Part shown: piece by piece, positions 1 through 64,000 of the stretch
Numbering within the stretch: position 1 is the first letter of the stretch
Layout of the letters: each line of letters starts with the position of its first letter
Translations under genes and position numbers: made by a program
From: an uncultured Woeseiaceae bacterium
GTDB lineage: Bacteria; Pseudomonadota; Gammaproteobacteria; Steroidobacterales; Woeseiaceae
NCBI GenBank assembly: GCA_905182415.1
Contig: CAJJBK010000002.1
Location: 62,001-126,000 of the forward strand
Direction of reading: 5' to 3'
Length of the DNA: 64,000 bases
The notes under the pieces: model-generated
The model's input: the letters and a program-made list of their open reading frames with translations, nothing else
What the model was told of the DNA's origin: nothing
Databases searched by the model: none

Positions 1-518
1 GTTCATTCACTTCCCGCATTAACATGAACCTTCGAGAGGATAAAGGTTGGGCTTATGGGGCGCGAACCCTCATCCTTCAGACAAAAGAACAACGGCCATT
101 CATTGCCTATGCACCTGTCCAAACCGATAAAACAGCTGAGTCCATCACCGAAATAAAAAGAGAGCTCATGGAATATCTTGCTAGTAATCCGGTAACTGAG
201 GAAGAGCTAGATAAAGTTAAAGACAACACCACATTGAGCCTCCCTGGTCGCTGGGAAACTATAAGAGCTATATCCAATGATCTCAGTGAAATAATTACCT
301 ATGGTTTAGCCGATGATTATTGGGACCAATATTCAAATAATGTTCGTAATCTGACTCGCGAGCGCCTCATTGATGCAGCAGCATCCACTATTAAACCAGA
401 ACATCTCATATGGGTTATCGTGGGTGATCGCAGTAAAATCGAAGATTCAATCAGCGCGCTATCTATCCATGACATAAAAATTCTAGATAGAAATGGGCAA
501 GAAATTACTCTGCCTTAA
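1..518 (+). CDS. M16 (insulinase/pitrilysin) zinc peptidase, C-terminal fragment
   Basis: The reading frame is open from base 3, so the gene begins upstream of the window. The first readable residues (SFTSRINMNLREDKGWAYGA) match the conserved block of the C-terminal, non-catalytic lobe of M16 peptidases, where an R/Y-type motif helps close the substrate chamber. About 170 residues remain; the HxxEH zinc site of the N-terminal lobe lies outside. Many gammaproteobacterial M16 proteins of this kind are periplasmic or outer-membrane lipoproteins, but the signal region is not visible here. An ATG at base 24 lies inside the conserved block and is not the true start. The family call is firm; substrate and location are not. 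Confidence 0.85.
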   Translation, partial: SFTSRINMNLREDKGWAYGARTLILQTKEQRPFIAYAPVQTDKTAESITEIKRELMEYLASNPVTEEELDKVKDNTTLSLPGRWETIRAISNDLSEIITYGLADDYWDQYSNNVRNLTRERLIDAAASTIKPEHLIWVIVGDRSKIEDSISALSIHDIKILDRNGQEITLP

Positions 519-559
519 TTTTCAGAGTATACTAATTCAACCTATAAGAGCTACGCCAA

Positions 560-2074
560 TTGAATAAAATAAATTACCTAGAATTAATAAAAACAGCCGA
601 TGTTTATTCGGTGGCTGAAGTATCGCCTCTTGATTATGCCAAGCTAATTTCAGCAAACTTAAATAATAAGATCTTTTTAAAAAGAGAGGATCTGCAAACC
701 ACCTTCTCTTTCAAAATAAGAGGCGCGGTCAATAAAATAAAAAATCTCGATGAAAAAGCTTTAAAAAATGGAGTCATATGCAGTTCAGCAGGTAATCATG
801 CTCAAGGAGTAGCACTCGCATCTAAACTTAACAAGAATCGAGCAGTCATTGTTATGCCCCAAACTACACCGAGTATCAAAATTGAGGCAGTAAAAGCTTT
901 GGGTGCTGAGATTATCTTGCATGGGGATAACTATGATGAAGCCTTTAGCAAGGCCAAGGAAATTGAACAATCAGAGTCGTTAACGTTTATACATGCTTTT
1001 GATGATCCCTATGTAATCGCAGGACAAGGCACTATAGGAATCGAAATTTTAGAGCAGCTTAATGAAACTATTGATGCGATTTTTGTACCTATAGGTGGAG
1101 GCGGCCTCATCTCAGGAATTGCTACTTATGTCAAAGAAGTCCAACCAAATATTAAAATAATTGGTGTCGAACCTGAAGATTCCGCTAGCATGAAAGCATC
1201 GCTCGCCGCTAATAAACAAATTACTCTTGATCATGTGGGAATATTTGCTGATGGGGTGGCTGTTAAAAGAGTGGGCGATATTCCATTTCTCTTATGCAAG
1301 AAATATATAGATGAAATTATCACTGTTAATACAGATGAAATTTGTGCAGCAATTCAAGCAATATATGAAGAAACGCGATCTATTGTCGAGCCGTCTGGTG
1401 CATTATCTTTAGCTGGTATCACAAAATATATCGAATTAAATTTAAATCAAAATAACACCTTTGTTGGTATTAATTGTGGAGCAAATGTAAATTTTGATCG
1501 TTTAAGGCACATTGCAGAAAGAGCCGCTGTAGGGAAAAAAAGTGAGATATTACTTGCAGTTGAAATCGAAGAGAAGCCCGGCAGTTTTAAAAATTTCTGT
1601 AAAGCCATAGGAAAACGAAACATAACAGAGTTCAACTATCGTTATCGTGATGATGGTAGTGCAAGAATTTTTGTTGGGATCGAATTAATGAATAGTTCGA
1701 ATGCTCATCAAGAAGTAATAAAAGAAATTAATGATCTTGGCTACTCGGTGGTAGATTTAAGTCAAAATGAAATGGCAAAGATTCATATACGTCATATGGT
1801 CGGTGGAAGAGCCTCGATTAAAAATGAGCGGTTACTTAGATTTGAGTTCCCAGAAAGGCCTGGTGCGCTCTTAGAATTCCTGGACGCCATTGGAACAGAA
1901 CGGAATATTACTTTATTTCATTATCGCAATCATGGTTCTGATTTTGGACGAATTCTTACTGGAATTCAGGCTTCTCATGATGAAACTAATCAACTAGAAG
2001 AGCATCTCTCTAAATTGGGTTATCGTTATTGGGAAGAAAGCGATAACCCTGCTTATGAAATGTTTCTTTCTTGA
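560..2074 (+). CDS. ilvA: Biosynthetic threonine dehydratase (threonine ammonia-lyase)
   Basis: This PLP enzyme deaminates L-threonine to 2-oxobutanoate, the first committed step of isoleucine synthesis. The protein is 504 residues, the usual length for the biosynthetic rather than the catabolic (TdcB) form. The N-terminal two thirds is a fold-type II PLP domain: the PLP lysine lies in TTFSFKIRGA (about residue 52), the phosphate loop is GGGGL (about 180) and SSAGNHAQGVA is present. Two ACT-like regulatory domains follow (about residues 330-410 and 425-500), each with the PGxLxxFxxAIG pattern, so allosteric control by isoleucine/valine is expected. The start is a TTG at 560; no closer ATG fits, and YLELIKTADVY aligns with the E. 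coli N-terminus. It stands alone, converging on the hydrolase gene 8 bases downstream. Confidence 0.95.
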   Translation: MNKINYLELIKTADVYSVAEVSPLDYAKLISANLNNKIFLKREDLQTTFSFKIRGAVNKIKNLDEKALKNGVICSSAGNHAQGVALASKLNKNRAVIVMPQTTPSIKIEAVKALGAEIILHGDNYDEAFSKAKEIEQSESLTFIHAFDDPYVIAGQGTIGIEILEQLNETIDAIFVPIGGGGLISGIATYVKEVQPNIKIIGVEPEDSASMKASLAANKQITLDHVGIFADGVAVKRVGDIPFLLCKKYIDEIITVNTDEICAAIQAIYEETRSIVEPSGALSLAGITKYIELNLNQNNTFVGINCGANVNFDRLRHIAERAAVGKKSEILLAVEIEEKPGSFKNFCKAIGKRNITEFNYRYRDDGSARIFVGIELMNSSNAHQEVIKEINDLGYSVVDLSQNEMAKIHIRHMVGGRASIKNERLLRFEFPERPGALLEFLDAIGTERNITLFHYRNHGSDFGRILTGIQASHDETNQLEEHLSKLGYRYWEESDNPAYEMFLS

Positions 2075-2087
2075 GGTAAATCTCAAG
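2070..2087. terminator. Possible hairpin between convergent ilvA and hydrolase genes
   Basis: CTTGAG (2070-2075) and CTCAAG (2082-2087) form a perfect 6-bp stem with a 6-base loop. It spans the ilvA stop and the 3' end of the opposing hydrolase gene. A short T/A-rich tract (TATTTAAT) follows on the plus strand. The stem is short and low in G+C, so termination activity is only plausible. Confidence 0.35.
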
Positions 2088-2967
2088 TATTTAATAAAAA
2101 ATTTTCAATAGCTTTTGCCAGTGTCTCTGGTGCCTCGAAATGAATCATATGACCTGTATCTAGAATGCATTCGGTTCTGGCGCAAAAAAATGGATGCTCC
2201 TCAAAATCAATGTCGTGTAATAACTGCATCTGTTTTTTAAAATTTGTATTTTCTCCCCAGATAAATAGGGTCTGTGCGATAATCTGATTCCAGCAAGCTT
2301 CAGCTTCTTGCCTTCTGTACTGGACAGCATTAGGTAATTTATGAAAAGGATCTGCGCGTAAAATAATCCTTCCATTTGAATCTGCTTTTGACCATTCTCT
2401 CGCCACAAATTCAGCTTGCTCAGGTTTCATATTAGGGCTTCTTTTTAAAATTCTTGGAATGAGATCATTTATGGATGCGTATGGCTTAAATTCAGGATTT
2501 GATTGTTGCTGCTCTAGCCAATGGCGATAATTATTAGGTGCATTTTTGGGATCTGAATCACTCAACCCAAATCCTTCGATATTAATTAAATGACTAATGC
2601 GTTCTGGCATAATACCGGCATAAAGAGAGGCAATATTTGCTCCCATACTATGTCCAATTAGGGTAGCGGGCTGATCCGATGAATATAATCGTAGAATTTC
2701 ATCCAGATCAGCTAAATAGTCTGGAAACCAATAACTGGAATTAGTATTTTCGGATCTACCAAAGCCACGCCAATCAGGAGCAATAATTTGCCAATTTGAT
2801 TGAAATTTATCCACAACAAATTGAAAAGTTGAGCCTGTATCAGCCCATCCATGCAAATAAATTAATAAAGGTGCATCCGCCTTACCCCAACTTTTGATAT
2901 GATATTTTTTATCTCTTATGGTCAGGAAGCTTGATGCACCAGAATTTATTGGCTTATAAACAGTCAT
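2083..2967 (-). CDS. Alpha/beta-fold hydrolase
   Basis: A 294-residue single-domain alpha/beta hydrolase. Visible family marks are the oxyanion-hole HGWAD (about residues 39-43), the strand DWRGFGRS, the nucleophile elbow GHSMG with Ser107, and a C-terminal catalytic histidine in DTGHMIHFEAPE (about 275). The acid is probably the Asp/Glu region around WGENTNF. There is no signal peptide, so it is likely cytosolic. It lies 8 bases downstream of the quinone oxidoreductase gene on the same strand and is probably co-transcribed with it. Substrate is not predictable: this subfamily includes esterases, haloalkane and epoxide hydrolases and C-C hydrolases. The fold call is firm. Confidence 0.85.
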   Translation of the reverse strand: MTVYKPINSGASSFLTIRDKKYHIKSWGKADAPLLIYLHGWADTGSTFQFVVDKFQSNWQIIAPDWRGFGRSENTNSSYWFPDYLADLDEILRLYSSDQPATLIGHSMGANIASLYAGIMPERISHLINIEGFGLSDSDPKNAPNNYRHWLEQQQSNPEFKPYASINDLIPRILKRSPNMKPEQAEFVAREWSKADSNGRIILRADPFHKLPNAVQYRRQEAEACWNQIIAQTLFIWGENTNFKKQMQLLHDIDFEEHPFFCARTECILDTGHMIHFEAPETLAKAIENFLLNT

Positions 2968-2975
2968 TTATTTTA

Positions 2976-3950
2976 CTAAGGTATCAGTATTGTTGATCCA
3001 GTTGTTTTTCTGGATTCTAAATCCCTATGTGCCTGCGCGGTATCTTTTAATGCGTATTTTTGGTTAATATTGATTTTTATGATGCCTTGAACTACCAAAT
3101 CGAATAATTCTTGAGCTCCATGTAATAATTTTTCACGTGTATTAATAAAATCCGCCAAAATTGGTCTTGTGACATACAAGGAATGCCTTGAAGCTAATTC
3201 GGAAGGTGCGAATGGATCTACAGGACCGGATGCATTCCCAAAAGTTACCATAACGCCGTGTGGTTTTAACGAATTTAGCGATGAAATAAAAGTATTTTTC
3301 CCAATAGAATCATAGACCGCCGAAACTCCTTTTCCATTAGTGAGCTTGAGTACTTTTTTAGCAACATCTTCATCGACCATGATTATTTCACTACAACCAT
3401 GTGCAAGGGCAAGTTCAGCTTTTTCAGGCGTACTCACAACACCAATAACATTAGCACCCAGGTGGCTCGCCCATTGACTTGCAATTAGTCCCACACCTCC
3501 AGCAGCAGCATGCAGTAGTATGTCATCATTAGTTTTTACTGCGTAACTTTTTCGCAACAGATACCAAGCAGTGAGCCCTTTTAACAATAAAGCGGCGGCT
3601 TGCTCAAATGAGATTCCATCTGGAATAGGCACGAGTTGATTTGCATCAAAGTTTCTTTGTTCGGAATATGAGTCGGCAGGTCTTCCTGTGTAAACAACTC
3701 GATCACCTACCTTAACTACCGTAACATCATCAGCAATTTCCTCTACAACTCCAGCCGCTTCACTCCCCAAACCAGTTGGTAATGGCATAGGATAAAGTCC
3801 AGATCTATGATAAGTGTCGATAAAATTTAAGCCAATCGCATTATGTCGAATTCGAGCCTCACCAGATTTAAGCTCAGGTAGGTCAATTTCACAATAATCT
3901 AATACTTCGGGTCCACCATACTCATTAATTCGAATTGCATTTGTTTTCAT
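2976..3950 (-). CDS. qor: Quinone oxidoreductase-like MDR protein (NADPH-dependent, zinc-free)
   Basis: A 324-residue medium-chain dehydrogenase/reductase of the Qor (zeta-crystallin) type. Qor enzymes reduce quinones or enones with NADPH. The start MKTNAIRINEYGGPEVL is typical. The catalytic domain carries GLNFIDTYHRSGLYP and GSEAAGVVEEI. The Rossmann motif is AAAGGVGLIASQWA (about residues 148-161). The cysteine-rich structural-zinc loop of alcohol dehydrogenases is absent, which supports the zinc-independent class. It has an ATG start and is the first gene of a two-gene unit with the downstream hydrolase. It is divergent from the SDR gene at 4122 across a 171-base gap. The exact acceptor is unknown. 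Confidence 0.88.
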   Translation of the reverse strand: MKTNAIRINEYGGPEVLDYCEIDLPELKSGEARIRHNAIGLNFIDTYHRSGLYPMPLPTGLGSEAAGVVEEIADDVTVVKVGDRVVYTGRPADSYSEQRNFDANQLVPIPDGISFEQAAALLLKGLTAWYLLRKSYAVKTNDDILLHAAAGGVGLIASQWASHLGANVIGVVSTPEKAELALAHGCSEIIMVDEDVAKKVLKLTNGKGVSAVYDSIGKNTFISSLNSLKPHGVMVTFGNASGPVDPFAPSELASRHSLYVTRPILADFINTREKLLHGAQELFDLVVQGIIKININQKYALKDTAQAHRDLESRKTTGSTILIP

Positions 3951-4069
3951 TATCTATCCTTTATGTTTAATGCTATATAGTTTAATTGAAATTAAAGTAG
4001 AGATGTTCCTATTTTTTAAAAATTAATTAATTGTATCTTTAATAATAATTAACAATAATATTTATATGA

Positions 4070-4087
4070 TCATCAGGCATCTGATGA
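4070..4087. promoter_or_regulatory. Perfect inverted repeat in the qor / SDR divergent region (operator candidate)
   Basis: TCATCAG-GCAT-CTGATGA is a perfect 7-bp inverted repeat with a 4-base centre. It stands out in a nearly G+C-free intergenic stretch, 34 bases upstream of the SDR start and about 120 bases upstream of the divergent qor gene. Size and position fit a dimeric repressor operator or a 5'-UTR stem-loop. No regulator gene is adjacent. Confidence 0.4.
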
Positions 4088-4121
4088 GATTATAAAAATT
4101 CAATCAATACTGGGATATACA

Positions 4122-4892
4122 ATGGAACGGCTAAAAAATAAAATTGCATTAATTACTGGGGCTGCTCAAGGAATTGGATTAGCTACTGCAAAATTATTTG
4201 CACAAGAAGGTGCAAAAGTATTATTAACAGATATCAATATAGACAAAGCTAATAGTGAATCAAAATCACTTAATAAAATTTATCCAGATCAAACATCCGC
4301 TCTAGAGCATGATGTAACCAATAAGCAGGATTGGAAGCATGTCATTGAATTTATAGAAAATAAATTTGGTGGGATAAATATTCTTGTTAATAATGCCGGT
4401 ATTGGTTCTATTGGTAATGTCGAAAATGAAAGCTTCGAACAATGGAAAAAAGTTCATTCTGTTGATCTAGATAGTGTCTTTTTGGGCTGTAAATATGCAA
4501 TACCGACTATCAAAAAATCCAAATCAGGCTCTATCATTAATGTTTCTTCCATTTCCGGTATTATTGCTAGCCACAATATGGCTGCTTATAATTCAGCAAA
4601 AGCTGGAGTTAGGCATCTCAGTAAATCCATAGCCTTGCACTGCGCTAGAGACAGAAATAATATTCGGTGCAATTCTATTCATCCTGCTTTTATTGATACC
4701 CCTATACTCGATGAATTGTGCAAAAAAATTGGGCACGAAGCAGCCATAAAGAAATTGTCTCGTCAAATACCTATGGGCCAAATAGGTGAACCCAATGATG
4801 TAGCTTACGGTATTTTATATTTAGCGTCCGATGAATCAAAATTTATGACTGGAGCAGAAATCATTATTGACGGAGGAATTAGTGCCGCATAA
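4122..4892 (+). CDS. Short-chain dehydrogenase/reductase (classical SDR)
   Basis: A 256-residue classical SDR. The NAD(P)-binding motif is TGAAQGIG (residues 12-19), the structural motif NNAG is at 90-93, and catalytic Ser (about 143), Tyr156 and Lys160 lie in VSSISG and YNSAKAG. An acidic residue after the second strand (LLTDIN) suggests NAD(H) preference. Sequence flavour is close to hydroxysteroid / 3-hydroxyacyl dehydrogenases of cyclic or lipid substrates, but specificity cannot be read from sequence. It ends 73 bases before the sulfotransferase-like gene on the same strand. The class call is firm. Confidence 0.88.
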   Translation: MERLKNKIALITGAAQGIGLATAKLFAQEGAKVLLTDINIDKANSESKSLNKIYPDQTSALEHDVTNKQDWKHVIEFIENKFGGINILVNNAGIGSIGNVENESFEQWKKVHSVDLDSVFLGCKYAIPTIKKSKSGSIINVSSISGIIASHNMAAYNSAKAGVRHLSKSIALHCARDRNNIRCNSIHPAFIDTPILDELCKKIGHEAAIKKLSRQIPMGQIGEPNDVAYGILYLASDESKFMTGAEIIIDGGISAA

Positions 4893-4965
4893 TGATAATA
4901 AAATTAACTTTTCATGGAAAATAATTATTAATGGTTAGTTTTTTAAACTAATTAATCACATCGAT

Positions 4966-5691
4966 ATGAAAAGAATTTGTCTTTGGTCAGGACCCAGAAA
5001 TATATCTACTGCACTCATGTATAGTTTTGCTCAACGCAAAGATACAAAAGTAATAGATGAACCTTTATATGGTCATTACCTTGAGGTAACAGGAGTGATT
5101 CATCCTGGAAGAGAGGAGGTAATTCAAAGTACAAATTGTGATGGCAATGCTGTAATGCAAGAGCTAATCAATCTGGAGAGTAATAGCTATGATGTTTTGT
5201 TTATAAAGCAAATGTCTCATCATTTTCAATATTTAAAGAATGATTTCTTAACGAAAACAGAAAACATTTTTCTCATCCGTGACCCCAAAGAGGTACTTTC
5301 TTCTTTGACTGTACAGTTACCAAATGCCACAGTTAGAGATACTGGATTAGATATTCAGTGGCAACTTTATCAGACATTAAAATCCTCTGGAGCATCTCCA
5401 ATTGTAATTGATAGCCGAGATTTACTGATTAACCCTGAGGCCATTTTAACTCTTTTATGCGACCATTTAAGCATAAAATTTTCAAAAAAAATGCTAAAAT
5501 GGAAGGCTGAACCAATAAAAGAAGACGGCATTTGGTCTAAATATTGGTATCATACTGTACATAAATCATCAGGTTTCATTCCTTATACAGCTAAGCCAGA
5601 ATTACCAAAAACATTATTAAAACTATATAATAATTGCCGACCTTACTATGAAAATCTTCTTAAGAACGCATTAAGCACTAAACGGAGTTAG
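4966..5691 (+). CDS. Sulfotransferase-like P-loop protein
   Basis: A 241-residue protein with a sulfotransferase-type nucleotide site. WSGPRNISTALMYSF (residues 7-21) resembles the 5'-phosphosulfate loop, and FLIRDPKEVLSSL (about 104-116) resembles the 3'-phosphate-binding strand/helix of PAPS enzymes. No signal peptide is present. It is followed after 6 bases by the class IV aminotransferase gene, so the two are surely co-transcribed. As I recall the plant 'branched-chain-aminotransferase-like' proteins (for example Arabidopsis At3g05190), they carry this same module fused N-terminally to an aminotransferase; the present pair looks like the split bacterial version. Whether it transfers sulfate or only keeps the fold is not known. 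Confidence 0.72.
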   Translation: MKRICLWSGPRNISTALMYSFAQRKDTKVIDEPLYGHYLEVTGVIHPGREEVIQSTNCDGNAVMQELINLESNSYDVLFIKQMSHHFQYLKNDFLTKTENIFLIRDPKEVLSSLTVQLPNATVRDTGLDIQWQLYQTLKSSGASPIVIDSRDLLINPEAILTLLCDHLSIKFSKKMLKWKAEPIKEDGIWSKYWYHTVHKSSGFIPYTAKPELPKTLLKLYNNCRPYYENLLKNALSTKRS

Positions 5692-5697
5692 AAATAA

Positions 5698-6615
5698 ATG
5701 CAAAATATCGATCCAAGAAATGAAAATATATTGGTATATATTGATGGCCATCTAATGCCTAGGGAAGAGGCAAAGATATCTGTTTTTGATAGTGCTGTTC
5801 AAGGTGGAGACGCGGTATGGGAAGGGTTAAGAGTCTATAAAGGAAAAATTGCTGCTCTGGATGGGCATCTAGAAAGATTACAAAATTCAGCTAAGGTACT
5901 AGCTTTTGAATCTATACCTTCAAACCAAGAAGTCAAAAATGCCATATTCAAAACGCTTGAAAATAATAATATGTGGGACGAAACGCATATCCGCCTGACA
6001 TTGACTAGAGGTAAAAAAATTACTTCAGGGATGAATCCAAAACTCAACCAATCTGGATGCACTTTAATTGTGTTGGCAGAATGGAAACCACCCATTTATG
6101 GAAATACAGGAATTAGTGTTATTACTTCTTCTATTAGAAGAAATACGTCACAGTGTCTAGACTCTAAAATCCATCATAACAATCTTCTAAATAACATACT
6201 GGCTATGATTGAGGCTAATGTTGCCGGTGTTGAGAGCGCTGTTATGCTTGATGTAAACGGCTTTATTTCTGAAACAAACGATACAAATATCTTTCTTGTA
6301 AAAAATAACACTCTTTATACGCCATATGCAGATAGTTGCTTGCCTGGCTTAACACGAGCAATGATATTAAAGATCGCTTGTGATAAGAAAATAGATAACC
6401 ATGAAAAAAATCTTTCCATCACTGATCTCTATACGGCGGATGAGGTTTTTACCTCTGGAACAATGGGTGAACTTACGCCAATTCTAGTTGCAGATGGTCG
6501 TATAATTGGTGATAAGAAAGCGGGTAAAATGACAAAAAAGATGCAAACTTATCACCGAGAATATGCCTACGAAAATGGCGTTGAATTACCATTTAATAAC
6601 CCAATTACAAGTTAA
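5698..6615 (+). CDS. Class IV PLP aminotransferase, branched-chain / D-amino-acid type
   Basis: A 305-residue fold-type IV aminotransferase. The PLP lysine is Lys157 in LDSKIHHNNLLNNILA, with the expected downstream glutamate in GFISETNDTNIFLV and the phosphate-binding SGTMGEL near residue 258. The N-terminal FDSAVQGGDAVWEGLRVY block is typical of branched-chain or D-amino-acid transaminases. The length fits IlvE, but the sequence is closer to the plant 'BCAT-like' proteins than to classical IlvE. The gene starts 6 bases after the sulfotransferase-like gene, and its stop overlaps the 3' end of gshA by 4 bases on the other strand. The substrate is uncertain, and a housekeeping ilvE may exist elsewhere. 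Confidence 0.82.
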   Translation: MQNIDPRNENILVYIDGHLMPREEAKISVFDSAVQGGDAVWEGLRVYKGKIAALDGHLERLQNSAKVLAFESIPSNQEVKNAIFKTLENNNMWDETHIRLTLTRGKKITSGMNPKLNQSGCTLIVLAEWKPPIYGNTGISVITSSIRRNTSQCLDSKIHHNNLLNNILAMIEANVAGVESAVMLDVNGFISETNDTNIFLVKNNTLYTPYADSCLPGLTRAMILKIACDKKIDNHEKNLSITDLYTADEVFTSGTMGELTPILVADGRIIGDKKAGKMTKKMQTYHREYAYENGVELPFNNPITS

Positions 6616-8186
6616 GATTTAAAATAATTTTCAAGGTAAACATCTAATGGGGGTTGACCGGCTGCCTCTATATCTAACTGTTTTGTTAACGATTCATGAG
6701 CTTCTCTTTTAAGCAGGTCATATTTCTCCACATTTAATGGGGTTAAAGTGGAGAAATAATTTTTTTGTTTTTCTGCTAATAACAAGCCGTAATCTGCAAA
6801 ACTCAATCCTGTATTATTCAATTCGTGTAATATTCTTGCAGATGGGGTGGCATTCGGATCTTCGATTAACTTAACTTGAGCATTTACCGATGCTACATAA
6901 TCTGAGCATTCTCCATTTTGATCGATTAACTCAGCAATCTTTAGGGTATTCTTCATTAATTCCATCGCCCATACTTTAAGGCTAATTTCTTGTCCATCTT
7001 TAGATAGCAAAAAACTAGGATCTCGACCAAAATTTGCCGTATTTGTGTGATTTTTCATGGTTTCTCTATCATCAGAAAGACTCATCATCGGACTGTCTTC
7101 AAGCATGCAATAAATTAAAAAAGATTCCATAAATCTTATGGTATTTTGATTAATACCAACTGGATCATAGGTATTTAGATCTATCGATCGAATCTCAATA
7201 TACTCAATGCCGCCTCGCTCTAATGCTGAAGTCGGTCTTTCTCCAGACAGAGCTACTCTCTTTGGCCTAACTGGGCTGTAATATTCATTTTCGATTTGTA
7301 ATTTATTCAAAGAAAGCTGCTGATATTCACCATCACGCAATAGACCATAATTATTATATGCGGACTCGGGCGTAGAAATTGCATCTCTCAAGTTATGCAC
7401 ATACTCATCAAGGCTATTTAAAGAAATATTAATATTTGACTGCACCTCACTCGTATAACCTAAATCACTCATCCTTAACGAGGTACCATAGGGTTGGTAC
7501 AAGGTATCATTATCGTATTCAGGAATGCCAATTGATGAATTTGGTGAAAAAGATTTACATAACGCGGGAGAAGCACCAAATAAATATAAAATCAGCCAAC
7601 CATATCTCTTAAAGTTTCTAATCATTGCCATATAACTAGACGAACGAAAATCCTCAATCGAATCTTGATTGTTCTCATTTTTTTTAAAAATAGGCCAAAA
7701 TTTTTCCGGGAGAGAATAATTGAAATGTATCCCAGCAATTGCTTGCATATTTCTACCGTAACGTAACCCCAACCCATTTCGATAAATAGTCTTCATTCTA
7801 CCCACATTAGAAATACCATAACTTGCCAATGGTATTTCTCGCTGCTGATCCAAAGAGCATGGCATGCTTGATACCCACAAAAGCTCCTCGTTTATATTCT
7901 TGTATGCAAACTGATGGATGTCTGATAAAAAACCCAAAACATCCGATGCATTAGAAATAGCAGGTGTAATAAACTCCAATAATGCTTCAGAGAAATCAGT
8001 AGTGATATATTTACTAGTCAATGCTGAACCTAGAGCAATTGGATGGTCCGTTGAAACTAATTCACCTAATTTATTTACCCGCAAAGATTCTTTTTCCAGT
8101 CCTTTTAAACCACCACATAAAATACCCGAGTCATCAGACTCAATTATTGATCGCAATCTTTTCTCGAATATTTTACTCACGATCAA
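6612..8186 (-). CDS. gshA: Glutamate-cysteine ligase
   Basis: It catalyses ATP-dependent formation of gamma-glutamylcysteine, the first step of glutathione synthesis. The 524-residue length fits the gammaproteobacterial class (E. coli GshA 518). Diagnostic blocks are GGLKGLEKESLRVN (about 22-36), ITTDFSEALLEFITP, YGRNMQAIAGIHFNYS (about 142-157) and RGGIEYIEIRSIDLNTYDP (about 328-347). The start is ambiguous: the TTG at 8186 lies 4 bases after AGGAG, while a GTG at 8180 lies 10 bases after it. No gshB lies nearby. It is monocistronic and converges on the aminotransferase gene. Confidence 0.95.
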   Translation of the reverse strand: MIVSKIFEKRLRSIIESDDSGILCGGLKGLEKESLRVNKLGELVSTDHPIALGSALTSKYITTDFSEALLEFITPAISNASDVLGFLSDIHQFAYKNINEELLWVSSMPCSLDQQREIPLASYGISNVGRMKTIYRNGLGLRYGRNMQAIAGIHFNYSLPEKFWPIFKKNENNQDSIEDFRSSSYMAMIRNFKRYGWLILYLFGASPALCKSFSPNSSIGIPEYDNDTLYQPYGTSLRMSDLGYTSEVQSNINISLNSLDEYVHNLRDAISTPESAYNNYGLLRDGEYQQLSLNKLQIENEYYSPVRPKRVALSGERPTSALERGGIEYIEIRSIDLNTYDPVGINQNTIRFMESFLIYCMLEDSPMMSLSDDRETMKNHTNTANFGRDPSFLLSKDGQEISLKVWAMELMKNTLKIAELIDQNGECSDYVASVNAQVKLIEDPNATPSARILHELNNTGLSFADYGLLLAEKQKNYFSTLTPLNVEKYDLLKREAHESLTKQLDIEAAGQPPLDVYLENYFKS

Positions 8187-8220
8187 TGATCTCCTGAAGG
8201 CAGCACATTAATGATGAAAC

Positions 8221-8238
8221 ATTCTAACATCATAGAAT
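8221..8238. repeat. Short inverted repeat upstream of gshA
   Basis: ATTCTA (8221-8226) and TAGAAT (8233-8238) form a perfect 6-bp inverted repeat with a 6-base centre, about 35 bases upstream of the gshA start. It could be an operator or a weak stem-loop. In a region this AT-rich, chance is a real alternative. Confidence 0.25.
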
Positions 8239-8375
8239 TATGAAAAAAATAAAATAATATCTCATTAACTAATCAAGTGGATAAAAATTAATTTAAAAAA
8301 ATCATCCTTAGTGCTTCACTAGAAGACTAGAAAATGATTAAATTAAGAATAAACCAAAAAAAGGAGGGTATTTTT

Positions 8376-8411
8376 TTGAACTATCAAAAACTATTACCCA
8401 AAAAATTATGA
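8376..8411 (+). CDS. Possible 11-codon leader cistron before the small secreted protein gene
   Basis: A strong Shine-Dalgarno sequence (AAGGAGGG, 8361-8368) lies 8 bases before a TTG at 8376. That codon opens an 11-codon frame encoding (M)NYQKLLPKKL. Its TGA stop (8409-8411) overlaps the ATG of the next gene (8408) in an ATGA junction. The next gene has no ribosome-binding site of its own (only CCCAAAAAATT precedes its ATG). The arrangement fits translational coupling through a leader peptide. The peptide has no recognised function. A misplaced start or a chance frame remains possible. Confidence 0.35.
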   Translation: MNYQKLLPKKL

Positions 8412-8782
8412 AACTAATTCTCAAAACAATAATCGTTCTAGCAATAATTCTAGCCTCTCCTGTGAATGCAGAATGTAACTACCCCGCAAAAGTACAAATA
8501 CCTAATGGCACAATCAACACAACCGAGGAATTCACAGCTGGTTATAAGTCTGTAAAAGCGTGGATTGAGAAAATGGATGGCTATTTAGACTGTATTGATA
8601 AAGAGACAACTGCATCGATTACGTTACTCAAAATAAATAAAGAACATACCAAAGAAGTAGAGCAACGAATAATAGAATTACAAGATAAGAAATTTAATGC
8701 AGCTGTAGAAGATCAACAAAGAATTGCACAACAGCTTAATGAACAAGTTAGAGCTTACAAAGCAGCACAAGCAAACAAGTAA
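8408..8782 (+). CDS. Small secreted hypothetical protein with coiled-coil C-terminus
   Basis: A 124-residue protein of no family I recognise. Residues 1-21 form a clear signal peptide (Lys at 2 and 6, a hydrophobic core, cleavage near VNA-EC), so it is periplasmic or outside the cell. The mature part has two cysteines (about 23 and 41) that could form a disulfide. The region from about residue 70 to the end is rich in E, K and Q with heptad-like spacing (KEVEQRIIELQDKKFNAAVE) and is probably a helical coiled coil. The start ATG lacks its own Shine-Dalgarno and overlaps the stop of a possible leader cistron. It is flanked by gshA (opposite strand) and mdh, neither of which suggests a function. 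Confidence 0.7.
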   Translation: MKLILKTIIVLAIILASPVNAECNYPAKVQIPNGTINTTEEFTAGYKSVKAWIEKMDGYLDCIDKETTASITLLKINKEHTKEVEQRIIELQDKKFNAAVEDQQRIAQQLNEQVRAYKAAQANK

Positions 8783-8883
8783 TTTAAAATTATCTATATT
8801 CTCATTTAAAAAAATGATGATATGCCCTGCCAGACATAAAATATCTTTTTAACTCATTTTATTGCACATACTAGGACTAAACT

Positions 8884-9861
8884 ATGAAGAACCCTGTTCG
8901 AGTCACAATTACTGGCGCAGCTGGTCAAATTGGTTATCAACTAGCATTTCGTATCGCTTCCGGTCAAATGTTTGGTCAAAATCAACCAATAATATTGCAG
9001 CTACTCGAAATTACTCCGGCCCTTCCCGCTCTTAATGGTGTAGTTATGGAGCTAGAAGATTGTGCATTCTCCACACTGAACGATGTTATTGCCACTGATG
9101 ATGCAAATACCGCCTTTAAAGATTCTGAATATGCCATATTGGTTGGTGCTATGCCGAGAGGACCTGGCATGGAAAGAAATGACCTACTTCAAGCTAATGC
9201 TAAGATCTTTACTCATCAAGGGAAAGCAATCAACGATAATGCAAATAAAGAAATTCGTGTTTTAGTAGTTGGTAATCCAGCCAATACCAATGCCTTAATA
9301 GCTAGTTCTAACGCGCCTAACATTGATCCACAAAATTTTACCGCAATGACTCGATTGGATCATAATCGTGCCATAGCTCACTTATCTAAAAAGTTAAATG
9401 TTAGTAGTCAAAATATTAAAAAAATGATTATCTGGGGGAATCACTCTGCAACACAATACCCAGATGTTGATCATGTCACTGTGGACGATACTTCAATTAA
9501 AGATCAAATCAGCGATGATTGGCTAAAAAGTGACTTTATTCCAGCTATACAGCAACGGGGAGCCGAAATAATAAAAGCACGTGGTGCCTCCTCAGCAGCA
9601 TCTGCGGCATCTGCAGCGATTGATCATATGCATGATTGGGTGCTAGGGTCTGCTGAAAATAATTGGGTCAGCATGGGTGTCTTCTCAGATGGATCTTACG
9701 GTATCAAGCCAGGTATTATTTATTCGTTTCCGGTTCGTTGCAGCCAAGGTAGTTATGAAATTATTCAAGATTTATCATTAACTGAATTTAGTCAGGAACG
9801 GATGCGAGTTACTGAGAAAGAATTAAGGGAAGAAAGAACAGCTATCGAAGAATTACTCTAA
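8884..9861 (+). CDS. mdh: Malate dehydrogenase
   Basis: NAD-dependent oxidation of malate to oxaloacetate in the TCA cycle. The 325-residue length and sequence fit the group of bacterial MDHs resembling cytosolic eukaryotic enzymes. Residues seen: the NAD motif [15 protein letters not shown] (about 10-24), the substrate-binding Arg loop [13 protein letters not shown] (about 92-104), [16 protein letters not shown], and the catalytic histidine in [14 protein letters not shown] (about 183-196). A clean ATG start follows a short non-coding gap. It appears monocistronic. Confidence 0.95.
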
Positions 9862-10010
9862 ATTAAAAAAATTTAATCTTAATTACCAAGATATGCTAAT
9901 TTCAGTATATATATCATTTATATTACATTGGTATTCATATACTATGAGATCAATAATACTGGAAAAATAGTAGCATTAAATTAATTAAAAATTCTTAGAT
10001 GGAGAACAAC

Positions 10011-12455
10011 ATGCCTGAAATCATTCTTGATTTATCTTGGTTACTGGCATTTATATTCTTAGCCTTATACACGACTTATCACAGAATCAATCTGCTGATT
10101 TCAACAGTTGTATTATCAATTCTAACATATAGTTATACTTATTTTGGAGATGGGAATCTTTTATGGAATTCCTTACTTTGGATTTTAGTTGGAATTTTAA
10201 TTGCGCTAAACATCGTTCCTTTAAGGCGCTCAAAAATAACTCGACCATTAATGAAAATATACCGAAAAATGGTCCCAAAAATGTCCATTACTGAGAAAGA
10301 AGCTTTAGAGGCAGGAAATGTTTGGTGGGACGGTGAATTATTCTCAGGTATGCCAAACTGGGAAGTTTTGATGTCCATGCCTCAGCCTAAGTTATCATCA
10401 GAAGAACAAGCTTTTTTAGATGGGCCATGTAATGAACTATGTATGATGCTTGATGATTGGGAGGTATCACATGAATTAGGAGATCTTCCAGAAAGAGTTT
10501 GGGATTACATAAAAACTCATAAATTCTTTGCCATGATCATACCAAAAGAATTCGGTGGACTTGAGTTTTCATCCTATGCGAATGCAATGGTAATTACTAA
10601 ATTAGCCAGTAGAAGTGCGGTTGCATCCTCAACAGTAGGTGTCCCTAATTCACTTGGACCAGCAGAATTACTGTTGCATTATGGGACTGAGGAGCAAAAA
10701 AATCGTTATTTACCGGGGCTTGCATCTGGAGAAGAAATCCCTTGTTTTGCACTAACGTCAACCGAAGCTGGATCTGATGCTTCAGCTTTAATCGATTCTG
10801 GGATTATCTGTAAAGGAGAATGGAATGGTGAGGAAACGATTGGCATTCGCTTAAACTGGAGTAAAAGATATATAACACTCGCTCCAGTTGCAACTGTTCT
10901 TGGTTTAGCTTTCAAACTTTATGATCCGGAACATCTAATTGGTGAAAAGGACAAATATGGAATTACAGCAGCTCTAATTCCAACTAATACAGAAGGCGTC
11001 ACCGTTGGTCGTCGACATTACCCAATGAATGTTCCATTTCAAAACGGACCTACCAGTGGTAAAAATGTTTTTCTACCTCTTGATTGTATTATTGGTGGTC
11101 AAGAAATGGCTGGGAAAGGTTGGAAAATGTTAGTTGAGCTCTTGTCTGTGGGGCGAGCCATAACACTTCCATCAAGTGCGGCAGGTGGCGGTCAAGCAGC
11201 TGCCTATGCTTCTGGTGCTTACTCTCAGATCAGAAAACAATTCAATCTTCCAATATCTCAATTTGATGGTATCAAAGAAGCGCTGGCAAGAATCGCAGGT
11301 AATACATATATAATGAATGCAGCAATATCCATTACCTCAGGTGCCATTGATCAGGGCGAAAAACCCGCCGTACCCTCTGCTATCCTAAAATACCACTGTA
11401 CTGAATTAGGGCGCAAAGTCGCAAATGATGCCATGGATGTTCATGGCGGAAAAGCGGTCATGATGGGGCCAAAAAATTACATGGGCCGGAGTTTTATGGC
11501 CACACCAATTGCCATTACTGTTGAAGGCGCCAATATCCTAACTAGAAGTTTAATCATATTCGGACAAGGTGCAATAAGATGCCATCCGTTTGTCTTGCAA
11601 GAGTTGCAAGCAGCCGAGGAGGAAGACAGAAATTTAGGTCTGATAAATTTTGATAAAGCATTATTTTCTCATATTGGTTATGCCATCAGTAATTTATCAC
11701 GATCTGTTATTCTGGCAATAACAAATGCTCGATACAGTAAAAGCCCAGTCAATACCAACACAAAACGTTACTATCAGCATATCAATAGGTACAGTGCTGC
11801 TTTTGCTGTGGCCTCAGATTTTGCAATGCTTTCACTGGGGGGAGAACTAAAGAAAAAAGAATTACTCTCAGCAAGATTAGGGGATGTATTAAGTTCGATA
11901 TACCTTGCTTCAACCGTTCTTAAACACTATGAAAATCAAGGCTGCAAACCAGAAGATTTGCCATTAGTTCAATGGTCAGTAAGAACTTTAATGTATGAAG
12001 CACAAGAAAAACTGCATAGTTTTTTAAAGAACTTACCAAACAAAACACTCGCTTTTTTTCTGCGTTGCTATATTTTTCCAAGAGGACGTTCTTACTCGCC
12101 ACCGCCAGATGATTTAACCAAAAAAGTATCTCATATTATTACTTCAACGGGAGAAGCCAGGGAGCGTTTGAGTGAATACGCATACACCACAATTGAGCCC
12201 GGAAATCCTCTTGGATTACTTCAAGAAGCGCTTTTGTTATCTGAGCAAACAGCATTGATTGAGGCCAAAATTCATCAAGCAAAAAAAGATGGTTTAATAA
12301 AAAGTGATTATCTTGGCTACCAAATCGAGGAAGCAGAAACACAAAAATTACTTAGCTCTAAAGAAATAAATCAACTCAGAATACTACACCAAAAAGTGTC
12401 AGAATTATTATCGGTGGATGATTTTCATCCTAATGAAATCGGCCGTAAAACTTAA
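10011..12455 (+). CDS. fadE: Acyl-CoA dehydrogenase, FadE type
   Basis: First step of fatty-acid beta-oxidation, an FAD-dependent trans-2 desaturation of acyl-CoA. At 814 residues it has the long FadE architecture rather than the 380-residue soluble ACAD. Two N-terminal membrane segments (about residues 4-22 and 30-55) precede the acyl-CoA dehydrogenase domains. FadE-like blocks include MIIPKEFGGLEFS, ALTSTEAGSDA, FQNGPTSGKNVFLPLD, HGGKAVMMGPKN and AITVEGANILTRSLIIFGQG (the catalytic glutamate region), and a FadE-specific C-terminal domain follows. The ATG at 10011 is preferred over that at 9999 because GGAG at 10001-10004 is correctly spaced for it. No other beta-oxidation genes are adjacent. 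Confidence 0.95.
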   Translation: MPEIILDLSWLLAFIFLALYTTYHRINLLISTVVLSILTYSYTYFGDGNLLWNSLLWILVGILIALNIVPLRRSKITRPLMKIYRKMVPKMSITEKEALEAGNVWWDGELFSGMPNWEVLMSMPQPKLSSEEQAFLDGPCNELCMMLDDWEVSHELGDLPERVWDYIKTHKFFAMIIPKEFGGLEFSSYANAMVITKLASRSAVASSTVGVPNSLGPAELLLHYGTEEQKNRYLPGLASGEEIPCFALTSTEAGSDASALIDSGIICKGEWNGEETIGIRLNWSKRYITLAPVATVLGLAFKLYDPEHLIGEKDKYGITAALIPTNTEGVTVGRRHYPMNVPFQNGPTSGKNVFLPLDCIIGGQEMAGKGWKMLVELLSVGRAITLPSSAAGGGQAAAYASGAYSQIRKQFNLPISQFDGIKEALARIAGNTYIMNAAISITSGAIDQGEKPAVPSAILKYHCTELGRKVANDAMDVHGGKAVMMGPKNYMGRSFMATPIAITVEGANILTRSLIIFGQGAIRCHPFVLQELQAAEEEDRNLGLINFDKALFSHIGYAISNLSRSVILAITNARYSKSPVNTNTKRYYQHINRYSAAFAVASDFAMLSLGGELKKKELLSARLGDVLSSIYLASTVLKHYENQGCKPEDLPLVQWSVRTLMYEAQEKLHSFLKNLPNKTLAFFLRCYIFPRGRSYSPPPDDLTKKVSHIITSTGEARERLSEYAYTTIEPGNPLGLLQEALLLSEQTALIEAKIHQAKKDGLIKSDYLGYQIEEAETQKLLSSKEINQLRILHQKVSELLSVDDFHPNEIGRKT

Positions 12456-12506
12456 GGCAAAAAATATGAAGCCTACTAAGATTACTCAATAAACTGGAGA
12501 CTGAAA

Positions 12507-12986
12507 TTGATAATAAAAAACTACTTACTCGTTCTCGCTAGCCTCTTTATGCTTGCAGCTTGTAATCAAAATAATGAAAACCCACAAATATCTGTTGCTG
12601 AAGAAGTGCCTACCTCAGCTCCAATGATAAAAAGAAATAAAGCACCAGAAAATGCGGATGTTTATTTTATTAGTCCAACAGCAAACGCAATGGTCACTAG
12701 CCCAGTAGAGGTAAAATTTGGGGTTAAAAATATGGAAATTGTTCCATCAGGACAAAACTCACCTCTTACAGGACACCATCATATTATAATAAATGCGAAT
12801 CTTCCTAATATGAACTTTCCAATTCCAGCTAATGAAAATTATGTTCATTTTGGAGATGGAAGCACTGAAACTGTATTAAATCTGAGCCAAGGGGAACATA
12901 CATTACAGTTGATTCTAGGTGATTATCTTCATGTCCCTCATTCTCCCCCAGTTTATTCAGAACAAATTACCATCACTGTCAAATAA
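12507..12986 (+). CDS. DUF4399-family lipoprotein
   Basis: A 159-residue exported protein. A lipobox (LAAC, Cys at about residue 19) indicates lipid attachment; Asn follows the cysteine. After a flexible, Pro/Glu/Asn-rich spacer (20-50), residues 52-159 form a compact beta domain with VYFISPTANAMVTSPVEVKFG and the His-rich GHHHIIINAN, then HTLQLILGDYLHVPHSPPV. This pattern fits DUF4399, a family of small periplasmic proteins of unknown function; the histidines could bind metal, but that is inference. The start is TTG with GGAG 7 bases upstream. It ends 6 bases before the HMG-CoA synthase gene and is probably co-transcribed with it. Confidence 0.75.
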   Translation: MIIKNYLLVLASLFMLAACNQNNENPQISVAEEVPTSAPMIKRNKAPENADVYFISPTANAMVTSPVEVKFGVKNMEIVPSGQNSPLTGHHHIIINANLPNMNFPIPANENYVHFGDGSTETVLNLSQGEHTLQLILGDYLHVPHSPPVYSEQITITVK

Positions 12987-12992
12987 ATCATA

Positions 12993-14474
12993 ATGAAGAA
13001 ACTTGATACACCTATTGGAATAAGTGGAATAGCAGCATATATCCCGCCCTATAGAGTATGGCTAAATGATTGGTGCGAATGGACCGGTAATCAGTGGCCA
13101 AAAATAAGGGAAGTTGTTGGTCGTAGTTTTAGATTAAGAGGTAGTCAACATAGCGTTTATACAATGGCAGCAACTGCAGTTATTAGGTTGATTGATCAAT
13201 ATGATATTGACCCAAGTCGTATAAAATTCCTTGCCCTAGGGACTGAGTCTAGTACTGATAACTCGGCTGGCGCTATAATTATTAAAGGCATGATTAATGA
13301 AGCGCTTATCTCCCAAAATAAACAACCTATATCACGCAGTTGTGAAGTGCCAGAGTTCAAACATGCTTGTTTAGGTGGCGTCTATGCTATGAAGGGAGCG
13401 GTTAGACATATAGCATTGGATGGCGCAGGTGATCAAGCAATCGTAGTATGTGCGGATATTGCAGAATATCCTCTTGGAAGTAGCGGTGAACCGACTCAAG
13501 GGGCTGGTGCAGTAGCAATGCTTGTTGAGGAAAATCCAAAACTCCTAGAAATCGACATCATGAATTCAGGGTCAGCATCTGATTATCGAATCCTAGACTT
13601 CAGAAAACCTATGATTCGTTTTTGCAAACAAAAAAGAAGACTCGATCAACAAGTTCAAGACTTTCCAGTATTTAATGGAAAATATTCAACAACATGCTAC
13701 TTAGATGAAACGTTGCATGCCCTGGATGACATGTATAGAAAAAGAAAATTAAATCCAATCAAGTATCTTCGCTCCCTTAAAACTGTATTTATGCATCGGC
13801 CTTATAGAAAAATGCCAGAAACTGGGCTGGCTATCGCTTATCTCTTTGCACTTTCGACGGGTAATTCTGATGATCGAGCTGAACTCACATCATATTGCTA
13901 TGAGGCAGGAATAGATCCCGTTAATGCTATTAATGAAATGCAAGAATATTCGCCAGATATCAAAAATCTGGCTAATCCAACGGACCTTAATAATGAGGCC
14001 TACCCGATGACAATGGCCATATTACGAATATTTAGAGCCTCAAGACATTACCGCAGAGAAGTTTTAGATAAGATGGCATTAGGAAGTGATACGATGCTGG
14101 ATCTCGGTAATCTTTATACAGCTGCTTTACCAGCCTGGATAGCAGCTGGAATTGAACAAGCGCTCACAGAGAATATAGATATAACTGGTAGCGAGATACT
14201 CACTCTTGGTTACGGCAGTGGCGACGCTGCAGAAGTAATTCCTTTTAAAGTCTCTAAGGAATGGCAAGAAGCTGCAAAAAATATTCAATTTGCTAAAGCT
14301 ATGTCATTCGCAATAGATATTAATGAAGATCAATATATTAATCTTCATAATGGGAAATCTTCAGAAAAATTAAATTATAAGCCAAAGAATGAGTTTATTA
14401 TTGATGGCGTAGGTGAGTCAGCAGAAAAAAATTATCAGGATATAGGTATCGAATATCATCGATATGTAAAATAA
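12993..14474 (+). CDS. mvaS: Hydroxymethylglutaryl-CoA synthase
   Basis: Condenses acetyl-CoA with acetoacetyl-CoA to HMG-CoA, the entry of the mevalonate pathway. Thiolase-fold residues are visible: catalytic Cys126 in EFKHACLGGVYAMKGA, an upstream glutamate in ALGTESSTDNSAG (Glu85), the histidine in VFMHRPYRKMP (about 268), and the C-terminal LGNLYTAALPAWIAAGIEQA and LGYGSGDAAEVIPF blocks. At 493 residues it is about 100 longer than Gram-positive MvaS (about 385-390), with an extended middle and a polar C-terminal tail. It lies on the plus strand, converging on the minus-strand run that holds the other mevalonate genes. Confidence 0.88.
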   Translation: MKKLDTPIGISGIAAYIPPYRVWLNDWCEWTGNQWPKIREVVGRSFRLRGSQHSVYTMAATAVIRLIDQYDIDPSRIKFLALGTESSTDNSAGAIIIKGMINEALISQNKQPISRSCEVPEFKHACLGGVYAMKGAVRHIALDGAGDQAIVVCADIAEYPLGSSGEPTQGAGAVAMLVEENPKLLEIDIMNSGSASDYRILDFRKPMIRFCKQKRRLDQQVQDFPVFNGKYSTTCYLDETLHALDDMYRKRKLNPIKYLRSLKTVFMHRPYRKMPETGLAIAYLFALSTGNSDDRAELTSYCYEAGIDPVNAINEMQEYSPDIKNLANPTDLNNEAYPMTMAILRIFRASRHYRREVLDKMALGSDTMLDLGNLYTAALPAWIAAGIEQALTENIDITGSEILTLGYGSGDAAEVIPFKVSKEWQEAAKNIQFAKAMSFAIDINEDQYINLHNGKSSEKLNYKPKNEFIIDGVGESAEKNYQDIGIEYHRYVK

Positions 14475-14504
14475 CTAAAGAAGTTTTATGAAATTTTCTT
14501 TAGT
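14474..14504. terminator. Candidate bidirectional terminator between mvaS and idi
   Basis: ACTAAAGAA (14474-14482) pairs perfectly with TTCTTTAGT (14496-14504) around a 13-base loop. The element starts at the mvaS stop and covers the 3' end of idi on the other strand. A 9-bp stem between convergent genes fits a shared terminator, but G+C is low and the T-tracts are weak. Confidence 0.4.
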
Positions 14505-15055
14505 AATCTACTGTGGTCTGAATTAATTCGCTCCCATTCCATAATGAACCATGGAGTACAAACATCTTCTTTCTTTAATAATATTGATATATCTTTTGAA
14601 TTTATAAATTTAAAGTCCGCAATTTCATTCGGATTAATCTCTACCTGTTGATCTATTTTGCCAATAAACACATGACATAGCTCGTTTTCAGAACCGATAT
14701 CCTTATATTTGGCTGTATACGAAAATTTATAAATATATTCTATATCAAAAGCGCTAATACCCAGCTCATCATGCAATCTTCTGCTCACAGCTTCATTTAT
14801 ATTTTCACCATCTCGTGGATGACTGCAACAACTATTCGACCAAAATAAAGGCCATAACTTTTTTGAGGCACTTCGTTGCTGTATAAGAAGTTCTCCTTTT
14901 ACATTGAATAAAAATACTGAAAAAGCACGATGTAATCTTCCATTATCTCGATGACAATCAATTTTACTCATCGTACCGATTTCGTTATCGAATGAATCAA
15001 CAAGTATTAATTTCTCATTATCAAAGGAGACTATATTATTATCTAACTTATTCAT
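14486..15055 (-). CDS. idi: Isopentenyl-diphosphate delta-isomerase, type I (Nudix)
   Basis: Interconverts IPP and DMAPP, needed in mevalonate-dependent cells because the route yields only IPP. The 189-residue length fits type I. The catalytic cysteine lies in NSCCSHPRDGE (about 74-84) and the catalytic glutamate in GSENELCHVF (about 127), with HRAFSVFLFN and the degenerate Nudix box EAVSRRLHDELGI. It is the last gene of the minus-strand mevalonate operon, 12 bases after the HMGR-mevalonate kinase gene. Confidence 0.93.
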   Translation of the reverse strand: MNKLDNNIVSFDNEKLILVDSFDNEIGTMSKIDCHRDNGRLHRAFSVFLFNVKGELLIQQRSASKKLWPLFWSNSCCSHPRDGENINEAVSRRLHDELGISAFDIEYIYKFSYTAKYKDIGSENELCHVFIGKIDQQVEINPNEIADFKFINSKDISILLKKEDVCTPWFIMEWERINSDHSRLLKKIS

Positions 15056-15067
15056 TTATTAACGCCA

Positions 15068-17305
15068 TCAAGTTGAATGTATTGGAATGATTTTATAACC
15101 AGCTAATTCAAAAGTCTTTGCTATTTCTTCTTCTTTTCCTGGGCAGAGTATAATTATTGATCCTCCACCACCGGAACCAGTGATCTTTGCTCCAAGCGCA
15201 CCCTCTGTTCTAGCTAGATTTACCATTTTCTCAAGTTCAGAATTTGATACACCGATAGCATTAAGCAGTCCGTGTGCTATATTCATTAATATTCCAAGCT
15301 GCTCAAAATTACGATCTTTTATCGCAGTTAATCCTTTCTTTGACAACTTTCCAATCTGCATAAATATGTCCGTATAGATGATTTTATTTTTCTTATAGCG
15401 TGAATAAACTTCATTTACCACATCAATCGTTTTAGATGATTTTTTGCTTACTGCAATAATTATTGGGAGTGATTTGATATCATTTAAATCAATATTCTTA
15501 ATGCCCTTCTTTTTACTATAGATGATCGGTCGGGCATAAGAGGCAACCGTATTATCAATGCCAGATGGATTTCCATGAGACAGTTTTTCGCACTCATAAG
15601 CAATATCATTAATTTCCTTGTCCGTTGAGGTTAGATTAAATAAATCAACTAACCCTCTTGTTATTGCTACAGCATATGACGCTGAGGCTCCTAATCCCAT
15701 GGATAGAGGTATTCGAGAAACGATATTGATCCTATATCTCACTCGATCTAAATTTAATAAAAAGCATATCTTTTCCACCATCAGAACCAAATTAATATAT
15801 TCATTAGGGCTTGAATCAGAAAAACTTTCAAAATTGCCATTAATGATAAATTGGCAATCTTCTTCTATTTCCTGCAGTTCAACTCGGACAGCCCTCTCTA
15901 TAGGAATAGCTATAGCATACTCATCATAAACAACGGCATGCTCTCCAAATAATATAATTTTTCCAGCAGCAATGCCGAGCCCTATTGGCTTTAAATCATC
16001 TTGATTATCTATAATCTTACTTTCCTTTAGTTTTATCGAATCAAGTATTTCTTGGGCCTTCCATGCTTTAATTTCGTCACTTAAAATTAAATCGGTCACA
16101 ACTTTGGAAAAATATTTCTCAGGTACATCAATACTCATCGCAACACTTTTTGCATGTAATTTCATATGTCCTTTTTGTATTCCATGAGTGGTCAATGCTC
16201 TCAATGCAGCTAAATTTTGAGCGAGTCCCACGGAACCCATAATTATTGCCAACTCGTTTGAAGTGCTAGCAGCTGTTATTTTTAACCCTAATTGGGCCGC
16301 TGGATTTGCCTGCAAAGAACCGCCAACAATACCAACTTTAATTGGTATTTTTAAATTACCAGCCAAATTACCATCAGCATCAACAAACCACTCAGTTAAC
16401 GATCTATATCTACCATCATCAGAAGCATAGGCGTGAGCGGCTGCTTCAATTGAACGCCAATCATTTCCTGTGGCAATTGCAACCGCATCAATTCCATTCA
16501 TAATTCCCTTGTTATGTGTTGCTGCACGATATGGATCAGAATCAGCAAACTCTGTCGCATTTACAATACCATCACGAACCTGCAAGCCATCGTATTCATC
16601 TTTGGTCAAATATCGGGGAGGTATTTTTACTTTTACATTAACCAGAGATCGATCGGTCAAATTAGATAATATTTTCAAACCAATTTTACAGCCAGTTAAT
16701 TTTATCAAATCATTTGCCAAATATTCACAAATCGTATTTACTAGATTAGCTCCCATAGCATCTTTGGTATCTACCAAGAGATGCAATACAACTATCTGTT
16801 TACTTTTTTGTTTTACTATACGAATCTCAATATCTTTAACGCCACCGCCTCTTTTGATTAGATTCGGTTGTGATGAATTTGCTGAACGCATTAATATTTT
16901 TTTATTCTGCTCAAGAATATCAACAATATTTTCTATATTTTTAACCTCAAGAATTTGAATTTGCCCGATCAACAAAGATTCATCCATTGAGGCAAAAAAC
17001 CCACCTGACATTCTAATGATTTTAGCAGCACTGCTGACACCAGCAACTATGGAAGGTTCCTCCACCACCATTGGCACTAAATAATCTTGGTTATTGATAA
17101 GAAAATTAGTGGCAATTGAAAGAGGTAAACCAAAAACACCTATAACATTTTCACTCATATTATCAGCGGTATGAGCTTGGAGTACTTGGTTTTCTGACTT
17201 GAGTAGCTGAGATTCCTCAAGAGTCAAAACATCAAGATTAGATAATGCCTCAATTCTTTCGGTAACTGTCATTTTATAGAAGCCAGCAATATCTGAATCA
17301 GTCAT
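15068..17305 (-). CDS. Fused HMG-CoA reductase (class II) - mevalonate kinase
   Basis: One 745-residue frame holds two consecutive mevalonate-pathway enzymes. Residues about 1-425 are a class II HMG-CoA reductase: Glu82 in VVEEPS, Lys266 in ATHNKGIMNGID, Asp282 in ATGNDW and His380 in KGHMKLHAKS correspond one-for-one to the catalytic set of the Pseudomonas mevalonii enzyme. Residues about 445-745 are a GHMP-family mevalonate kinase: AAGKIILFGEHAVVYD (446-461), the ATP loop PLSMGLGASAS (533-543), Asp584 in HGNPSGIDNTVASY, and a C-terminal KITGSGGGGS. The linker is only about 20 residues. The ATG at 17305 follows GAGG by 7 bases and lies just after the phosphomevalonate kinase stop; an upstream in-frame TTG (17311) has no support. 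No stop or frame break lies between the domains. Confidence 0.93.
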   Translation of the reverse strand: MTDSDIAGFYKMTVTERIEALSNLDVLTLEESQLLKSENQVLQAHTADNMSENVIGVFGLPLSIATNFLINNQDYLVPMVVEEPSIVAGVSSAAKIIRMSGGFFASMDESLLIGQIQILEVKNIENIVDILEQNKKILMRSANSSQPNLIKRGGGVKDIEIRIVKQKSKQIVVLHLLVDTKDAMGANLVNTICEYLANDLIKLTGCKIGLKILSNLTDRSLVNVKVKIPPRYLTKDEYDGLQVRDGIVNATEFADSDPYRAATHNKGIMNGIDAVAIATGNDWRSIEAAAHAYASDDGRYRSLTEWFVDADGNLAGNLKIPIKVGIVGGSLQANPAAQLGLKITAASTSNELAIIMGSVGLAQNLAALRALTTHGIQKGHMKLHAKSVAMSIDVPEKYFSKVVTDLILSDEIKAWKAQEILDSIKLKESKIIDNQDDLKPIGLGIAAGKIILFGEHAVVYDEYAIAIPIERAVRVELQEIEEDCQFIINGNFESFSDSSPNEYINLVLMVEKICFLLNLDRVRYRINIVSRIPLSMGLGASASYAVAITRGLVDLFNLTSTDKEINDIAYECEKLSHGNPSGIDNTVASYARPIIYSKKKGIKNIDLNDIKSLPIIIAVSKKSSKTIDVVNEVYSRYKKNKIIYTDIFMQIGKLSKKGLTAIKDRNFEQLGILMNIAHGLLNAIGVSNSELEKMVNLARTEGALGAKITGSGGGGSIIILCPGKEEEIAKTFELAGYKIIPIHST

Positions 17306-17307
17306 TA

Positions 17308-18306
17308 TCAAACCTCACGATTGAAACCTGTTTTATCCAACTCTAAGTGCAATGATACAAAACCATTTTGGTTGGCTGATTCTTCAAATTCATCCAGTAA
17401 CCTATCGGATGAAGTAATACAAATACCAATATCTCCCCCAGCACCACAAGGTTTATAAACTAAATTACTCTCTTTCTTTGCCAAATCCAACAATATATTA
17501 TGCTTGTTCCCAAAGATATTTAAATCATATTCAATGCTGAATTCCATCAAAGCATCGGTATATTCATCGAGATAGCTGATAAAGAGTTTATTAGTATTAC
17601 ACTCCCAAATTGAAGCAAATTTTATAGCCATTCTATTTAAATCTGAAAAACTTTTTTTTGAGAATGTTTTTATTTTAGATAATTGCTTCGGCGTACTAAC
17701 TGGCATGCCACTCCAAAAAATTTTAAATTTTAAATCTTCTGGCAACTCCAAAGTAGTTGTTCTGACTTTTTCCATACGAAAGTATTTAATAATTCCACCT
17801 TCTATTGAAGTAGCAATATCCACGCCACTGCCAATGGCACCTTGAAATTCTCGATGCGTTTTTAATGCCAATTCTTTTACTCCAATTGGTAATTTAAATG
17901 TCTCGATAAAAACACCAGCCATTGCGACAGTGAGTGCTGCACTAGAACCAATACCATATTTAAGCCCAGTAGCCTCATCGTAAAAACCACTGGTATCTAA
18001 AACGAATTTATAAAAAGCAGTAGGAATAATATTTATTTGTCGCCATAAACATTCAAAAAATAACCTAATAGGATCATTTGATTCAACGTCCAGCCATTCT
18101 ATTATTCCATAGTCATTTACGGTAAATACTAATTCTCTGTCTTTAAAGCCAATAGTTTTTAAAACATGTATGTTCTTGCTATGCACACTGATAGAAGCTT
18201 TTGCTCGCTTATTGATAGCCATTGAAATTGCAGGAGCTTCTGCTAGTACTGCAAATTCGCCAGCAATGATAATTTTACCTGGTGCACTTACCTCGATTTT
18301 TTTCAT
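17308..18306 (-). CDS. Phosphomevalonate kinase (GHMP family)
   Basis: Phosphorylates mevalonate-5-phosphate to the diphosphate. The 332-residue GHMP kinase has motif 1 APGKIIIAGEFAVLAEAPAI (about 8-27), the ATP loop KYGIGSSAALTVAMAG (about 116-131), GSGVDIATSIEGGIIKY (about 157-173) and a C-terminal glycine motif KPCGAGGDIGICI (about 291-303). These features and its place between mevalonate kinase and diphosphomevalonate decarboxylase identify it as phosphomevalonate kinase rather than another GHMP enzyme. It overlaps the upstream decarboxylase gene by 4 bases (ATGA) and ends 2 bases before the fusion gene's ATG, so all are translationally linked. Confidence 0.88.
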   Translation of the reverse strand: MKKIEVSAPGKIIIAGEFAVLAEAPAISMAINKRAKASISVHSKNIHVLKTIGFKDRELVFTVNDYGIIEWLDVESNDPIRLFFECLWRQINIIPTAFYKFVLDTSGFYDEATGLKYGIGSSAALTVAMAGVFIETFKLPIGVKELALKTHREFQGAIGSGVDIATSIEGGIIKYFRMEKVRTTTLELPEDLKFKIFWSGMPVSTPKQLSKIKTFSKKSFSDLNRMAIKFASIWECNTNKLFISYLDEYTDALMEFSIEYDLNIFGNKHNILLDLAKKESNLVYKPCGAGGDIGICITSSDRLLDEFEESANQNGFVSLHLELDKTGFNREV

Positions 18307-19265
18307 AAATCGGCACTTGAAGTAGGAGCTTCACCTAAACCTGATTTCATGATAGAAACCACACCATCTATTTCTGTTAATCTTTTTATGATCCTTGTTT
18401 CGTTTTCAGGAAGACACACCGCTTTTATTTGTGGGCCAGCATCCATCGTAAAAAATACAGGCTCGCCAATTTGCTGTAAATCACGAATGGCGTGCATACA
18501 ATTAAGCGTCGCAGCGTTCCAATAGACAACAGATGGTTTAGTGGTCCACATAACCGAATGCATTTTCAAGCAATTGTGTTCGGAAACTGCTGCCAATTTA
18601 TCAAAATCTTTATTTTTTACAGCTAATCTTGCTTCCTTCATATCTGGTGATTGATTTTTAATCCATGCTGAATAAAAAGGAGAAGAACGAGAACTTAAAT
18701 TCATTGCCTGAGATGAAGAAATATTTTTTTTATTTTTATCGGTAATAGCGATCACGACACTTAATGGCCATCGTGTCGCATTTGATAACTGCTTTATCCT
18801 AATAGTATTCGATATATTATTAAGTTCCACGATACCACCCAATATAGACCTTGCAGCTGATCCTGAAATAGTACCTGCTTGAGCAGCGAGTAACTGCGTG
18901 TTTGACTCTTTCTTCATGGCTGCATTTGCAGCAACAACCAATGCAGAAAATGAAGAGGAGGAAGATGCCAGTCCAGCTGAAATTGGAAAATTACATTCAC
19001 TGATAATCTTAGCAAACTTTCGATTTTTACCTATAACGAGATCTAAGCATTGGCTAACACGTAATAAATTAGGCTCATCAATAACGCCATTTATAATTAA
19101 TTCATCTCGATCAAGATTAAGGGATAAATCAATCTTCATCTTTGTCCACAAACCACCCAATGTAAGTGACAGAGAGTCTACAGCAGGTAAGTTTTTTGTA
19201 GTATCTCTCTTACCCCAATATTTAATCAATGCAATATTAGGGTGCGATCGTGCCATTGCTTGCAT
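18303..19265 (-). CDS. mvaD: Diphosphomevalonate decarboxylase
   Basis: ATP-dependent decarboxylation of mevalonate diphosphate to IPP. The family signature IALIKYWGKRDTTKNLPAVDSLSLTL lies at about residues 11-36. The ATP-binding loop is SAGLASSSSSFSALVVAA (about 93-110), and the GSAARSILGGIVEL block (about 130) is typical. The Asp near FTMDAGPQIKAV (about 273) is the conserved catalytic region. Both expected ends are present at about 320 residues. I chose the ATG at 19265, preceded by GGA at a good distance; an in-frame TTG 12 bases upstream is a less likely start. It is the first gene of the minus-strand mevalonate operon and divergent from ispA. Confidence 0.93.
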   Translation of the reverse strand: MQAMARSHPNIALIKYWGKRDTTKNLPAVDSLSLTLGGLWTKMKIDLSLNLDRDELIINGVIDEPNLLRVSQCLDLVIGKNRKFAKIISECNFPISAGLASSSSSFSALVVAANAAMKKESNTQLLAAQAGTISGSAARSILGGIVELNNISNTIRIKQLSNATRWPLSVVIAITDKNKKNISSSQAMNLSSRSSPFYSAWIKNQSPDMKEARLAVKNKDFDKLAAVSEHNCLKMHSVMWTTKPSVVYWNAATLNCMHAIRDLQQIGEPVFFTMDAGPQIKAVCLPENETRIIKRLTEIDGVVSIMKSGLGEAPTSSADL

Positions 19266-19404
19266 ATTGCTATCCAATATTAAAAATATTTAACTGAAAT
19301 TAAATTATACGTGTATTTTAATGAACTATTTGTGTCATTTTATATCGATATTGTGTTTATATATCTTCTCAATTACATTATCACACCTTACTCAGAGACT
19401 TAAT

Positions 19405-20292
19405 ATGTCAATGAATACGCCCAACGAAATTAAAAACTACCAAATACGCATTAACTCACTGTTAGATAAAGCTGTCCCTCCGTCTAACAATAACTCCAAC
19501 CTAAATGATGCAATGCGTTATGCTGTCATAAGTGGTGGTAAGCGTATTCGGCCGCTTCTGATCTATAGTTCTGGATTATGTTTAGGTGCCCAAGTAAATA
19601 AACTTGATGCACCTGCCGTCTCAATTGAACTCTTGCATGCATTTTCATTGGTGCATGACGACCTTCCATCAATGGATAATGATGATTTAAGAAGAGGTTT
19701 ACCCACCACACATAAAAAATTCTCAGAAGCGACAGCCATTCTCGCTGCTGATGCTCTACAAACACTTTCATTTGAATTAATAGCTAACTCTGGATCTTTG
19801 AGTGATTATGAAAAAACTCAGTTAGTTTCATTAATCGCAAAAGCATGTGGATCATCGGGTATGACAGGAGGGCAATCAATTGATTTAGCGTCTGAAGGAA
19901 AAACTCTCACTAAATCAGAACTACATGAAATGTACTCTATGAAAACCGGGGCATTAATTCATGCTTCCATCATGGCGCCATTTTGTATAATCGACGAGTC
20001 TAGTCAGGATATCCGGGCGATGATGAGTGAGTTTGCCTGGATTTTAGGGCTTGCATTCCAAATTCGTGATGATTTACTAGATATAGAAGAGTCATCCGAG
20101 GTAATAGGAAAAACAGCGAACTCAGATATAAAAAATAACAAAGCTACGTGGCCTGCGATCTTCGGCATTCAAGAATCTCACAACTACTGTGATGAATTAT
20201 TAAAAAAATGTATAAAACATCTAGAGTTTTTTAATCATAAAGCCGATCCACTTCGATGGCTCACCAATTACCTAATAAACAGAAAATACTAA
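19405..20292 (+). CDS. ispA: Farnesyl diphosphate synthase (short-chain polyprenyl synthase)
   Basis: Condenses IPP with DMAPP and geranyl-PP to farnesyl-PP, the precursor of undecaprenyl-PP, quinone side chains and other isoprenoids. Both aspartate-rich motifs are present: DDLPSMDNDD (about 84-93, with the two-residue insertion typical of bacterial FPPS) and DDLLD (about 223-227). GGKRIRPLL, GGQSIDL and KTGALI are also seen. A start at 19405 gives 295 residues, matching IspA (299) and leaving the usual spacer before GGKR. The in-frame ATG at 19321 would add an unusual hydrophobic 28-residue extension, so it is not preferred. It is divergent from the mevalonate operon. Confidence 0.92.
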   Translation: MSMNTPNEIKNYQIRINSLLDKAVPPSNNNSNLNDAMRYAVISGGKRIRPLLIYSSGLCLGAQVNKLDAPAVSIELLHAFSLVHDDLPSMDNDDLRRGLPTTHKKFSEATAILAADALQTLSFELIANSGSLSDYEKTQLVSLIAKACGSSGMTGGQSIDLASEGKTLTKSELHEMYSMKTGALIHASIMAPFCIIDESSQDIRAMMSEFAWILGLAFQIRDDLLDIEESSEVIGKTANSDIKNNKATWPAIFGIQESHNYCDELLKKCIKHLEFFNHKADPLRWLTNYLINRKY

Positions 20293-20312
20293 AGGTTGAA
20301 AAGTTAACAATT

Positions 20313-21251
20313 ATGTATGAACAATATTTTGGCCTAAACTCTAAACCATTCACAATAACCCCTGACCCACGTTATTTGTTTATGAGCGACCGTCATACCG
20401 AAGGTTTAGCTCATTTACTTTATGGTGTTACTGATAGTGGGGGCTTTATTCAGTTAACTGGTGAAGTTGGTACAGGGAAAACGACATTAATTCGAGCTTT
20501 ATTAGAGCAGCTACCAAAAAAGATTGAAATTGCTCTAATTATGCATACTCAAATATCTGCTAGAGAATTCCTGATAGAGGTATGCAATGAACTTAAGATC
20601 AAAATAATAGGAACGAGTATTATTGATATTGTCAATTCACTCAATCAATATTTGCTAGAGCAATACTCAAATGGAAGACGCGTTATCTTGTTAGTTGATG
20701 AGGCGCAAAACTTATCAACCGATGTACTAGAGCAACTCCGACTACTAACAAATCTTGAAACAGCACAAAAAAAATTATTACAAATAATATTAATAGGACA
20801 ACCCGAATTACGAGATATACTAGAAAAACATAATTTAAGTAATTTAGCGCAAAGAATTACTGCAAGGTATCATTTGCAACCTTTATCTAAGTTAGAGACT
20901 GACTTATATATAGATCATAGATTAAGAATATCAGGAGCGACGGCACCGATCTTTAATAAAAAAGCAAAAAAAGAAGTCTTTAAATTCTCTTCAGGAATTC
21001 CTCGTTTAATCAATGTTATCTGTGATCGTGCTCTGCTTGGAGCTTATGGTATTGGATCAATTGAAATTAATAGAGAAATAATAATAAAAGCAAATAAAGA
21101 AATTCAAGGAGACACAACGGCAATAAAGACAAAACGATGGCCTTTCTTTTTATTTTTAATATTAACGCTATCTTTAATTACTGCTCTCTTTAAATACGAC
21201 TACCTAGATATAGACTTAATGAATAAAATAATAAATAAATTTTTCACATAG
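20313..21251 (+). CDS. ExeA/MshM-like AAA ATPase with C-terminal membrane anchor
   Basis: A 312-residue ATPase of the ExeA/GspA/MshM group. It opens with YEQYFGLNSKPFTITPDPRYLF, the hallmark start of this family. Walker A is GEVGTGKTT (about 49-57), Walker B is VILLVDEAQNL (about 124-134), and IPRLINVICDRAL forms sensor 2. A single hydrophobic segment (WPFFLFLILTLSLITALF) lies near the C-terminus. The C-terminal peptidoglycan-binding domain of full-length ExeA (about 540 residues) is missing. The GspB-like partner starts 9 bases downstream. Such pairs usually help install a secretin or pilus complex through the cell wall; no other secretion genes are in the window. The start at 20313 matches the family N-terminus. 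Confidence 0.82.
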   Translation: MYEQYFGLNSKPFTITPDPRYLFMSDRHTEGLAHLLYGVTDSGGFIQLTGEVGTGKTTLIRALLEQLPKKIEIALIMHTQISAREFLIEVCNELKIKIIGTSIIDIVNSLNQYLLEQYSNGRRVILLVDEAQNLSTDVLEQLRLLTNLETAQKKLLQIILIGQPELRDILEKHNLSNLAQRITARYHLQPLSKLETDLYIDHRLRISGATAPIFNKKAKKEVFKFSSGIPRLINVICDRALLGAYGIGSIEINREIIIKANKEIQGDTTAIKTKRWPFFLFLILTLSLITALFKYDYLDIDLMNKIINKFFT

Positions 21252-21260
21252 AGAGTTAAA

Positions 21261-21815
21261 ATGTCCTTTATTTTAGATGCCTTAAAAAAATCTGAACGTG
21301 AAAGACAAAAAAAGACTGCGCCAAAAATATCCAGCGTCCTATTAGCTCAAAAAACGTTTACTCGGCCCAAATTGTATCGATTAACAGTTTTTTTGCTTTT
21401 GATTATTATAGGCTTCCTTATTATTGGATTAATTTACCCAGACGCATTCAAATTAACCAATCAAAAAGAACAAACCAACAATGAATTTATTCAAGAAAGA
21501 AAAGCAATGCCTCAGATAGAAGCAAAAATTCAAGAAATCGCTAAAAAAGAAATTCTTCCAGAAATCAGTGATAACGATAGATCTGAGATATTTGATATCG
21601 ATATCGCAAATTCGAAATACAATTTATTTTTACCTAAATTGCACATCGATATTCATGTTTATAGCAAAGTTCCTTCTGAGAGGTTTATATTTATTAATAT
21701 GAAAAAATATACTGAAGGAGAAATATTAATAGCAGGCCCAACCCTTGAAACTATTACTATAGAAGGCGCTATACTCAGTTTAAATAATACTCTTTTTCTA
21801 TTACCTAAAAATTAA
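21261..21815 (+). CDS. GspB/ExeB-like inner-membrane protein
   Basis: A 184-residue bitopic protein. MSFILDALKKSERERQ is the classic opening of the GspB/ExeB family. A single transmembrane helix lies at about residues 42-62 (a run of L, I, F and G). An E/K-rich spacer follows, then a C-terminal GspB domain (about 130-184: LHIDIHVYSKVPSERFIFIN, then YTEGEI and FLLPKN). In type II secretion systems GspA and GspB act together to place the secretin. Here the pair stands alone after ispA. Spacing (9 bases) shows co-transcription with the ATPase. Confidence 0.8.
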   Translation: MSFILDALKKSERERQKKTAPKISSVLLAQKTFTRPKLYRLTVFLLLIIIGFLIIGLIYPDAFKLTNQKEQTNNEFIQERKAMPQIEAKIQEIAKKEILPEISDNDRSEIFDIDIANSKYNLFLPKLHIDIHVYSKVPSERFIFINMKKYTEGEILIAGPTLETITIEGAILSLNNTLFLLPKN

Positions 21816-21832
21816 GTTATTAAATAAATTAT

Positions 21833-23647
21833 ATGCAAACTACTACTCTTTTTTATATCAATGGTGATATATTTGCCAATGCATTGCGATCTGGTATTTA
21901 TAAAGTTATTAAATCTCAGGAAAATTTAAATTTAATAAATGTTTTCCCTGTTGCCGATGCTGATACAGGGACAAACCTTTGCCTTTCTCTCGGTCCACTG
22001 ATCAAAGTCATTGAGAGTAAAGAAAATCATCACTTAGGCACTCTTCTCAGTGAACTAGCTGACAAGCTCCTCGATAACTCAAGAGGTAATTCAGGCAGTA
22101 TTATTGCTCAATTCTTTCAAGGAATAAGTGAGTATTCCAATAATAAAAGTAAAATTTCACCAATAGATTTTTCAAAATCGTTAAATTTGGGTAGTAAGTA
22201 TGCCAATGACGCATTATCAAAACCGATTGAAGGAACTATTATTACTGTTATATCTGTATTTGCAAAAGCAATGTCGGATGAGATAAAAAAAAATCCAGAT
22301 AATGATTTTCATTCAATATACCGTGCAGTACTTCCACTTGTAAAGGTAGCGGTCACTGACACCAAAAATCAATTGGATGTTCTGAAGAAAGCTAATGTGG
22401 TAGATGCAGGAGCTAAAGGTTTCTATCTTCTAATAAAGGGCTTTATTAATCATATAACTTCAAATGAAATTGAATCGAAACCAGAAATATCAATTAATTC
22501 ATACAGTGAAACCGATAATCATTTCAAGGAAACATCCAGCCCAACGAGTTTTCAGTATTGCACAGAGTGTATTATTAATGGCAAAGATATTGATAGAAGA
22601 AAATTAAGAGAATCTCTATCTGAGCATGGAGATTCTATTGTAATTGCTGGAACAAAACAAAAAGCGAAGATTCATATACATACCGATCAACCCAATACTA
22701 TTTTTGAAGTTGCAAAACACTATGGCAAAATAACCTCAGAGAAAGCTGATGATATGCATCTGCAGCATAAGATCACGAAGAAAGATGCTAGTAAATTCGC
22801 CGTCATTACTGATTCTGCAGCAGACATTCATGATGAGGATATTGAAAAGCTAGATATTCATATTGTTCCAATCCGAATACAATTTGGTGAAAAAGGATAC
22901 TTAGATAAAGTAAGCATCACTCCCAGTGAATTCTTTGAAGAACTTAATACAAACCCTATTCACCCAACAACATCACAACCGTCAATGGGTGACTTAAGAA
23001 GACAATATCAATATTTGGCCAGCCATTTTGAGGATGTTATTTCAATAAATATCACCAATAAGCTTAGTGGAACATATGATGCCGCTATATTGGCCTCAAA
23101 GAAAATTACAGCATCTGGGAAAATACATATTTTTAATTCTCTGAATGCATCTCTCGGTCAAGGTCAAATTGCGATTGTAGCCGCTCAATGTGCAAAAGCA
23201 GGAATGAGTATTCTTGAAACACTAACTATCTTAAAAGAAACAAGAAATAATACTAAAACATATGCAATTATTCCAAATTTAAAATATGCAGTTAGAGGTG
23301 GCCGCGTTCCAAAATCAATAAAATTAATTGCAGAAATAATGCGACTGACGCCAATATTACAAACAACTTCAGATGGATATTTGAAAACTAAAAATTTCTT
23401 ATTTGGTAGAAAAGATGTATTAAAAAGATTCTCAAGATTTATAAGCAAGTATCACAACAAAGATGAAAAAATTACTATATCAATAGGCCATGCCTGTGCT
23501 CCAGAGAGAGCTAAGCTGTTAAAATCTTATTTTTTGGTTGACTTACCAAGAGCAACTGAATGTAAAATAACAGAAATTGGTTCTGCAATCGGTGTTCATG
23601 GCGGACCTGGTGCAATTGTTGTTGGAATTCAAATTCAGTCTGACTAA
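21833..23647 (+). CDS. DAK2 - DegV two-domain protein (fatty-acid kinase-like)
   Basis: A 604-residue fusion. Residues about 10-210 are a DAK2/DhaL ATP-binding domain with the metal-binding DADTGTNLCLSL (about 43-54) and RGNSGSIIAQF (about 84-94). A middle region (about 240-305) resembles the DAK1-like/DUF1949-type subdomain found in FakA. Residues about 323-600 are a DegV (EDD) domain with FAVITDSAADI, HPTTSQPS and NKLSGTYDAA, which in FakB holds a fatty acyl chain. In Gram-positive bacteria FakA (kinase) and FakB (acyl carrier) are separate; here both modules are one chain, suggesting a self-contained acyl-phosphate maker. Activity in gammaproteobacteria is, to my knowledge, not established. 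Confidence 0.85.
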   Translation: MQTTTLFYINGDIFANALRSGIYKVIKSQENLNLINVFPVADADTGTNLCLSLGPLIKVIESKENHHLGTLLSELADKLLDNSRGNSGSIIAQFFQGISEYSNNKSKISPIDFSKSLNLGSKYANDALSKPIEGTIITVISVFAKAMSDEIKKNPDNDFHSIYRAVLPLVKVAVTDTKNQLDVLKKANVVDAGAKGFYLLIKGFINHITSNEIESKPEISINSYSETDNHFKETSSPTSFQYCTECIINGKDIDRRKLRESLSEHGDSIVIAGTKQKAKIHIHTDQPNTIFEVAKHYGKITSEKADDMHLQHKITKKDASKFAVITDSAADIHDEDIEKLDIHIVPIRIQFGEKGYLDKVSITPSEFFEELNTNPIHPTTSQPSMGDLRRQYQYLASHFEDVISINITNKLSGTYDAAILASKKITASGKIHIFNSLNASLGQGQIAIVAAQCAKAGMSILETLTILKETRNNTKTYAIIPNLKYAVRGGRVPKSIKLIAEIMRLTPILQTTSDGYLKTKNFLFGRKDVLKRFSRFISKYHNKDEKITISIGHACAPERAKLLKSYFLVDLPRATECKITEIGSAIGVHGGPGAIVVGIQIQSD

Positions 23648-23658
23648 ATGAATTATTT

Positions 23659-24432
23659 CTAATCCCTTATACCGACGCCACGCTTTAATAATATAAAGCT
23701 GAGTGTAAATAAAATTACAATAAATGCACATACCACCAAATAAGCATATCTGATATCTATATCGGAGGTTCCTAGTATTCCATAACGAAAAGCATTAACC
23801 ATATATAAAATCGGATTAAATTTGCTTGCGTATTGCCAGAAATCAGGAAGTAAACTAATGGAATAAAATACTCCACCCAAATAAGTTAAAGGTGTAATAA
23901 CAAATGTTGGGATAATAGCTATATCATCAAATTTCCGAGCATATAAAGCATTAATAAATCCCGCTAATGAAAATACTACCGAAGATAAAAAAACCATTGA
24001 GAACGTTATTAGTGGATACTTCAATTCCAACTTTGTAAAACTTAATGCAATAATCGTTACCATCGCACCCACCAATAATCCTCGTAAAACTCCGCCTGCG
24101 ATATGCCCCAAAATAATAGCCGAATTAGACATTGGCGAAACAAGCATTTCTTCTATATGGCCTCCAAATTTAGCACCAAAGAATGAAGAGACCACATTCC
24201 CATAAGAATTTGTTATAACTGACATCATGATTATGCCAGGCGCAATAAATTGCATATAACTGTAGCCACCCATAGTACCGACACGTGATCCAATAAGATT
24301 GCCAAAAATCACAAAATACAACGTCATAGTAATTGCCGGTGGTACAATAGTTTGAATCCATATTCGCAAAACACGGATCACCTCTTTTCTGACAATTGTA
24401 TAAAAAGCAATTAAGTTAAGATTAACATTCAC
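23659..24432 (-). CDS. yadH: ABC-2 type permease, YadH family
   Basis: Membrane subunit of the YadGH exporter. Six hydrophobic segments are visible. Conserved blocks include IWIQTIVPPAITMTLYFVIFGNLIG, YMQFIAPGIIMMSVITNSYGNV, FFGAKFGGHIEEMLVSPM and FVITPLTYLGGVFYSI, all close to E. coli YadH. I chose the GTG at 24432, one base after the yadG stop: it gives 257 residues, almost exactly YadH length (256), and has AAGGA upstream (11-base spacing). An ATG at 24459 (overlapping yadG) is the alternative. It is the second gene of an operon with yadG. The transported substrate is unknown. Confidence 0.9.
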   Translation of the reverse strand: MNVNLNLIAFYTIVRKEVIRVLRIWIQTIVPPAITMTLYFVIFGNLIGSRVGTMGGYSYMQFIAPGIIMMSVITNSYGNVVSSFFGAKFGGHIEEMLVSPMSNSAIILGHIAGGVLRGLLVGAMVTIIALSFTKLELKYPLITFSMVFLSSVVFSLAGFINALYARKFDDIAIIPTFVITPLTYLGGVFYSISLLPDFWQYASKFNPILYMVNAFRYGILGTSDIDIRYAYLVVCAFIVILFTLSFILLKRGVGIRD

Positions 24433-24433
24433 G

Positions 24434-25369
24434 TTATGAATTTTCCTTTGAGATGTCATTTTTTGAATGCACAAGTCTCATGAATAGCTCTTCGAGTCGA
24501 TTCGATTTATTTCGAAGGCTTAATACTTTAATTTTTTCTCTATTAAGTAATTCAAATAAATCATTAATACTATGGTCTTCATCCACCAATACCTCTAGCT
24601 GATTTCCGCCAATCAATGTATAACTAAATTCATTCAAATTTGAATCTTTCTTTAAATTATCCTCTAAACTCAATACAAAAGTTTCTTGTTTTAGTTGTTT
24701 TAATAAATCAATCATACGAGTATTTTCTATAATTACACCTTCATCAATGATGGCTATATTTCGACATAAATTTTCGGCCTCTTCAAGGTAATGAGTTGTC
24801 AGGATGATAGTGGTTCCGTTAGCATTAGTATCTTTTAAAAATTTCCACATTGAGCGTCTGATTTCTATATCTACCCCTGCAGTTGGCTCATCTAATATTA
24901 ATAATTCTGGCTCATGAATCAGTGCCCTCGCTATCATTAATCTTCTTTTCATACCGCCAGATAAATTCCTAGAGATATCATCTTTCTTATCCCATAATTT
25001 TAACTCACCAAGATATTTCTTAGCTCTTTGAAGGGCGATACTTCTTTTAATTCCATAAAAACCAGCTTGGTTTACTAAAATATTTAATGGCGTATCAAAT
25101 GTATTGAAATTAACTTCTTGCGGCACCATGCCAATGTTCATTTTAGCTTCCTCAGGATGAGTAGCTAAGTTGTAACCAAATACCTCGATATTCCCAGCGC
25201 TTTTCTCAACCAATGAACAAACAATGCGAATTGCTGTTGTTTTACCTGCTCCATTTGGCCCTAAAAGAGAATAAAATCCGCCAACATCGACTTCTAAATC
25301 AATGCCCTTTAAAGCTAAAAATCCATTTGCATATGTTTTGGTTAGATTTTTTATTGAGAGGGCTGACAT
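24434..25369 (-). CDS. yadG: ABC transporter ATP-binding protein, YadG family
   Basis: Cytoplasmic ATPase of the YadGH system, 311 residues. Walker A is GPNGAGKTTA (about 38-47). The signature is LSGGMKRRLMIARALIHEP (about 136-154), Walker B is LLILDEPTAGVD, and the switch histidine lies in LTTHYLEEAENLC. The Q-loop is VPQEVNF. Near-identity of these segments to E. coli YadG, and the RLEELFMRLVHSK C-terminus shared with it, support the assignment. The permease gene follows directly. Confidence 0.92.
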   Translation of the reverse strand: MSALSIKNLTKTYANGFLALKGIDLEVDVGGFYSLLGPNGAGKTTAIRIVCSLVEKSAGNIEVFGYNLATHPEEAKMNIGMVPQEVNFNTFDTPLNILVNQAGFYGIKRSIALQRAKKYLGELKLWDKKDDISRNLSGGMKRRLMIARALIHEPELLILDEPTAGVDIEIRRSMWKFLKDTNANGTTIILTTHYLEEAENLCRNIAIIDEGVIIENTRMIDLLKQLKQETFVLSLEDNLKKDSNLNEFSYTLIGGNQLEVLVDEDHSINDLFELLNREKIKVLSLRNKSNRLEELFMRLVHSKNDISKENS

Positions 25370-25563
25370 ATCGTCATTATCGCATATTGAACTATAGTTA
25401 TGTTATTGATTTAACATTAAGATTGAATTTCTAGCGACAAATTTTCATTATAAAAAATACTATAATTAAGTGAAAATTCGGTCTGCACTGAATTACACAT
25501 ATTAAATCAAAATATTTGATACATCCGTGCCCATAAACTAAAATTTAAGTTAAAATACTACCA

Positions 25564-26499
25564 ATGTTTATCAACACTCCTTCTAAAAAAACATCTAATC
25601 CGACCAAAGAAAAAACCAACAAAATGCATATATTTTCTGGCAATTATCCCTATCATCCAAATTCATATCAAAAAAAACTTAATATAATAGATAATCCTTA
25701 TCATAAAAATCATCGTTTTGTTTTTATGCATAATGGACAATGTCTTGCATCCGTTGATACTGATGTTATTTTATTTTTCAAAGCTTCTGACCTAAAAAAA
25801 GAGATCAATAGCAGTGATTGTATTTTCCTTGGTGAATTTAACGATAATTTAATTTTTGCTCATGAATTAAATAAGAAAGAATCGGGATCATTAGAGAAAA
25901 TTGGTGCTTTCTTTAATCTAAGAATTTTAGCAGGCAATCTCTCTATCGAAGAATCAAATTTTGTCGCAAAAGCAGCTATTTTAATAGATTGGCATAAAAA
26001 TAATAAATTTTGCTCAAAATGCGCCTCAAAGACCAAACAAAATCTTCGTGGTCAAACAAGAAAATGCAGCAATAATAAATGTGAATATCAAATATTCCCA
26101 AAACTAAATCCTGCAATTATTGTGTTAGTCATGAGTAAAAATCATTGTTTACTTGGTCGTCAAAAAAACTGGCCTCATAAACAATTTTCTACCATTGCGG
26201 GATTTGTAGAACCAGCTGAAAGCCTCGAGGATACTGTTGTAAGGGAAGTTTTCGAAGAAACAAATATTAGAGTCAGCAGTATTAAATACCATAGCTCGCA
26301 ACCATGGCCATTCCCCTCCTCCTTGATGCTTGGTTTCACTGCAGTGGCATTATCAAGTAAAATTAAATTAAATGACAATGAATTAGAAGAAGCCGATTGG
26401 TTTTCAAGAGAAGATCTTGCTTCCGGATTGATTAAATTACCTCCGAAATTATCCATCTCACGCGCACTTATTAATGGATGGATTAATTATAAGTATTAA
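25564..26499 (+). CDS. nudC: NAD(+)/NADH pyrophosphatase (RNA decapping Nudix hydrolase)
   Basis: Cleaves NAD(H) to NMN and AMP and, as known for E. coli NudC, removes NAD caps from RNA. The order of elements is diagnostic: an N-terminal domain, a zinc ribbon with four cysteines (CSKCASKTKQ through CSNNKCEYQ, about 152-177), a Nudix box GFVEPAESLEDTVVREVFEETNI (about 217-239) and the NudC motif SQPWPFPSSLMLGF (about 247-260). The 311-residue length is slightly above E. coli NudC (257) because of a longer N-terminus; the ATG at 25624 is a possible shorter start. It is convergent with the esterase gene. Confidence 0.92.
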   Translation: MFINTPSKKTSNPTKEKTNKMHIFSGNYPYHPNSYQKKLNIIDNPYHKNHRFVFMHNGQCLASVDTDVILFFKASDLKKEINSSDCIFLGEFNDNLIFAHELNKKESGSLEKIGAFFNLRILAGNLSIEESNFVAKAAILIDWHKNNKFCSKCASKTKQNLRGQTRKCSNNKCEYQIFPKLNPAIIVLVMSKNHCLLGRQKNWPHKQFSTIAGFVEPAESLEDTVVREVFEETNIRVSSIKYHSSQPWPFPSSLMLGFTAVALSSKIKLNDNELEEADWFSREDLASGLIKLPPKLSISRALINGWINYKY

Positions 26500-26514
26500 T
26501 TAATAAAAATACGC

Positions 26515-27195
26515 TTAAAGCATTAAACTTTTTGATATCCATAAACCAATATCTTTAATCTCATCTTGGCAGACCGCATGAACCATTGGGTATTCCTTCC
26601 ATAAAACTGAATACTTCATTTTCTCAAGCATAATTCGTGTTTGTTTTCCTAAATCAATCTGAATAACTGGATCATATTTGCCATGCGCTAAAAATATTGG
26701 CAACCCCCTACATTGAGATTTTTTATTCTTGATGACTTCATTTTCTAATGTTAGCTCAAGCGGTAAATATGTCGATAATGCCAGCAGTCCACCAAGTTTT
26801 TCTGGGTACCTCAAAGTTGCATGTAGAGCAACAGCTCCGCCTTGAGAGAAGCCAGCAATAATAATTCTTTCCGATTTAATTCCTCTTTTATTTTCTCGCT
26901 CAATCAAAGACCCTATCGTTAAGGCACTTTGTCTAATTCCTTCTTCGTCTTGAGCGCCACCTCTATCAAGGCTCATAACGTCATACCATGCACGCATAGT
27001 CGAACCACCATTGATCGTAATAGATCGAAATGGAGCATGAGGAAAAATAAAACGCAGGCCAAGACTAACTGGGATTTCTAATTGAGGCACAATTGGCTCG
27101 AAATCACTCCCATCTGCACCAAGACCATGAAGCCAGATGATTGTTGCAGTCGGAATACCATTGATTTCTTTTTCTATAATCTGGTTATTTTTCAA
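26515..27195 (-). CDS. Carboxylesterase / lysophospholipase-like alpha/beta hydrolase
   Basis: A 226-residue minimal serine hydrolase of the acyl-protein-thioesterase/carboxylesterase II family (Pseudomonas EstB/CarEII-like). Elements: oxyanion loop WLHGLGADGSDF (21-32), FPHAPFRSITINGG (51-64), nucleophile Ser117 in GFSQGGA, Asp175 in HGKYDPV and His206 in YPMVHAV. The AWYD block (69-72) is typical of this group. It starts at TTG 27195 with AAGGA 9 bases upstream. No signal peptide is present. Bacterial members hydrolyse short-chain esters; the natural substrate is unknown. Confidence 0.88.
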   Translation of the reverse strand: MKNNQIIEKEINGIPTATIIWLHGLGADGSDFEPIVPQLEIPVSLGLRFIFPHAPFRSITINGGSTMRAWYDVMSLDRGGAQDEEGIRQSALTIGSLIERENKRGIKSERIIIAGFSQGGAVALHATLRYPEKLGGLLALSTYLPLELTLENEVIKNKKSQCRGLPIFLAHGKYDPVIQIDLGKQTRIMLEKMKYSVLWKEYPMVHAVCQDEIKDIGLWISKSLML

Positions 27196-27334
27196 TTTCG
27201 AGTATCCTTAGGGAGAAGATTAAATCATTAATAAAAAATAATTATCTATTATACGAGTATGAAATAAAAAATTAGCCAATAATTAATATATCATTAATAC
27301 AAGTAATGTATTTATAGGTAAGTTAAAAAAATAA

Positions 27335-27466
27335 ATGAACAACAATAAACTTAGGCGCAGCATAATTGGCTTTTTTATGATTTTTCTTTTCACCTCAGGT
27401 TGTGGACAAAAAGGGCCGTTGCTTTTACCAGATGCAAAGCCAGCTGCCAATCTAATGACTTATTAA
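27335..27466 (+). CDS. lptM: LptM (YifL-type) small outer-membrane lipoprotein
   Basis: A 43-residue lipoprotein. After a basic, hydrophobic leader, the lipobox TSGC places the lipidated cysteine at residue 23. The mature part starts CGQKGPLLLPD, the conserved core of LptM/YifL/LppL proteins, followed by a short Pro/Ala tail. In E. coli LptM binds the LptDE translocon and promotes LptD oxidative maturation by mimicking LPS. In most gammaproteobacteria the gene lies beside lysA-dapF. Here it lies alone between the esterase and polA, 48 bases before polA on the same strand. Confidence 0.85.
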   Translation: MNNNKLRRSIIGFFMIFLFTSGCGQKGPLLLPDAKPAANLMTY

Positions 27467-27514
27467 AAACAATCATATTGAAATTTAAAATAAATATAAA
27501 TTTGGTAAATAAAT

Positions 27515-30202
27515 GTGAGTAAAGGCAAGCTTATTTTAGTTGATGGATCTTCATATCTGTATCGTGCTTTTCATGCTCTCCCCCCCTTAGCAAACTCAAA
27601 AGGTCACCCAACAGGTGCAATTTATGGGGTCATAAACATGATCAATAAATTATTACACGATCAAGGAACTGATCATTTCGTCGTAATTTTTGATGCGCCA
27701 GGGACAACCTTTAGAAATGATTTGTATTCTGAATACAAAGCCAACAGGCCTCCCATGCCTGATGATCTTAGACCACAAATAAAGCCTATTCATCAAATCA
27801 TAAAAGCAATGGGACTGCCTCTTATTATGATAAAAAATGTTGAAGCTGATGATGTGATAGGAACATTAAGCAAAGAGGCTGCTTCAAATGGTATGGATGT
27901 AATTATCTCCACGGGTGATAAAGATATGACACAACTAGTCGATCAAAATATCACTTTAATCAATACTATGAATGATGAAAAGCTAGACCGTGATGGAGTC
28001 AAACAAAAATTTGATGTTTATCCAGAACAAATAATAGATTACTTAACTCTCATGGGGGACAAAGCAGACAATATACCAGGAATACCAGGTGTTGGTGCAA
28101 AGACGGCTAGTAAATGGCTCAATAAATATCTCACATTAGAGAATCTCATTAATAAATCGGATGAAATAAGCGGTAAAATTGGTGAAAAATTTCGATCTAG
28201 TTTAAATCTTCTTCCATTATCAAAAAAATTAGTAACGATAGACAAAGATCTAGATCTTAGGCTGACACCCAGTGATTTAAAACGTGTATCAATAGATACA
28301 GAAAAACTAAAAAGTATTTATAAAGAATTAGAGCTCAAAACATTCTACTCCCAGATTAGTGAGACTCCAGATAAAATTCCATTAAAAAAATCAAAATCAA
28401 TTTATAAAAGTATCTTAAATAAAACTGATTTGATGGAATGGGTGGACCATTGTAAACAAAAAAAAATAATCGCTATTGATACAGAAACTAATAGTTTAAA
28501 TTATATTGAAGCCGAATTAGTAGGGATATCTTTATCGATAGATGAAGGCAAGGCTATATATATTCCTTTGGCTCATGATTATGAGAATGCACCATTACAA
28601 CTCGACAGAGTCGAAACATTAAATATACTTAAACCTCTTCTAGAAGATAAAGAAATCAAAAAAATTGGCCATCATTTAAAGTTTGATGCTCATATATTTG
28701 CTCGTTATGGCATTACCCTAAAAGGAATGGAATATGATTCCATGCTTGAGTCATATGTATTAAACAGTGTCGCTTCTCGTCATGGGATGAATTCAGTAGC
28801 ACAATATTATTTAAATAGGGAAACAACTCACTTTGAAGATGTAGCTGGAAAGGGAGCTAAACAAATAACCTTCAATCAAGTGGATATTAAGACCGCGACA
28901 GCTTATGCCGCTGAAGATGCCGATGTAACACTTTGTTTGCATAATTATCTCTGGGAAAAAATCAATCACATTCCTTCACTTAAAGAACTTTATCAAAGAA
29001 TTGAAATGCCTTTAATTCCAATTCTCTTCGAAATAGAAGAGACCGGTGTATTAGTTGACAAGGTTATGCTAAAAAAACAAAGTGATGAATTATTGCTTCT
29101 ATTAAATAAGCTTGAGAAAAATGCACACAAAATAGCTGGTATGGAATTTAACCTAGGTTCACCAAAACAACTCCAAGAAGTTCTTTATGAAAAGATGGAG
29201 ATACCCATAATCAAAAAAACACCAAAAGGCCAGCCCTCAACAGCAGAAGATGTTCTTCAAGAACTTTCTATAGATCATGAATTACCAAAGTTGATACTAA
29301 GCCATAGAAGTTTAAATAAACTTCGAAATACCTATACAGAAAAATTACCTCAGCAAATATCAGCCGTCACCGGCAGAATTCATACGTCATATCATCAAGC
29401 AGTCACAGCTACAGGTCGATTATCATCTAGCTCGCCCAATCTTCAAAATATACCAATAAGAACTCCTGAAGGTAGACGCATTAGAGAAGCCTTTGTTGCA
29501 CCTGAAAATTACAGTATCTTAGCTGCTGATTATTCTCAAATTGAGCTGAGAATAATGGCTCACCTATCTTCAGATGAATCTCTTTTGTTGGCTTTTTCAA
29601 AAGGTGAAGATATCCACAGAAAAACAGCAGCAGAAGTTTTAGGTATAGCAGCTGAAGAAGTATCTCAAGAGCAAAGGCGATGGGCTAAAGCTATTAACTT
29701 TGGTTTAATATATGGCATGTCGGCATTTGGTCTAGCTAAACAACTAGGAATAACGCGATATCAATCCCAAGAATATATCGATCTGTATTTTAAAAAGTAT
29801 CCTAAGGTTAAAAATTTTATGGATACCACGAAAGAAAACGCACGCAAGCATGGTTATATTGAAACATTATATGGAAGAAGACTGTACCTACCGGATATCA
29901 ACAGTAAGAACGGTCTACGAAGAAAATATGCAGAAAGAAGTGCTATCAATGCTCCAATGCAAGGATCCGCCGCAGATATCATTAAACTTGCCATGATTGA
30001 TGTGCATAAATGGCTTAAAGATGGAAATACTGAAGCAAGGATGATTATGCAAGTTCATGATGAGTTGGTATTAGAAGTTAAATCTGATCTTGCCGAGACC
30101 ATTAAGCAAGAGATTGTCAAAATAATGGAATCGACAGTTAATTTGAGTGTCCCACTAATAGTTGATGCTGGCATTGGCAATAACTGGGACGAAGCACACT
30201 AA
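27515..30202 (+). CDS. polA: DNA polymerase I
   Basis: Replication and repair polymerase that removes RNA primers and fills gaps. The 895-residue protein has all three domains. The 5'-3' exonuclease is about 1-290 (LVDGSSYLYRAFHAL, EADDVIGTL, DKADNIPGIPGVGAKTA). The 3'-5' exonuclease is about 300-490 and keeps its acidic residues (AIDTETNSL, GHHLKFDAH, YAAEDADVT), so proofreading looks intact. The family A polymerase is about 500-895 (TGRLSSSSPNLQNIP, ADYSQIELRIMAHLS, RRWAKAINFGLIYGMSAFGLA, VHDELVLEV). The start is the GTG at 27515; the overlapping ATG at 27513 runs straight into a TGA. Its stop overlaps the opposing engB stop by 4 bases. Confidence 0.97.
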   Translation: MSKGKLILVDGSSYLYRAFHALPPLANSKGHPTGAIYGVINMINKLLHDQGTDHFVVIFDAPGTTFRNDLYSEYKANRPPMPDDLRPQIKPIHQIIKAMGLPLIMIKNVEADDVIGTLSKEAASNGMDVIISTGDKDMTQLVDQNITLINTMNDEKLDRDGVKQKFDVYPEQIIDYLTLMGDKADNIPGIPGVGAKTASKWLNKYLTLENLINKSDEISGKIGEKFRSSLNLLPLSKKLVTIDKDLDLRLTPSDLKRVSIDTEKLKSIYKELELKTFYSQISETPDKIPLKKSKSIYKSILNKTDLMEWVDHCKQKKIIAIDTETNSLNYIEAELVGISLSIDEGKAIYIPLAHDYENAPLQLDRVETLNILKPLLEDKEIKKIGHHLKFDAHIFARYGITLKGMEYDSMLESYVLNSVASRHGMNSVAQYYLNRETTHFEDVAGKGAKQITFNQVDIKTATAYAAEDADVTLCLHNYLWEKINHIPSLKELYQRIEMPLIPILFEIEETGVLVDKVMLKKQSDELLLLLNKLEKNAHKIAGMEFNLGSPKQLQEVLYEKMEIPIIKKTPKGQPSTAEDVLQELSIDHELPKLILSHRSLNKLRNTYTEKLPQQISAVTGRIHTSYHQAVTATGRLSSSSPNLQNIPIRTPEGRRIREAFVAPENYSILAADYSQIELRIMAHLSSDESLLLAFSKGEDIHRKTAAEVLGIAAEEVSQEQRRWAKAINFGLIYGMSAFGLAKQLGITRYQSQEYIDLYFKKYPKVKNFMDTTKENARKHGYIETLYGRRLYLPDINSKNGLRRKYAERSAINAPMQGSAADIIKLAMIDVHKWLKDGNTEARMIMQVHDELVLEVKSDLAETIKQEIVKIMESTVNLSVPLIVDAGIGNNWDEAH

Positions 30203-30801
30203 ATATCTTTTTTCCTTTTAATATTTAAAAAACCTTCCAAGACTACGCGAGCTTCATCAACCCCCTGTCGTTTTAATGAAGAAAAAAGTTGAATGGTTGC
30301 TGATTCCTCTAGTTCAGATTCAATAGTTTTTATTGTCTCATTTGCCATACGTCTTTTAACTTTATCCGCTTTTGTTAATAATATATGAATAGATGTATTT
30401 TGTAGTTTTGCAAAAAAAAGCATACTGCGATCATATTCAGATAATCCTCTTCGAATATCTACAATCATGAATAATCCTTTTAGGCTCTGACGATTCTCAC
30501 AATAGTGCGAAAGCAGTCTACCCCAATGATCTCTAGTTGCCTCATTGACGCGCGCAAAACCATAGCCGGGTAAATCCACTATGCGAGTGTCATCAGTTAA
30601 ATTAAAAAAATTTATGAGTTGAGTTCGACCCGGGGTTTTACTGGTTCTGGCAAATTGCCGCCTATTGACAATCACATTAATTGCGCTGGATTTACCAGAA
30701 TTTGAACGCCCAGCAAACGCAACTTCCGCGCCTATATCTTCCACGAATTGCTTTGGATCATTTGCACTGAGTATAAACTGGGCTTTTGGATATTGTGACA
30801 T
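30199..30801 (-). CDS. engB: Ribosome biogenesis GTP-binding protein EngB (YihA/YsxC)
   Basis: An essential small GTPase in large-subunit ribosome assembly. The 200-residue protein has G1 GRSNSGKSSAIN (about 31-42), G2 around SKTPGRTQLINFF, G3 DLPGYGFA (about 76-83), G4 LLTKADKVKR (about 141-150) and G5 SSLKRQGVDE. KTPGRTQ is specific for EngB. It converges on polA with a 4-base overlap, as in many gammaproteobacteria where the two genes are neighbours, and is divergent from the cytochrome c4 gene. Confidence 0.95.
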   Translation of the reverse strand: MSQYPKAQFILSANDPKQFVEDIGAEVAFAGRSNSGKSSAINVIVNRRQFARTSKTPGRTQLINFFNLTDDTRIVDLPGYGFARVNEATRDHWGRLLSHYCENRQSLKGLFMIVDIRRGLSEYDRSMLFFAKLQNTSIHILLTKADKVKRRMANETIKTIESELEESATIQLFSSLKRQGVDEARVVLEGFLNIKRKKDI

Positions 30802-30947
30802 AGCTGTATAATGAATAAGAAGTTAGATAATAGATCGCATCATAAAGTAAAATTAATCTAATAGTAATGATACTTTAAGTTACAATATCTGAAATCAAAA
30901 GCTATAAATATAAAGTTATAATTCTTAAAAATATTAATCGAAAAGTA

Positions 30948-31577
30948 ATGGCCACTAACATGAAACTTAATTTTGTTTTGTTTGCTCTTTCATTTATGTT
31001 CAATACAGCTAACGCTGACTCACTCGTAGATGGTTCTTTTGAAAAAGGTAAAGCTATTTCTATTACCTGCGGCGCCTGTCATGGAGCAGATGGGAATAGC
31101 ATTAATCCCTTATGGCCTAATTTAGCCAATCAACATGCATCTTATTCAGTCCAGCAACTCACGGCATTCAGAGATGGTAAGCGCATGGATAGTCTCATGT
31201 CGGCAATGGTTATGTCGCTCAGTGACCAAGATATTAAAGATCTTTCAGTATATTTTGAAAATCTACCCTCTTCAATAAAAGACATCGCTGATCCAACTAC
31301 TTTTGATTTAGGACAAAAATTATATCGTGGAGGGAACAAAGAAAGTGGTGTTGCCGCATGCATGGCTTGTCATGGTCCTGCTGGAAAAGGTAATCCTGCC
31401 GCTTTGTACCCAGCGCTTAATGGACAAGGCGCTATGTATACTGCAAAACAATTAAATGACTATGCAACTGGAACAAGAGTATCAATAGGTCCTGTTCAAA
31501 TCATGCGAGATGTTGCAAAAAAATTAACGGCAGAAGAAATCCAAGCTGTCTCCTCATATATTCAAGGCTTGCATTAA
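30948..31577 (+). CDS. Cytochrome c4, di-heme
   Basis: A periplasmic di-heme electron carrier, typically feeding terminal oxidases. A signal peptide (residues 1-23, ending NANA or close to it) is followed by two homologous c-type domains. The first heme site is CGACH (41-45) and the second CMACH (138-142), each followed by GxxG/K-type loops; Met axial ligands are likely in MDSLMSAMVMSL and in the QIMRDVA region. The 209-residue length is standard for c4. An ATG at 30960 (residue 5) is an alternative start with a more typical signal sequence. It is followed by dsbA 62 bases downstream. Confidence 0.93.
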   Translation: MATNMKLNFVLFALSFMFNTANADSLVDGSFEKGKAISITCGACHGADGNSINPLWPNLANQHASYSVQQLTAFRDGKRMDSLMSAMVMSLSDQDIKDLSVYFENLPSSIKDIADPTTFDLGQKLYRGGNKESGVAACMACHGPAGKGNPAALYPALNGQGAMYTAKQLNDYATGTRVSIGPVQIMRDVAKKLTAEEIQAVSSYIQGLH

Positions 31578-31639
31578 GCAACAATCTTCTGAAGAATAGA
31601 AAATCATTAATATAATAAAAATACTACTAAGAGGCTTTT

Positions 31640-32467
31640 ATGTTAATTAAATTATTATTCAATTTAATCGTCACGATGACATTAATTAGTTGCAGCTCAA
31701 ATGAAGAACCTTCTGTTCAAAATAACTCAGACATAAAAAAAGCTGTTTCTCAATTCAATGATCAAGATCTAAATATAATTAAAAAAGAATCTCTTTTAAT
31801 TGAAGAATCTGATGCTGAGGAAACAATTCAAGATGATTCGCAACCAATAATTCTTGCGCAAGCTAATATGAGTCAAAGTAACAATTGGGAGTTTACTGAA
31901 TCAGAACATTATATGCGTCTAGTTCCAACTCAACCAACGATTGGTGGTCCTGATAAAATAGAAGTAGCTGAATTCTTCTATTATGGTTGTATCCACTGCA
32001 TGACATTTGAGCCAATTGTTAATGCATGGAAAAAAGATATTCCAAATAATGCACGTTTTGTTAGAGTACCCGCTTTATGGAATCCTCTATTAAGACTTCA
32101 TGGGCGTATGTATTACACCAAAGAAGTATTAACAAAAAATGGAAAACTGTCTGATCCAGAGGGCTTTCGTGCAAGAATATTCAAAGAATATCATAATAAA
32201 AAGAATTACATGACATCCGAAGCAGCTATACAAAAGATTTTTACCGATTTCGGCGTAAGTGAAGAAGATTTCACTAAAACATTCGCTTCGTTTGAGGTGG
32301 CACAAAAATTAAGACTAGCAGACGATCTAGCGAGACGTTATAGCATCTCGAGTACCCCAAGTATGGTTGTCAATGGCAAATATCGCACTGGTGCTGGTGA
32401 GGCAGGAAGCTACCCTAAATTAATCAAGGTAATTGATGAATTGGTAGCACGAGAAACAATTAGATAA
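31640..32467 (+). CDS. dsbA: Thiol:disulfide interchange protein DsbA, lipid-anchored form
   Basis: Introduces disulfides into exported proteins. The catalytic domain (about 88-275) carries an active site CIHC (117-120) in VAEFFYYGCIHCMTFEP and the cis-proline loop SSTPSMVVNGKY (about 237-248). Two traits are unusual. The N-terminus is a lipoprotein signal (LISC, Cys18) instead of a cleaved soluble leader, and an acidic spacer of about 65-70 residues separates the anchor from the thioredoxin fold. The active-site dipeptide is Ile-His rather than the common Pro-His. Ser at +2 predicts outer-membrane sorting. It follows the cytochrome c4 gene, the same order as in Pseudomonas. Confidence 0.92.
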   Translation: MLIKLLFNLIVTMTLISCSSNEEPSVQNNSDIKKAVSQFNDQDLNIIKKESLLIEESDAEETIQDDSQPIILAQANMSQSNNWEFTESEHYMRLVPTQPTIGGPDKIEVAEFFYYGCIHCMTFEPIVNAWKKDIPNNARFVRVPALWNPLLRLHGRMYYTKEVLTKNGKLSDPEGFRARIFKEYHNKKNYMTSEAAIQKIFTDFGVSEEDFTKTFASFEVAQKLRLADDLARRYSISSTPSMVVNGKYRTGAGEAGSYPKLIKVIDELVARETIR

Positions 32468-32479
32468 TCTAACCTAAAA

Positions 32480-33382
32480 CTATATTAAGTCAGTGGCTAT
32501 AATTTTCCAGCCATCTTTTTGTTTTTGCCAATAAAGCCGCTTCTTTTCAGCTGAAATAATATCGTTATACCTTATCTTCTGAGTAAAGCGAGTGAGTACA
32601 ATGTCTGATTTTAAGGGGTCACCAATAATCGTTAAATCCATAATAACTATTGATTTTTTTATAACAGAAGAATCTTCAATTATTGAATACTCACTAATTG
32701 AACTCATTAAGACATTAGTATCATAAAAAGACACAAATCTTTCTGACTCTGAACTTTCAAAGCTTAGCTTCCAAGCGCCAAGAACTTCATGAAGCTCGTT
32801 TCGAATTAAATTTAACTGATCCTCAGTTTTCCAATTTATTGTCTTTACTACAATTATTGGAGTATTCATCGGCACCAGATATTCTGATAACTCAAGTAAT
32901 TGCTTATTTTGGAGTGCCAAGCACCCATCAGTATCTCTGGGAGGGCGTTTTAAAATATCAGGATCAGTACCATGAAGCCAAATACCATAGCCTGTTTTTT
33001 TCATATAGCGATCTAGAGAATTAGGATAATCCAATGGATAGGCGGCAGCTCCATATCTTGGAGGCAATTTAGATATATCTAGTTTTTCTGTAATAAAATA
33101 TACACCTAAGGGAGTTTTTTTATCGCCTTGAATTTTTTTGCCTGAACCATTTTTACCAACAGACATATAATATTCTTGATTTTTAATTGGACGATTTTTT
33201 TCAACGGAATATTGAATTAACTTAGCATTCTCAATATCAGCAATAAATACATTCTCTATTGAGCTAGGGATTTCAATTAGATAAGCAGGATAAAGTTCCT
33301 CTGCATTTAAATTGGTTATATATCCAAGCTTGATAGTTAAGACTAATAATATAAACAATAATTTTTTTATGCTTAAAATCAT
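32480..33382 (-). CDS. L,D-transpeptidase (YkuD) with C-terminal NTF2-like domain
   Basis: A periplasmic cysteine transpeptidase or murein-processing enzyme. The signal peptide is about residues 1-27. The YkuD domain is about 42-178, with HGTDP (His137) and the catalytic motif TDGCLAL (Cys154), plus GDKKTPLGVYFI. Residues about 185-300 look like an NTF2/SnoaL-type fold, ending in YWQKQKDGWKIIATDLI, a pattern found in other proteobacterial L,D-transpeptidases. The ATG overlaps the stop of the acyl-CoA synthetase gene by one base (TAATG), so it is translationally coupled to the upstream catabolic run although its role looks unrelated. It converges on dsbA. Confidence 0.88.
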   Translation of the reverse strand: MILSIKKLLFILLVLTIKLGYITNLNAEELYPAYLIEIPSSIENVFIADIENAKLIQYSVEKNRPIKNQEYYMSVGKNGSGKKIQGDKKTPLGVYFITEKLDISKLPPRYGAAAYPLDYPNSLDRYMKKTGYGIWLHGTDPDILKRPPRDTDGCLALQNKQLLELSEYLVPMNTPIIVVKTINWKTEDQLNLIRNELHEVLGAWKLSFESSESERFVSFYDTNVLMSSISEYSIIEDSSVIKKSIVIMDLTIIGDPLKSDIVLTRFTQKIRYNDIISAEKKRLYWQKQKDGWKIIATDLI

Positions 33383-35469
33383 TAATTATTCTTATTCATA
33401 CCAACTGCAAAAGCATCAACAGCTATGCATCCAGATTCATTAATAATCAAAGGATTTATATCCAGCTCACTAATAACATCTCTTAGCAAATGAACCATAC
33501 TCGAGAATTTTTCTGCAGTGGAGCAAAAAGAATTTACATCATAAGGTTCCGTACCACGATAACCCATTAAGGTTCTTTTGAATTTCAATCTATTTAATAA
33601 CTCTAATGCATAACTTTTACTAAATGGTGGAACTGCAAATACAATATCTTTCATTAATTCTGAATAGATACCGCCCATACCAAGAATCACAATTGGACCA
33701 AACTGGGGGTCACATCGGACTCCCAAAATCATTTCTTGGCCCGGTAATAACATCTTAGCTATCAATACATCATGCCCGAGATCTAAACTCATTCTCCTGT
33801 AAGCAAAAATTAACTCTTGATCTGACTTTATATCCAATACAACTCCATCTTTATCAGACTTATGATGCAATCCAGGAACTGCTGTTTTAAGAGCTATTGG
33901 GTAACCAATTTCCACAGCAGCCATCAATACATTCTTTTCAGAGGATGCAGATTGATGTGTAACAACTGGAATGCCAAAATCTGCAATTAGTTTCAATGAT
34001 TCACTTTCGTTCATTGCTCCTTTATCTCTGAGAGTAAGTTGCCAGTGCTTAACTAATTGAGAGTCAATTGGTGATGGATGAGAAGTATCTCGCTTAAAAA
34101 AATCTCGGTATAAAAATAATTTCTTTATTCCAATAAGAGTATTAGTCACGCCATCTAATACTGGATATCCAGCATGTGTAGTTTCTATAACACTACAATC
34201 TGAACCTGTTCCTTGACGTGACGATACCAAAATAATTGGCTTATCGTGTTCTGCTTTAGCAAGCTTCATATATTCGATGTAATCTGAATAAATTAATCCT
34301 TTTGGCGCTCGATTTAATATCAAAGCTGCAATCGAAGTATCTGGGTCTCCAAGCATTAATGTAGCACTTTTTGAAAATTGTTGAGATGCATTTGGGCCAC
34401 CTCGGCTCCATACATCAAGGGGATTTGTAGCGGGTAATTCAGGATCAATTACTTTCTCTAATTCTGTTACTGTATTCACATCTAATATCGTTAATGGAAC
34501 TTTTGTCTCATCTGCTAGATCAACGAGTAATTGTCTCTCGCCACCAGAATCATGCAACGTTACTAAGCCCCCATCGCCAATAAGACCGAACTCTGAAAAT
34601 AAAATTAATGCTGTCGCTAACTCATCCATATCTCGGACACGTTGTACACCATACTTATCGAATATCGCATCATATGTATCATCATCGCCAGCCATAGCTC
34701 CTGAATGAGAGAGTGTGAGCTTTGCAGACTCTTTTGTTCGTCCTACTTTTAGAGCAACTATTGGGATTTTTTTATCGCGAGCTTTCTTAAGTGCTGATAT
34801 AAACCCATCAGGATTACGCGCTGTCTCAATAAATAAACCAACTACCTTCGTCTCAGGTAGATCTAGAACAAAATCCAAGTATTGGTCCATAGTTACCGAT
34901 AATTCATTGCCCGTCGATACAGCAAAATTAAATCTTAGCCTCGCTTCACAATCTAATATACCGGACATCCCAGCTCCGGAATGACTAATTAAACTGACAT
35001 TACCCGGAGAATAATGAGAACTACTATCAAAACCACATGCCCAAACATGGTCCCTGATGTTATAAAAACCCATTCCATTTGCACCACAAACAAGGATTTC
35101 TGAATCAGATATTTTCTTTTGAAGCCGATCTTTTAAAAATGGTTTTCTATCATCATCCAGCACTAAGGGTGAGAAGATGACGGCAGCTTTAATCTTTAAA
35201 GCAACAACTTCATCAAAAACTGACTCTAATCGTTGATCTCCAATAGCAAAAATTGCAAGATCAGGGGTCTCTGGCAATTCTTGAAGACTATTAAAACATG
35301 GAATTTCTTGAATTTTTTTATAGGACGGATTAACCGGATAAATAACTCCTTTGTACCCACCTTTGATTAGATTTAAGAGCGCCCATTCTCCGACCGAATT
35401 GGACTTTTCTGATGCTCCAATTACAACGATAGATTTAGCTCTTAAGAGAGGATCAAGATTATGTTGCAA
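33382..35469 (-). CDS. Acyl-CoA synthetase (NDP-forming) / acetate-CoA ligase (ADP-forming)-like
   Basis: A 695-residue single-chain NDP-forming acyl-CoA synthetase. Domains in order: CoA-binding Rossmann (about 5-135, SIVVIGASEKSNSVGEWAL), two succinyl-CoA-ligase-like domains (about 145-450, with SHSGAMAGDD carrying the phospho-histidine candidate near residue 255) and a C-terminal ATP-grasp domain (about 475-690; GYPIALKTAVPGLHHKSDKDGVV, ILGMGGIYSELMKD, ELDINPLII). There is no GNAT domain, unlike Pat-type acetyltransferases. The enzyme class makes or consumes an acyl-CoA at the expense or gain of ATP. The start is a TTG at 35469, supported by the family opening (NLDPLLRAKSI). It is gene seven of the minus-strand catabolic run. 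Confidence 0.85.
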   Translation of the reverse strand: MQHNLDPLLRAKSIVVIGASEKSNSVGEWALLNLIKGGYKGVIYPVNPSYKKIQEIPCFNSLQELPETPDLAIFAIGDQRLESVFDEVVALKIKAAVIFSPLVLDDDRKPFLKDRLQKKISDSEILVCGANGMGFYNIRDHVWACGFDSSSHYSPGNVSLISHSGAGMSGILDCEARLRFNFAVSTGNELSVTMDQYLDFVLDLPETKVVGLFIETARNPDGFISALKKARDKKIPIVALKVGRTKESAKLTLSHSGAMAGDDDTYDAIFDKYGVQRVRDMDELATALILFSEFGLIGDGGLVTLHDSGGERQLLVDLADETKVPLTILDVNTVTELEKVIDPELPATNPLDVWSRGGPNASQQFSKSATLMLGDPDTSIAALILNRAPKGLIYSDYIEYMKLAKAEHDKPIILVSSRQGTGSDCSVIETTHAGYPVLDGVTNTLIGIKKLFLYRDFFKRDTSHPSPIDSQLVKHWQLTLRDKGAMNESESLKLIADFGIPVVTHQSASSEKNVLMAAVEIGYPIALKTAVPGLHHKSDKDGVVLDIKSDQELIFAYRRMSLDLGHDVLIAKMLLPGQEMILGVRCDPQFGPIVILGMGGIYSELMKDIVFAVPPFSKSYALELLNRLKFKRTLMGYRGTEPYDVNSFCSTAEKFSSMVHLLRDVISELDINPLIINESGCIAVDAFAVGMNKNN

Positions 35470-35505
35470 TTTAATGTCTACCCAAAAAACATATCAATTG
35501 ATAAT

Positions 35506-36702
35506 TTAAAATGGTGCGGGTGGAGTCATTCCTCGCCTGGCTGGAAACCAAAAAGGTTTATCAACCACTGTGGCTTTCGCCATTACCCGATTCCAATGCA
35601 TTTCTCGTTGATAATAAACTTCTACCCAAACATTATCACCAGGTTTCCCATGCGGTGTGCGAACAGTTCCAAGGGCTATATTTTGTTTACAAACAGGTGA
35701 CCACGCAGCAGAAGTAATGAATCCAATTTCATCTGAATTCTTTTTATCATCAGCATAAATATAAGAATGATCCGCTGTTTTATTTCCCTCAATATCTAGT
35801 TTAACCAAACGCCACGTCGAACCTTCTGCCTTTTCTTTAAGAAGTGCCCTGCGTCCATTAAAGTTATCTTTATTAAAATCCACCAACCATTCCATGCCTA
35901 TTTCCAGAGGTGAACGAGTTCTACCTGTCCTGACTGTGGTTTCTGCGGGCAAAAAATCTTCAAATGGAGCAAGATAACCAGCTTCTTTTCGAGCAAGATC
36001 TAATGCATGAGTTCCAATCGCTTGTATGCCATGGAGTTTTCCTGCTGCAAATAAAGCATCCCATAGATCTATTGCCTTATCGGGGTCAATCCATAACTCA
36101 TACCCAAGATCGCCGGTAAATCCTGTTCTAGACACCATCAGTTCAGTCCCGAATATCTGATGATGAATTAGTCCAAATGGCTTCAAACTATCAAGGCCAT
36201 CGATTCCCATATTCTTTAATACGCTATAAGATGTTGGGCCCTGTACGGCAAGTGCGGCTATTTCAGCTGTCTCTTCCTTAACTGTCACATCAAATCCTAT
36301 TGCGGCAGTTGTTAGCCAAGCGAGATGTCTTTCTTGTGAACACAATCGATACTCGCCTTCACGTAAGTGAAAGATTGTACCATCATCTATCACTTGCCCT
36401 TGATCATCACACCAAATTGCATAAGCAACTCGACCAGGTTTTATTTTTCTCATGTCACGAGTAACCAATCGATTAAGGTAATCGAGTGCATCTGGTCCTG
36501 TAATCCTATATTTTGTCATCGGTGTTATATCGAAAACACCTGTGGAATTTCTAATTGCAAAATACTCCATATCTTCGCAGTACAAAGCTTCAGCACTCGA
36601 ATAACCAGCCCAATTATGCCATGTATTTAAGCTATCCAACTCAGCTAATCGCGGATAAAAAGGAGACCGCAACCTACCTGTATTTATACTTACTGGAGTC
36701 AT
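35506..36702 (-). CDS. GcvT-like aminomethyltransferase (folate-dependent)
   Basis: A 398-residue relative of the glycine-cleavage T protein and of the C-terminal half of dimethylglycine/sarcosine dehydrogenases. Visible blocks are STGVFDITPMTKYRITGPDA (about 69-88), LVTRDMRKIKPGRVAY, LAVQGPTSYSVL, SRTGFTGDLGYELWI (about 190-204) and LDLARKEAGYLAPFEDF. The C-terminal barrel ends in WVEVYYQREMH. Proteins of this fold move one-carbon units from N-, O- or S-methyl groups to tetrahydrofolate. It is not part of a gcv operon: it starts within the TAATG junction with the upstream FAD oxidoreductase, which ties it to the Rieske-led run. The sequence does not match DmdA closely by eye. Confidence 0.82.
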   Translation of the reverse strand: MTPVSINTGRLRSPFYPRLAELDSLNTWHNWAGYSSAEALYCEDMEYFAIRNSTGVFDITPMTKYRITGPDALDYLNRLVTRDMRKIKPGRVAYAIWCDDQGQVIDDGTIFHLREGEYRLCSQERHLAWLTTAAIGFDVTVKEETAEIAALAVQGPTSYSVLKNMGIDGLDSLKPFGLIHHQIFGTELMVSRTGFTGDLGYELWIDPDKAIDLWDALFAAGKLHGIQAIGTHALDLARKEAGYLAPFEDFLPAETTVRTGRTRSPLEIGMEWLVDFNKDNFNGRRALLKEKAEGSTWRLVKLDIEGNKTADHSYIYADDKKNSDEIGFITSAAWSPVCKQNIALGTVRTPHGKPGDNVWVEVYYQREMHWNRVMAKATVVDKPFWFPARRGMTPPAPF

Positions 36703-38243
36703 TATCTCTTCTCCCTCTTTAAAATTACCTGCGCAGCATTTCGACCTGATGCTCCACTGATACCTCCGCCTGGATGGGATCCTGCTCCGCATAAATAAAG
36801 TCCATCAATTGGCATTTGATATTGTGCCGATCCAGCAACTGGCCTAACAAACATAAACTGATCCAGAGTAAGTTCGCCATGATGCCAATGCCCTCCGGTT
36901 ATATGAAACTCTTTTTCCAGATCTAAAGGAGTTAATATTTCACTAGAGAGGCAACAATTTTCAATATCAGGCATATGCTGTTTTAACACTGAAAATATAT
37001 CATTTTTAAAATTAGTTCGCGCTTCTTCATTCCAATCGGATTTTTGTTGATAAGGCGCATACTGAACTACTGCTGACATTACATGGCATCCCGAAGGAGC
37101 CAAGCTACTATCTTTTATACTTGGAAATGTAATTTCTAAAACAGGCAATGGAGAACTTTCTCCGTATTTTGCAGAGTTAAAGGCTCTTTCGACATAATTC
37201 TCATCTGGTGCGATGAGTATCCTTTGACTGTAATCCGATTCTGAAAAACCTTTAATTGTGGGTAATTTATTGAGCGCAATATGCAGTTTTGCTGCATTAC
37301 CTTTCATTCGAATATTATCTATTCTATGTGTAAAGCGAGTCTCCACATTACGGGCACCAACCAACTCCAACATTGTCTTCTTTGGATCCGCATTAGAAAC
37401 CACAATTTCACTATTATAAATAGTGCCGTCATTAAGCTCGACACCAGTAGCAGTTCCCTTTTCTATAATTACTTTTTTAACTTTAGCGTTTGTTATAATT
37501 TCAACACCAGCTGCTTTAGCGGAATCACTCATTGCTTTGGTTACACTTCCCATACCGCCCTTAGGGGTCGATAGTGTCCCATGCTTTCCAGCCATTCTGA
37601 AGAGGTAAGTCAAGATCGTATTAGGAGATCGTGGCCCTAAATGAGTGCCTAAGACTGAGTCTAGGCTTAGTCCACCTTTCAGTAGAGGGCTCTCAAAACG
37701 CTCGTCCAATTCATCGTAAATATTCATGCCTATGAGACGAAGAAATTCACGCATCTCAACTTTTCCCATTCTGCGAAGATCAAAACCTAACATTGCAAGT
37801 GTAAATAAATCTTTTTTATTTTTTGTACCTAATCTTGGCGGTGGTTTATTGAGATATGTGTTTAGTAGATCCGAGAATCTGGTCATTCGTTTAAAAAATT
37901 CAGCAAAATTCTTTTGATCGCTCTCATTAACGCCCGTAACCTTATTACCACAATAAGTTACATGCTCACCAACTTCTGATAGAACTATTGTCGAGAGATT
38001 ATCACTGGCAAGATTGATATTTAAATTCAAATCTTTTTCTACTTGGGGTTGCATTTTATACAATAAATGAGCACATGCAGAGACTGAATAGCCATCGGCA
38101 AACTCTCTGGTAATGGCTGCACCACCCACTTGATCATTTGCCTCTAAAACCAAGACATTTTTACCTGCTTTTGCTAATAAAGCAGAACACACAAGACCAT
38201 TATGTCCTGCACCTATAACTATCGCATCATATTTATCAATCAT
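36702..38243 (-). CDS. FAD-dependent oxidoreductase, COG1233 / PYROXD2-like (second copy)
   Basis: A 513-residue flavoprotein of the phytoene-desaturase-like superfamily. The N-terminal dinucleotide motif is AIVIGAGHNGLVCSALLAKAG (about 7-27), followed by GGAAITREFADGY. The C-terminal FAD signature is LYLCGAGSHPGGGISGASGRNAAQVIL (about 477-503). It is clearly paralogous to the preceding gene, sharing motif order and the CG(A/S)-x-HPGGG block. The ATG at 38243 is preferred to a TTG at 38249; it overlaps the upstream gene by 8 bases. No carotenoid genes are adjacent, so a desaturase of carotenoids is unlikely; an amine or acid oxidase role in the pathway is inference. Confidence 0.83.
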   Translation of the reverse strand: MIDKYDAIVIGAGHNGLVCSALLAKAGKNVLVLEANDQVGGAAITREFADGYSVSACAHLLYKMQPQVEKDLNLNINLASDNLSTIVLSEVGEHVTYCGNKVTGVNESDQKNFAEFFKRMTRFSDLLNTYLNKPPPRLGTKNKKDLFTLAMLGFDLRRMGKVEMREFLRLIGMNIYDELDERFESPLLKGGLSLDSVLGTHLGPRSPNTILTYLFRMAGKHGTLSTPKGGMGSVTKAMSDSAKAAGVEIITNAKVKKVIIEKGTATGVELNDGTIYNSEIVVSNADPKKTMLELVGARNVETRFTHRIDNIRMKGNAAKLHIALNKLPTIKGFSESDYSQRILIAPDENYVERAFNSAKYGESSPLPVLEITFPSIKDSSLAPSGCHVMSAVVQYAPYQQKSDWNEEARTNFKNDIFSVLKQHMPDIENCCLSSEILTPLDLEKEFHITGGHWHHGELTLDQFMFVRPVAGSAQYQMPIDGLYLCGAGSHPGGGISGASGRNAAQVILKREKR

Positions 38244-39855
38244 CGCCAAAATTCTCAGGTACGGTATTTTTTAATTTTAAATCATAAAGTATTTCACGAG
38301 CTGCATTAGCCCCTGGCGCCGCCATTACCCCTCCACCTGGATGAGTACTAGAACCACACATATAAAGTCCATTAACTGGTGCACGATATTGAGCATATCC
38401 AGGAACCGGACGATTAAACAAAAGCTGATCCATAGTCAATTCACCATGAAAAATATTGCCTTCAGTAATTCCTATTTGATCTTCAATATCTTGAGGAGTT
38501 CGAGTTTCAACATGCAAAATCAAATCTTTGAAATCAGGGCTGTAATTTGATATTTGATCAATAACACTTTTAGTAAATGCATCTCTTTCTTCAGAAGTCC
38601 AAGCTCTTCCTTCAATTTGAGCCGGACAATATTGAACAAAGCAGCTCATAAAATGTTTACCTGGTGGTGTCATCGTCGGATCAACAGCACTTGGAATGGT
38701 ACAATCAATATAAGGATCTTTTGACCATGTACCATCTTTCCAGTCATCATAAGCACGCTCCATTCGCTCCATGGAGTCAATGAAATGCATATCTGCATGT
38801 CCAATTAATTCACTTCCAGGAGGTAATGCAGGAAAAGTAGGCATACCATCTAAGGCGATATTGAGCTTGCCAGATGAGCCTCTAATTTTAAAATTCTTTA
38901 TACGGTTATAGAAGCTAGCCGGAAGGTCTTTCTCATCCATGCAATTTAAGAATGTACGTTTTACATCCATATTTGAAACTACGACTGGTGCATAAATTTC
39001 TTCTCCACTCTCAAGAGCAACGCCTTGTACACGGTTATTTTTTACAATTATCTGATCAACACCAGACTCTGAGCGTATTTCTCCACCATATGACTGCAAA
39101 GCTCCAGCTAATGCATTAGATACAGCTCCCATTCCTCCTCGAGCAAAACCCCAGCTTCCTACATTACCATCTACATCACCCATATAATGATGTAATAAAA
39201 CATAGGCAGTCCCTGGTGAATGAATACCTAAAGCAGTACCAATAATTCCACTACCAGATAAAGCTGTTTTGATGACATCTGTTTCGAAGTATTCACCGAG
39301 ATAATCCGCCACACTCATCGTCCAAAAACGAATTGCTTCGTATAATCGATCTTCGCCTAACTCAAGGAATTTATTTCCAAGCAGCATTAATTCTTTTATA
39401 TCTCTTGGTTTAAAAGAAGTTGGATCTGGCGCTGTTCTTAATAAAAAATTACGAATTAAACGGCATTGACGCATAGTATCAGTTGAATATCTTGTATAGG
39501 CATCTGCATCATGCTTTGAATGTCTTGCCATCTCGCGATGCGCAGCTTCTGGGTCATGATATGAACCGAAATAATCACCGTTTTCCATAAATTGAACTGA
39601 ACCACCATAAGGTGTTATTTGGAGCCCATGTTTATGCAATTCAAGATTTCTATATATTTCAGGTCTTAGAAGACTGCAGACATAAGAGCAGTTTGAATAT
39701 TTCCAATCTTGGTATAATTCACGACTGACCGCCGCGCCACCTATATAGTCATTTTTCTCTACGCACAGAACATCCATTCCAGCTTTAGCTAAAAACGCCG
39801 CATTTGCGAGACCATTATGTCCAGCACCAACTACTATCGCATCGTACTTTTTCAT
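38236..39855 (-). CDS. FAD-dependent oxidoreductase, COG1233 / PYROXD2-like (first copy)
   Basis: A 539-residue flavoprotein. The N-terminal FAD motif is AIVVGAGHNGLANAAFLAKAG (about 6-26), followed by GGAAVSRELYQDWKYSNCSYV. The C-terminal signature is LYMCGSSTHPGGGVMAAPGANAAREIL (about 500-526). An internal segment WGFARGGMGAVSNALAGAL matches its paralogue's KHGTLSTPKGGMGSVTKAM. It begins 14 bases after the aminotransferase stop. Tandem non-identical copies suggest either a heteromer or two successive oxidations. Substrate unknown. Confidence 0.83.
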   Translation of the reverse strand: MKKYDAIVVGAGHNGLANAAFLAKAGMDVLCVEKNDYIGGAAVSRELYQDWKYSNCSYVCSLLRPEIYRNLELHKHGLQITPYGGSVQFMENGDYFGSYHDPEAAHREMARHSKHDADAYTRYSTDTMRQCRLIRNFLLRTAPDPTSFKPRDIKELMLLGNKFLELGEDRLYEAIRFWTMSVADYLGEYFETDVIKTALSGSGIIGTALGIHSPGTAYVLLHHYMGDVDGNVGSWGFARGGMGAVSNALAGALQSYGGEIRSESGVDQIIVKNNRVQGVALESGEEIYAPVVVSNMDVKRTFLNCMDEKDLPASFYNRIKNFKIRGSSGKLNIALDGMPTFPALPPGSELIGHADMHFIDSMERMERAYDDWKDGTWSKDPYIDCTIPSAVDPTMTPPGKHFMSCFVQYCPAQIEGRAWTSEERDAFTKSVIDQISNYSPDFKDLILHVETRTPQDIEDQIGITEGNIFHGELTMDQLLFNRPVPGYAQYRAPVNGLYMCGSSTHPGGGVMAAPGANAAREILYDLKLKNTVPENFGDD

Positions 39856-39869
39856 ATGTTCATATCACT

Positions 39870-41195
39870 CTATGATTTGACTCTTAATTTATTACTTGTA
39901 ATGTCTACTGCTTCTTCAAATTTGTCCAGAGTTTCTTGTAAACATTTCATATCATGAGACTCAGAAAGAAACCATGGCTCTCTTGAATCAGGCTCAACCA
40001 ATACCCCAAGATCATGTAAGTTTGGTGCTAATGCATCATAAAAATCATAATTTGAATTCAACCAGCCCCGATAATCATGAGGAACCTCTTCTGCAAAAAA
40101 TAATCCCATCATTGAAGGGTGGCCGGAAAAATTATGAGCTATATCTCTTTCTGTTAAGAGCTTACTCATTCCTTGTTGTAATTTTATTCCATAATTTTCA
40201 ATATTCTTTAACGCATCAGTTTCATCTAATATTTCGAGTGTCTTGGCGGCCGCCGAAAGTGAAACTGAATGACCGGTAAATGTCCCTCCATGCACCACTC
40301 CATCACCACCGATACAGCGCATAATATCTTCACGCCCTGCGATTGCTGAAATTGGATAACCATTGCCCATTGCTTTAGCGAATGTACACAAATCAGCCGT
40401 TACACCATAAAGTTCCTGCACACCTCCCTTAGCGACTCTAAACCCTGTTTTGACCTCATCAATGATTAATAAAATATTATATTTAGTACACAGAGAACGA
40501 ATATCAGTCATATATTGCTGATTAGCACTGATACTGCAGCAATTTCCCATAATTGGTTCCACGAGAAATGCACCAATATCGTCTCCAGATTTTTTAAATA
40601 AATCTTCAATAGCCTCAGCATCATTTATCGGGGCTGTATAATTAAGTTTTTTTGTGATTTTTGGAATACCATCTCCATATGGTAACAATTCTGGGTCGCC
40701 GCTACTCGGATCCCAATCTTCAATCTCTGAATACCACATCACTTCACTAAAGACCCCATGATAGCCACCCTCTAAAATGACATGACCGTCTTTTCCTGTA
40801 AAAGCCCTAGCAATTCTTAATGCTGCCATAACTGCTTCTGTTCCAGAATTTGAAAAACGAACCAACTCAGCAGCTTTGACCATGCCGCTTATTCGTGTAG
40901 CAATCTCATATTCAAGTTCAGTTGCTAATGCAAAAACACCGCCAATATTCATACCATCTTTTGCGGCTTGATCAACTCTTGAATCAGCATATCCTAAAAT
41001 AATTGGGCCATAACCTAAACGATAGTCAATATATTCATTGTCATCGAGATCCCATATGCGTGCGCCTTTTCCGCGCTTTATATACAAAGTTTTATCATCG
41101 CCCCAGTAACGAAAATTAGAAGAAACTCCCAAAGGTAATTTTGTAATTGCCTTTTTAAATTGATTATTGGATTTATTCAGTTTACGTATAGGCAT
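39870..41195 (-). CDS. Class III PLP aminotransferase / aminomutase (glutamate-1-semialdehyde mutase-like)
   Basis: A 441-residue fold-type I PLP enzyme. The PLP lysine is Lys274 in TFAKAMGNGYPISAIAGR, the ring-stacking/pyridine aspartate is Asp246 in LLIIDEVKTGFR, and the phosphate loop is SNSGTEAVMAALRIARAFTG (about 116-135). The overall pattern resembles glutamate-1-semialdehyde 2,1-aminomutase (HemL), but substitutions (RLGYGPIILGYAD, ACD-like N-terminus) and the catabolic context argue against a heme role, and the hem genes in this window lie elsewhere. It likely transaminates or isomerises the demethylated amine. It lies between the acyl-CoA dehydrogenase (3-base gap) and FAD enzyme genes. 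Confidence 0.83.
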   Translation of the reverse strand: MPIRKLNKSNNQFKKAITKLPLGVSSNFRYWGDDKTLYIKRGKGARIWDLDDNEYIDYRLGYGPIILGYADSRVDQAAKDGMNIGGVFALATELEYEIATRISGMVKAAELVRFSNSGTEAVMAALRIARAFTGKDGHVILEGGYHGVFSEVMWYSEIEDWDPSSGDPELLPYGDGIPKITKKLNYTAPINDAEAIEDLFKKSGDDIGAFLVEPIMGNCCSISANQQYMTDIRSLCTKYNILLIIDEVKTGFRVAKGGVQELYGVTADLCTFAKAMGNGYPISAIAGREDIMRCIGGDGVVHGGTFTGHSVSLSAAAKTLEILDETDALKNIENYGIKLQQGMSKLLTERDIAHNFSGHPSMMGLFFAEEVPHDYRGWLNSNYDFYDALAPNLHDLGVLVEPDSREPWFLSESHDMKCLQETLDKFEEAVDITSNKLRVKS

Positions 41196-41198
41196 TTC

Positions 41199-42359
41199 TT
41201 ACATTCCGTCCAAACCACGTTTCTTAAGCGAACGTGCAATTATTAATTTTTGTATTTCACTCGTTCCTTCCCAAATTCTATCGCATCGCAATTCACGGTA
41301 GAACCGTTCAGCAACATTCTCACGCATATAACCACGGCCACCAAATATTTGAACGACTCTATCTGCAATTCGATTTGCCGCTTCTGAGACGAATAACTTA
41401 ACCATCGAACAACGATTATGAAGAGTTTTTACATCCATACCATTATCATCCGCGGTGGCGGCTTCAAATGTCATTAATCTTGATGCCCAAAGTTCAGTTG
41501 CGCTATCAGCTAACATAAATTGTATTGCTTGCTTTTCACTTAATGGAGCTCCATCAACAATTCTATTATCTGCAAACTTTTTTGCCTCTTCTATTAATCT
41601 CGCTGCAGCACCACAACTTCTAGCACCAATCATAAGACGCTCATGCCTAAACCAACTGTGCGTATAAGACATTCCATCACCCGTTTTTCCGACACGTTGA
41701 CTCTCATCCACCTGAACATTCTTAAATTGATATGTAGGATGGTGAGCGGCATAAGTATGACTAAAAAGTGGGGAAGCAATCATTTCAATACCTACCGTAT
41801 CTATATCCACCAAAAATAAGGCGTCTTCCTCTTCATCCGGTAGATAAGCTTGAAACCAAAAAAAATCGGCCAGATTAGCGCTGGTTACAAACCATTTCTC
41901 ACCATTTAATACATAACCATTATCAATTTTTTTTGCGGTTGCCTTTAAATTTGCAACATCAGAACCAGATTCAGATTCGGTGATGGCGTAACAATCTTTT
42001 CTCAGACCTTGCACCATAGGTAAAATATATTTTTCAATTTGTTGCTCAGAACAAGCCTCAAACATCCAGGATTGTGCTTCTGGAAAACACCAAGATAATG
42101 CATTTGTCACTCTCCCTAGCTGCTCCCAGATTGCCACTTGCTCAACCATAGAAAGCTCCAATCCACCATATTTCTTAGGAACATCAATCGCCGTAAAACC
42201 TAACTCAACAGCACGCTCTTTATTGCGTTTTGTAATTTCTTTAGAAAGTTCGCCATTATTTAATTCGGCTTCAACTTCGTGAGGTTGGAGAAATTCATCT
42301 GCGTACTCACGGGCGATTTTCTGCCATTTTTGTGTATTCTTATTTAAGTTAATTTTCAT
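41199..42359 (-). CDS. Acyl-CoA dehydrogenase family flavoprotein
   Basis: A 386-residue soluble acyl-CoA dehydrogenase-fold protein. Seen are GFTAIDVPKKYGGLEL (about 53-68), CYAITESESGSDVANLKATA (about 136-155), KWFVTSANLADFFWFQAY, HERLMIGARSCGAAARL (about 235), VQIFGGRGYMRENVAERFYRELRCDRIWEGTSEIQ (about 339-373, containing the region of the common catalytic glutamate). The substrate may be a CoA ester made by the NDP-forming synthetase of the same run, or a small nitrogen compound as in some ACAD-fold amine oxidases. It follows the Rieske gene by 3 bases. Confidence 0.87.
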   Translation of the reverse strand: MKINLNKNTQKWQKIAREYADEFLQPHEVEAELNNGELSKEITKRNKERAVELGFTAIDVPKKYGGLELSMVEQVAIWEQLGRVTNALSWCFPEAQSWMFEACSEQQIEKYILPMVQGLRKDCYAITESESGSDVANLKATAKKIDNGYVLNGEKWFVTSANLADFFWFQAYLPDEEEDALFLVDIDTVGIEMIASPLFSHTYAAHHPTYQFKNVQVDESQRVGKTGDGMSYTHSWFRHERLMIGARSCGAAARLIEEAKKFADNRIVDGAPLSEKQAIQFMLADSATELWASRLMTFEAATADDNGMDVKTLHNRCSMVKLFVSEAANRIADRVVQIFGGRGYMRENVAERFYRELRCDRIWEGTSEIQKLIIARSLKKRGLDGM

Positions 42360-42362
42360 ACT

Positions 42363-43577
42363 TTATGCAGAAATTCTTTCGGCCAACTCTTTTAAAATCC
42401 ATTGGATATAAACACTCTCGGCATCTTCCATTCCGGAAAAAGGGCCAGGTTTATAATATCTTGAAGCAACACCTTTACGGTTATTTACGATTATAGTTTT
42501 ATCGGTTTCTGTTGTGATGTCCCATAACCACATCAATTGCTCTTTATCATAATCCTTGCCTTCTTCGGCATCATTTCTTACTAACCAGTAGATTTCACAT
42601 TCACTTTTATCTATATCTATGGGTGTAAATACATAGGCAACAACATGATCACTATAAGCAAGGAGGAACGTAAAAGGTCCCAATGCAAAATCTGACGCTC
42701 CACCATCATAATCCTTAAATTTGCCTAATAATGGTGCAATTGGCTCTCCATTCTTACTGCCAGTTTTATAACCTTCAAACAATGCAGTTCGACTGTAGCC
42801 ATAACCTTGTTGACCCTCAGGAGCTTTAATATCAATACAATCAATTTCAATATCTTTTAACCCACAATGCTCCATTTTCTCAATCATATGGGCTTGAACA
42901 CGATCACGCTTATTATCATCAAGAGTCAACGTGTGCATCTTCGCATAATCTGGATGCGCTGTTGCACAGTGATAACATTCTTGATAATTCTCAACCGATA
43001 ATTTCCAATTTGCATCAATTGGATAAGTTTTTTGCGCGGCAACTTTTAGGTTTTCAAAATCAAACATCGCCATGGGTTCTTTCAAATCAGTCTTTGCACC
43101 ATCCAATGAAGGCGGCGAATCAGAGAAACAGATAAAAATCATTCCATGCAAAACATCAATAGAAAGCTGATGAAGACTATAATCCGCTTTATCGAAATCA
43201 CTGGGCATATTTCGTGCCGCAATTAATTTTCCATCTATGTCATAAACCCAGCCATGATATGGGCAGCTAAATTTACGAGTTGAGCCTTCCTTTTCCAAAC
43301 AAACTAATGAGCCGCGGTGGCGACAAACATTGGCAAATGCATTTAGTGAGCCGTCTTTTGCTCGCACAATAATAGCTGATTCATTAGCAACATTCAGTAC
43401 CTTGAAATCACCAGAATCTGGGATTTGAGATTCATGTCCAGCAAAGATCCAATTTTGTGTGATTATATGATCCAATTCTAATTGGTAGATGTCTGGATCA
43501 GTATAAAACCTCTGATCAAGAGACCAGCCAGGTTTTTGGGATGAGATTAAATTTTTTATATCGATTTTCTGATTCAT
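42363..43577 (-). CDS. Rieske non-heme iron oxygenase, alpha subunit (betaine N-demethylase-like)
   Basis: A 404-residue oxygenase. The Rieske [2Fe-2S] ligands are Cys85, His87, Cys105 and His108 (CRHRGSLVC...CPYHGW). The mononuclear iron site has NYQECYHCATAHPDY with His203 and His208, and a late acidic ligand near the C-terminus. This arrangement resembles GbcA-type glycine betaine and stachydrine demethylases more than aromatic dioxygenases (there is no beta-subunit gene). No reductase partner is adjacent. I chose the ATG at 43577 over the upstream TTG at 43604, which would add nine charged residues. It is the first gene of the minus-strand run and divergent from the carboxylesterase gene. 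Confidence 0.87.
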   Translation of the reverse strand: MNQKIDIKNLISSQKPGWSLDQRFYTDPDIYQLELDHIITQNWIFAGHESQIPDSGDFKVLNVANESAIIVRAKDGSLNAFANVCRHRGSLVCLEKEGSTRKFSCPYHGWVYDIDGKLIAARNMPSDFDKADYSLHQLSIDVLHGMIFICFSDSPPSLDGAKTDLKEPMAMFDFENLKVAAQKTYPIDANWKLSVENYQECYHCATAHPDYAKMHTLTLDDNKRDRVQAHMIEKMEHCGLKDIEIDCIDIKAPEGQQGYGYSRTALFEGYKTGSKNGEPIAPLLGKFKDYDGGASDFALGPFTFLLAYSDHVVAYVFTPIDIDKSECEIYWLVRNDAEEGKDYDKEQLMWLWDITTETDKTIIVNNRKGVASRYYKPGPFSGMEDAESVYIQWILKELAERISA

Positions 43578-43775
43578 AGTTTGCTTATCACGGTCGCGCC
43601 TCAATCGGCTGTATCATAAAGACTCTTATTATACCCTTTCCTTTACAAACAAGGTCAGTAAGATCCCGTATTATGAAATTTATTATTACATTTAATTATA
43701 CACATTCTTTGAACGTGAGAATATTATGTTAAATTAGTAAAAAATATCGAATTAGATTGAATCACGGAGTAATAA

Positions 43776-45365
43776 ATGAAAAAAATTCTAGTTATGTGCT
43801 TACTAACTTTATCAATTATTGGATGCCAACAAGATCCAAGTGTTTTTGCTAATAATCAAACTTTAGTTGGCAAATTTCATGAGGATACAGATATTGCTGT
43901 CTTTTTAGGTGTTCCATTTGCCGAGCCACCTTTAAAAGATTTAAGATGGCACAAACCATTACCGTTTAAACCGAAAAATTCAATCCGCAAAACACAACAA
44001 TTTGCCTCTGCCTGTATGCAGAAAATGGGAATCCTTGAATGGTATCGTGACCTAGCTGAAATATTTGAAAACGAAAGAAGTGTCGTCTCTGATCTTGCCA
44101 TTGATGAGGATTGCTTATATTTAAACATCTGGACACCCACTCTAGATACCTCTGCCAATTTACCTGTAATGGTTTATATTCACGGTGGAAGTAATGACAG
44201 TGGTTGGTCATTTGAGCCAAATTATCACGGGTACGGATTGGCAGAAAAAAATGTTGTTGTTGTAAGTATAGCTTATCGATTAGGTGGTTTTGGTTTCCTT
44301 TCACACCCTGACTTAGAAGACTCAAATGGAATAGCTAATTTTGGCCTTTGGGATCAAGTTGCCGGTTTACGATGGATTAAAGAGCACATTGCTCAATTTG
44401 GTGGGAATCCTAATTTAATTACTGCCTTTGGTGAATCAGCTGGTGCTCAAGATATTTTAGCCTTAATGTTCTCGACTCCGGCGAAAAACCTTTTCCAGCA
44501 AGCCATACTTCAGAGTAATGCCGGTTTTGGTTTACCCGAAGAGACAGATGGTAATGGGCATGTTAAATCCAGTATTTTGAATGAGCAAGATCGAGGATTA
44601 GCCCTTGCAAAAAGTTTAAGTAAGAACAATATTCCACTTACTTTGAAAGAATTAAGACAAATACCTGCTTTTGATATCTTAACGGAATATCATGAAATTT
44701 TTCCAAATCACTATCATTCTCCTGCGGTAGATGATCAATTAATAAAAACTGCCACATGGAATGATATTCATCAAACAGATTTATCCCATATGAAAGTAAT
44801 TATTGGTACAAATGCTGACGAATATTATGCTAATACACCAGAAGAAAGCGACCGGGAGATGGTCAAAAATATCACCTCAATGCTGTTCAAAGAAGAAGGT
44901 GAGATAGCATTTAATGCCCTCAAAAATGAAAGCGATCCAAGAAATTCCATAGATCGATTATATACGGCTGATGGTATGTTATGTCCTTCTCAAGTATTAG
45001 CTGGCCGGATTACATCTGATCATGGAAATAGCTGGGTCTATTATTTCAATCGTATCAGAGAGGGCGAGGCGGCGAAACATCCGATGATCAGAGCTTACCA
45101 TGGAGCTGAGTTACCTTATGTTTTCAATACTCATGATAACTGGATGACCACCAATGATGTAGATTTAAAAATTACTGATATTATAACGGACTACTGGATT
45201 AATTTTGCCAAAACGGGTAACCCAAATGGTGAAAATACGCCTACTTGGCCGATGTTTAATAATGATTCCAATCTGGTACAAAGCTTTGGTAATACCGTTC
45301 AGACAATCCCATCAACAGAGCCTATTTTATGTAAATTATATGCGAATAGAGACAATAAAAGTTAA
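43776..45365 (+). CDS. Type B carboxylesterase, lipoprotein
   Basis: A 529-residue serine esterase of the carboxylesterase type B (p-nitrobenzyl esterase/cholinesterase) family. A lipobox (IIGC, Cys17) shows lipid attachment. Family blocks are GVPFAEPPLKDLRW (about 47-60), EDCLYLNIWTP (about 109-119), MVYIHGGSNDSGW with the oxyanion glycine pair, and FGESAGA with the nucleophile serine (about 225). The histidine is in AYHGAELPYVF (about 445). Xylulokinase starts 21 bases downstream, so it is probably co-transcribed with xylBA. A role in removing acetyl or feruloyl groups from xylo-oligosaccharides is attractive but unproven. Confidence 0.9.
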   Translation: MKKILVMCLLTLSIIGCQQDPSVFANNQTLVGKFHEDTDIAVFLGVPFAEPPLKDLRWHKPLPFKPKNSIRKTQQFASACMQKMGILEWYRDLAEIFENERSVVSDLAIDEDCLYLNIWTPTLDTSANLPVMVYIHGGSNDSGWSFEPNYHGYGLAEKNVVVVSIAYRLGGFGFLSHPDLEDSNGIANFGLWDQVAGLRWIKEHIAQFGGNPNLITAFGESAGAQDILALMFSTPAKNLFQQAILQSNAGFGLPEETDGNGHVKSSILNEQDRGLALAKSLSKNNIPLTLKELRQIPAFDILTEYHEIFPNHYHSPAVDDQLIKTATWNDIHQTDLSHMKVIIGTNADEYYANTPEESDREMVKNITSMLFKEEGEIAFNALKNESDPRNSIDRLYTADGMLCPSQVLAGRITSDHGNSWVYYFNRIREGEAAKHPMIRAYHGAELPYVFNTHDNWMTTNDVDLKITDIITDYWINFAKTGNPNGENTPTWPMFNNDSNLVQSFGNTVQTIPSTEPILCKLYANRDNKS

Positions 45366-45386
45366 TGTTATTTAAGGTTAAAATTC

Positions 45387-46829
45387 ATGTATCTTGGTTT
45401 AGATCTCGGCACATCATCAGTTAAGGTCATAGTTATTGATGAAGATGGAATGACGGTGGCACAATCCAGTTGCTCACTATCCATCTCTCGTCCACATCCA
45501 TTATGGAGCGAACAAAATCCTGATGATTGGCTAAGAGCAGCCGAAGAGAGTATTTTAAGTATCCCAAAAGAGATTCGACAAAATATTCAAGGTATAGGGC
45601 TTTCTGGCCAGATGCATGGTGCAGTTCTGCTAGATAAGAAAAATCGGCCATTAAGGCCCGCAATACTCTGGAATGATGGAAGATCTTTCAAAGAATGCCG
45701 TGAGATTGAACTCAATAACCCTCAACTCCGTTCAATAACTGGTAATCAAGTCATGCCAGGGTTTACCGCTCCAAAGATTACTTGGCTAGAAAAACACGAA
45801 CCTAAAATTTTTTCCTTGATCCATAAAATACTTCTTCCCAAAGATTATTTGAGACTCATCTGGAGTGGAGAATATGCCACTGATACATCGGATGCTTCAG
45901 GAACATTATGGCTAGATGTAGAAAAAAGAATTTGGAGTGAAGCTGCAATTAACATCTCTAAATTGTCTATAGAGCAACTACCTAAAGTGTTTGAGGGGCA
46001 TGAAATAACCGGATCAATCTCACAAACAACTGCACAAAGACTAGGGATCCCTCAGGTACCTATCGTTGCTGGAGCTGGGGATCAAGCTGCTGGAGCTATT
46101 GGTGCTTCAGTAATAAAACCAAATGATGCTTCTTTAGTACTAGGAACATCTGGTGTTTTGTTTATCGTAACTGAAGGTTTTTTACCGAATACTAAAGAAG
46201 GTGTACATGCATTTTGCCATGCTCTTCCGAATAAATGGCATCAAATGGCTGTAATATTGTCAGCCGCCTCAGCCATTGATTGGGTTGCAAATCTTACTGG
46301 CTTTATTTCCCCAGAAGAAGCTTATCGGGCGGCAGAGAGAAAAGGCACATCAGATGATGTTATGTTTTTACCTTACCTCAATGGTGAGCGAACTCCTCAT
46401 AATGATCCGCATGCAAAAGCTATGTTGCATGGATTACAAGCAACTACTGATAAATCAGCCATCGTGCATGCGGCATTGGAAGGCGTTGCTTTCGCATTAA
46501 CTGATGGCTATGAGGCATTAAAAAAAGCAGGTGGTTTATGTGAATCAATCTCAGTTATTGGGGGTGGCTCTAGATCTTTATATTGGGGAAAAATTATCGC
46601 TAATTGTCTCGATAAGACTTTAATATACCGAAATGAGGCAGATACGGGTCCTGCAAAAGGTGCGGCATGTTTGGCCTTTAGTGGTGTCAGAGGTAATAAT
46701 ATTGAATCAATCTCTAAACCATTACCCATTAAACAGGTAATTGAGCCGGAAAAAAATTATACTGAATTTTATGCTCAAAAATTTCAAAGATGGCAATCTC
46801 TCTATCAAGAAACCAAACATTTCAATTAA
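45387..46829 (+). CDS. xylB: Xylulokinase
   Basis: Phosphorylates D-xylulose for entry to the pentose phosphate pathway. A 480-residue FGGY kinase: N-terminal LGLDLGTSSVKVIVIDEDG (about 3-21), IGLSGQMHGAVLLD (about 70-83), the xylulokinase-type MPGFTAPKITWLEKHEP, GAGDQAAGAIG with the catalytic aspartate (about 232), and FGGY signature 2 in the FLPYLNGERTPHNDP...VHAALEGVAFAL region. Length and sequence match XylB (484). It lies 16 bases before xylA. No xylose transporter or XylR is adjacent. Confidence 0.95.
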   Translation: MYLGLDLGTSSVKVIVIDEDGMTVAQSSCSLSISRPHPLWSEQNPDDWLRAAEESILSIPKEIRQNIQGIGLSGQMHGAVLLDKKNRPLRPAILWNDGRSFKECREIELNNPQLRSITGNQVMPGFTAPKITWLEKHEPKIFSLIHKILLPKDYLRLIWSGEYATDTSDASGTLWLDVEKRIWSEAAINISKLSIEQLPKVFEGHEITGSISQTTAQRLGIPQVPIVAGAGDQAAGAIGASVIKPNDASLVLGTSGVLFIVTEGFLPNTKEGVHAFCHALPNKWHQMAVILSAASAIDWVANLTGFISPEEAYRAAERKGTSDDVMFLPYLNGERTPHNDPHAKAMLHGLQATTDKSAIVHAALEGVAFALTDGYEALKKAGGLCESISVIGGGSRSLYWGKIIANCLDKTLIYRNEADTGPAKGAACLAFSGVRGNNIESISKPLPIKQVIEPEKNYTEFYAQKFQRWQSLYQETKHFN

Positions 46830-46845
46830 ATAAAGAACGATCCCT

Positions 46846-48153
46846 ATGTCACATAAAATATTTAGTCATATTCCACCCATTGAATACAAAGGCGCTAATA
46901 ATAAAGATCCTATGGCATTCAATTTTTATGAAGCAGAGCGTGAAATATATGGAAAAACTATGCGTGATCATTTGCGCTTCTCGGTCTGTTATTGGCATTC
47001 CTTTAATTGGTTAGGTAATGACGTATTTGGGGACGGGGCCTTTCATCGCCCATGGCTAACAGGAGAAAATGATCATCAAGACGCCCTTCATAAATTAGAT
47101 GCTGCTTTTGATTTTTTTGAAAGATTGGGCGCTTCTTTTTTCTGCTTCCACGATGTAGATATTGCGGCTCGTGCTAACTCCGTAAAAGAATTAACTGAAA
47201 ATATAAAAAAAATATCAGAGCCATTAGCCAAAAAAATGTTGGATACTGACATCAAACTTCTCTGGGGAACAGCCAATCTTTTTAGTCATCCACGATATAT
47301 GGCTGGCGCAGCGACCAATCCAAATCCAGAAATATTTAAATGCGCTGCTGCTCAGGTTCATTGCATGCTAGAAACCACTCATCAACTTAATGGAGAAAAT
47401 TACGTTTTATGGGGAGGCAGAGAAGGTTATGACACGCTTTTAAATACCGATATAAAACAAGAATTAGAACAATTGGCTCGATTCCTCTCTTTGGTGGTTG
47501 AACATAAACATAAAATTGGGTTCAAAGGCACCCTTCTTATCGAGCCAAAACCGCATGAACCAACTAAGCATCAATATGATCGTGATGTTGCCACTGTGGT
47601 GGCTTTCCTTGAACGATACGATCTCCAAGAAGAAATCAAATTAAATATCGAAGCTAATCATGCCACGATGGCAGGTTCATCTTTTGAGCATGAAGTGGCA
47701 AATGCTTTTGCCCTGGATGCATTTGGCTCAATAGATATTAATCGTGGTGACCCTCAAAATGGTTGGGATACTGACCAGTTTCATAATGACCCTAAAGAAA
47801 TAGCCCTAGTAATGAGGCATATCCTTTTAAATGGTGGCATGAAAAATGGTGGCTTTAATTTTGATGCAAAATTAAGGCGTCAAAGCATCGATGCTGATGA
47901 TCTATTTATCGCTCATATTGGAGGGATAGATAATCTGGCAAGAGGTTTGATAAATGGCGTTAAATTAATTGAAGAAAAAGTTCTTAATGATTTTTTAGAA
48001 AAGCGCTATCAAGACTGGTTTAGTGAGGAAGGTCAACGGATTTTATCCGGTGAATTATCATTAGAGGAATTATCTAAATTTGCTCAAGATCCCGAACCAA
48101 CATCAGGAAAACAAGAATTTCTTGAGAATTACGTCAATCGGATCATCGGATGA
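46846..48153 (+). CDS. xylA: Xylose isomerase
   Basis: Converts D-xylose to D-xylulose with two divalent metals. The 435-residue class II enzyme (E. coli XylA 440) shows CYWHSFNWLGNDVFGDG (about 46-62), FCFHDVDIAA with the catalytic histidine (about 102), WGGREGYDTLLNTD (about 187-200), the metal-binding LLIEPKPHEPTKHQYD (about 228-243), IEANHATMAGSSFEHE and the late DxD region SIDINRGDPQNGWDTDQF. Both catalytic and metal residues are retained. Gene order esterase-xylB-xylA is reversed relative to the common xylAB. Confidence 0.96.
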   Translation: MSHKIFSHIPPIEYKGANNKDPMAFNFYEAEREIYGKTMRDHLRFSVCYWHSFNWLGNDVFGDGAFHRPWLTGENDHQDALHKLDAAFDFFERLGASFFCFHDVDIAARANSVKELTENIKKISEPLAKKMLDTDIKLLWGTANLFSHPRYMAGAATNPNPEIFKCAAAQVHCMLETTHQLNGENYVLWGGREGYDTLLNTDIKQELEQLARFLSLVVEHKHKIGFKGTLLIEPKPHEPTKHQYDRDVATVVAFLERYDLQEEIKLNIEANHATMAGSSFEHEVANAFALDAFGSIDINRGDPQNGWDTDQFHNDPKEIALVMRHILLNGGMKNGGFNFDAKLRRQSIDADDLFIAHIGGIDNLARGLINGVKLIEEKVLNDFLEKRYQDWFSEEGQRILSGELSLEELSKFAQDPEPTSGKQEFLENYVNRIIG

Positions 48154-48244
48154 AAAATTCAATCCTGATAAAAGCTCTATTTTAATTTGATAATTTTCAT
48201 AGAAAAGTGGCGTAAATTATTAACGACTATAAGATAATGAGAAA

Positions 48245-50008
48245 TTATAATTTACCTTGAATGACTTCCCCTGCAATTAATACCGCTGTTGGGGTTGTTT
48301 TAGAAATATCATAACGACTTACATCAAATATATTTTGGTCAAGCACAACCAGATCAGCTTCCTTTCCAACCTCAATACTTCCAAGACTATCTTCATAACG
48401 AAGTTGGTAAGCACCGCCTTGTGTATAACCATTTACAATATCTTCCAAAGCAAGTCGCTCACTTATTGGAGATAAAATTTCTGAACTAGGTGCAGCGCCA
48501 ACTTCTTGACGATTATGTCCAATTTGCATGCTAAAAAATGGGCTAGTTCGATACAAGCGTGTCATACCTGTTGTATCACTTGAATAACTCACAGTGGCTC
48601 CATCATCAATTAATGCTTGGATACTAAATCTTCTGGCAGCTCTCTCTGCCCCGATTGGTTTTTTCCAACCGGTAAGATATCCAAAGCCATTCCAGTGAAG
48701 TGTAAAATTGGCTGGAACATCGAGCTCACGAAATCTTGAAATATCATCTTCATGGATTAACTCCAGATGACATGTGCTTATTCTTGTATCCAATCTTCCA
48801 CCAATAATGCTTCTTGCTTTTTCAACAGCATTAAGAGCTATATGAGCAGATCGCTCGCTATTAGTATGAAGATGAAGGTCTATCTTTTCTTTATGTAATT
48901 CGAGAATAAAATCAGTTAATACTTCACCTGAAAATATAGTGTTACCCCTATTCTTTGGATCATCAGAATATGGTTCAAAAATAGCTGATGTTCTAACTTC
49001 ATGAACGCCATCATAATGAATTTTTATAGTATTAAATTTCAACCTATCACCAGAATACTCTGATCTCAGTCGTTTTAATTCTGAGATCGCAATTGGAACT
49101 TGGTCGGGCAACCGAATATGGTAAGTTCCCTCATACCTTAACGGGAGACGTCCTGTGTCATCGAGTTTCTTTACAGCGGCATAAACTTTATCTTCCGCAC
49201 CTGAATTTCCACCATCATAGAGTAGAGTAACTCCGTATTTTGACAGATGACCCAATACCTTATAAAGATTCTCAACCAGTTGAGGTTGATCTGGTGCCAT
49301 ATAATCTCGTTCACTAAACCACGGCATCACGGCCGCTTCTTTTATCCATCCAGCCGGCTCTCCATCTAGTTTTCTTGAAAAAATATTAACTCCTGGTGAA
49401 GGGTCTGGTGTATTTTTATCAATCCCAAATTTTCTAAAGAAGGCAGAATTGACCCATTTACTATGCCCAGTATCATCTAAAAGATATACTGGGCGATCAG
49501 GAACTACTTGATCAAGATCTTCTTTTTTTGGTCCATCCAATCCAAATATATCTACCTGCCATACACCTGCCACAATCATTTCAAGCTCGGGATTGTCTTT
49601 AGCATATTTTTCTAGCCAAACAAGTATTTCTTCTTTGCTAGCCGGGTACGGCATATTTGGATATCCAGATTTTTTTATGGCATCGTAATTATCCCTAATT
49701 GCAATTGAGCCTGGATGAGTGTGGGCATCGATGATCCCTGGCAAGACCATTGCATTATTTAGATTATGCTTTTTGGTATATTGGCCAATAAACTGACCAA
49801 TATCTTTATTCTTCCCGACGAAAATAAATTTACCATCTTTAATGGCAATAGATTCTACCCATGGTTGATTATCATTTACAGTATATATTTTTCCATTAGT
49901 TAGAACTATATCAGCACTATTATCTGAGGCTTCACAGGAATACAGAAATAAAATAGATATAAGTAAAATAAGCAAACGAAGTGATTTTATGATCTCCATA
50001 TAGATCAT
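48245..50008 (-). CDS. YtcJ-type amidohydrolase, lipoprotein
   Basis: A 587-residue metal-dependent hydrolase of the amidohydrolase 3 (YtcJ) family. A lipobox (LYSC, Cys about 25) indicates membrane attachment. Domain marks are ADIVLTNGKIYTVNDNQPWVESIAI (about 32-56), PGIIDAHTHPGSIAI with the metal-binding HxH (about 94-96), LHLHTNSERSAHIALNAVEKA (about 380-400), YSSDTTGMTRL and a closing IEVGKEADLVVLDQNIF. It follows the aldehyde dehydrogenase gene by 12 bases, and the same-length homologue at 51520 flanks that gene on its other side. Substrate unknown: YtcJ proteins act on amides, carbamates or related esters. Confidence 0.88.
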   Translation of the reverse strand: MIYMEIIKSLRLLILLISILFLYSCEASDNSADIVLTNGKIYTVNDNQPWVESIAIKDGKFIFVGKNKDIGQFIGQYTKKHNLNNAMVLPGIIDAHTHPGSIAIRDNYDAIKKSGYPNMPYPASKEEILVWLEKYAKDNPELEMIVAGVWQVDIFGLDGPKKEDLDQVVPDRPVYLLDDTGHSKWVNSAFFRKFGIDKNTPDPSPGVNIFSRKLDGEPAGWIKEAAVMPWFSERDYMAPDQPQLVENLYKVLGHLSKYGVTLLYDGGNSGAEDKVYAAVKKLDDTGRLPLRYEGTYHIRLPDQVPIAISELKRLRSEYSGDRLKFNTIKIHYDGVHEVRTSAIFEPYSDDPKNRGNTIFSGEVLTDFILELHKEKIDLHLHTNSERSAHIALNAVEKARSIIGGRLDTRISTCHLELIHEDDISRFRELDVPANFTLHWNGFGYLTGWKKPIGAERAARRFSIQALIDDGATVSYSSDTTGMTRLYRTSPFFSMQIGHNRQEVGAAPSSEILSPISERLALEDIVNGYTQGGAYQLRYEDSLGSIEVGKEADLVVLDQNIFDVSRYDISKTTPTAVLIAGEVIQGKL

Positions 50009-50020
50009 AATGATCAGATA

Positions 50021-51481
50021 TTAAAGCTTAATGCAAATATTTGTTAATTCAGAATAAAATTCTAAGGAATGCAAACCGCCTTCACGACCTACACCCGAAA
50101 GTTTAATTCCACCGAATGGAGTTCTCAAATCCCTTAAAAACCAAGTATTAACCCATACCACACCAACCTCTAATTGTCGTGAGACACGATGAGCTCTTTT
50201 AATATCCTTAGTCCAGACAGCGGCGGCTAAGCCATATTTACTATTATTCACTTTCTCGACTAGTTCTTTTTCTGAAGCAAAAGAACTAATGTGGCAAACT
50301 GGGCCGAATACCTCTTGTTTGACCATGTCTGCTTCCTCTGAAAGTCCAGTAAATATGGTTGGCTGTATCCATGATCCTTTTTTTCTCGAATCTGTAAATT
50401 CTGGCACTCCACCACCAGTGACTAAATTACCACCCTCTTCTAAGGCCCTCGCAAAGCAGGCCAAAACTTTTATTCGATGTTCTTGAGAAATTAATGGGCC
50501 TAATTCTGCCGATTGACCTTCAGGCCAATTCTCAATTAAAGCTTCGGCGCGTATTTTTAACTCTGAAACAAATTTCTCATATATTGATTCATGAACGTAA
50601 ACCCTCTCTGAGCACAAGCAAACTTGACCACAATTAGAAAATACTGATCTAACTGTACCCTCAATAGCAGCATCAAAATCTGCATCATCAAATACGATGG
50701 CAGCATTCTTTCCTCCTAACTCGAAAGAAACTGGCTTAACATCATTCGCAGCCACTTTCATAATCTCTGAGCCAGTTGCTGATTCACCCGTAAATGTAAT
50801 CGCATCAATATCTTCATGTTTTGTTAGATACTCGCCTGTGGAGTCTGGGCCAAAACCATGTAATAAATTAAATACTCCAGATGGTAAGCCAACTTCATGA
50901 ATGACCTCCGCCAATAAGGACGCAGTTCCGGGCGTTTCTTCTGATGGTTTAGCAATAACACAATTACCCATGGCCAATGCAGGTGCGAGTTTCCAAGTTA
51001 AAAGTAATAAAGGTAGATTCCACGGGGCAATAACTGCAATAACGCCCATGGGTTTCCTAACTGCATAATTTAACGCTCCAGATCCATCAGGAGTATCCAT
51101 CTCGAAACACTCAGTACTGACCGTTCTAGCTAAATCGGAGAAAAATCTAAAATTCTCCGCCCCACGAGGAATATCAATTGCTCTTGCATGTGATTGAGGT
51201 TTGCCTGTATCAGCAATTTCTGCATCAACAAAATCATCAAAACGTGCTTCAATTCCATCCGCGATTCGTCGAAGTAATTTACAACGCTCTACTAAAGGTA
51301 GTTTTCCCCATTCCCCTTTTAATGCCATCTTTGCTGCTACTACGGCTTTTTCTACCATCAACTTGTCAGCCTCAGCCACCCTAGCAACCAAAGACCCATC
51401 AACAGGGTTGATATCGTCAAAAAAACGATCAGACGAAATAAATTCACCGGCTATATAATTTTTATAAATCTTTGATGTCAT
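50021..51481 (-). CDS. Aldehyde dehydrogenase (2-hydroxymuconic / aminomuconic semialdehyde type)
   Basis: A 486-residue NAD-dependent aldehyde dehydrogenase. Seen are VIAPWNLPLLLLTWKLAPALAMGN (about 150-173), ITFTGESATGSEIM, the general-base FELGGKNAAIVF (about 254-265) and the nucleophile cysteine in NCGQVCLCSERVYV (about 288-292). The EVFGPVCHISSF and WVNTWFLRDLRTPFGGIKLSGVGREGG blocks are characteristic of the ALDH8 / 2-hydroxymuconic semialdehyde group and of related betaine-aldehyde enzymes. It is flanked by two lipoprotein amidohydrolases on the same strand; no ring-cleavage dioxygenase is nearby, so a meta-cleavage role cannot be asserted. Confidence 0.88.
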   Translation of the reverse strand: MTSKIYKNYIAGEFISSDRFFDDINPVDGSLVARVAEADKLMVEKAVVAAKMALKGEWGKLPLVERCKLLRRIADGIEARFDDFVDAEIADTGKPQSHARAIDIPRGAENFRFFSDLARTVSTECFEMDTPDGSGALNYAVRKPMGVIAVIAPWNLPLLLLTWKLAPALAMGNCVIAKPSEETPGTASLLAEVIHEVGLPSGVFNLLHGFGPDSTGEYLTKHEDIDAITFTGESATGSEIMKVAANDVKPVSFELGGKNAAIVFDDADFDAAIEGTVRSVFSNCGQVCLCSERVYVHESIYEKFVSELKIRAEALIENWPEGQSAELGPLISQEHRIKVLACFARALEEGGNLVTGGGVPEFTDSRKKGSWIQPTIFTGLSEEADMVKQEVFGPVCHISSFASEKELVEKVNNSKYGLAAAVWTKDIKRAHRVSRQLEVGVVWVNTWFLRDLRTPFGGIKLSGVGREGGLHSLEFYSELTNICIKL

Positions 51482-51519
51482 AAAATTCTACCGTAAAAAT
51501 AATTCAAATTAATTGTTCC

Positions 51520-53283
51520 TTAACGTTGATATTTTAATTCTCCTCCAACATAGGTCATATCTATCAACGTTGATGGTATATCGCTATCTTTTATGGTGAG
51601 TAAATTTTTTGATAACACTATAAAATCAGCGTATTTTCCTGGGGTAAGCGTTCCTTTGAAATTCTCTTCAAACGCGGCATAAGCATTGTTAATGGTATAC
51701 GTTTCTATTGCTTCCACACGAGTCATTTTATGTTCTGGATAGAACGCATCTCCATTGATCATTTTTCTCGTAACAGAAGAGTAGTAAGAAGCAATCGGAT
51801 CAATTCTCTCTACTGGCACATCAGTACCGTTAGTAAGTATGGCGCCTGTATTAAATAAATCACGCCATGGTTGGGAAGTAGCTTTTGCACGAATATCACC
51901 TAATCTACTAGGGATCCATGGACCGTCTGAAGTACCATGAACTGCTTGAATTGATGCTATTACACCAAGCCCACCAAATCTTGGCACGTCTTCTGGGTCG
52001 ATATGTTGTGCGTGCTCTATACGCCATCGCAATTGTTTGCCATCAACATCCAACTGCTGCCAAATATTTTCATACAAATCCAATATTTCACGATTAGCTC
52101 GATCACCAATCGCATGAGTATTAACCTGAAAACCATGTTTGACACCAATCTCGGCTGTGCCTGATATATCCTCAACAGTCTCTAAGACCAATCCGTCTGT
52201 TTCGGGTAAATCAAGGTATGGGTCAAGAAGCCATGCCCCATGGGCACCTAATGCACCATCTATTTGACGTTTTATAGAGCGCACGGTCAAAAAATCATTA
52301 CCTTCAGAGACCATTTTGTATTGAGGTAAAGCCTGATCCATAAGAGCATTTGATTCACCTCTCACCATCACATAAAGACGTACATCTAACTCTCCCTCTG
52401 CCTCCAATTTTTTAAAGAAATCTATAGTCTCAAAACTTGCACCAGCATCATGAAAAGAAGTAATGCCATTTCTTAAAGATTCTTCTGCGGCAAGTTTCGC
52501 TCTTTCTCTATTTTGCAATTCAATTTGCTGCGGCGTCAGACGACCATCATATTCACTTCTTGGCCCACGAATTAATCTCTGGGCTGTCTCTCTCATTAAT
52601 CCTGTAGCCCTTCCTGATGAGTCCCTAACGATAGTGCCACCTTCAGGATCAAGGGTATCGTCATTGACTCCTGCAATCTCAAGTGCGGCATCATTCCAGA
52701 AAGCAGCATGGCCACTAGCATGACCTAATATAACTGGATTCTCTGGTGATATTTTATTTAAAGTTTCATTAATTGGTACTCCATCAACAGCATTTGATGG
52801 CACACTTTGCCATTTATCTTGATGCCAACCACGACCAAAGATCCATTCGCCAGGCTTCGATTTATCCACCGCCACCGCGACCTTACGAACAATTTCCGAC
52901 CAATCACCAACATCATTTAAATCAAGTATCTGTTTGGAACGACCTAAACTCATATAGTGTCCATGTCCTTCAATAAATCCTGGCATAACAAAGCGGCCAT
53001 TTAATTCAATTACTTGAGTTTGCTCCCCAATATACTCAGAGATTTCTTTATCACTTCCAACAGCAGTTATTTTGTAATCATTTATGGCCATAGCAGAAAC
53101 GTTGCCATAATCAGCATCAACCGTAGCAATATCGCCGCCAAGTAAAACCAAATCTGCTTGGTTTTCCATTTCATTTGATTTGTTCTCTGATGAACCTAAT
53201 TGCGATCTATCTCCACAAGAACTTATAACAATCATCAATATAAGGCCGATATTTACGGTAATAACTTTTCTAAGCATAATCAT
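51520..53283 (-). CDS. YtcJ-type amidohydrolase, lipoprotein (second copy)
   Basis: A 587-residue paralogue of the 48245 gene. The lipobox is ISSC (Cys about 23), followed by a low-complexity polar linker (SSENKSNEMENQ). Metal-site blocks are PGFIEGHGHYMSLG with HxH (about 107-109), VNTHAIGDRANREILDLYENI (about 377-397), RIEHAQHIDPEDVPRF and TNGTDVPVERIDPI (about 500). The C-terminus GTLTPGKYADFIVLSKNL is standard. HAIGDRA and RIEHAQ make this a closer match to typical YtcJ proteins than its neighbour. It is the first gene of a three-gene unit and divergent from the M1 peptidase gene. The ATG at 53277 is an equally possible start. Confidence 0.88.
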   Translation of the reverse strand: MIMLRKVITVNIGLILMIVISSCGDRSQLGSSENKSNEMENQADLVLLGGDIATVDADYGNVSAMAINDYKITAVGSDKEISEYIGEQTQVIELNGRFVMPGFIEGHGHYMSLGRSKQILDLNDVGDWSEIVRKVAVAVDKSKPGEWIFGRGWHQDKWQSVPSNAVDGVPINETLNKISPENPVILGHASGHAAFWNDAALEIAGVNDDTLDPEGGTIVRDSSGRATGLMRETAQRLIRGPRSEYDGRLTPQQIELQNRERAKLAAEESLRNGITSFHDAGASFETIDFFKKLEAEGELDVRLYVMVRGESNALMDQALPQYKMVSEGNDFLTVRSIKRQIDGALGAHGAWLLDPYLDLPETDGLVLETVEDISGTAEIGVKHGFQVNTHAIGDRANREILDLYENIWQQLDVDGKQLRWRIEHAQHIDPEDVPRFGGLGVIASIQAVHGTSDGPWIPSRLGDIRAKATSQPWRDLFNTGAILTNGTDVPVERIDPIASYYSSVTRKMINGDAFYPEHKMTRVEAIETYTINNAYAAFEENFKGTLTPGKYADFIVLSKNLLTIKDSDIPSTLIDMTYVGGELKYQR

Positions 53284-53355
53284 TGATCTCTTTTTGTAAA
53301 ATTAATTGATACTTTCTTTAAAAATAAAAATTACTGCATAAAGATTTATGGAAAT

Positions 53356-53386
53356 TTGACATGAATCTATTAATTAATTGCTAAAT
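53356..53386 (+). promoter_or_regulatory. Possible sigma70 promoter before the M1 peptidase gene
   Basis: A perfect TTGACA (53356-53361) is followed 19 bases later by CTAAAT (53381-53386), 103 bases before the M1 peptidase ATG. The -35 box is striking, but spacing is longer than optimal and the region is AT-rich, so this is only a candidate. Confidence 0.3.
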
Positions 53387-53488
53387 TTTTCACACTTCAT
53401 AATTACAATAATCTTTTCATAGTGTACATTATACGGGAATGGTAATTTACTAGAAACATTTGAATTCAGACTTGAGGTTAATTATTTT

Positions 53489-55990
53489 ATGCGCCAAATT
53501 ATTTTTTCGATAACTATGTTAATGCTAATCAGTCCAGCTACTTGGTCCGATGCAATTCGCCAAACAAAGGGAGATTTCTATGATGCCTTTCGCCAATTAG
53601 ATGTTGATCTTCCCAGCCCTAACGTATACAGAACTGCCTCAGGAGCTCCAGGCCCCCAATATTGGCAACAAGAAGCCGATTACCACATAAAACTTAGTCT
53701 TGATGAAAATCAGCGTCATATCGAAGCTTCTGAAGAAATTACCTATAAAAATAATTCTCCTGACACATTAAATTATATCTGGTTGCAATTGGACCAAAAT
53801 AGATTTGCTGATAACTCACTTCAACGAAGGTCTGCTGATGTTGGAGGAAATTCAAATAAAGATGGAAGTGATAGGCTGACTTACAATCAAATAGCCGTCA
53901 ATCAACTTGCTAAAGATATAGATTACGGTTATGACATAAAGAAAGTAGTGGATAAAAATGGCAATGCGATTCCTTACGCTATTGTCGATACTATGATGCG
54001 GCTAGACCTAAAAGAAGCACTCTCTCCGGGTGATAAAATTACTTTCTCTATTGACTGGTCTTTTAATGTGCTACTCGAAGCTCGTGTGGGCAGTCGAGGT
54101 GGCTATGAACATTTTCCTGATAGTGATACCTCTATCTATTTTTTAGCACAGTGGTTTCCACGTCTTGCCGCATATACAGATTATGCAGGATGGCAGCATA
54201 AAGCCTTTCTTGGGCGTGGAGAATTTACATTAGAATTTGGTGATTATACGGTTGAAATAACTGTACCTGAAGACCACATCGTCTCAGCAACTGGAGAACT
54301 GCAAAATCCTAAAGAAGTACTTACAGCTATTCAAAGAGAGCGATTAAAAGAAGCGGATAAAGCAACAAAACCTATCTTTATCGTGACGCCAGAAGAAGCT
54401 TTAGAAAATGAGCAGGAAAAATTGACCGGACAAAAAACTTGGGTTTTCAAAGCTGATAATGTTCGAGATTTTGCCTGGTCGAGTTCCAGAAAGTACATTT
54501 GGGATGCCATGACGCATCATCAAGATGATAAAAAACAACCGACCGTTTTAGCGATGTCTTTTTATCCAAATGAAGCCGAACCTATTTGGTCAAAATATTC
54601 AACACATGCGGTAGTTCATACGCTCGATGTCTACTCCAAATTTTCATTTGCCTACCCCTACCCAACTGCTCAGTCAGTCAATTCATGGAAGAGTGGTGGT
54701 ATGGAATATCCCATGATTACTTTTAATGGTTACAGACCTGAACCATTTGAAAGCAACAAAAACGAAGAGAGTGATGTAGAAGATAATGACGCAAGTGATG
54801 AAAAAGTCAAAGACCCAAAAAATACTTACTCAAGAAGAACTAAATACGGTTTGATCGGAGTTATTATTCATGAAATTGGTCACATTTACTTCCCAATGAT
54901 CGTGAACTCAGATGAGCGTCAATGGACCTGGATGGACGAGGGTATTAATAGCTTCTTAGAATACCTTACTGAATTTGAGTGGGAAGAAAAATTTCCCGCG
55001 TATGGCAATGATGCAAATGTTCTTGATTATATTACTGACTATATGCGCAGTGAGAATCAGGTTCCAATCATGACAAATTCTGATTCAGTATTGAGACTAG
55101 GACCAAATGCATATTCAAAACCTACTGCAGCCCTAACAGTATTGAGAGAAACCGTCATGGGCAGAGAACAATTTGATTTTGCATTTAAGGAATATTCCAA
55201 GCGATGGAAGTTTAAACGCCCAACCCCATCAGATTTCTTTAGAACAATGGAAGATGCATCTGGTGTAGATCTAGATTGGTTCTGGCGTGGTTGGTTTTAT
55301 TCTACTGATCATGTGGATATTGCTTTAACCTCGGTAAGAGAATATAAAGTATCCACAACAAATCCTGAGGTCGAATTTCCATTCAATATGAATGAATATG
55401 ATGCGCGAACACCAGAGGCATTAACACAGATAAGAAATCGCGATGAAGAAACAACAACTTACTTGAAACGAAACCCCGAATTAAATGATTTCTATAATGA
55501 GAATGATAGATTTACAGTCAGTAATAAGGATAAAAATAAACACTCCTCTCTCATAGATGGCCTGGAGACTTGGGAATATAATGCCCTAGTTAGAGCTATT
55601 GAAGAAAATGATTTTATTTATTTTGCTGATTTTGAAAATCTAGGTGGATTGAATTCTCCATTACCTTTAATGATTACTTATACGGATGATAGTGAAGAAT
55701 TTTTGACTATACCTGCTGAAATTTGGCGTCGCAATTATAAGAAAGTTACTAAATTGTTAATTAGGCAAAAAGGAATAAAATCGATTGCATTAGATCCCCG
55801 GCATGAGACGGCTGATACGGATTTTTCCAATAATTATTTCCCAAGTCGAATAGAAAAATCTCGTATCGAGCTCTATAAATCAGACTTTAAAAGACGGGAT
55901 TTAATGGCAGATATGTTAACAAAACTTAGGAAAAGAAAGACGGGAGAAGATGAGACAGAACGAACCGTCCCACTTATAAAATCTAAGTAA
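53489..55990 (+). CDS. M1-family zinc metallopeptidase, secreted
   Basis: An 833-residue exported peptidase. The signal peptide is about residues 1-20 (cleavage near SWS/DA). The gluzincin site is HEIGH (461-465) with the third zinc ligand Glu484, exactly 18 residues after the second histidine, as in M1 enzymes. The exopeptidase-like motif is GGMEYPM (about 402-408). An acidic, low-complexity insert (SNKNEESDVEDNDASDEKVK, about 427-446) precedes the site. The long C-terminal part (about 590-833) is a predicted helical/beta domain without a known motif. Neighbouring downstream gene order (a DUF6702-like secreted protein) is seen in other gammaproteobacteria from memory. Substrate unknown. Confidence 0.9.
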   Translation: MRQIIFSITMLMLISPATWSDAIRQTKGDFYDAFRQLDVDLPSPNVYRTASGAPGPQYWQQEADYHIKLSLDENQRHIEASEEITYKNNSPDTLNYIWLQLDQNRFADNSLQRRSADVGGNSNKDGSDRLTYNQIAVNQLAKDIDYGYDIKKVVDKNGNAIPYAIVDTMMRLDLKEALSPGDKITFSIDWSFNVLLEARVGSRGGYEHFPDSDTSIYFLAQWFPRLAAYTDYAGWQHKAFLGRGEFTLEFGDYTVEITVPEDHIVSATGELQNPKEVLTAIQRERLKEADKATKPIFIVTPEEALENEQEKLTGQKTWVFKADNVRDFAWSSSRKYIWDAMTHHQDDKKQPTVLAMSFYPNEAEPIWSKYSTHAVVHTLDVYSKFSFAYPYPTAQSVNSWKSGGMEYPMITFNGYRPEPFESNKNEESDVEDNDASDEKVKDPKNTYSRRTKYGLIGVIIHEIGHIYFPMIVNSDERQWTWMDEGINSFLEYLTEFEWEEKFPAYGNDANVLDYITDYMRSENQVPIMTNSDSVLRLGPNAYSKPTAALTVLRETVMGREQFDFAFKEYSKRWKFKRPTPSDFFRTMEDASGVDLDWFWRGWFYSTDHVDIALTSVREYKVSTTNPEVEFPFNMNEYDARTPEALTQIRNRDEETTTYLKRNPELNDFYNENDRFTVSNKDKNKHSSLIDGLETWEYNALVRAIEENDFIYFADFENLGGLNSPLPLMITYTDDSEEFLTIPAEIWRRNYKKVTKLLIRQKGIKSIALDPRHETADTDFSNNYFPSRIEKSRIELYKSDFKRRDLMADMLTKLRKRKTGEDETERTVPLIKSK

Positions 55991-56004
55991 CTATTTAGGA
56001 AATC

Positions 56005-56496
56005 ATTATCCTTTTTTATAAAAGTATAGTTTTCCTTCTGCTGACGGTAATTGCGTCGAGCGCATTTGCTCATCGTGAGCCAGGGATATTAACAACCATT
56101 GAATGGAATAATGGGATTGAGCGAACCGAAATTATTCATAGAGTACATACGCATGATGCTGAAATAGGTGTAGCTATAGTAGATAACCTACCATTATTGT
56201 CGGTTGCAAATGACGAAGGATTAGCACGCATTGCTCTTTATGTTGAAAGTCATTTTTCTATTCTTAATGCAGAAGGTCCCCTCGATATTGGGCTCGTAGG
56301 GGCTGAACTTGTTGGTAATTATGTTTTTATATACCAAGAATGGATAGAGCCATTATCAGCCAATATCTTCATAAAAAATGACATTCTTCGCGAAATATAT
56401 CCTCTGCAAATCAATCAAGTCAATATTATCTCTGGAGATAGTATTCGAACATTAATCTTTACTGAAAATGAAACCTTACTTCCTTATCTAGAATAA
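56005..56496 (+). CDS. Secreted DUF6702-like protein with an apparent ATT start codon
   Basis: The frame stays open upstream of the first ATG (56197) back to a TAG at 55996. The upstream part encodes a perfect signal peptide: a Lys, then a VFLLLTVIA core, then SSAFA-H. AGGA (55997-56000) is followed by ATT at 56005 (4 bases) or ATC at 56008 (7 bases); no ATG, GTG or TTG is available in this frame before the signal core. I therefore place the start at 56005, giving 163 residues. The mature part (HREPGILTTIEWNNG..., then IIHRVHTHDAEIG and VYIYQEW-like blocks) resembles DUF6702, often encoded after an M1 peptidase. An ATG-to-ATT change or a sequence error would explain the oddity equally well. 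Confidence 0.68.
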   Translation: MILFYKSIVFLLLTVIASSAFAHREPGILTTIEWNNGIERTEIIHRVHTHDAEIGVAIVDNLPLLSVANDEGLARIALYVESHFSILNAEGPLDIGLVGAELVGNYVFIYQEWIEPLSANIFIKNDILREIYPLQINQVNIISGDSIRTLIFTENETLLPYLE

Positions 56497-56528
56497 TCGA
56501 ATCTCATGTTTCCTTGAGCTAAAATTCT

Positions 56529-56549
56529 TGTTATATTGCGCCCGCGCAG
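56529..56549 (+). promoter_or_regulatory. Extended -10 promoter candidate with GC-rich discriminator
   Basis: TG-T-TATATT (56529-56537) matches the extended -10 consensus, with no good -35. It is followed at once by GCGCCCGCGCAG (56538-56549), a very G+C-rich stretch in an AT-rich genome, like the discriminator of stringently controlled promoters. It lies about 45 bases before the cytochrome c5 start. Confidence 0.4.
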
Positions 56550-56593
56550 AATAAATTCACATAACAATTTGAATTTCTACATGGGACTATAAC

Positions 56594-57103
56594 GTGAGCA
56601 TTAACAAAAAAAAACAAGACAACAAAGATATAAAATTAGGCCTGGTATTGGTTTTAGTTATTATTTTATCAACGGTAATAATGTTACAAAAAACTGCCGA
56701 TCTCGTTAAAGACCGACGAGCGTCAAAATTTGAAACCATTGATTCAAGGATAGAGCCATTTGGAAAGGTAAATATGCCAAGTTCAGGCACGGTAGAATCA
56801 GTGGCAGTGATTAATTCAATAGAAAAAAGTGAAACTATTGCAAAAGTTTACACTGGATCTGAAATTTATAATATGGCTTGTACAGCCTGTCATACAGCTG
56901 GCATCGCCGGTTCACCTAAATTGACAGACACATTAAATTGGGAGCCCAGAATTAAGCAAGGTATAGATACTTTAAGAGCGCATGCAATCAATGGTTACAC
57001 GGGGTTAGCTGGATACATGCCTCCCAAAGGTGGTCGACTAGATCTTTCAGACATGGATATCAATAATGCGATCGATTATATGCTCTCACAAATCCAGCAA
57101 TAA
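56594..57103 (+). CDS. Cytochrome c5-family protein, membrane-anchored
   Basis: A 169-residue mono-heme c-type cytochrome. An uncleaved N-terminal helix (about residues 14-34, LGLVLVLVIILSTVIMLQ) anchors it to the inner membrane. A linker follows, and the heme domain (about 90-169) has the site CTACH (96-100) in ACTACHTAGIAGSPKL and a likely Met axial ligand in AGYMPPKGGR (about 146-155). The SPKL...GYMPPKGG pattern is typical of cytochrome c5. The start is GTG at 56594. It is a plausible electron carrier to a terminal oxidase; the partner is unknown. Confidence 0.88.
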   Translation: MSINKKKQDNKDIKLGLVLVLVIILSTVIMLQKTADLVKDRRASKFETIDSRIEPFGKVNMPSSGTVESVAVINSIEKSETIAKVYTGSEIYNMACTACHTAGIAGSPKLTDTLNWEPRIKQGIDTLRAHAINGYTGLAGYMPPKGGRLDLSDMDINNAIDYMLSQIQQ

Positions 57104-57266
57104 AGTTCATTCTACCGGCCCCTATCTCACAACTCTTGAAAATGACTTAAACTTTCAATGGAAATAAACATATCAGCGTGAATAGAAAAGTATTAAAAAC
57201 TTATTTGGCATTCATTAATAGTGTATAAATAACTAATCAATACTAAAAATTACTTAATTACTAATT

Positions 57267-57503
57267 ATGGAAAAATATTTAAATAAAATTATTCACAAGC
57301 TAAAGGAAAGTATCCCTAGTGATGTGGAAGTTCTAAAAAATGATATAGAAAAAAATTTCCAATCTGCGGTCAGTGCGAAAATCAAAAAACTAGACCTCGT
57401 GACTCGCGAAGAGTTTGAAATTCAAGAAAAAGTACTCCATAGAACACGTGAAAAATTGGAGCAATTAGAAGAGCAAATGGAAGTGCTTCGTAAAACCGAA
57501 TAA
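57267..57503 (+). CDS. ubiK: UbiK (YqiC) ubiquinone biosynthesis accessory factor
   Basis: A 78-residue membrane-fusogenic BMFP-family protein that assists the Ubi complex under aerobic conditions (known for E. coli YqiC/UbiK). The N-terminal amphipathic half (about 1-40) is followed by a C-terminal coiled coil (about 45-78) with the family block VTREEFEIQEKVLHRTREKLEQLE. Its position upstream of amtB is shared with Pseudomonas and relatives. The ATG start is plain; a Shine-Dalgarno is weak. Confidence 0.88.
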   Translation: MEKYLNKIIHKLKESIPSDVEVLKNDIEKNFQSAVSAKIKKLDLVTREEFEIQEKVLHRTREKLEQLEEQMEVLRKTE

Positions 57504-57535
57504 CTAAAAGACTTTTCGTCGTAAAGGAATTTATT

Positions 57536-58831
57536 GTGCTGCGCTTCCCACTCTGCCTATCATTCTTTTTGATAATAGCTCCAAAAACCTTATACGCACA
57601 AACTCTTAATTCTGGTGATACCGCCTGGATGTTAGTCTCAACGGTATTGGTTTTATTTATGACATTACCCGGATTAGCACTCTTTTATGCTGGTCTTGTG
57701 AGGCGAGGAAATGTCTTATCAGTGCTTATGCAGTGCTTTACCATCGCATGCATCGCCTCATTAGTTTGGGTTATCTTTGGTTACAGCATAGCTTTTAAAG
57801 GCGATGGTCTTTTTATTGGCGACTTAAGTGCAGTTTTTTTAAGTGGAGTATCGAGAGACACCCTATTTGGAACAATACCAGAAACAGTTTTTATTATGTT
57901 TCAAATGACATTTGCTATTATAACTCCTGCTTTAGTAGTTGGTGCGTTTGCAGAAAGAATGAAATTTGGCGCCATGTGTATATTTTCTTTTCTTTGGCTT
58001 ACCTTTGTATATCTTCCCGCCTGTCATATGGTTTGGGGTGGAGGAATATTAGCTAAAATGGGCGTAATAGACTTTGCTGGTGGTCTTGTGGTTCATGTAA
58101 CCTGCGGAATTGGCGCCCTTGTAGCGGCAAAAATATTAGGACCGAGAAGAGGTTTTCCAGAAACCGCAATGCCTCCTCACAATAGAACCATGGTAGTAAT
58201 TGGGGCATCAATGTTATGGGTTGGATGGTTTGGTTTTAATGCGGGTAGTGCTTTAGCGGCAAATACAGATGCTGGGATGGCGATGTTAGTCACTCATATA
58301 AGTGCTGCTCTGGGGGCGCTTACCTGGATCTCTATTGAGTGGATAAAACAAGGCAAGCCAACCGTCATTGGTATAGCAACTGGGATGGTTGCGGGGTTAG
58401 CCAGCATAACTCCTGCAGCTGGCAATGTGGGGCCCCAAGGGGCAATTATAATTGGAATATTAGCAGGCTTTATATGCTTCTATGCAACTCAAGCAATCAA
58501 AGGTTTCTTTAATATAGATGATTCACTAGATGTATTTCCAGTTCATGGAGTTGGTGGGATGCTTGGGCTCATAATGTTGTGTTTTGTCGGTACAGAAAAT
58601 AACTTAATAGGTTCAGGAGCTAATGGTTTATCACCAATTGCTGCAGGAAGCTCAATGCTGCAATTAGTAATTCAACTTAAAGGAATATTACTAATAGGCA
58701 TCTGGACGGCTATTGTATCTTGGATTATTCTTAGAACAATTGGACTTTTTACGGATCTTCGAGTCACTGAAGAAGAAGAATACGAAGGGCTTGATAAAAG
58801 TTTACATGATGAAACTGGATATAATTTTTAA
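57536..58831 (+). CDS. amtB: Ammonium transporter AmtB
   Basis: An inner-membrane ammonium channel. The 431-residue protein starts with a cleavable-type signal (about 1-21), then eleven membrane segments. The twin-histidine pore residues lie in LVVHVTCGIGALVAA (about 186) and FPVHGVGGMLGL (about 335). The C-terminal tail LRVTEEEEYEGLDKSLHDETGYNF matches the GlnK-interacting tail of AmtB. The start is GTG at 57536 with AAGGA 7 bases upstream. Unlike the usual glnK-amtB pair, no glnK lies upstream; ubiK does. Confidence 0.95.
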   Translation: MLRFPLCLSFFLIIAPKTLYAQTLNSGDTAWMLVSTVLVLFMTLPGLALFYAGLVRRGNVLSVLMQCFTIACIASLVWVIFGYSIAFKGDGLFIGDLSAVFLSGVSRDTLFGTIPETVFIMFQMTFAIITPALVVGAFAERMKFGAMCIFSFLWLTFVYLPACHMVWGGGILAKMGVIDFAGGLVVHVTCGIGALVAAKILGPRRGFPETAMPPHNRTMVVIGASMLWVGWFGFNAGSALAANTDAGMAMLVTHISAALGALTWISIEWIKQGKPTVIGIATGMVAGLASITPAAGNVGPQGAIIIGILAGFICFYATQAIKGFFNIDDSLDVFPVHGVGGMLGLIMLCFVGTENNLIGSGANGLSPIAAGSSMLQLVIQLKGILLIGIWTAIVSWIILRTIGLFTDLRVTEEEEYEGLDKSLHDETGYNF

Positions 58832-58898
58832 GCCTTAACCTCCGTGTGCCATTTAATGTATGTTATAAATTAAATAATATTTTGAAAAAGGTTTCGCT

Positions 58899-59816
58899 AT
58901 GGATATTCGAATTGCAACTCGTAAAAGTGAGTTAGCTCTATGGCAGGCAAAGCATGTAGCTGGCCTATTAAATGACCTTCCAGAAATCAATAAGGTTACT
59001 TTGGTTCCCTTAAGTACCAAAGGTGATCAAATACTAGATACCAGTTTACAAAAAATAGGTGGAAAAGGTCTTTTTATTAAAGAACTTGAAGTCGCAATGA
59101 CTGAAGATAGAGCAGATATCGCCGTTCACTCAATGAAAGATATACCAGTCGTAGTTCCAACTGGTTTCTGTATTGCAGCAACACTAAAACGTGAATCTCC
59201 TTTTGATGCTCTAATTTCGAAAAATAATCAATGTCTTTTAGAACTCCCCAAAGGTTCAATTATAGGAAGTTCTAGCCTTCGTCGCCAAGCACAAATTTTA
59301 AATATAAGGCCTGATATAAAAGTCAAAGATTTACGGGGGAACGTCAATACAAGAATAGATAAACTAGACAGTGGCGAATATGATGCAATTGTACTCGCTT
59401 ATGCAGGTTTAAAAAGACTTGGTTTATCTGAAAGAATCTCTCAAACTTTCCTTCCTGAGGACATGGTTCCAGCTGCAGCACAAGGAGTAATAGGTATTGA
59501 ATGCCAATCAGAAAAAAGTGAACTCATCGCAATATTAGCTCAGCTTAATAATAAAATATCAGAGCTAACTACATCCGCAGAAAGATCAGTTAATAAAGAT
59601 CTGCAAGCAACCTGTCAATCACCTATCGGAACTTATGCAATCATTCAAAAGGACAAATGTATCATTGAATCAATTGTTGCATCTCCAGATGGCTCAAAAA
59701 TAATAAGAGAGTCAATAGAGGGGCATAAAAAAGAAACAAAGACTCTTGGAGCAAGGTTAGCAGCTCGTTTAATCAAAAATGGCGCTGATGAGATTCTCAA
59801 TAAAAATTCACTATGA
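58899..59816 (+). CDS. hemC: Hydroxymethylbilane synthase (porphobilinogen deaminase)
   Basis: Polymerises four porphobilinogens to hydroxymethylbilane in tetrapyrrole synthesis. At 305 residues, the length is normal. Marks are IATRKSELALWQA (5-17), HSMKDIP (77-83) with the catalytic aspartate, SSLRRQAQIL (125-134), RGNVNTR (146-152) and the cofactor cysteine Cys239 in LQATCQSPIG. It heads the hemCDXY operon, overlapping hemD by 4 bases (ATGA). Confidence 0.96.
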   Translation: MDIRIATRKSELALWQAKHVAGLLNDLPEINKVTLVPLSTKGDQILDTSLQKIGGKGLFIKELEVAMTEDRADIAVHSMKDIPVVVPTGFCIAATLKRESPFDALISKNNQCLLELPKGSIIGSSSLRRQAQILNIRPDIKVKDLRGNVNTRIDKLDSGEYDAIVLAYAGLKRLGLSERISQTFLPEDMVPAAAQGVIGIECQSEKSELIAILAQLNNKISELTTSAERSVNKDLQATCQSPIGTYAIIQKDKCIIESIVASPDGSKIIRESIEGHKKETKTLGARLAARLIKNGADEILNKNSL

Positions 59817-60571
59817 AAAAAGCTGAACTAAAAAATATCGGTGTACTTATCACTCGACCCAATAACCAAAACCAAGAATTAAATAGCGCTATAAAAAACC
59901 ATGGAGGTAACTCCATTTTATTTCCTGTAATAAATATAAAACCTTTTTCATATACAACTATTAAGTCTAATAAAGAGCAATTGAAACTTGCCTCTATTGT
60001 GATATTTGTAAGCGTTAATGCTGCTATAAACGGAGCAGATCATTTTGACTTTACAAATACAAAAGTCATTGCCATCGGCCCGAGCACAAAAAACTATCTT
60101 GAAAAAAACAATATAACGGTAAGCTATTACCCTAAAAAAGGATATAACAGCGAAAAATTACTCCAGCACGCCATGCTAAGTAATGTGAAAAATCAAATAA
60201 TCACTATCATTCGTGGTGAATCTGGAAGAAGAATTTTAGGTGATGAACTGTCCAGACGTGGAGGGGAAGTTCAATATCTAGAAACATACAAAAGAGAGCA
60301 GCAAAGACATACAAAAGAAGAGATCACTAGTCTAAAGGAAAGTTTTCGCGATGGAATTATACATTTTATTGTAATAATGAGTTTTGAAACATTTGAATAT
60401 CTATCAATAATATTAAACTCAAACCATATCAAACTTCAAAATTCGATAAAGTTTGTGGTCCCGAGTCAGCGAATTGCCGATAAAATATATGCTTGCTCTA
60501 AAAATAATACCTGCATCATTTCTCCTGATACTCAGATTTTATCGATTATTGGTGCGATTCAAAAAAAATAG
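59813..60571 (+). CDS. hemD: Uroporphyrinogen-III synthase
   Basis: Cyclises hydroxymethylbilane with inversion of ring D. A 252-residue, two-domain protein with low family conservation. Visible blocks are GVLITRPNNQNQEL (about 9-22), FVSVNAAINGADHF (about 63-76), IAIGPSTKNYL, IIRGESGRRIL (about 133-143) and the ETYKRE signature. Assignment rests on these plus its place directly after hemC (4-base overlap) and before hemX/hemY. Confidence 0.92.
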   Translation: MKKAELKNIGVLITRPNNQNQELNSAIKNHGGNSILFPVINIKPFSYTTIKSNKEQLKLASIVIFVSVNAAINGADHFDFTNTKVIAIGPSTKNYLEKNNITVSYYPKKGYNSEKLLQHAMLSNVKNQIITIIRGESGRRILGDELSRRGGEVQYLETYKREQQRHTKEEITSLKESFRDGIIHFIVIMSFETFEYLSIILNSNHIKLQNSIKFVVPSQRIADKIYACSKNNTCIISPDTQILSIIGAIQKK

Positions 60572-60587
60572 GTTAGTCTAAATATTA

Positions 60588-61634
60588 ATGAATAAAAATA
60601 ACGATAAAAAAAATCTATCCATTAAAAATAATCCCGAAGATAAAAAACCTTGGATTATCATCATCACGCTTGTGGTTCTCTCAATATTTGTATTTGGACT
60701 TTATTTCTATTTTATCAATAACTATACAAATATGGATATTCCAAAAAACAATATCCGTTCTCTGGAGAGTGAAATTATCAAACTAGAAAGTTTGGTTGAT
60801 GAAAATAAAAAAAATAATCAAACACTTTTTGAGCAACAAATACAATATTCTAATTTAATCGCATTATTATCAAAAAAAATTGATAGTAATTTAAATACCG
60901 CACAAATACAGCCCGAGCAAACACAGAAATTATGGCTTCTAGCTGAAATTAAGTACTTATTAAACCTTGCCAATACTCAATATCTCCTCTCTTATAATAT
61001 CGATTTAGCCCTTTTAGCATATGAATTGGCGCTTGAAAAAATAAAGTCATCAAACCTACCCGATTTACTTAATATTGAGAACTCTATTAAAAAAGAACTC
61101 AATATACTTAATGACTTCAATGCTTATAACCCAGATAATTTACTTAAATTTTTTGAAGAAATTATGGAAAAGAGTAAATTTTTTCCTTTCAGTGAAGATG
61201 CTAAAGATAACACTGAACTGCCTAAAAATGACTCATCTTGGCCTACAAAAATAATGCAATCCATCAAAGATTCGATGCAAAAAATTATAATCGTTAGAAA
61301 TACTTCAAAAATAAATCATAATGAAATATATCAACCATCTAATAAAATTATTTCTGCTCGACTCTTAACTTCATTCATGGATATAAAAGTAGCGCTTATA
61401 ACCAACAACCAAAAGAATTATCAAAGATTACTGAAAAATACCATTAATTGGATTGAGCGCTTCTATGACCAAGAAGCATCCATCGTCAAAGATATTTTAA
61501 ATGATTTAAATAAAAAATATGAATATAAAATTGTAGATCAAAAACCTGATATCTCTGCAACACTTCTCTTAATTAATGAATATGAGGATATGTTAAATAA
61601 AAATAAATTCGATACTGGAAATTCAAATAAATGA
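60588..61634 (+). CDS. hemX: HemX-like membrane protein
   Basis: A 348-residue bitopic inner-membrane protein. A short charged N-tail is followed by one transmembrane helix (about residues 24-46), then a coiled-coil region (about 55-90) and a helical periplasmic domain with KLWLLAEIKYLLNLANTQYLL (about 113-133), the HemX signature. It has been mis-annotated as uroporphyrinogen methyltransferase in some genomes; no methyltransferase motif is seen. It overlaps hemY by 4 bases. Probable scaffold or regulatory role in heme synthesis. Confidence 0.88.
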   Translation: MNKNNDKKNLSIKNNPEDKKPWIIIITLVVLSIFVFGLYFYFINNYTNMDIPKNNIRSLESEIIKLESLVDENKKNNQTLFEQQIQYSNLIALLSKKIDSNLNTAQIQPEQTQKLWLLAEIKYLLNLANTQYLLSYNIDLALLAYELALEKIKSSNLPDLLNIENSIKKELNILNDFNAYNPDNLLKFFEEIMEKSKFFPFSEDAKDNTELPKNDSSWPTKIMQSIKDSMQKIIIVRNTSKINHNEIYQPSNKIISARLLTSFMDIKVALITNNQKNYQRLLKNTINWIERFYDQEASIVKDILNDLNKKYEYKIVDQKPDISATLLLINEYEDMLNKNKFDTGNSNK

Positions 61635-62812
61635 AGTATGGTTTCTTTATAGTTGCAACAATTTTAGCTAGTGCTTTTGTTTCAGAGTTGCTGTTAAAAG
61701 ATTCCGGTTATATTGCGATTTATTACCAAAATTATGTCATAGAAATGTCCTTACTAATCTTTTTATTAGTTTTTTTCTTGGTAATTATTCTGTTGTTTTT
61801 TGTAAAAAAAATCTTCGGTACGCCAAATTTAATTTTTAAAAAAACTAATTTATATAAAAAAAGAAACGCCAATGACTTGCTCGAACAAAGCTATCTAATG
61901 ATGGCACGAGGTAATTATAAAAAAGCCGAGAAATACGCAAAAAATTCACTCAAATATTCTGACACTCCTTTAGTAGCATACTTGCAAGGAGCAATAGCGG
62001 CAGATAAGCAAAATCTTCAAAAAAAGCGAGATGCTTGGATCAGCAATGCCTACGAAAATCATCCCAAAGGTAATGAAGCAATACTTCTGCTCCAAGCTAA
62101 ATTTCAACTGTCTGACCGAAACTTCGAAGGAGCAAGTACGACATTAAATAAAATCAAAAAAATAAACAATAACAGCATAGAAACCCTAAATCTTTTAAAA
62201 AATTTGTATATTGAATTAAAAGATTGGCAAAAAATATTGGATATATTACCTTCACTGAGAAAGTTCGAAACATCGAATATATCATCTTTAGAAAAGATAG
62301 AATCCATAGCCTATATTCATATTATGAATACTACTAATGATACAAAAAAACTAAATCAAATTTGGAGTAGAGCACCTAAAACCCTCAAAAATAATGTCGA
62401 ATTCACTAAAGTCTATTGCCAAAGATTAATTACAGATAATCAAGAAGATCTAGCATCAAAAACAATAACTTCTTTTTTAAACAAAGACTATGATTACACT
62501 TTAGTATCAATGTATTCGCAAATGAATATTGATAATGCTGAAATCAGTCAAAAAAATATAATGCGATGGATGAAAACTCATGGCAAACGCGATGAATTAT
62601 TAATTGCTGCAGCAGCTATCTGCAATAAAGAAAAATTGTGGGGACAAGCCAGTCGCTATCTTGAAGAATCAATAAGCATATCTCCCTCTTCTGAAGCTTT
62701 ATTTAAACTCGGTGAAGTGCTCTCTCATCTTGGTAAAACCAAGGCAGGAAATTTCGCTTTTGAAAGGGCCTTAAAAATCCAATCTAACTTAGAAATGAAT
62801 AACCAAATATGA
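61631..62812 (+). CDS. hemY: HemY-like TPR membrane protein
   Basis: A 393-residue inner-membrane protein of the gammaproteobacterial HemY family (unrelated to Bacillus HemY oxidase). Two N-terminal hydrophobic segments lie at about 3-20 and 38-62. The signature LKDSGYIAIYYQNYVIEMSL (about 22-41) matches the HemY N-terminal domain. Residues about 80-390 form TPR-like repeats (NYKKAEKYAKNSLKYS, WQKILDILPSLRK, AGNFAFERALKIQ). It may link heme enzymes in a complex. Overlaps of 4 bases with both hemX and the next gene show tight coupling. Confidence 0.9.
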   Translation: MKYGFFIVATILASAFVSELLLKDSGYIAIYYQNYVIEMSLLIFLLVFFLVIILLFFVKKIFGTPNLIFKKTNLYKKRNANDLLEQSYLMMARGNYKKAEKYAKNSLKYSDTPLVAYLQGAIAADKQNLQKKRDAWISNAYENHPKGNEAILLLQAKFQLSDRNFEGASTTLNKIKKINNNSIETLNLLKNLYIELKDWQKILDILPSLRKFETSNISSLEKIESIAYIHIMNTTNDTKKLNQIWSRAPKTLKNNVEFTKVYCQRLITDNQEDLASKTITSFLNKDYDYTLVSMYSQMNIDNAEISQKNIMRWMKTHGKRDELLIAAAAICNKEKLWGQASRYLEESISISPSSEALFKLGEVLSHLGKTKAGNFAFERALKIQSNLEMNNQI

Positions 62813-63642
62813 AATTTGTCATCGCAGGAGCCGGTTACACCGGTTTATCCGTAATAAAAAGATTATCAAAAGAAAATACGACTTACATTTCTAGAACCAA
62901 GCATGATTTTCCTGACTGTAATTGTAAAATAATTGATCTCGATAATGAGATCAATCCAATACAGCTTGAGACTCCTTATGTACTTCTTTATACCATCCCG
63001 CCTAACCCATCAATGGACATTGATATTAGACTCTCATCATTACTAAAGAATATTTCACCATCGCCAAAAAGAATAGTCTATATGAGCACTAGTGGTGTTT
63101 ATGGCAATCAAGATGGAAAATTGATCAATGAGCTCATAAAACCAAACCCAAAAACCAACAGAGCGAAAAAAAGATTGGCAGCAGAGCAATTTTTGTATCA
63201 TTGGTGCTCAATAAAAAATATCGAACTAATTATATTGAGAGTTTCTGGAATCTATGGCCCAGATCGTCTGGGATTGGATAGAATAGATAAAGATTTCACT
63301 ATAATTAATGAACATGAAACTACCTCAAGCAATCGAATACATATTGAGGATTTAACAACTTGCTGTATCGCCGCATTAGAGAATATAAATGCCTCAGGTA
63401 TTTATAATATTTCGGATGGTGATTTTAGGAGTAATACATGGTTTATTAAAAAACTATGCGAATTGAAAAATCTACCGCCACCAAAAGAAATCAAGCGCGA
63501 AGAAGCGCTGTCTTCTTGGAGTAAAAAGAGAATCTCGTTCCTTGAAGAATCGAGATGCCTAGACACTAAAAAATTACACAAAGAACTAAAAATTAAGTTA
63601 CTTTATGGCAATGCCGAAAAAGGGATAAAGGCCAGTATTTAA
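62809..63642 (+). CDS. Extended SDR / NAD-dependent epimerase-like protein
   Basis: A 277-residue SDR of the YeeZ-like extended type. The dinucleotide motif is IAGAGYTGLSV (about 4-14), MSTSGVYG (about 91-98) supplies the Ser/Thr, and ILRVSGIYGPDR (about 142-153) is family-typical. The usual YxxxK is present only loosely (RAKKRLAAEQ follows). It overlaps the hemY stop by 4 bases, so it is co-transcribed with the hem genes, although a link to heme synthesis is unproven. Substrate unknown. Confidence 0.8.
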   Translation: MKFVIAGAGYTGLSVIKRLSKENTTYISRTKHDFPDCNCKIIDLDNEINPIQLETPYVLLYTIPPNPSMDIDIRLSSLLKNISPSPKRIVYMSTSGVYGNQDGKLINELIKPNPKTNRAKKRLAAEQFLYHWCSIKNIELIILRVSGIYGPDRLGLDRIDKDFTIINEHETTSSNRIHIEDLTTCCIAALENINASGIYNISDGDFRSNTWFIKKLCELKNLPPPKEIKREEALSSWSKKRISFLEESRCLDTKKLHKELKIKLLYGNAEKGIKASI

Positions 63643-63722
63643 AAATAGTTATTAAAACTATTAAATATTGTCAAAATATACATCGATAGTATTAATTCAG
63701 TTAATTGAGGAACTCGAATCAA

Positions 63723-64000
63723 ATGACAAAGAAAAAAATCTCACAAAACAATCAATTAAATGAAAAAGAAGTTGAAATATATTTAGAGGAACATCCAGAT
63801 TTTTTTATCAATAAAAACCAACTATTAAGCTCACTTCATCTTCCGCATAGCAAGAAAGGAAGTATTTCACTGGTTGAAAAACAAATGACTTTGTTAAGAG
63901 AGGAAAATAAGCGACAAAAGAACACTTTAAACGAATTTATAATTACAGCGACAGAAAATGATGCACTTACAAGTAAAATTCAATCCTTAACTATTCAATT
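63723..64000 (+). CDS. DUF484-family protein, 5' part (cut by the window end)
   Basis: About 92 residues are readable from the ATG at 63723 and the frame is still open at the window end. YLEEHPDFFINKNQLLSSL (about 20-38) and LPHSKKGSISLVEKQMTLLR (about 40-59) are the DUF484 signature. A helical segment with QKNTLNEFIITATENDAL follows. DUF484 proteins are small and of unknown function, commonly near xerC and dapF; the rest of the neighbourhood lies outside. Confidence 0.9.
   Translation, partial: MTKKKISQNNQLNEKEVEIYLEEHPDFFINKNQLLSSLHLPHSKKGSISLVEKQMTLLREENKRQKNTLNEFIITATENDALTSKIQSLTIQ

Follow-up and report, generated by a model that had tools for sequence, protein, structure and literature searches.

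The natural fusions of isoprenoid-precursor enzymes that most resemble the one described here are MvaE and IspDF. MvaE of Enterococcus faecalis is likewise a natural bifunctional enzyme that acts in the mevalonate pathway and contains a class II HMG-CoA reductase (HMGR) domain, but it carries acetoacetyl-CoA thiolase on the N-terminus of HMGR, so that its two steps are non-consecutive, with HMG-CoA synthase acting between them. IspDF also joins two enzymes of isoprenoid-precursor synthesis, but these are other enzymes, catalyzing non-consecutive steps of another route, the MEP pathway (PMC13001223). In the window, by which we mean the whole stretch of 64,000 nucleotides from an uncultured Woeseiaceae bacterium that was analyzed, HMGR is instead followed in the same chain by the next enzyme of the pathway, mevalonate kinase (MVK). 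The reductase half shares its fold and the catalytic Glu/Lys/Asp/His, at about 43-46% identity, with the class II enzyme of Pseudomonas mevalonii (1qax), which is, in contrast, stand-alone and catabolic and has an NADH-type cofactor helix with Asp146 and Leu148, positions occupied in the fused copies by His/Gln and, mostly, by Arg/Lys/Asn. The kinase half has the GHMP fold, the motifs and the catalytic Lys/Asp of stand-alone bacterial and archaeal mevalonate kinases (TIGR00549; 8teb, 2x7i, 1kkh), but those are unfused, and the kinase tree sets the fused copies apart as one clade. In Bacillaceae (Virgibacillus, Oceanobacillus), Myxococcaceae and a Lokiarchaeote, hmgR and mvk stand in the same order in the mva cluster, but as two reading frames. 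A full-text search, mainly of the open literature, turned up MvaE and IspDF and no HMGR-MVK fusion; an earlier reading of the window from sequence alone, which knew of no characterized example, agrees with this outcome, and the fusion is probably undescribed. We therefore appear to be dealing with an uncharacterized natural fusion of two consecutive mevalonate enzymes around the rate-limiting step. The enzymes themselves are ordinary; what is new is that they are joined, apparently through a single event, and that the fusion has spread and has triple-fusion descendants.

The fusion protein and its operon

The gene lies on the minus strand, a detail missing from the sequence-only reading, and its single frame encodes both enzymes in one 745-residue chain, as that reading had stated (Table 1); an alternative TTG start two codons upstream of the ATG would give 747 aa. 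On the 747-aa version, Pfam found HMG-CoA_red at 16-387 (E 6.5e-102; 341.7 bits against a cut-off of 27), GHMP_kinases_N at 524-592 and GHMP_kinases_C at 662-731. These were the only domains, and a thiolase domain N-terminal to HMGR was absent, which bears out the distinction from MvaE that had been drawn. Both curated NCBIfam cut-offs were passed, with 384.9 bits against 259.95 for TIGR00532 and 244.2 bits against 163.05 for TIGR00549 (mevalonate kinase), the latter profile being matched over positions 1-276 of 276. In an alignment with P. mevalonii HMGR (1qax), Lys267, Asp283 and His381 of that enzyme correspond to Lys266, Asp282 and His380 of the window protein, and the catalytic Lys, Asp and His are invariant across all 127 of the 127 HMGRs compared. 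The catalytic Glu, in contrast, had been placed at residue 82 and has to be corrected, because Glu83 of 1qax aligns with Glu83 of the window reductase, the second Glu of an EE pair. The GHMP kinase motifs are complete, as had been proposed, and are found at 448-460 (GK..LFGEHAVVY), 533-543 (PLSMGLGASAS) and 707-716 (KITGSGGGGS); K449, E455, S541, E573 and D584 do not change across 36 aligned fusions. A Foldseek search with the predicted structure returned class II HMGRs first (P. mevalonii HMGR, TMt 0.90) and then mevalonate kinases (TMt up to 0.84). As far as its sequence tells, the window protein is a genuine HMGR-MVK fusion with two full catalytic sets; its two enzyme activities, the kinetic benefit of the tether and the oligomeric state are inferences.

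Table 1. Positions in the window of the HMGR-MVK gene, its parts and its neighbors
Feature	Position	Strand	Remarks
HMGR-MVK fusion gene, 745 aa	15068..17305	minus	ATG 17305, TGA 15068
Class II HMG-CoA reductase domain, residues 1-427	16025..17305	minus	includes C-terminal flap with catalytic His380
Linker, about residues 429-444	15974..16021	minus	predicted disordered, unconserved, without start codon
Mevalonate kinase domain (GHMP family), residues 445-745	15071..15973	minus	
Phosphomevalonate kinase (PMK)	17308..18306	minus	divergent, scores under the curated cut-offs; its stop lies 2 nt ahead of the HMGR-MVK ATG
Diphosphomevalonate decarboxylase (MVD)	18303..19277	minus	TIGR01240 over cut-off; overlaps PMK start by 4 nt (ATGA)
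Type 1 isopentenyl-diphosphate isomerase (IDI)	14486..15055	minus	
HMG-CoA synthase-like protein	12993..14474	plus	convergent with operon
Farnesyl diphosphate synthase	19321..20292	plus	divergent from operon

The operon has the order MVD-PMK-[HMGR-MVK]-IDI; MVD and PMK overlap by 4 nt, and the fusion gene is separated from PMK by 2 nt and from IDI by 12 nt. The same order is found in Calditrichota, Acidobacteriota and Planctomycetota, and MVD-PMK-[HMGR-MVK] in Cryobacterium. The window PMK reaches none of the curated NCBIfam cut-offs (TIGR01220, 77.9 versus 165.7 bits), and divergence of this kind could lead surveys to score the mevalonate pathway as incomplete, an effect of which Legionella is a reported case (PMC13001223). 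The HMG-CoA synthase-like protein reaches 168 bits against the curated prokaryotic synthase cut-off of 360, and its identity within the window's family is mostly about 70% or more; at the mva locus of this family, a gene for a FadE-like acyl-CoA dehydrogenase (9999-12455 in the window) is a constant neighbor of HMG-CoA synthase.

Linker, domain arrangement and possible role of the tether

The explanation that we consider likely is that of a bifunctional enzyme whose domains are flexibly tethered and catalyze two consecutive mevalonate steps; it would have arisen by a single fusion and be tied to the replacement of the MEP pathway. The N-terminal class II reductase would convert HMG-CoA into mevalonate, probably with NADPH, and the C-terminal GHMP kinase, held on a flexible linker at the end of the mobile flap of the reductase, would phosphorylate mevalonate with ATP. 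In what would be the simplest reading, the tether fixes the stoichiometry, most likely by securing 1:1 production, and raises the local concentration of the kinase; mevalonate, the diffusible product of a reversible reaction, might be trapped as the phosphate near its site of synthesis, and the tether would not form a built-in tunnel.

An AlphaFold2 model of the window protein, obtained with 36 natural fusions as input and as a monomer without ligands, showed both domains to be well folded (mean pLDDT 83.6), with pLDDT below 50 at residues 429-438 of the linker, and left the relative placement of the domains unfixed (pTM 0.58, flap present). The placement was again unfixed in the AlphaFold monomer of a flap-less relative (pTM 0.57), with the junction still predicted to be disordered. 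Column identity is about 20% in the linker, compared with 73% and 62% in the two domains, and the spacing between the LHAR helix and the GEH motif of the kinase varies from 19 to 118 residues among the fusions, without conservation of sequence. Because the linker is unconserved and this spacing so variable, fixed docking or a tunnel is unlikely as a general property of the fusions. The direct hand-over of mevalonate, which had been called plausible, thus found no positive support in a linker that is unconstrained in length and sequence and predicted to be disordered, and in domains whose placement is unfixed.

One alternative is true substrate channeling, in which the HMGR and MVK sites would face each other in an oligomer and mevalonate would be passed on without equilibrating with the cell. 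The two steps are consecutive, one ancient fusion has been retained with no split gene found, and the kinase is joined to the mobile flap, which bears the catalytic His380 and shuts over the active site of the reductase, all of which would suit such a mechanism. Most of the flap past the LHAR helix is missing in some relatives (L005, L029, L196, L197 and the family genomes G096, G145, G204, G240 and G708), which keep the catalytic His and in which the kinase starts only 19-23 residues past the helix, and a specific interface in an oligomer would stay compatible with the ligand-free monomer models. The wide and unconserved range of spacings, together with the unfixed placement predicted both with and without the flap, nevertheless makes channeling unlikely in our view.

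Some relatives have a third enzyme in the same frame, as read from draft assemblies. A genome of the same family (G084) contains a 998-aa HMGR-MVK-IDI frame (L146, 6217-9210), in which TIGR00532, TIGR00549 and TIGR02150 are all above their cut-offs and beside which no separate IDI was found at the locus. Two genomes that belong to one genus of the same order (G022, L159 5665-9063; G008, L155 5561-9799) have PMK-HMGR-MVK as a single frame, uninterrupted by a stop between PMK and HMGR; the domains of L159 are PMK at 5-376, HMGR at 384-810 and MVK at 835-1130. HMGR-MVK could be conceived as the center of an expanding assembly line for mevalonate with true channeling, to which a third enzyme was added at one end or the other, an improbable scheme, as we see it; if it were true, the loss of the flap in the subgroup would let the kinase domain serve as a lid over the reductase active site. 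The very long frames of the GC-rich loci L153, L154, L156, L157 and L150 were also considered as giant fusions and rejected, as they hold no extra domain. The natural sequences, whose linkers range from very short to more than 60 residues and which include two triple-fusion variants, are suited to tests of how tethering or channeling affects flux, a matter of relevance to the engineering of terpenoid production.

Another alternative to the flexibly tethered enzyme is a polyprotein that is cleaved, or a gene that is internally initiated, in vivo to give two ordinary enzymes, so that the fusion would only set the stoichiometry of synthesis. A disordered linker, as predicted here, would be accessible to proteases, but no conserved cleavage motif was seen in the linker among the fusions, and no in-frame ATG, GTG or TTG was found between codons 404 and 474 of the window gene, which leaves no obvious internal start for a free kinase. 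Given also that adjacent unfused genes provide co-expression anyway, we consider this scheme very unlikely.

Cofactor and direction of the reductase

By a rule that PMC13370337 attributes to Miller and Kung, Dx(V/L)xxxL in the cofactor helix indicates NADH and (H/Y)xSxxxR indicates NADPH. The corresponding motif is DQLLNSL in P. mevalonii HMGR, YPSIVKR in the NADPH enzyme of S. pneumoniae and QPNLIKR in the window reductase, which lacks the Dx(V/L)xxxL helix of the "degradative" subtype and whose Q and N deviate from the strict NADPH motif. HPRMVAR, HPNMVAR and HPKMVAR are the commonest motifs of the fused copies. An NADPH-type or NADPH-like motif is present in 71 of the 73 fused HMGRs, and the NADH motif in none of the 73, versus 18 of 54 stand-alone copies. 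The fused reductases, including the window copy, presumably use NADPH and are probably biosynthetic despite the "degradative" label of TIGR00532. That family name is what would favor a catabolic reductase, using NADH for mevalonate degradation with the kinase competing against it; such a role is hardly credible in view of the NADPH-like motif of the fused copies, the presence of PMK, MVD and IDI in the operon, the absence of the MEP pathway from the genome and the occurrence of stand-alone Asp-type HMGRs in genomes that keep the MEP pathway.

Distribution and relation to the MEP pathway

A scan in which each species was represented by a single genome gave 80 loci, the frames of which were then read for both domains. 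The one-frame fusion was seen in genomes labeled Woeseiaceae, Rhodanobacteraceae (Dyella), Salinisphaera, several Pseudomonadales and other Gammaproteobacteria and, outside Pseudomonadota, in Calditrichota, Acidobacteriota, a Planctomycetota bin and Actinomycetota (Cryobacterium isolates and a Nakamurella bin). After the addition of genomes of the window's order, the set comprised 73 non-redundant fusions, that is, the window and 72 other loci. Matches were found in 103 of 107 genomes of the window's family, and among the matches listed the great majority span both domains in one frame; in an even sample, only G629 among 398 other Pseudomonadota carries the fusion. Thus, some lineages carry the fusion frequently, but it is rare on the whole. 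None of the plasmid records matches the fusion protein over 80% of its length. Copies in other genomes rule out that the fusion is unique to the window's genome. It is shared by further genomes of the genus, by a large majority of the family and by isolates from other groups, those of Dyella and Cryobacterium among them, which makes a sequencing or assembly artifact virtually inconceivable. A stop or frameshift hidden near residues 425-445, which had been named as a possible flaw, is excluded by dozens of independent genomes that read through the same junction. Secondary splitting was considered for G095, G019, G206 and G197 and rejected, since their short frames are due to contig ends; no split descendants of the fused gene were seen among the loci checked.

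IspG and IspH were both searched for in the window's genome and neither was found, so the mva locus is the only route found there to isoprenoid precursors. IspG was likewise absent from all 18 of the 18 named fused genomes in which it was searched for, and the fusion therefore marks bacteria that apparently depend on the mevalonate pathway alone. Hand tabulation of the 246 genomes of the window's order gave 84 with IspG, 167 with HMGR and 11 with both, and 156 of the 162 IspG-negative genomes have HMGR. In the 11 genomes with both, all HMGRs among the frames listed are stand-alone (391-578 aa), and no fused gene is present among the matches listed for the 84 IspG-positive genomes. The fusion appears to belong to a mevalonate pathway that replaced the MEP pathway, the route usual in bacteria, and it might serve as a one-gene marker of bacteria that made this exchange. 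The mevalonate pathway is already known in related Gammaproteobacteria such as Wenzhouxiangella, in a report whose excerpt does not mention the fusion (PMC7691419). IspG was not found in the fusion-bearing 4.9 Mb genome of Dyella monticola (G645, L003), which suggests a mevalonate-only member of Rhodanobacteraceae.

Origin and spread of the fusion

Quick trees, with support by SH-aLRT only, were built for both domains. All fused copies form one clade in the HMGR tree (SH-aLRT 100) and lie on one side of one branch in the MVK tree (support 91), and the distances of the two domains are correlated (Mantel r 0.90, with 0 of 2000 permutations as high). The single fused clade in both trees and the correlated distances, which show the domains to have co-evolved, point to one fusion event, apparently followed by spread, usually within the operon. 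Multiple independent fusions are not needed to explain the trees: L040 and L044, labeled as separate in the HMGR tree, run into contig ends past the start of the kinase domain and are fusions cut short. In both trees, Cryobacterium copies are nested with those of Salinisphaera, a placement suggestive of horizontal transfer.

HMGR and MVK are encoded in this order by adjacent, unfused genes in Bacillaceae, a Myxococcaceae bin and a Lokiarchaeote, an arrangement that is plausible as the ancestral state. The domain order does match the reaction order, as the sequence-only reading had pointed out, but it is already the gene order of these unfused mva clusters and therefore need not reflect selection for the order of reactions. 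The flexibly tethered enzyme probably came into existence by a single fusion, plausibly of adjacent hmgR and mvk genes of an operon, and was passed on both by vertical descent and by horizontal transfer with the operon, accompanying the replacement of the MEP route. In five Bacillaceae loci (L043, L045, L048, L050 and L051), the adjacent hmgR and mvk frames, read from stop to stop, overlap by about 25-67 nt; these frames are unfused and are close to an arrangement from which a fusion could arise.
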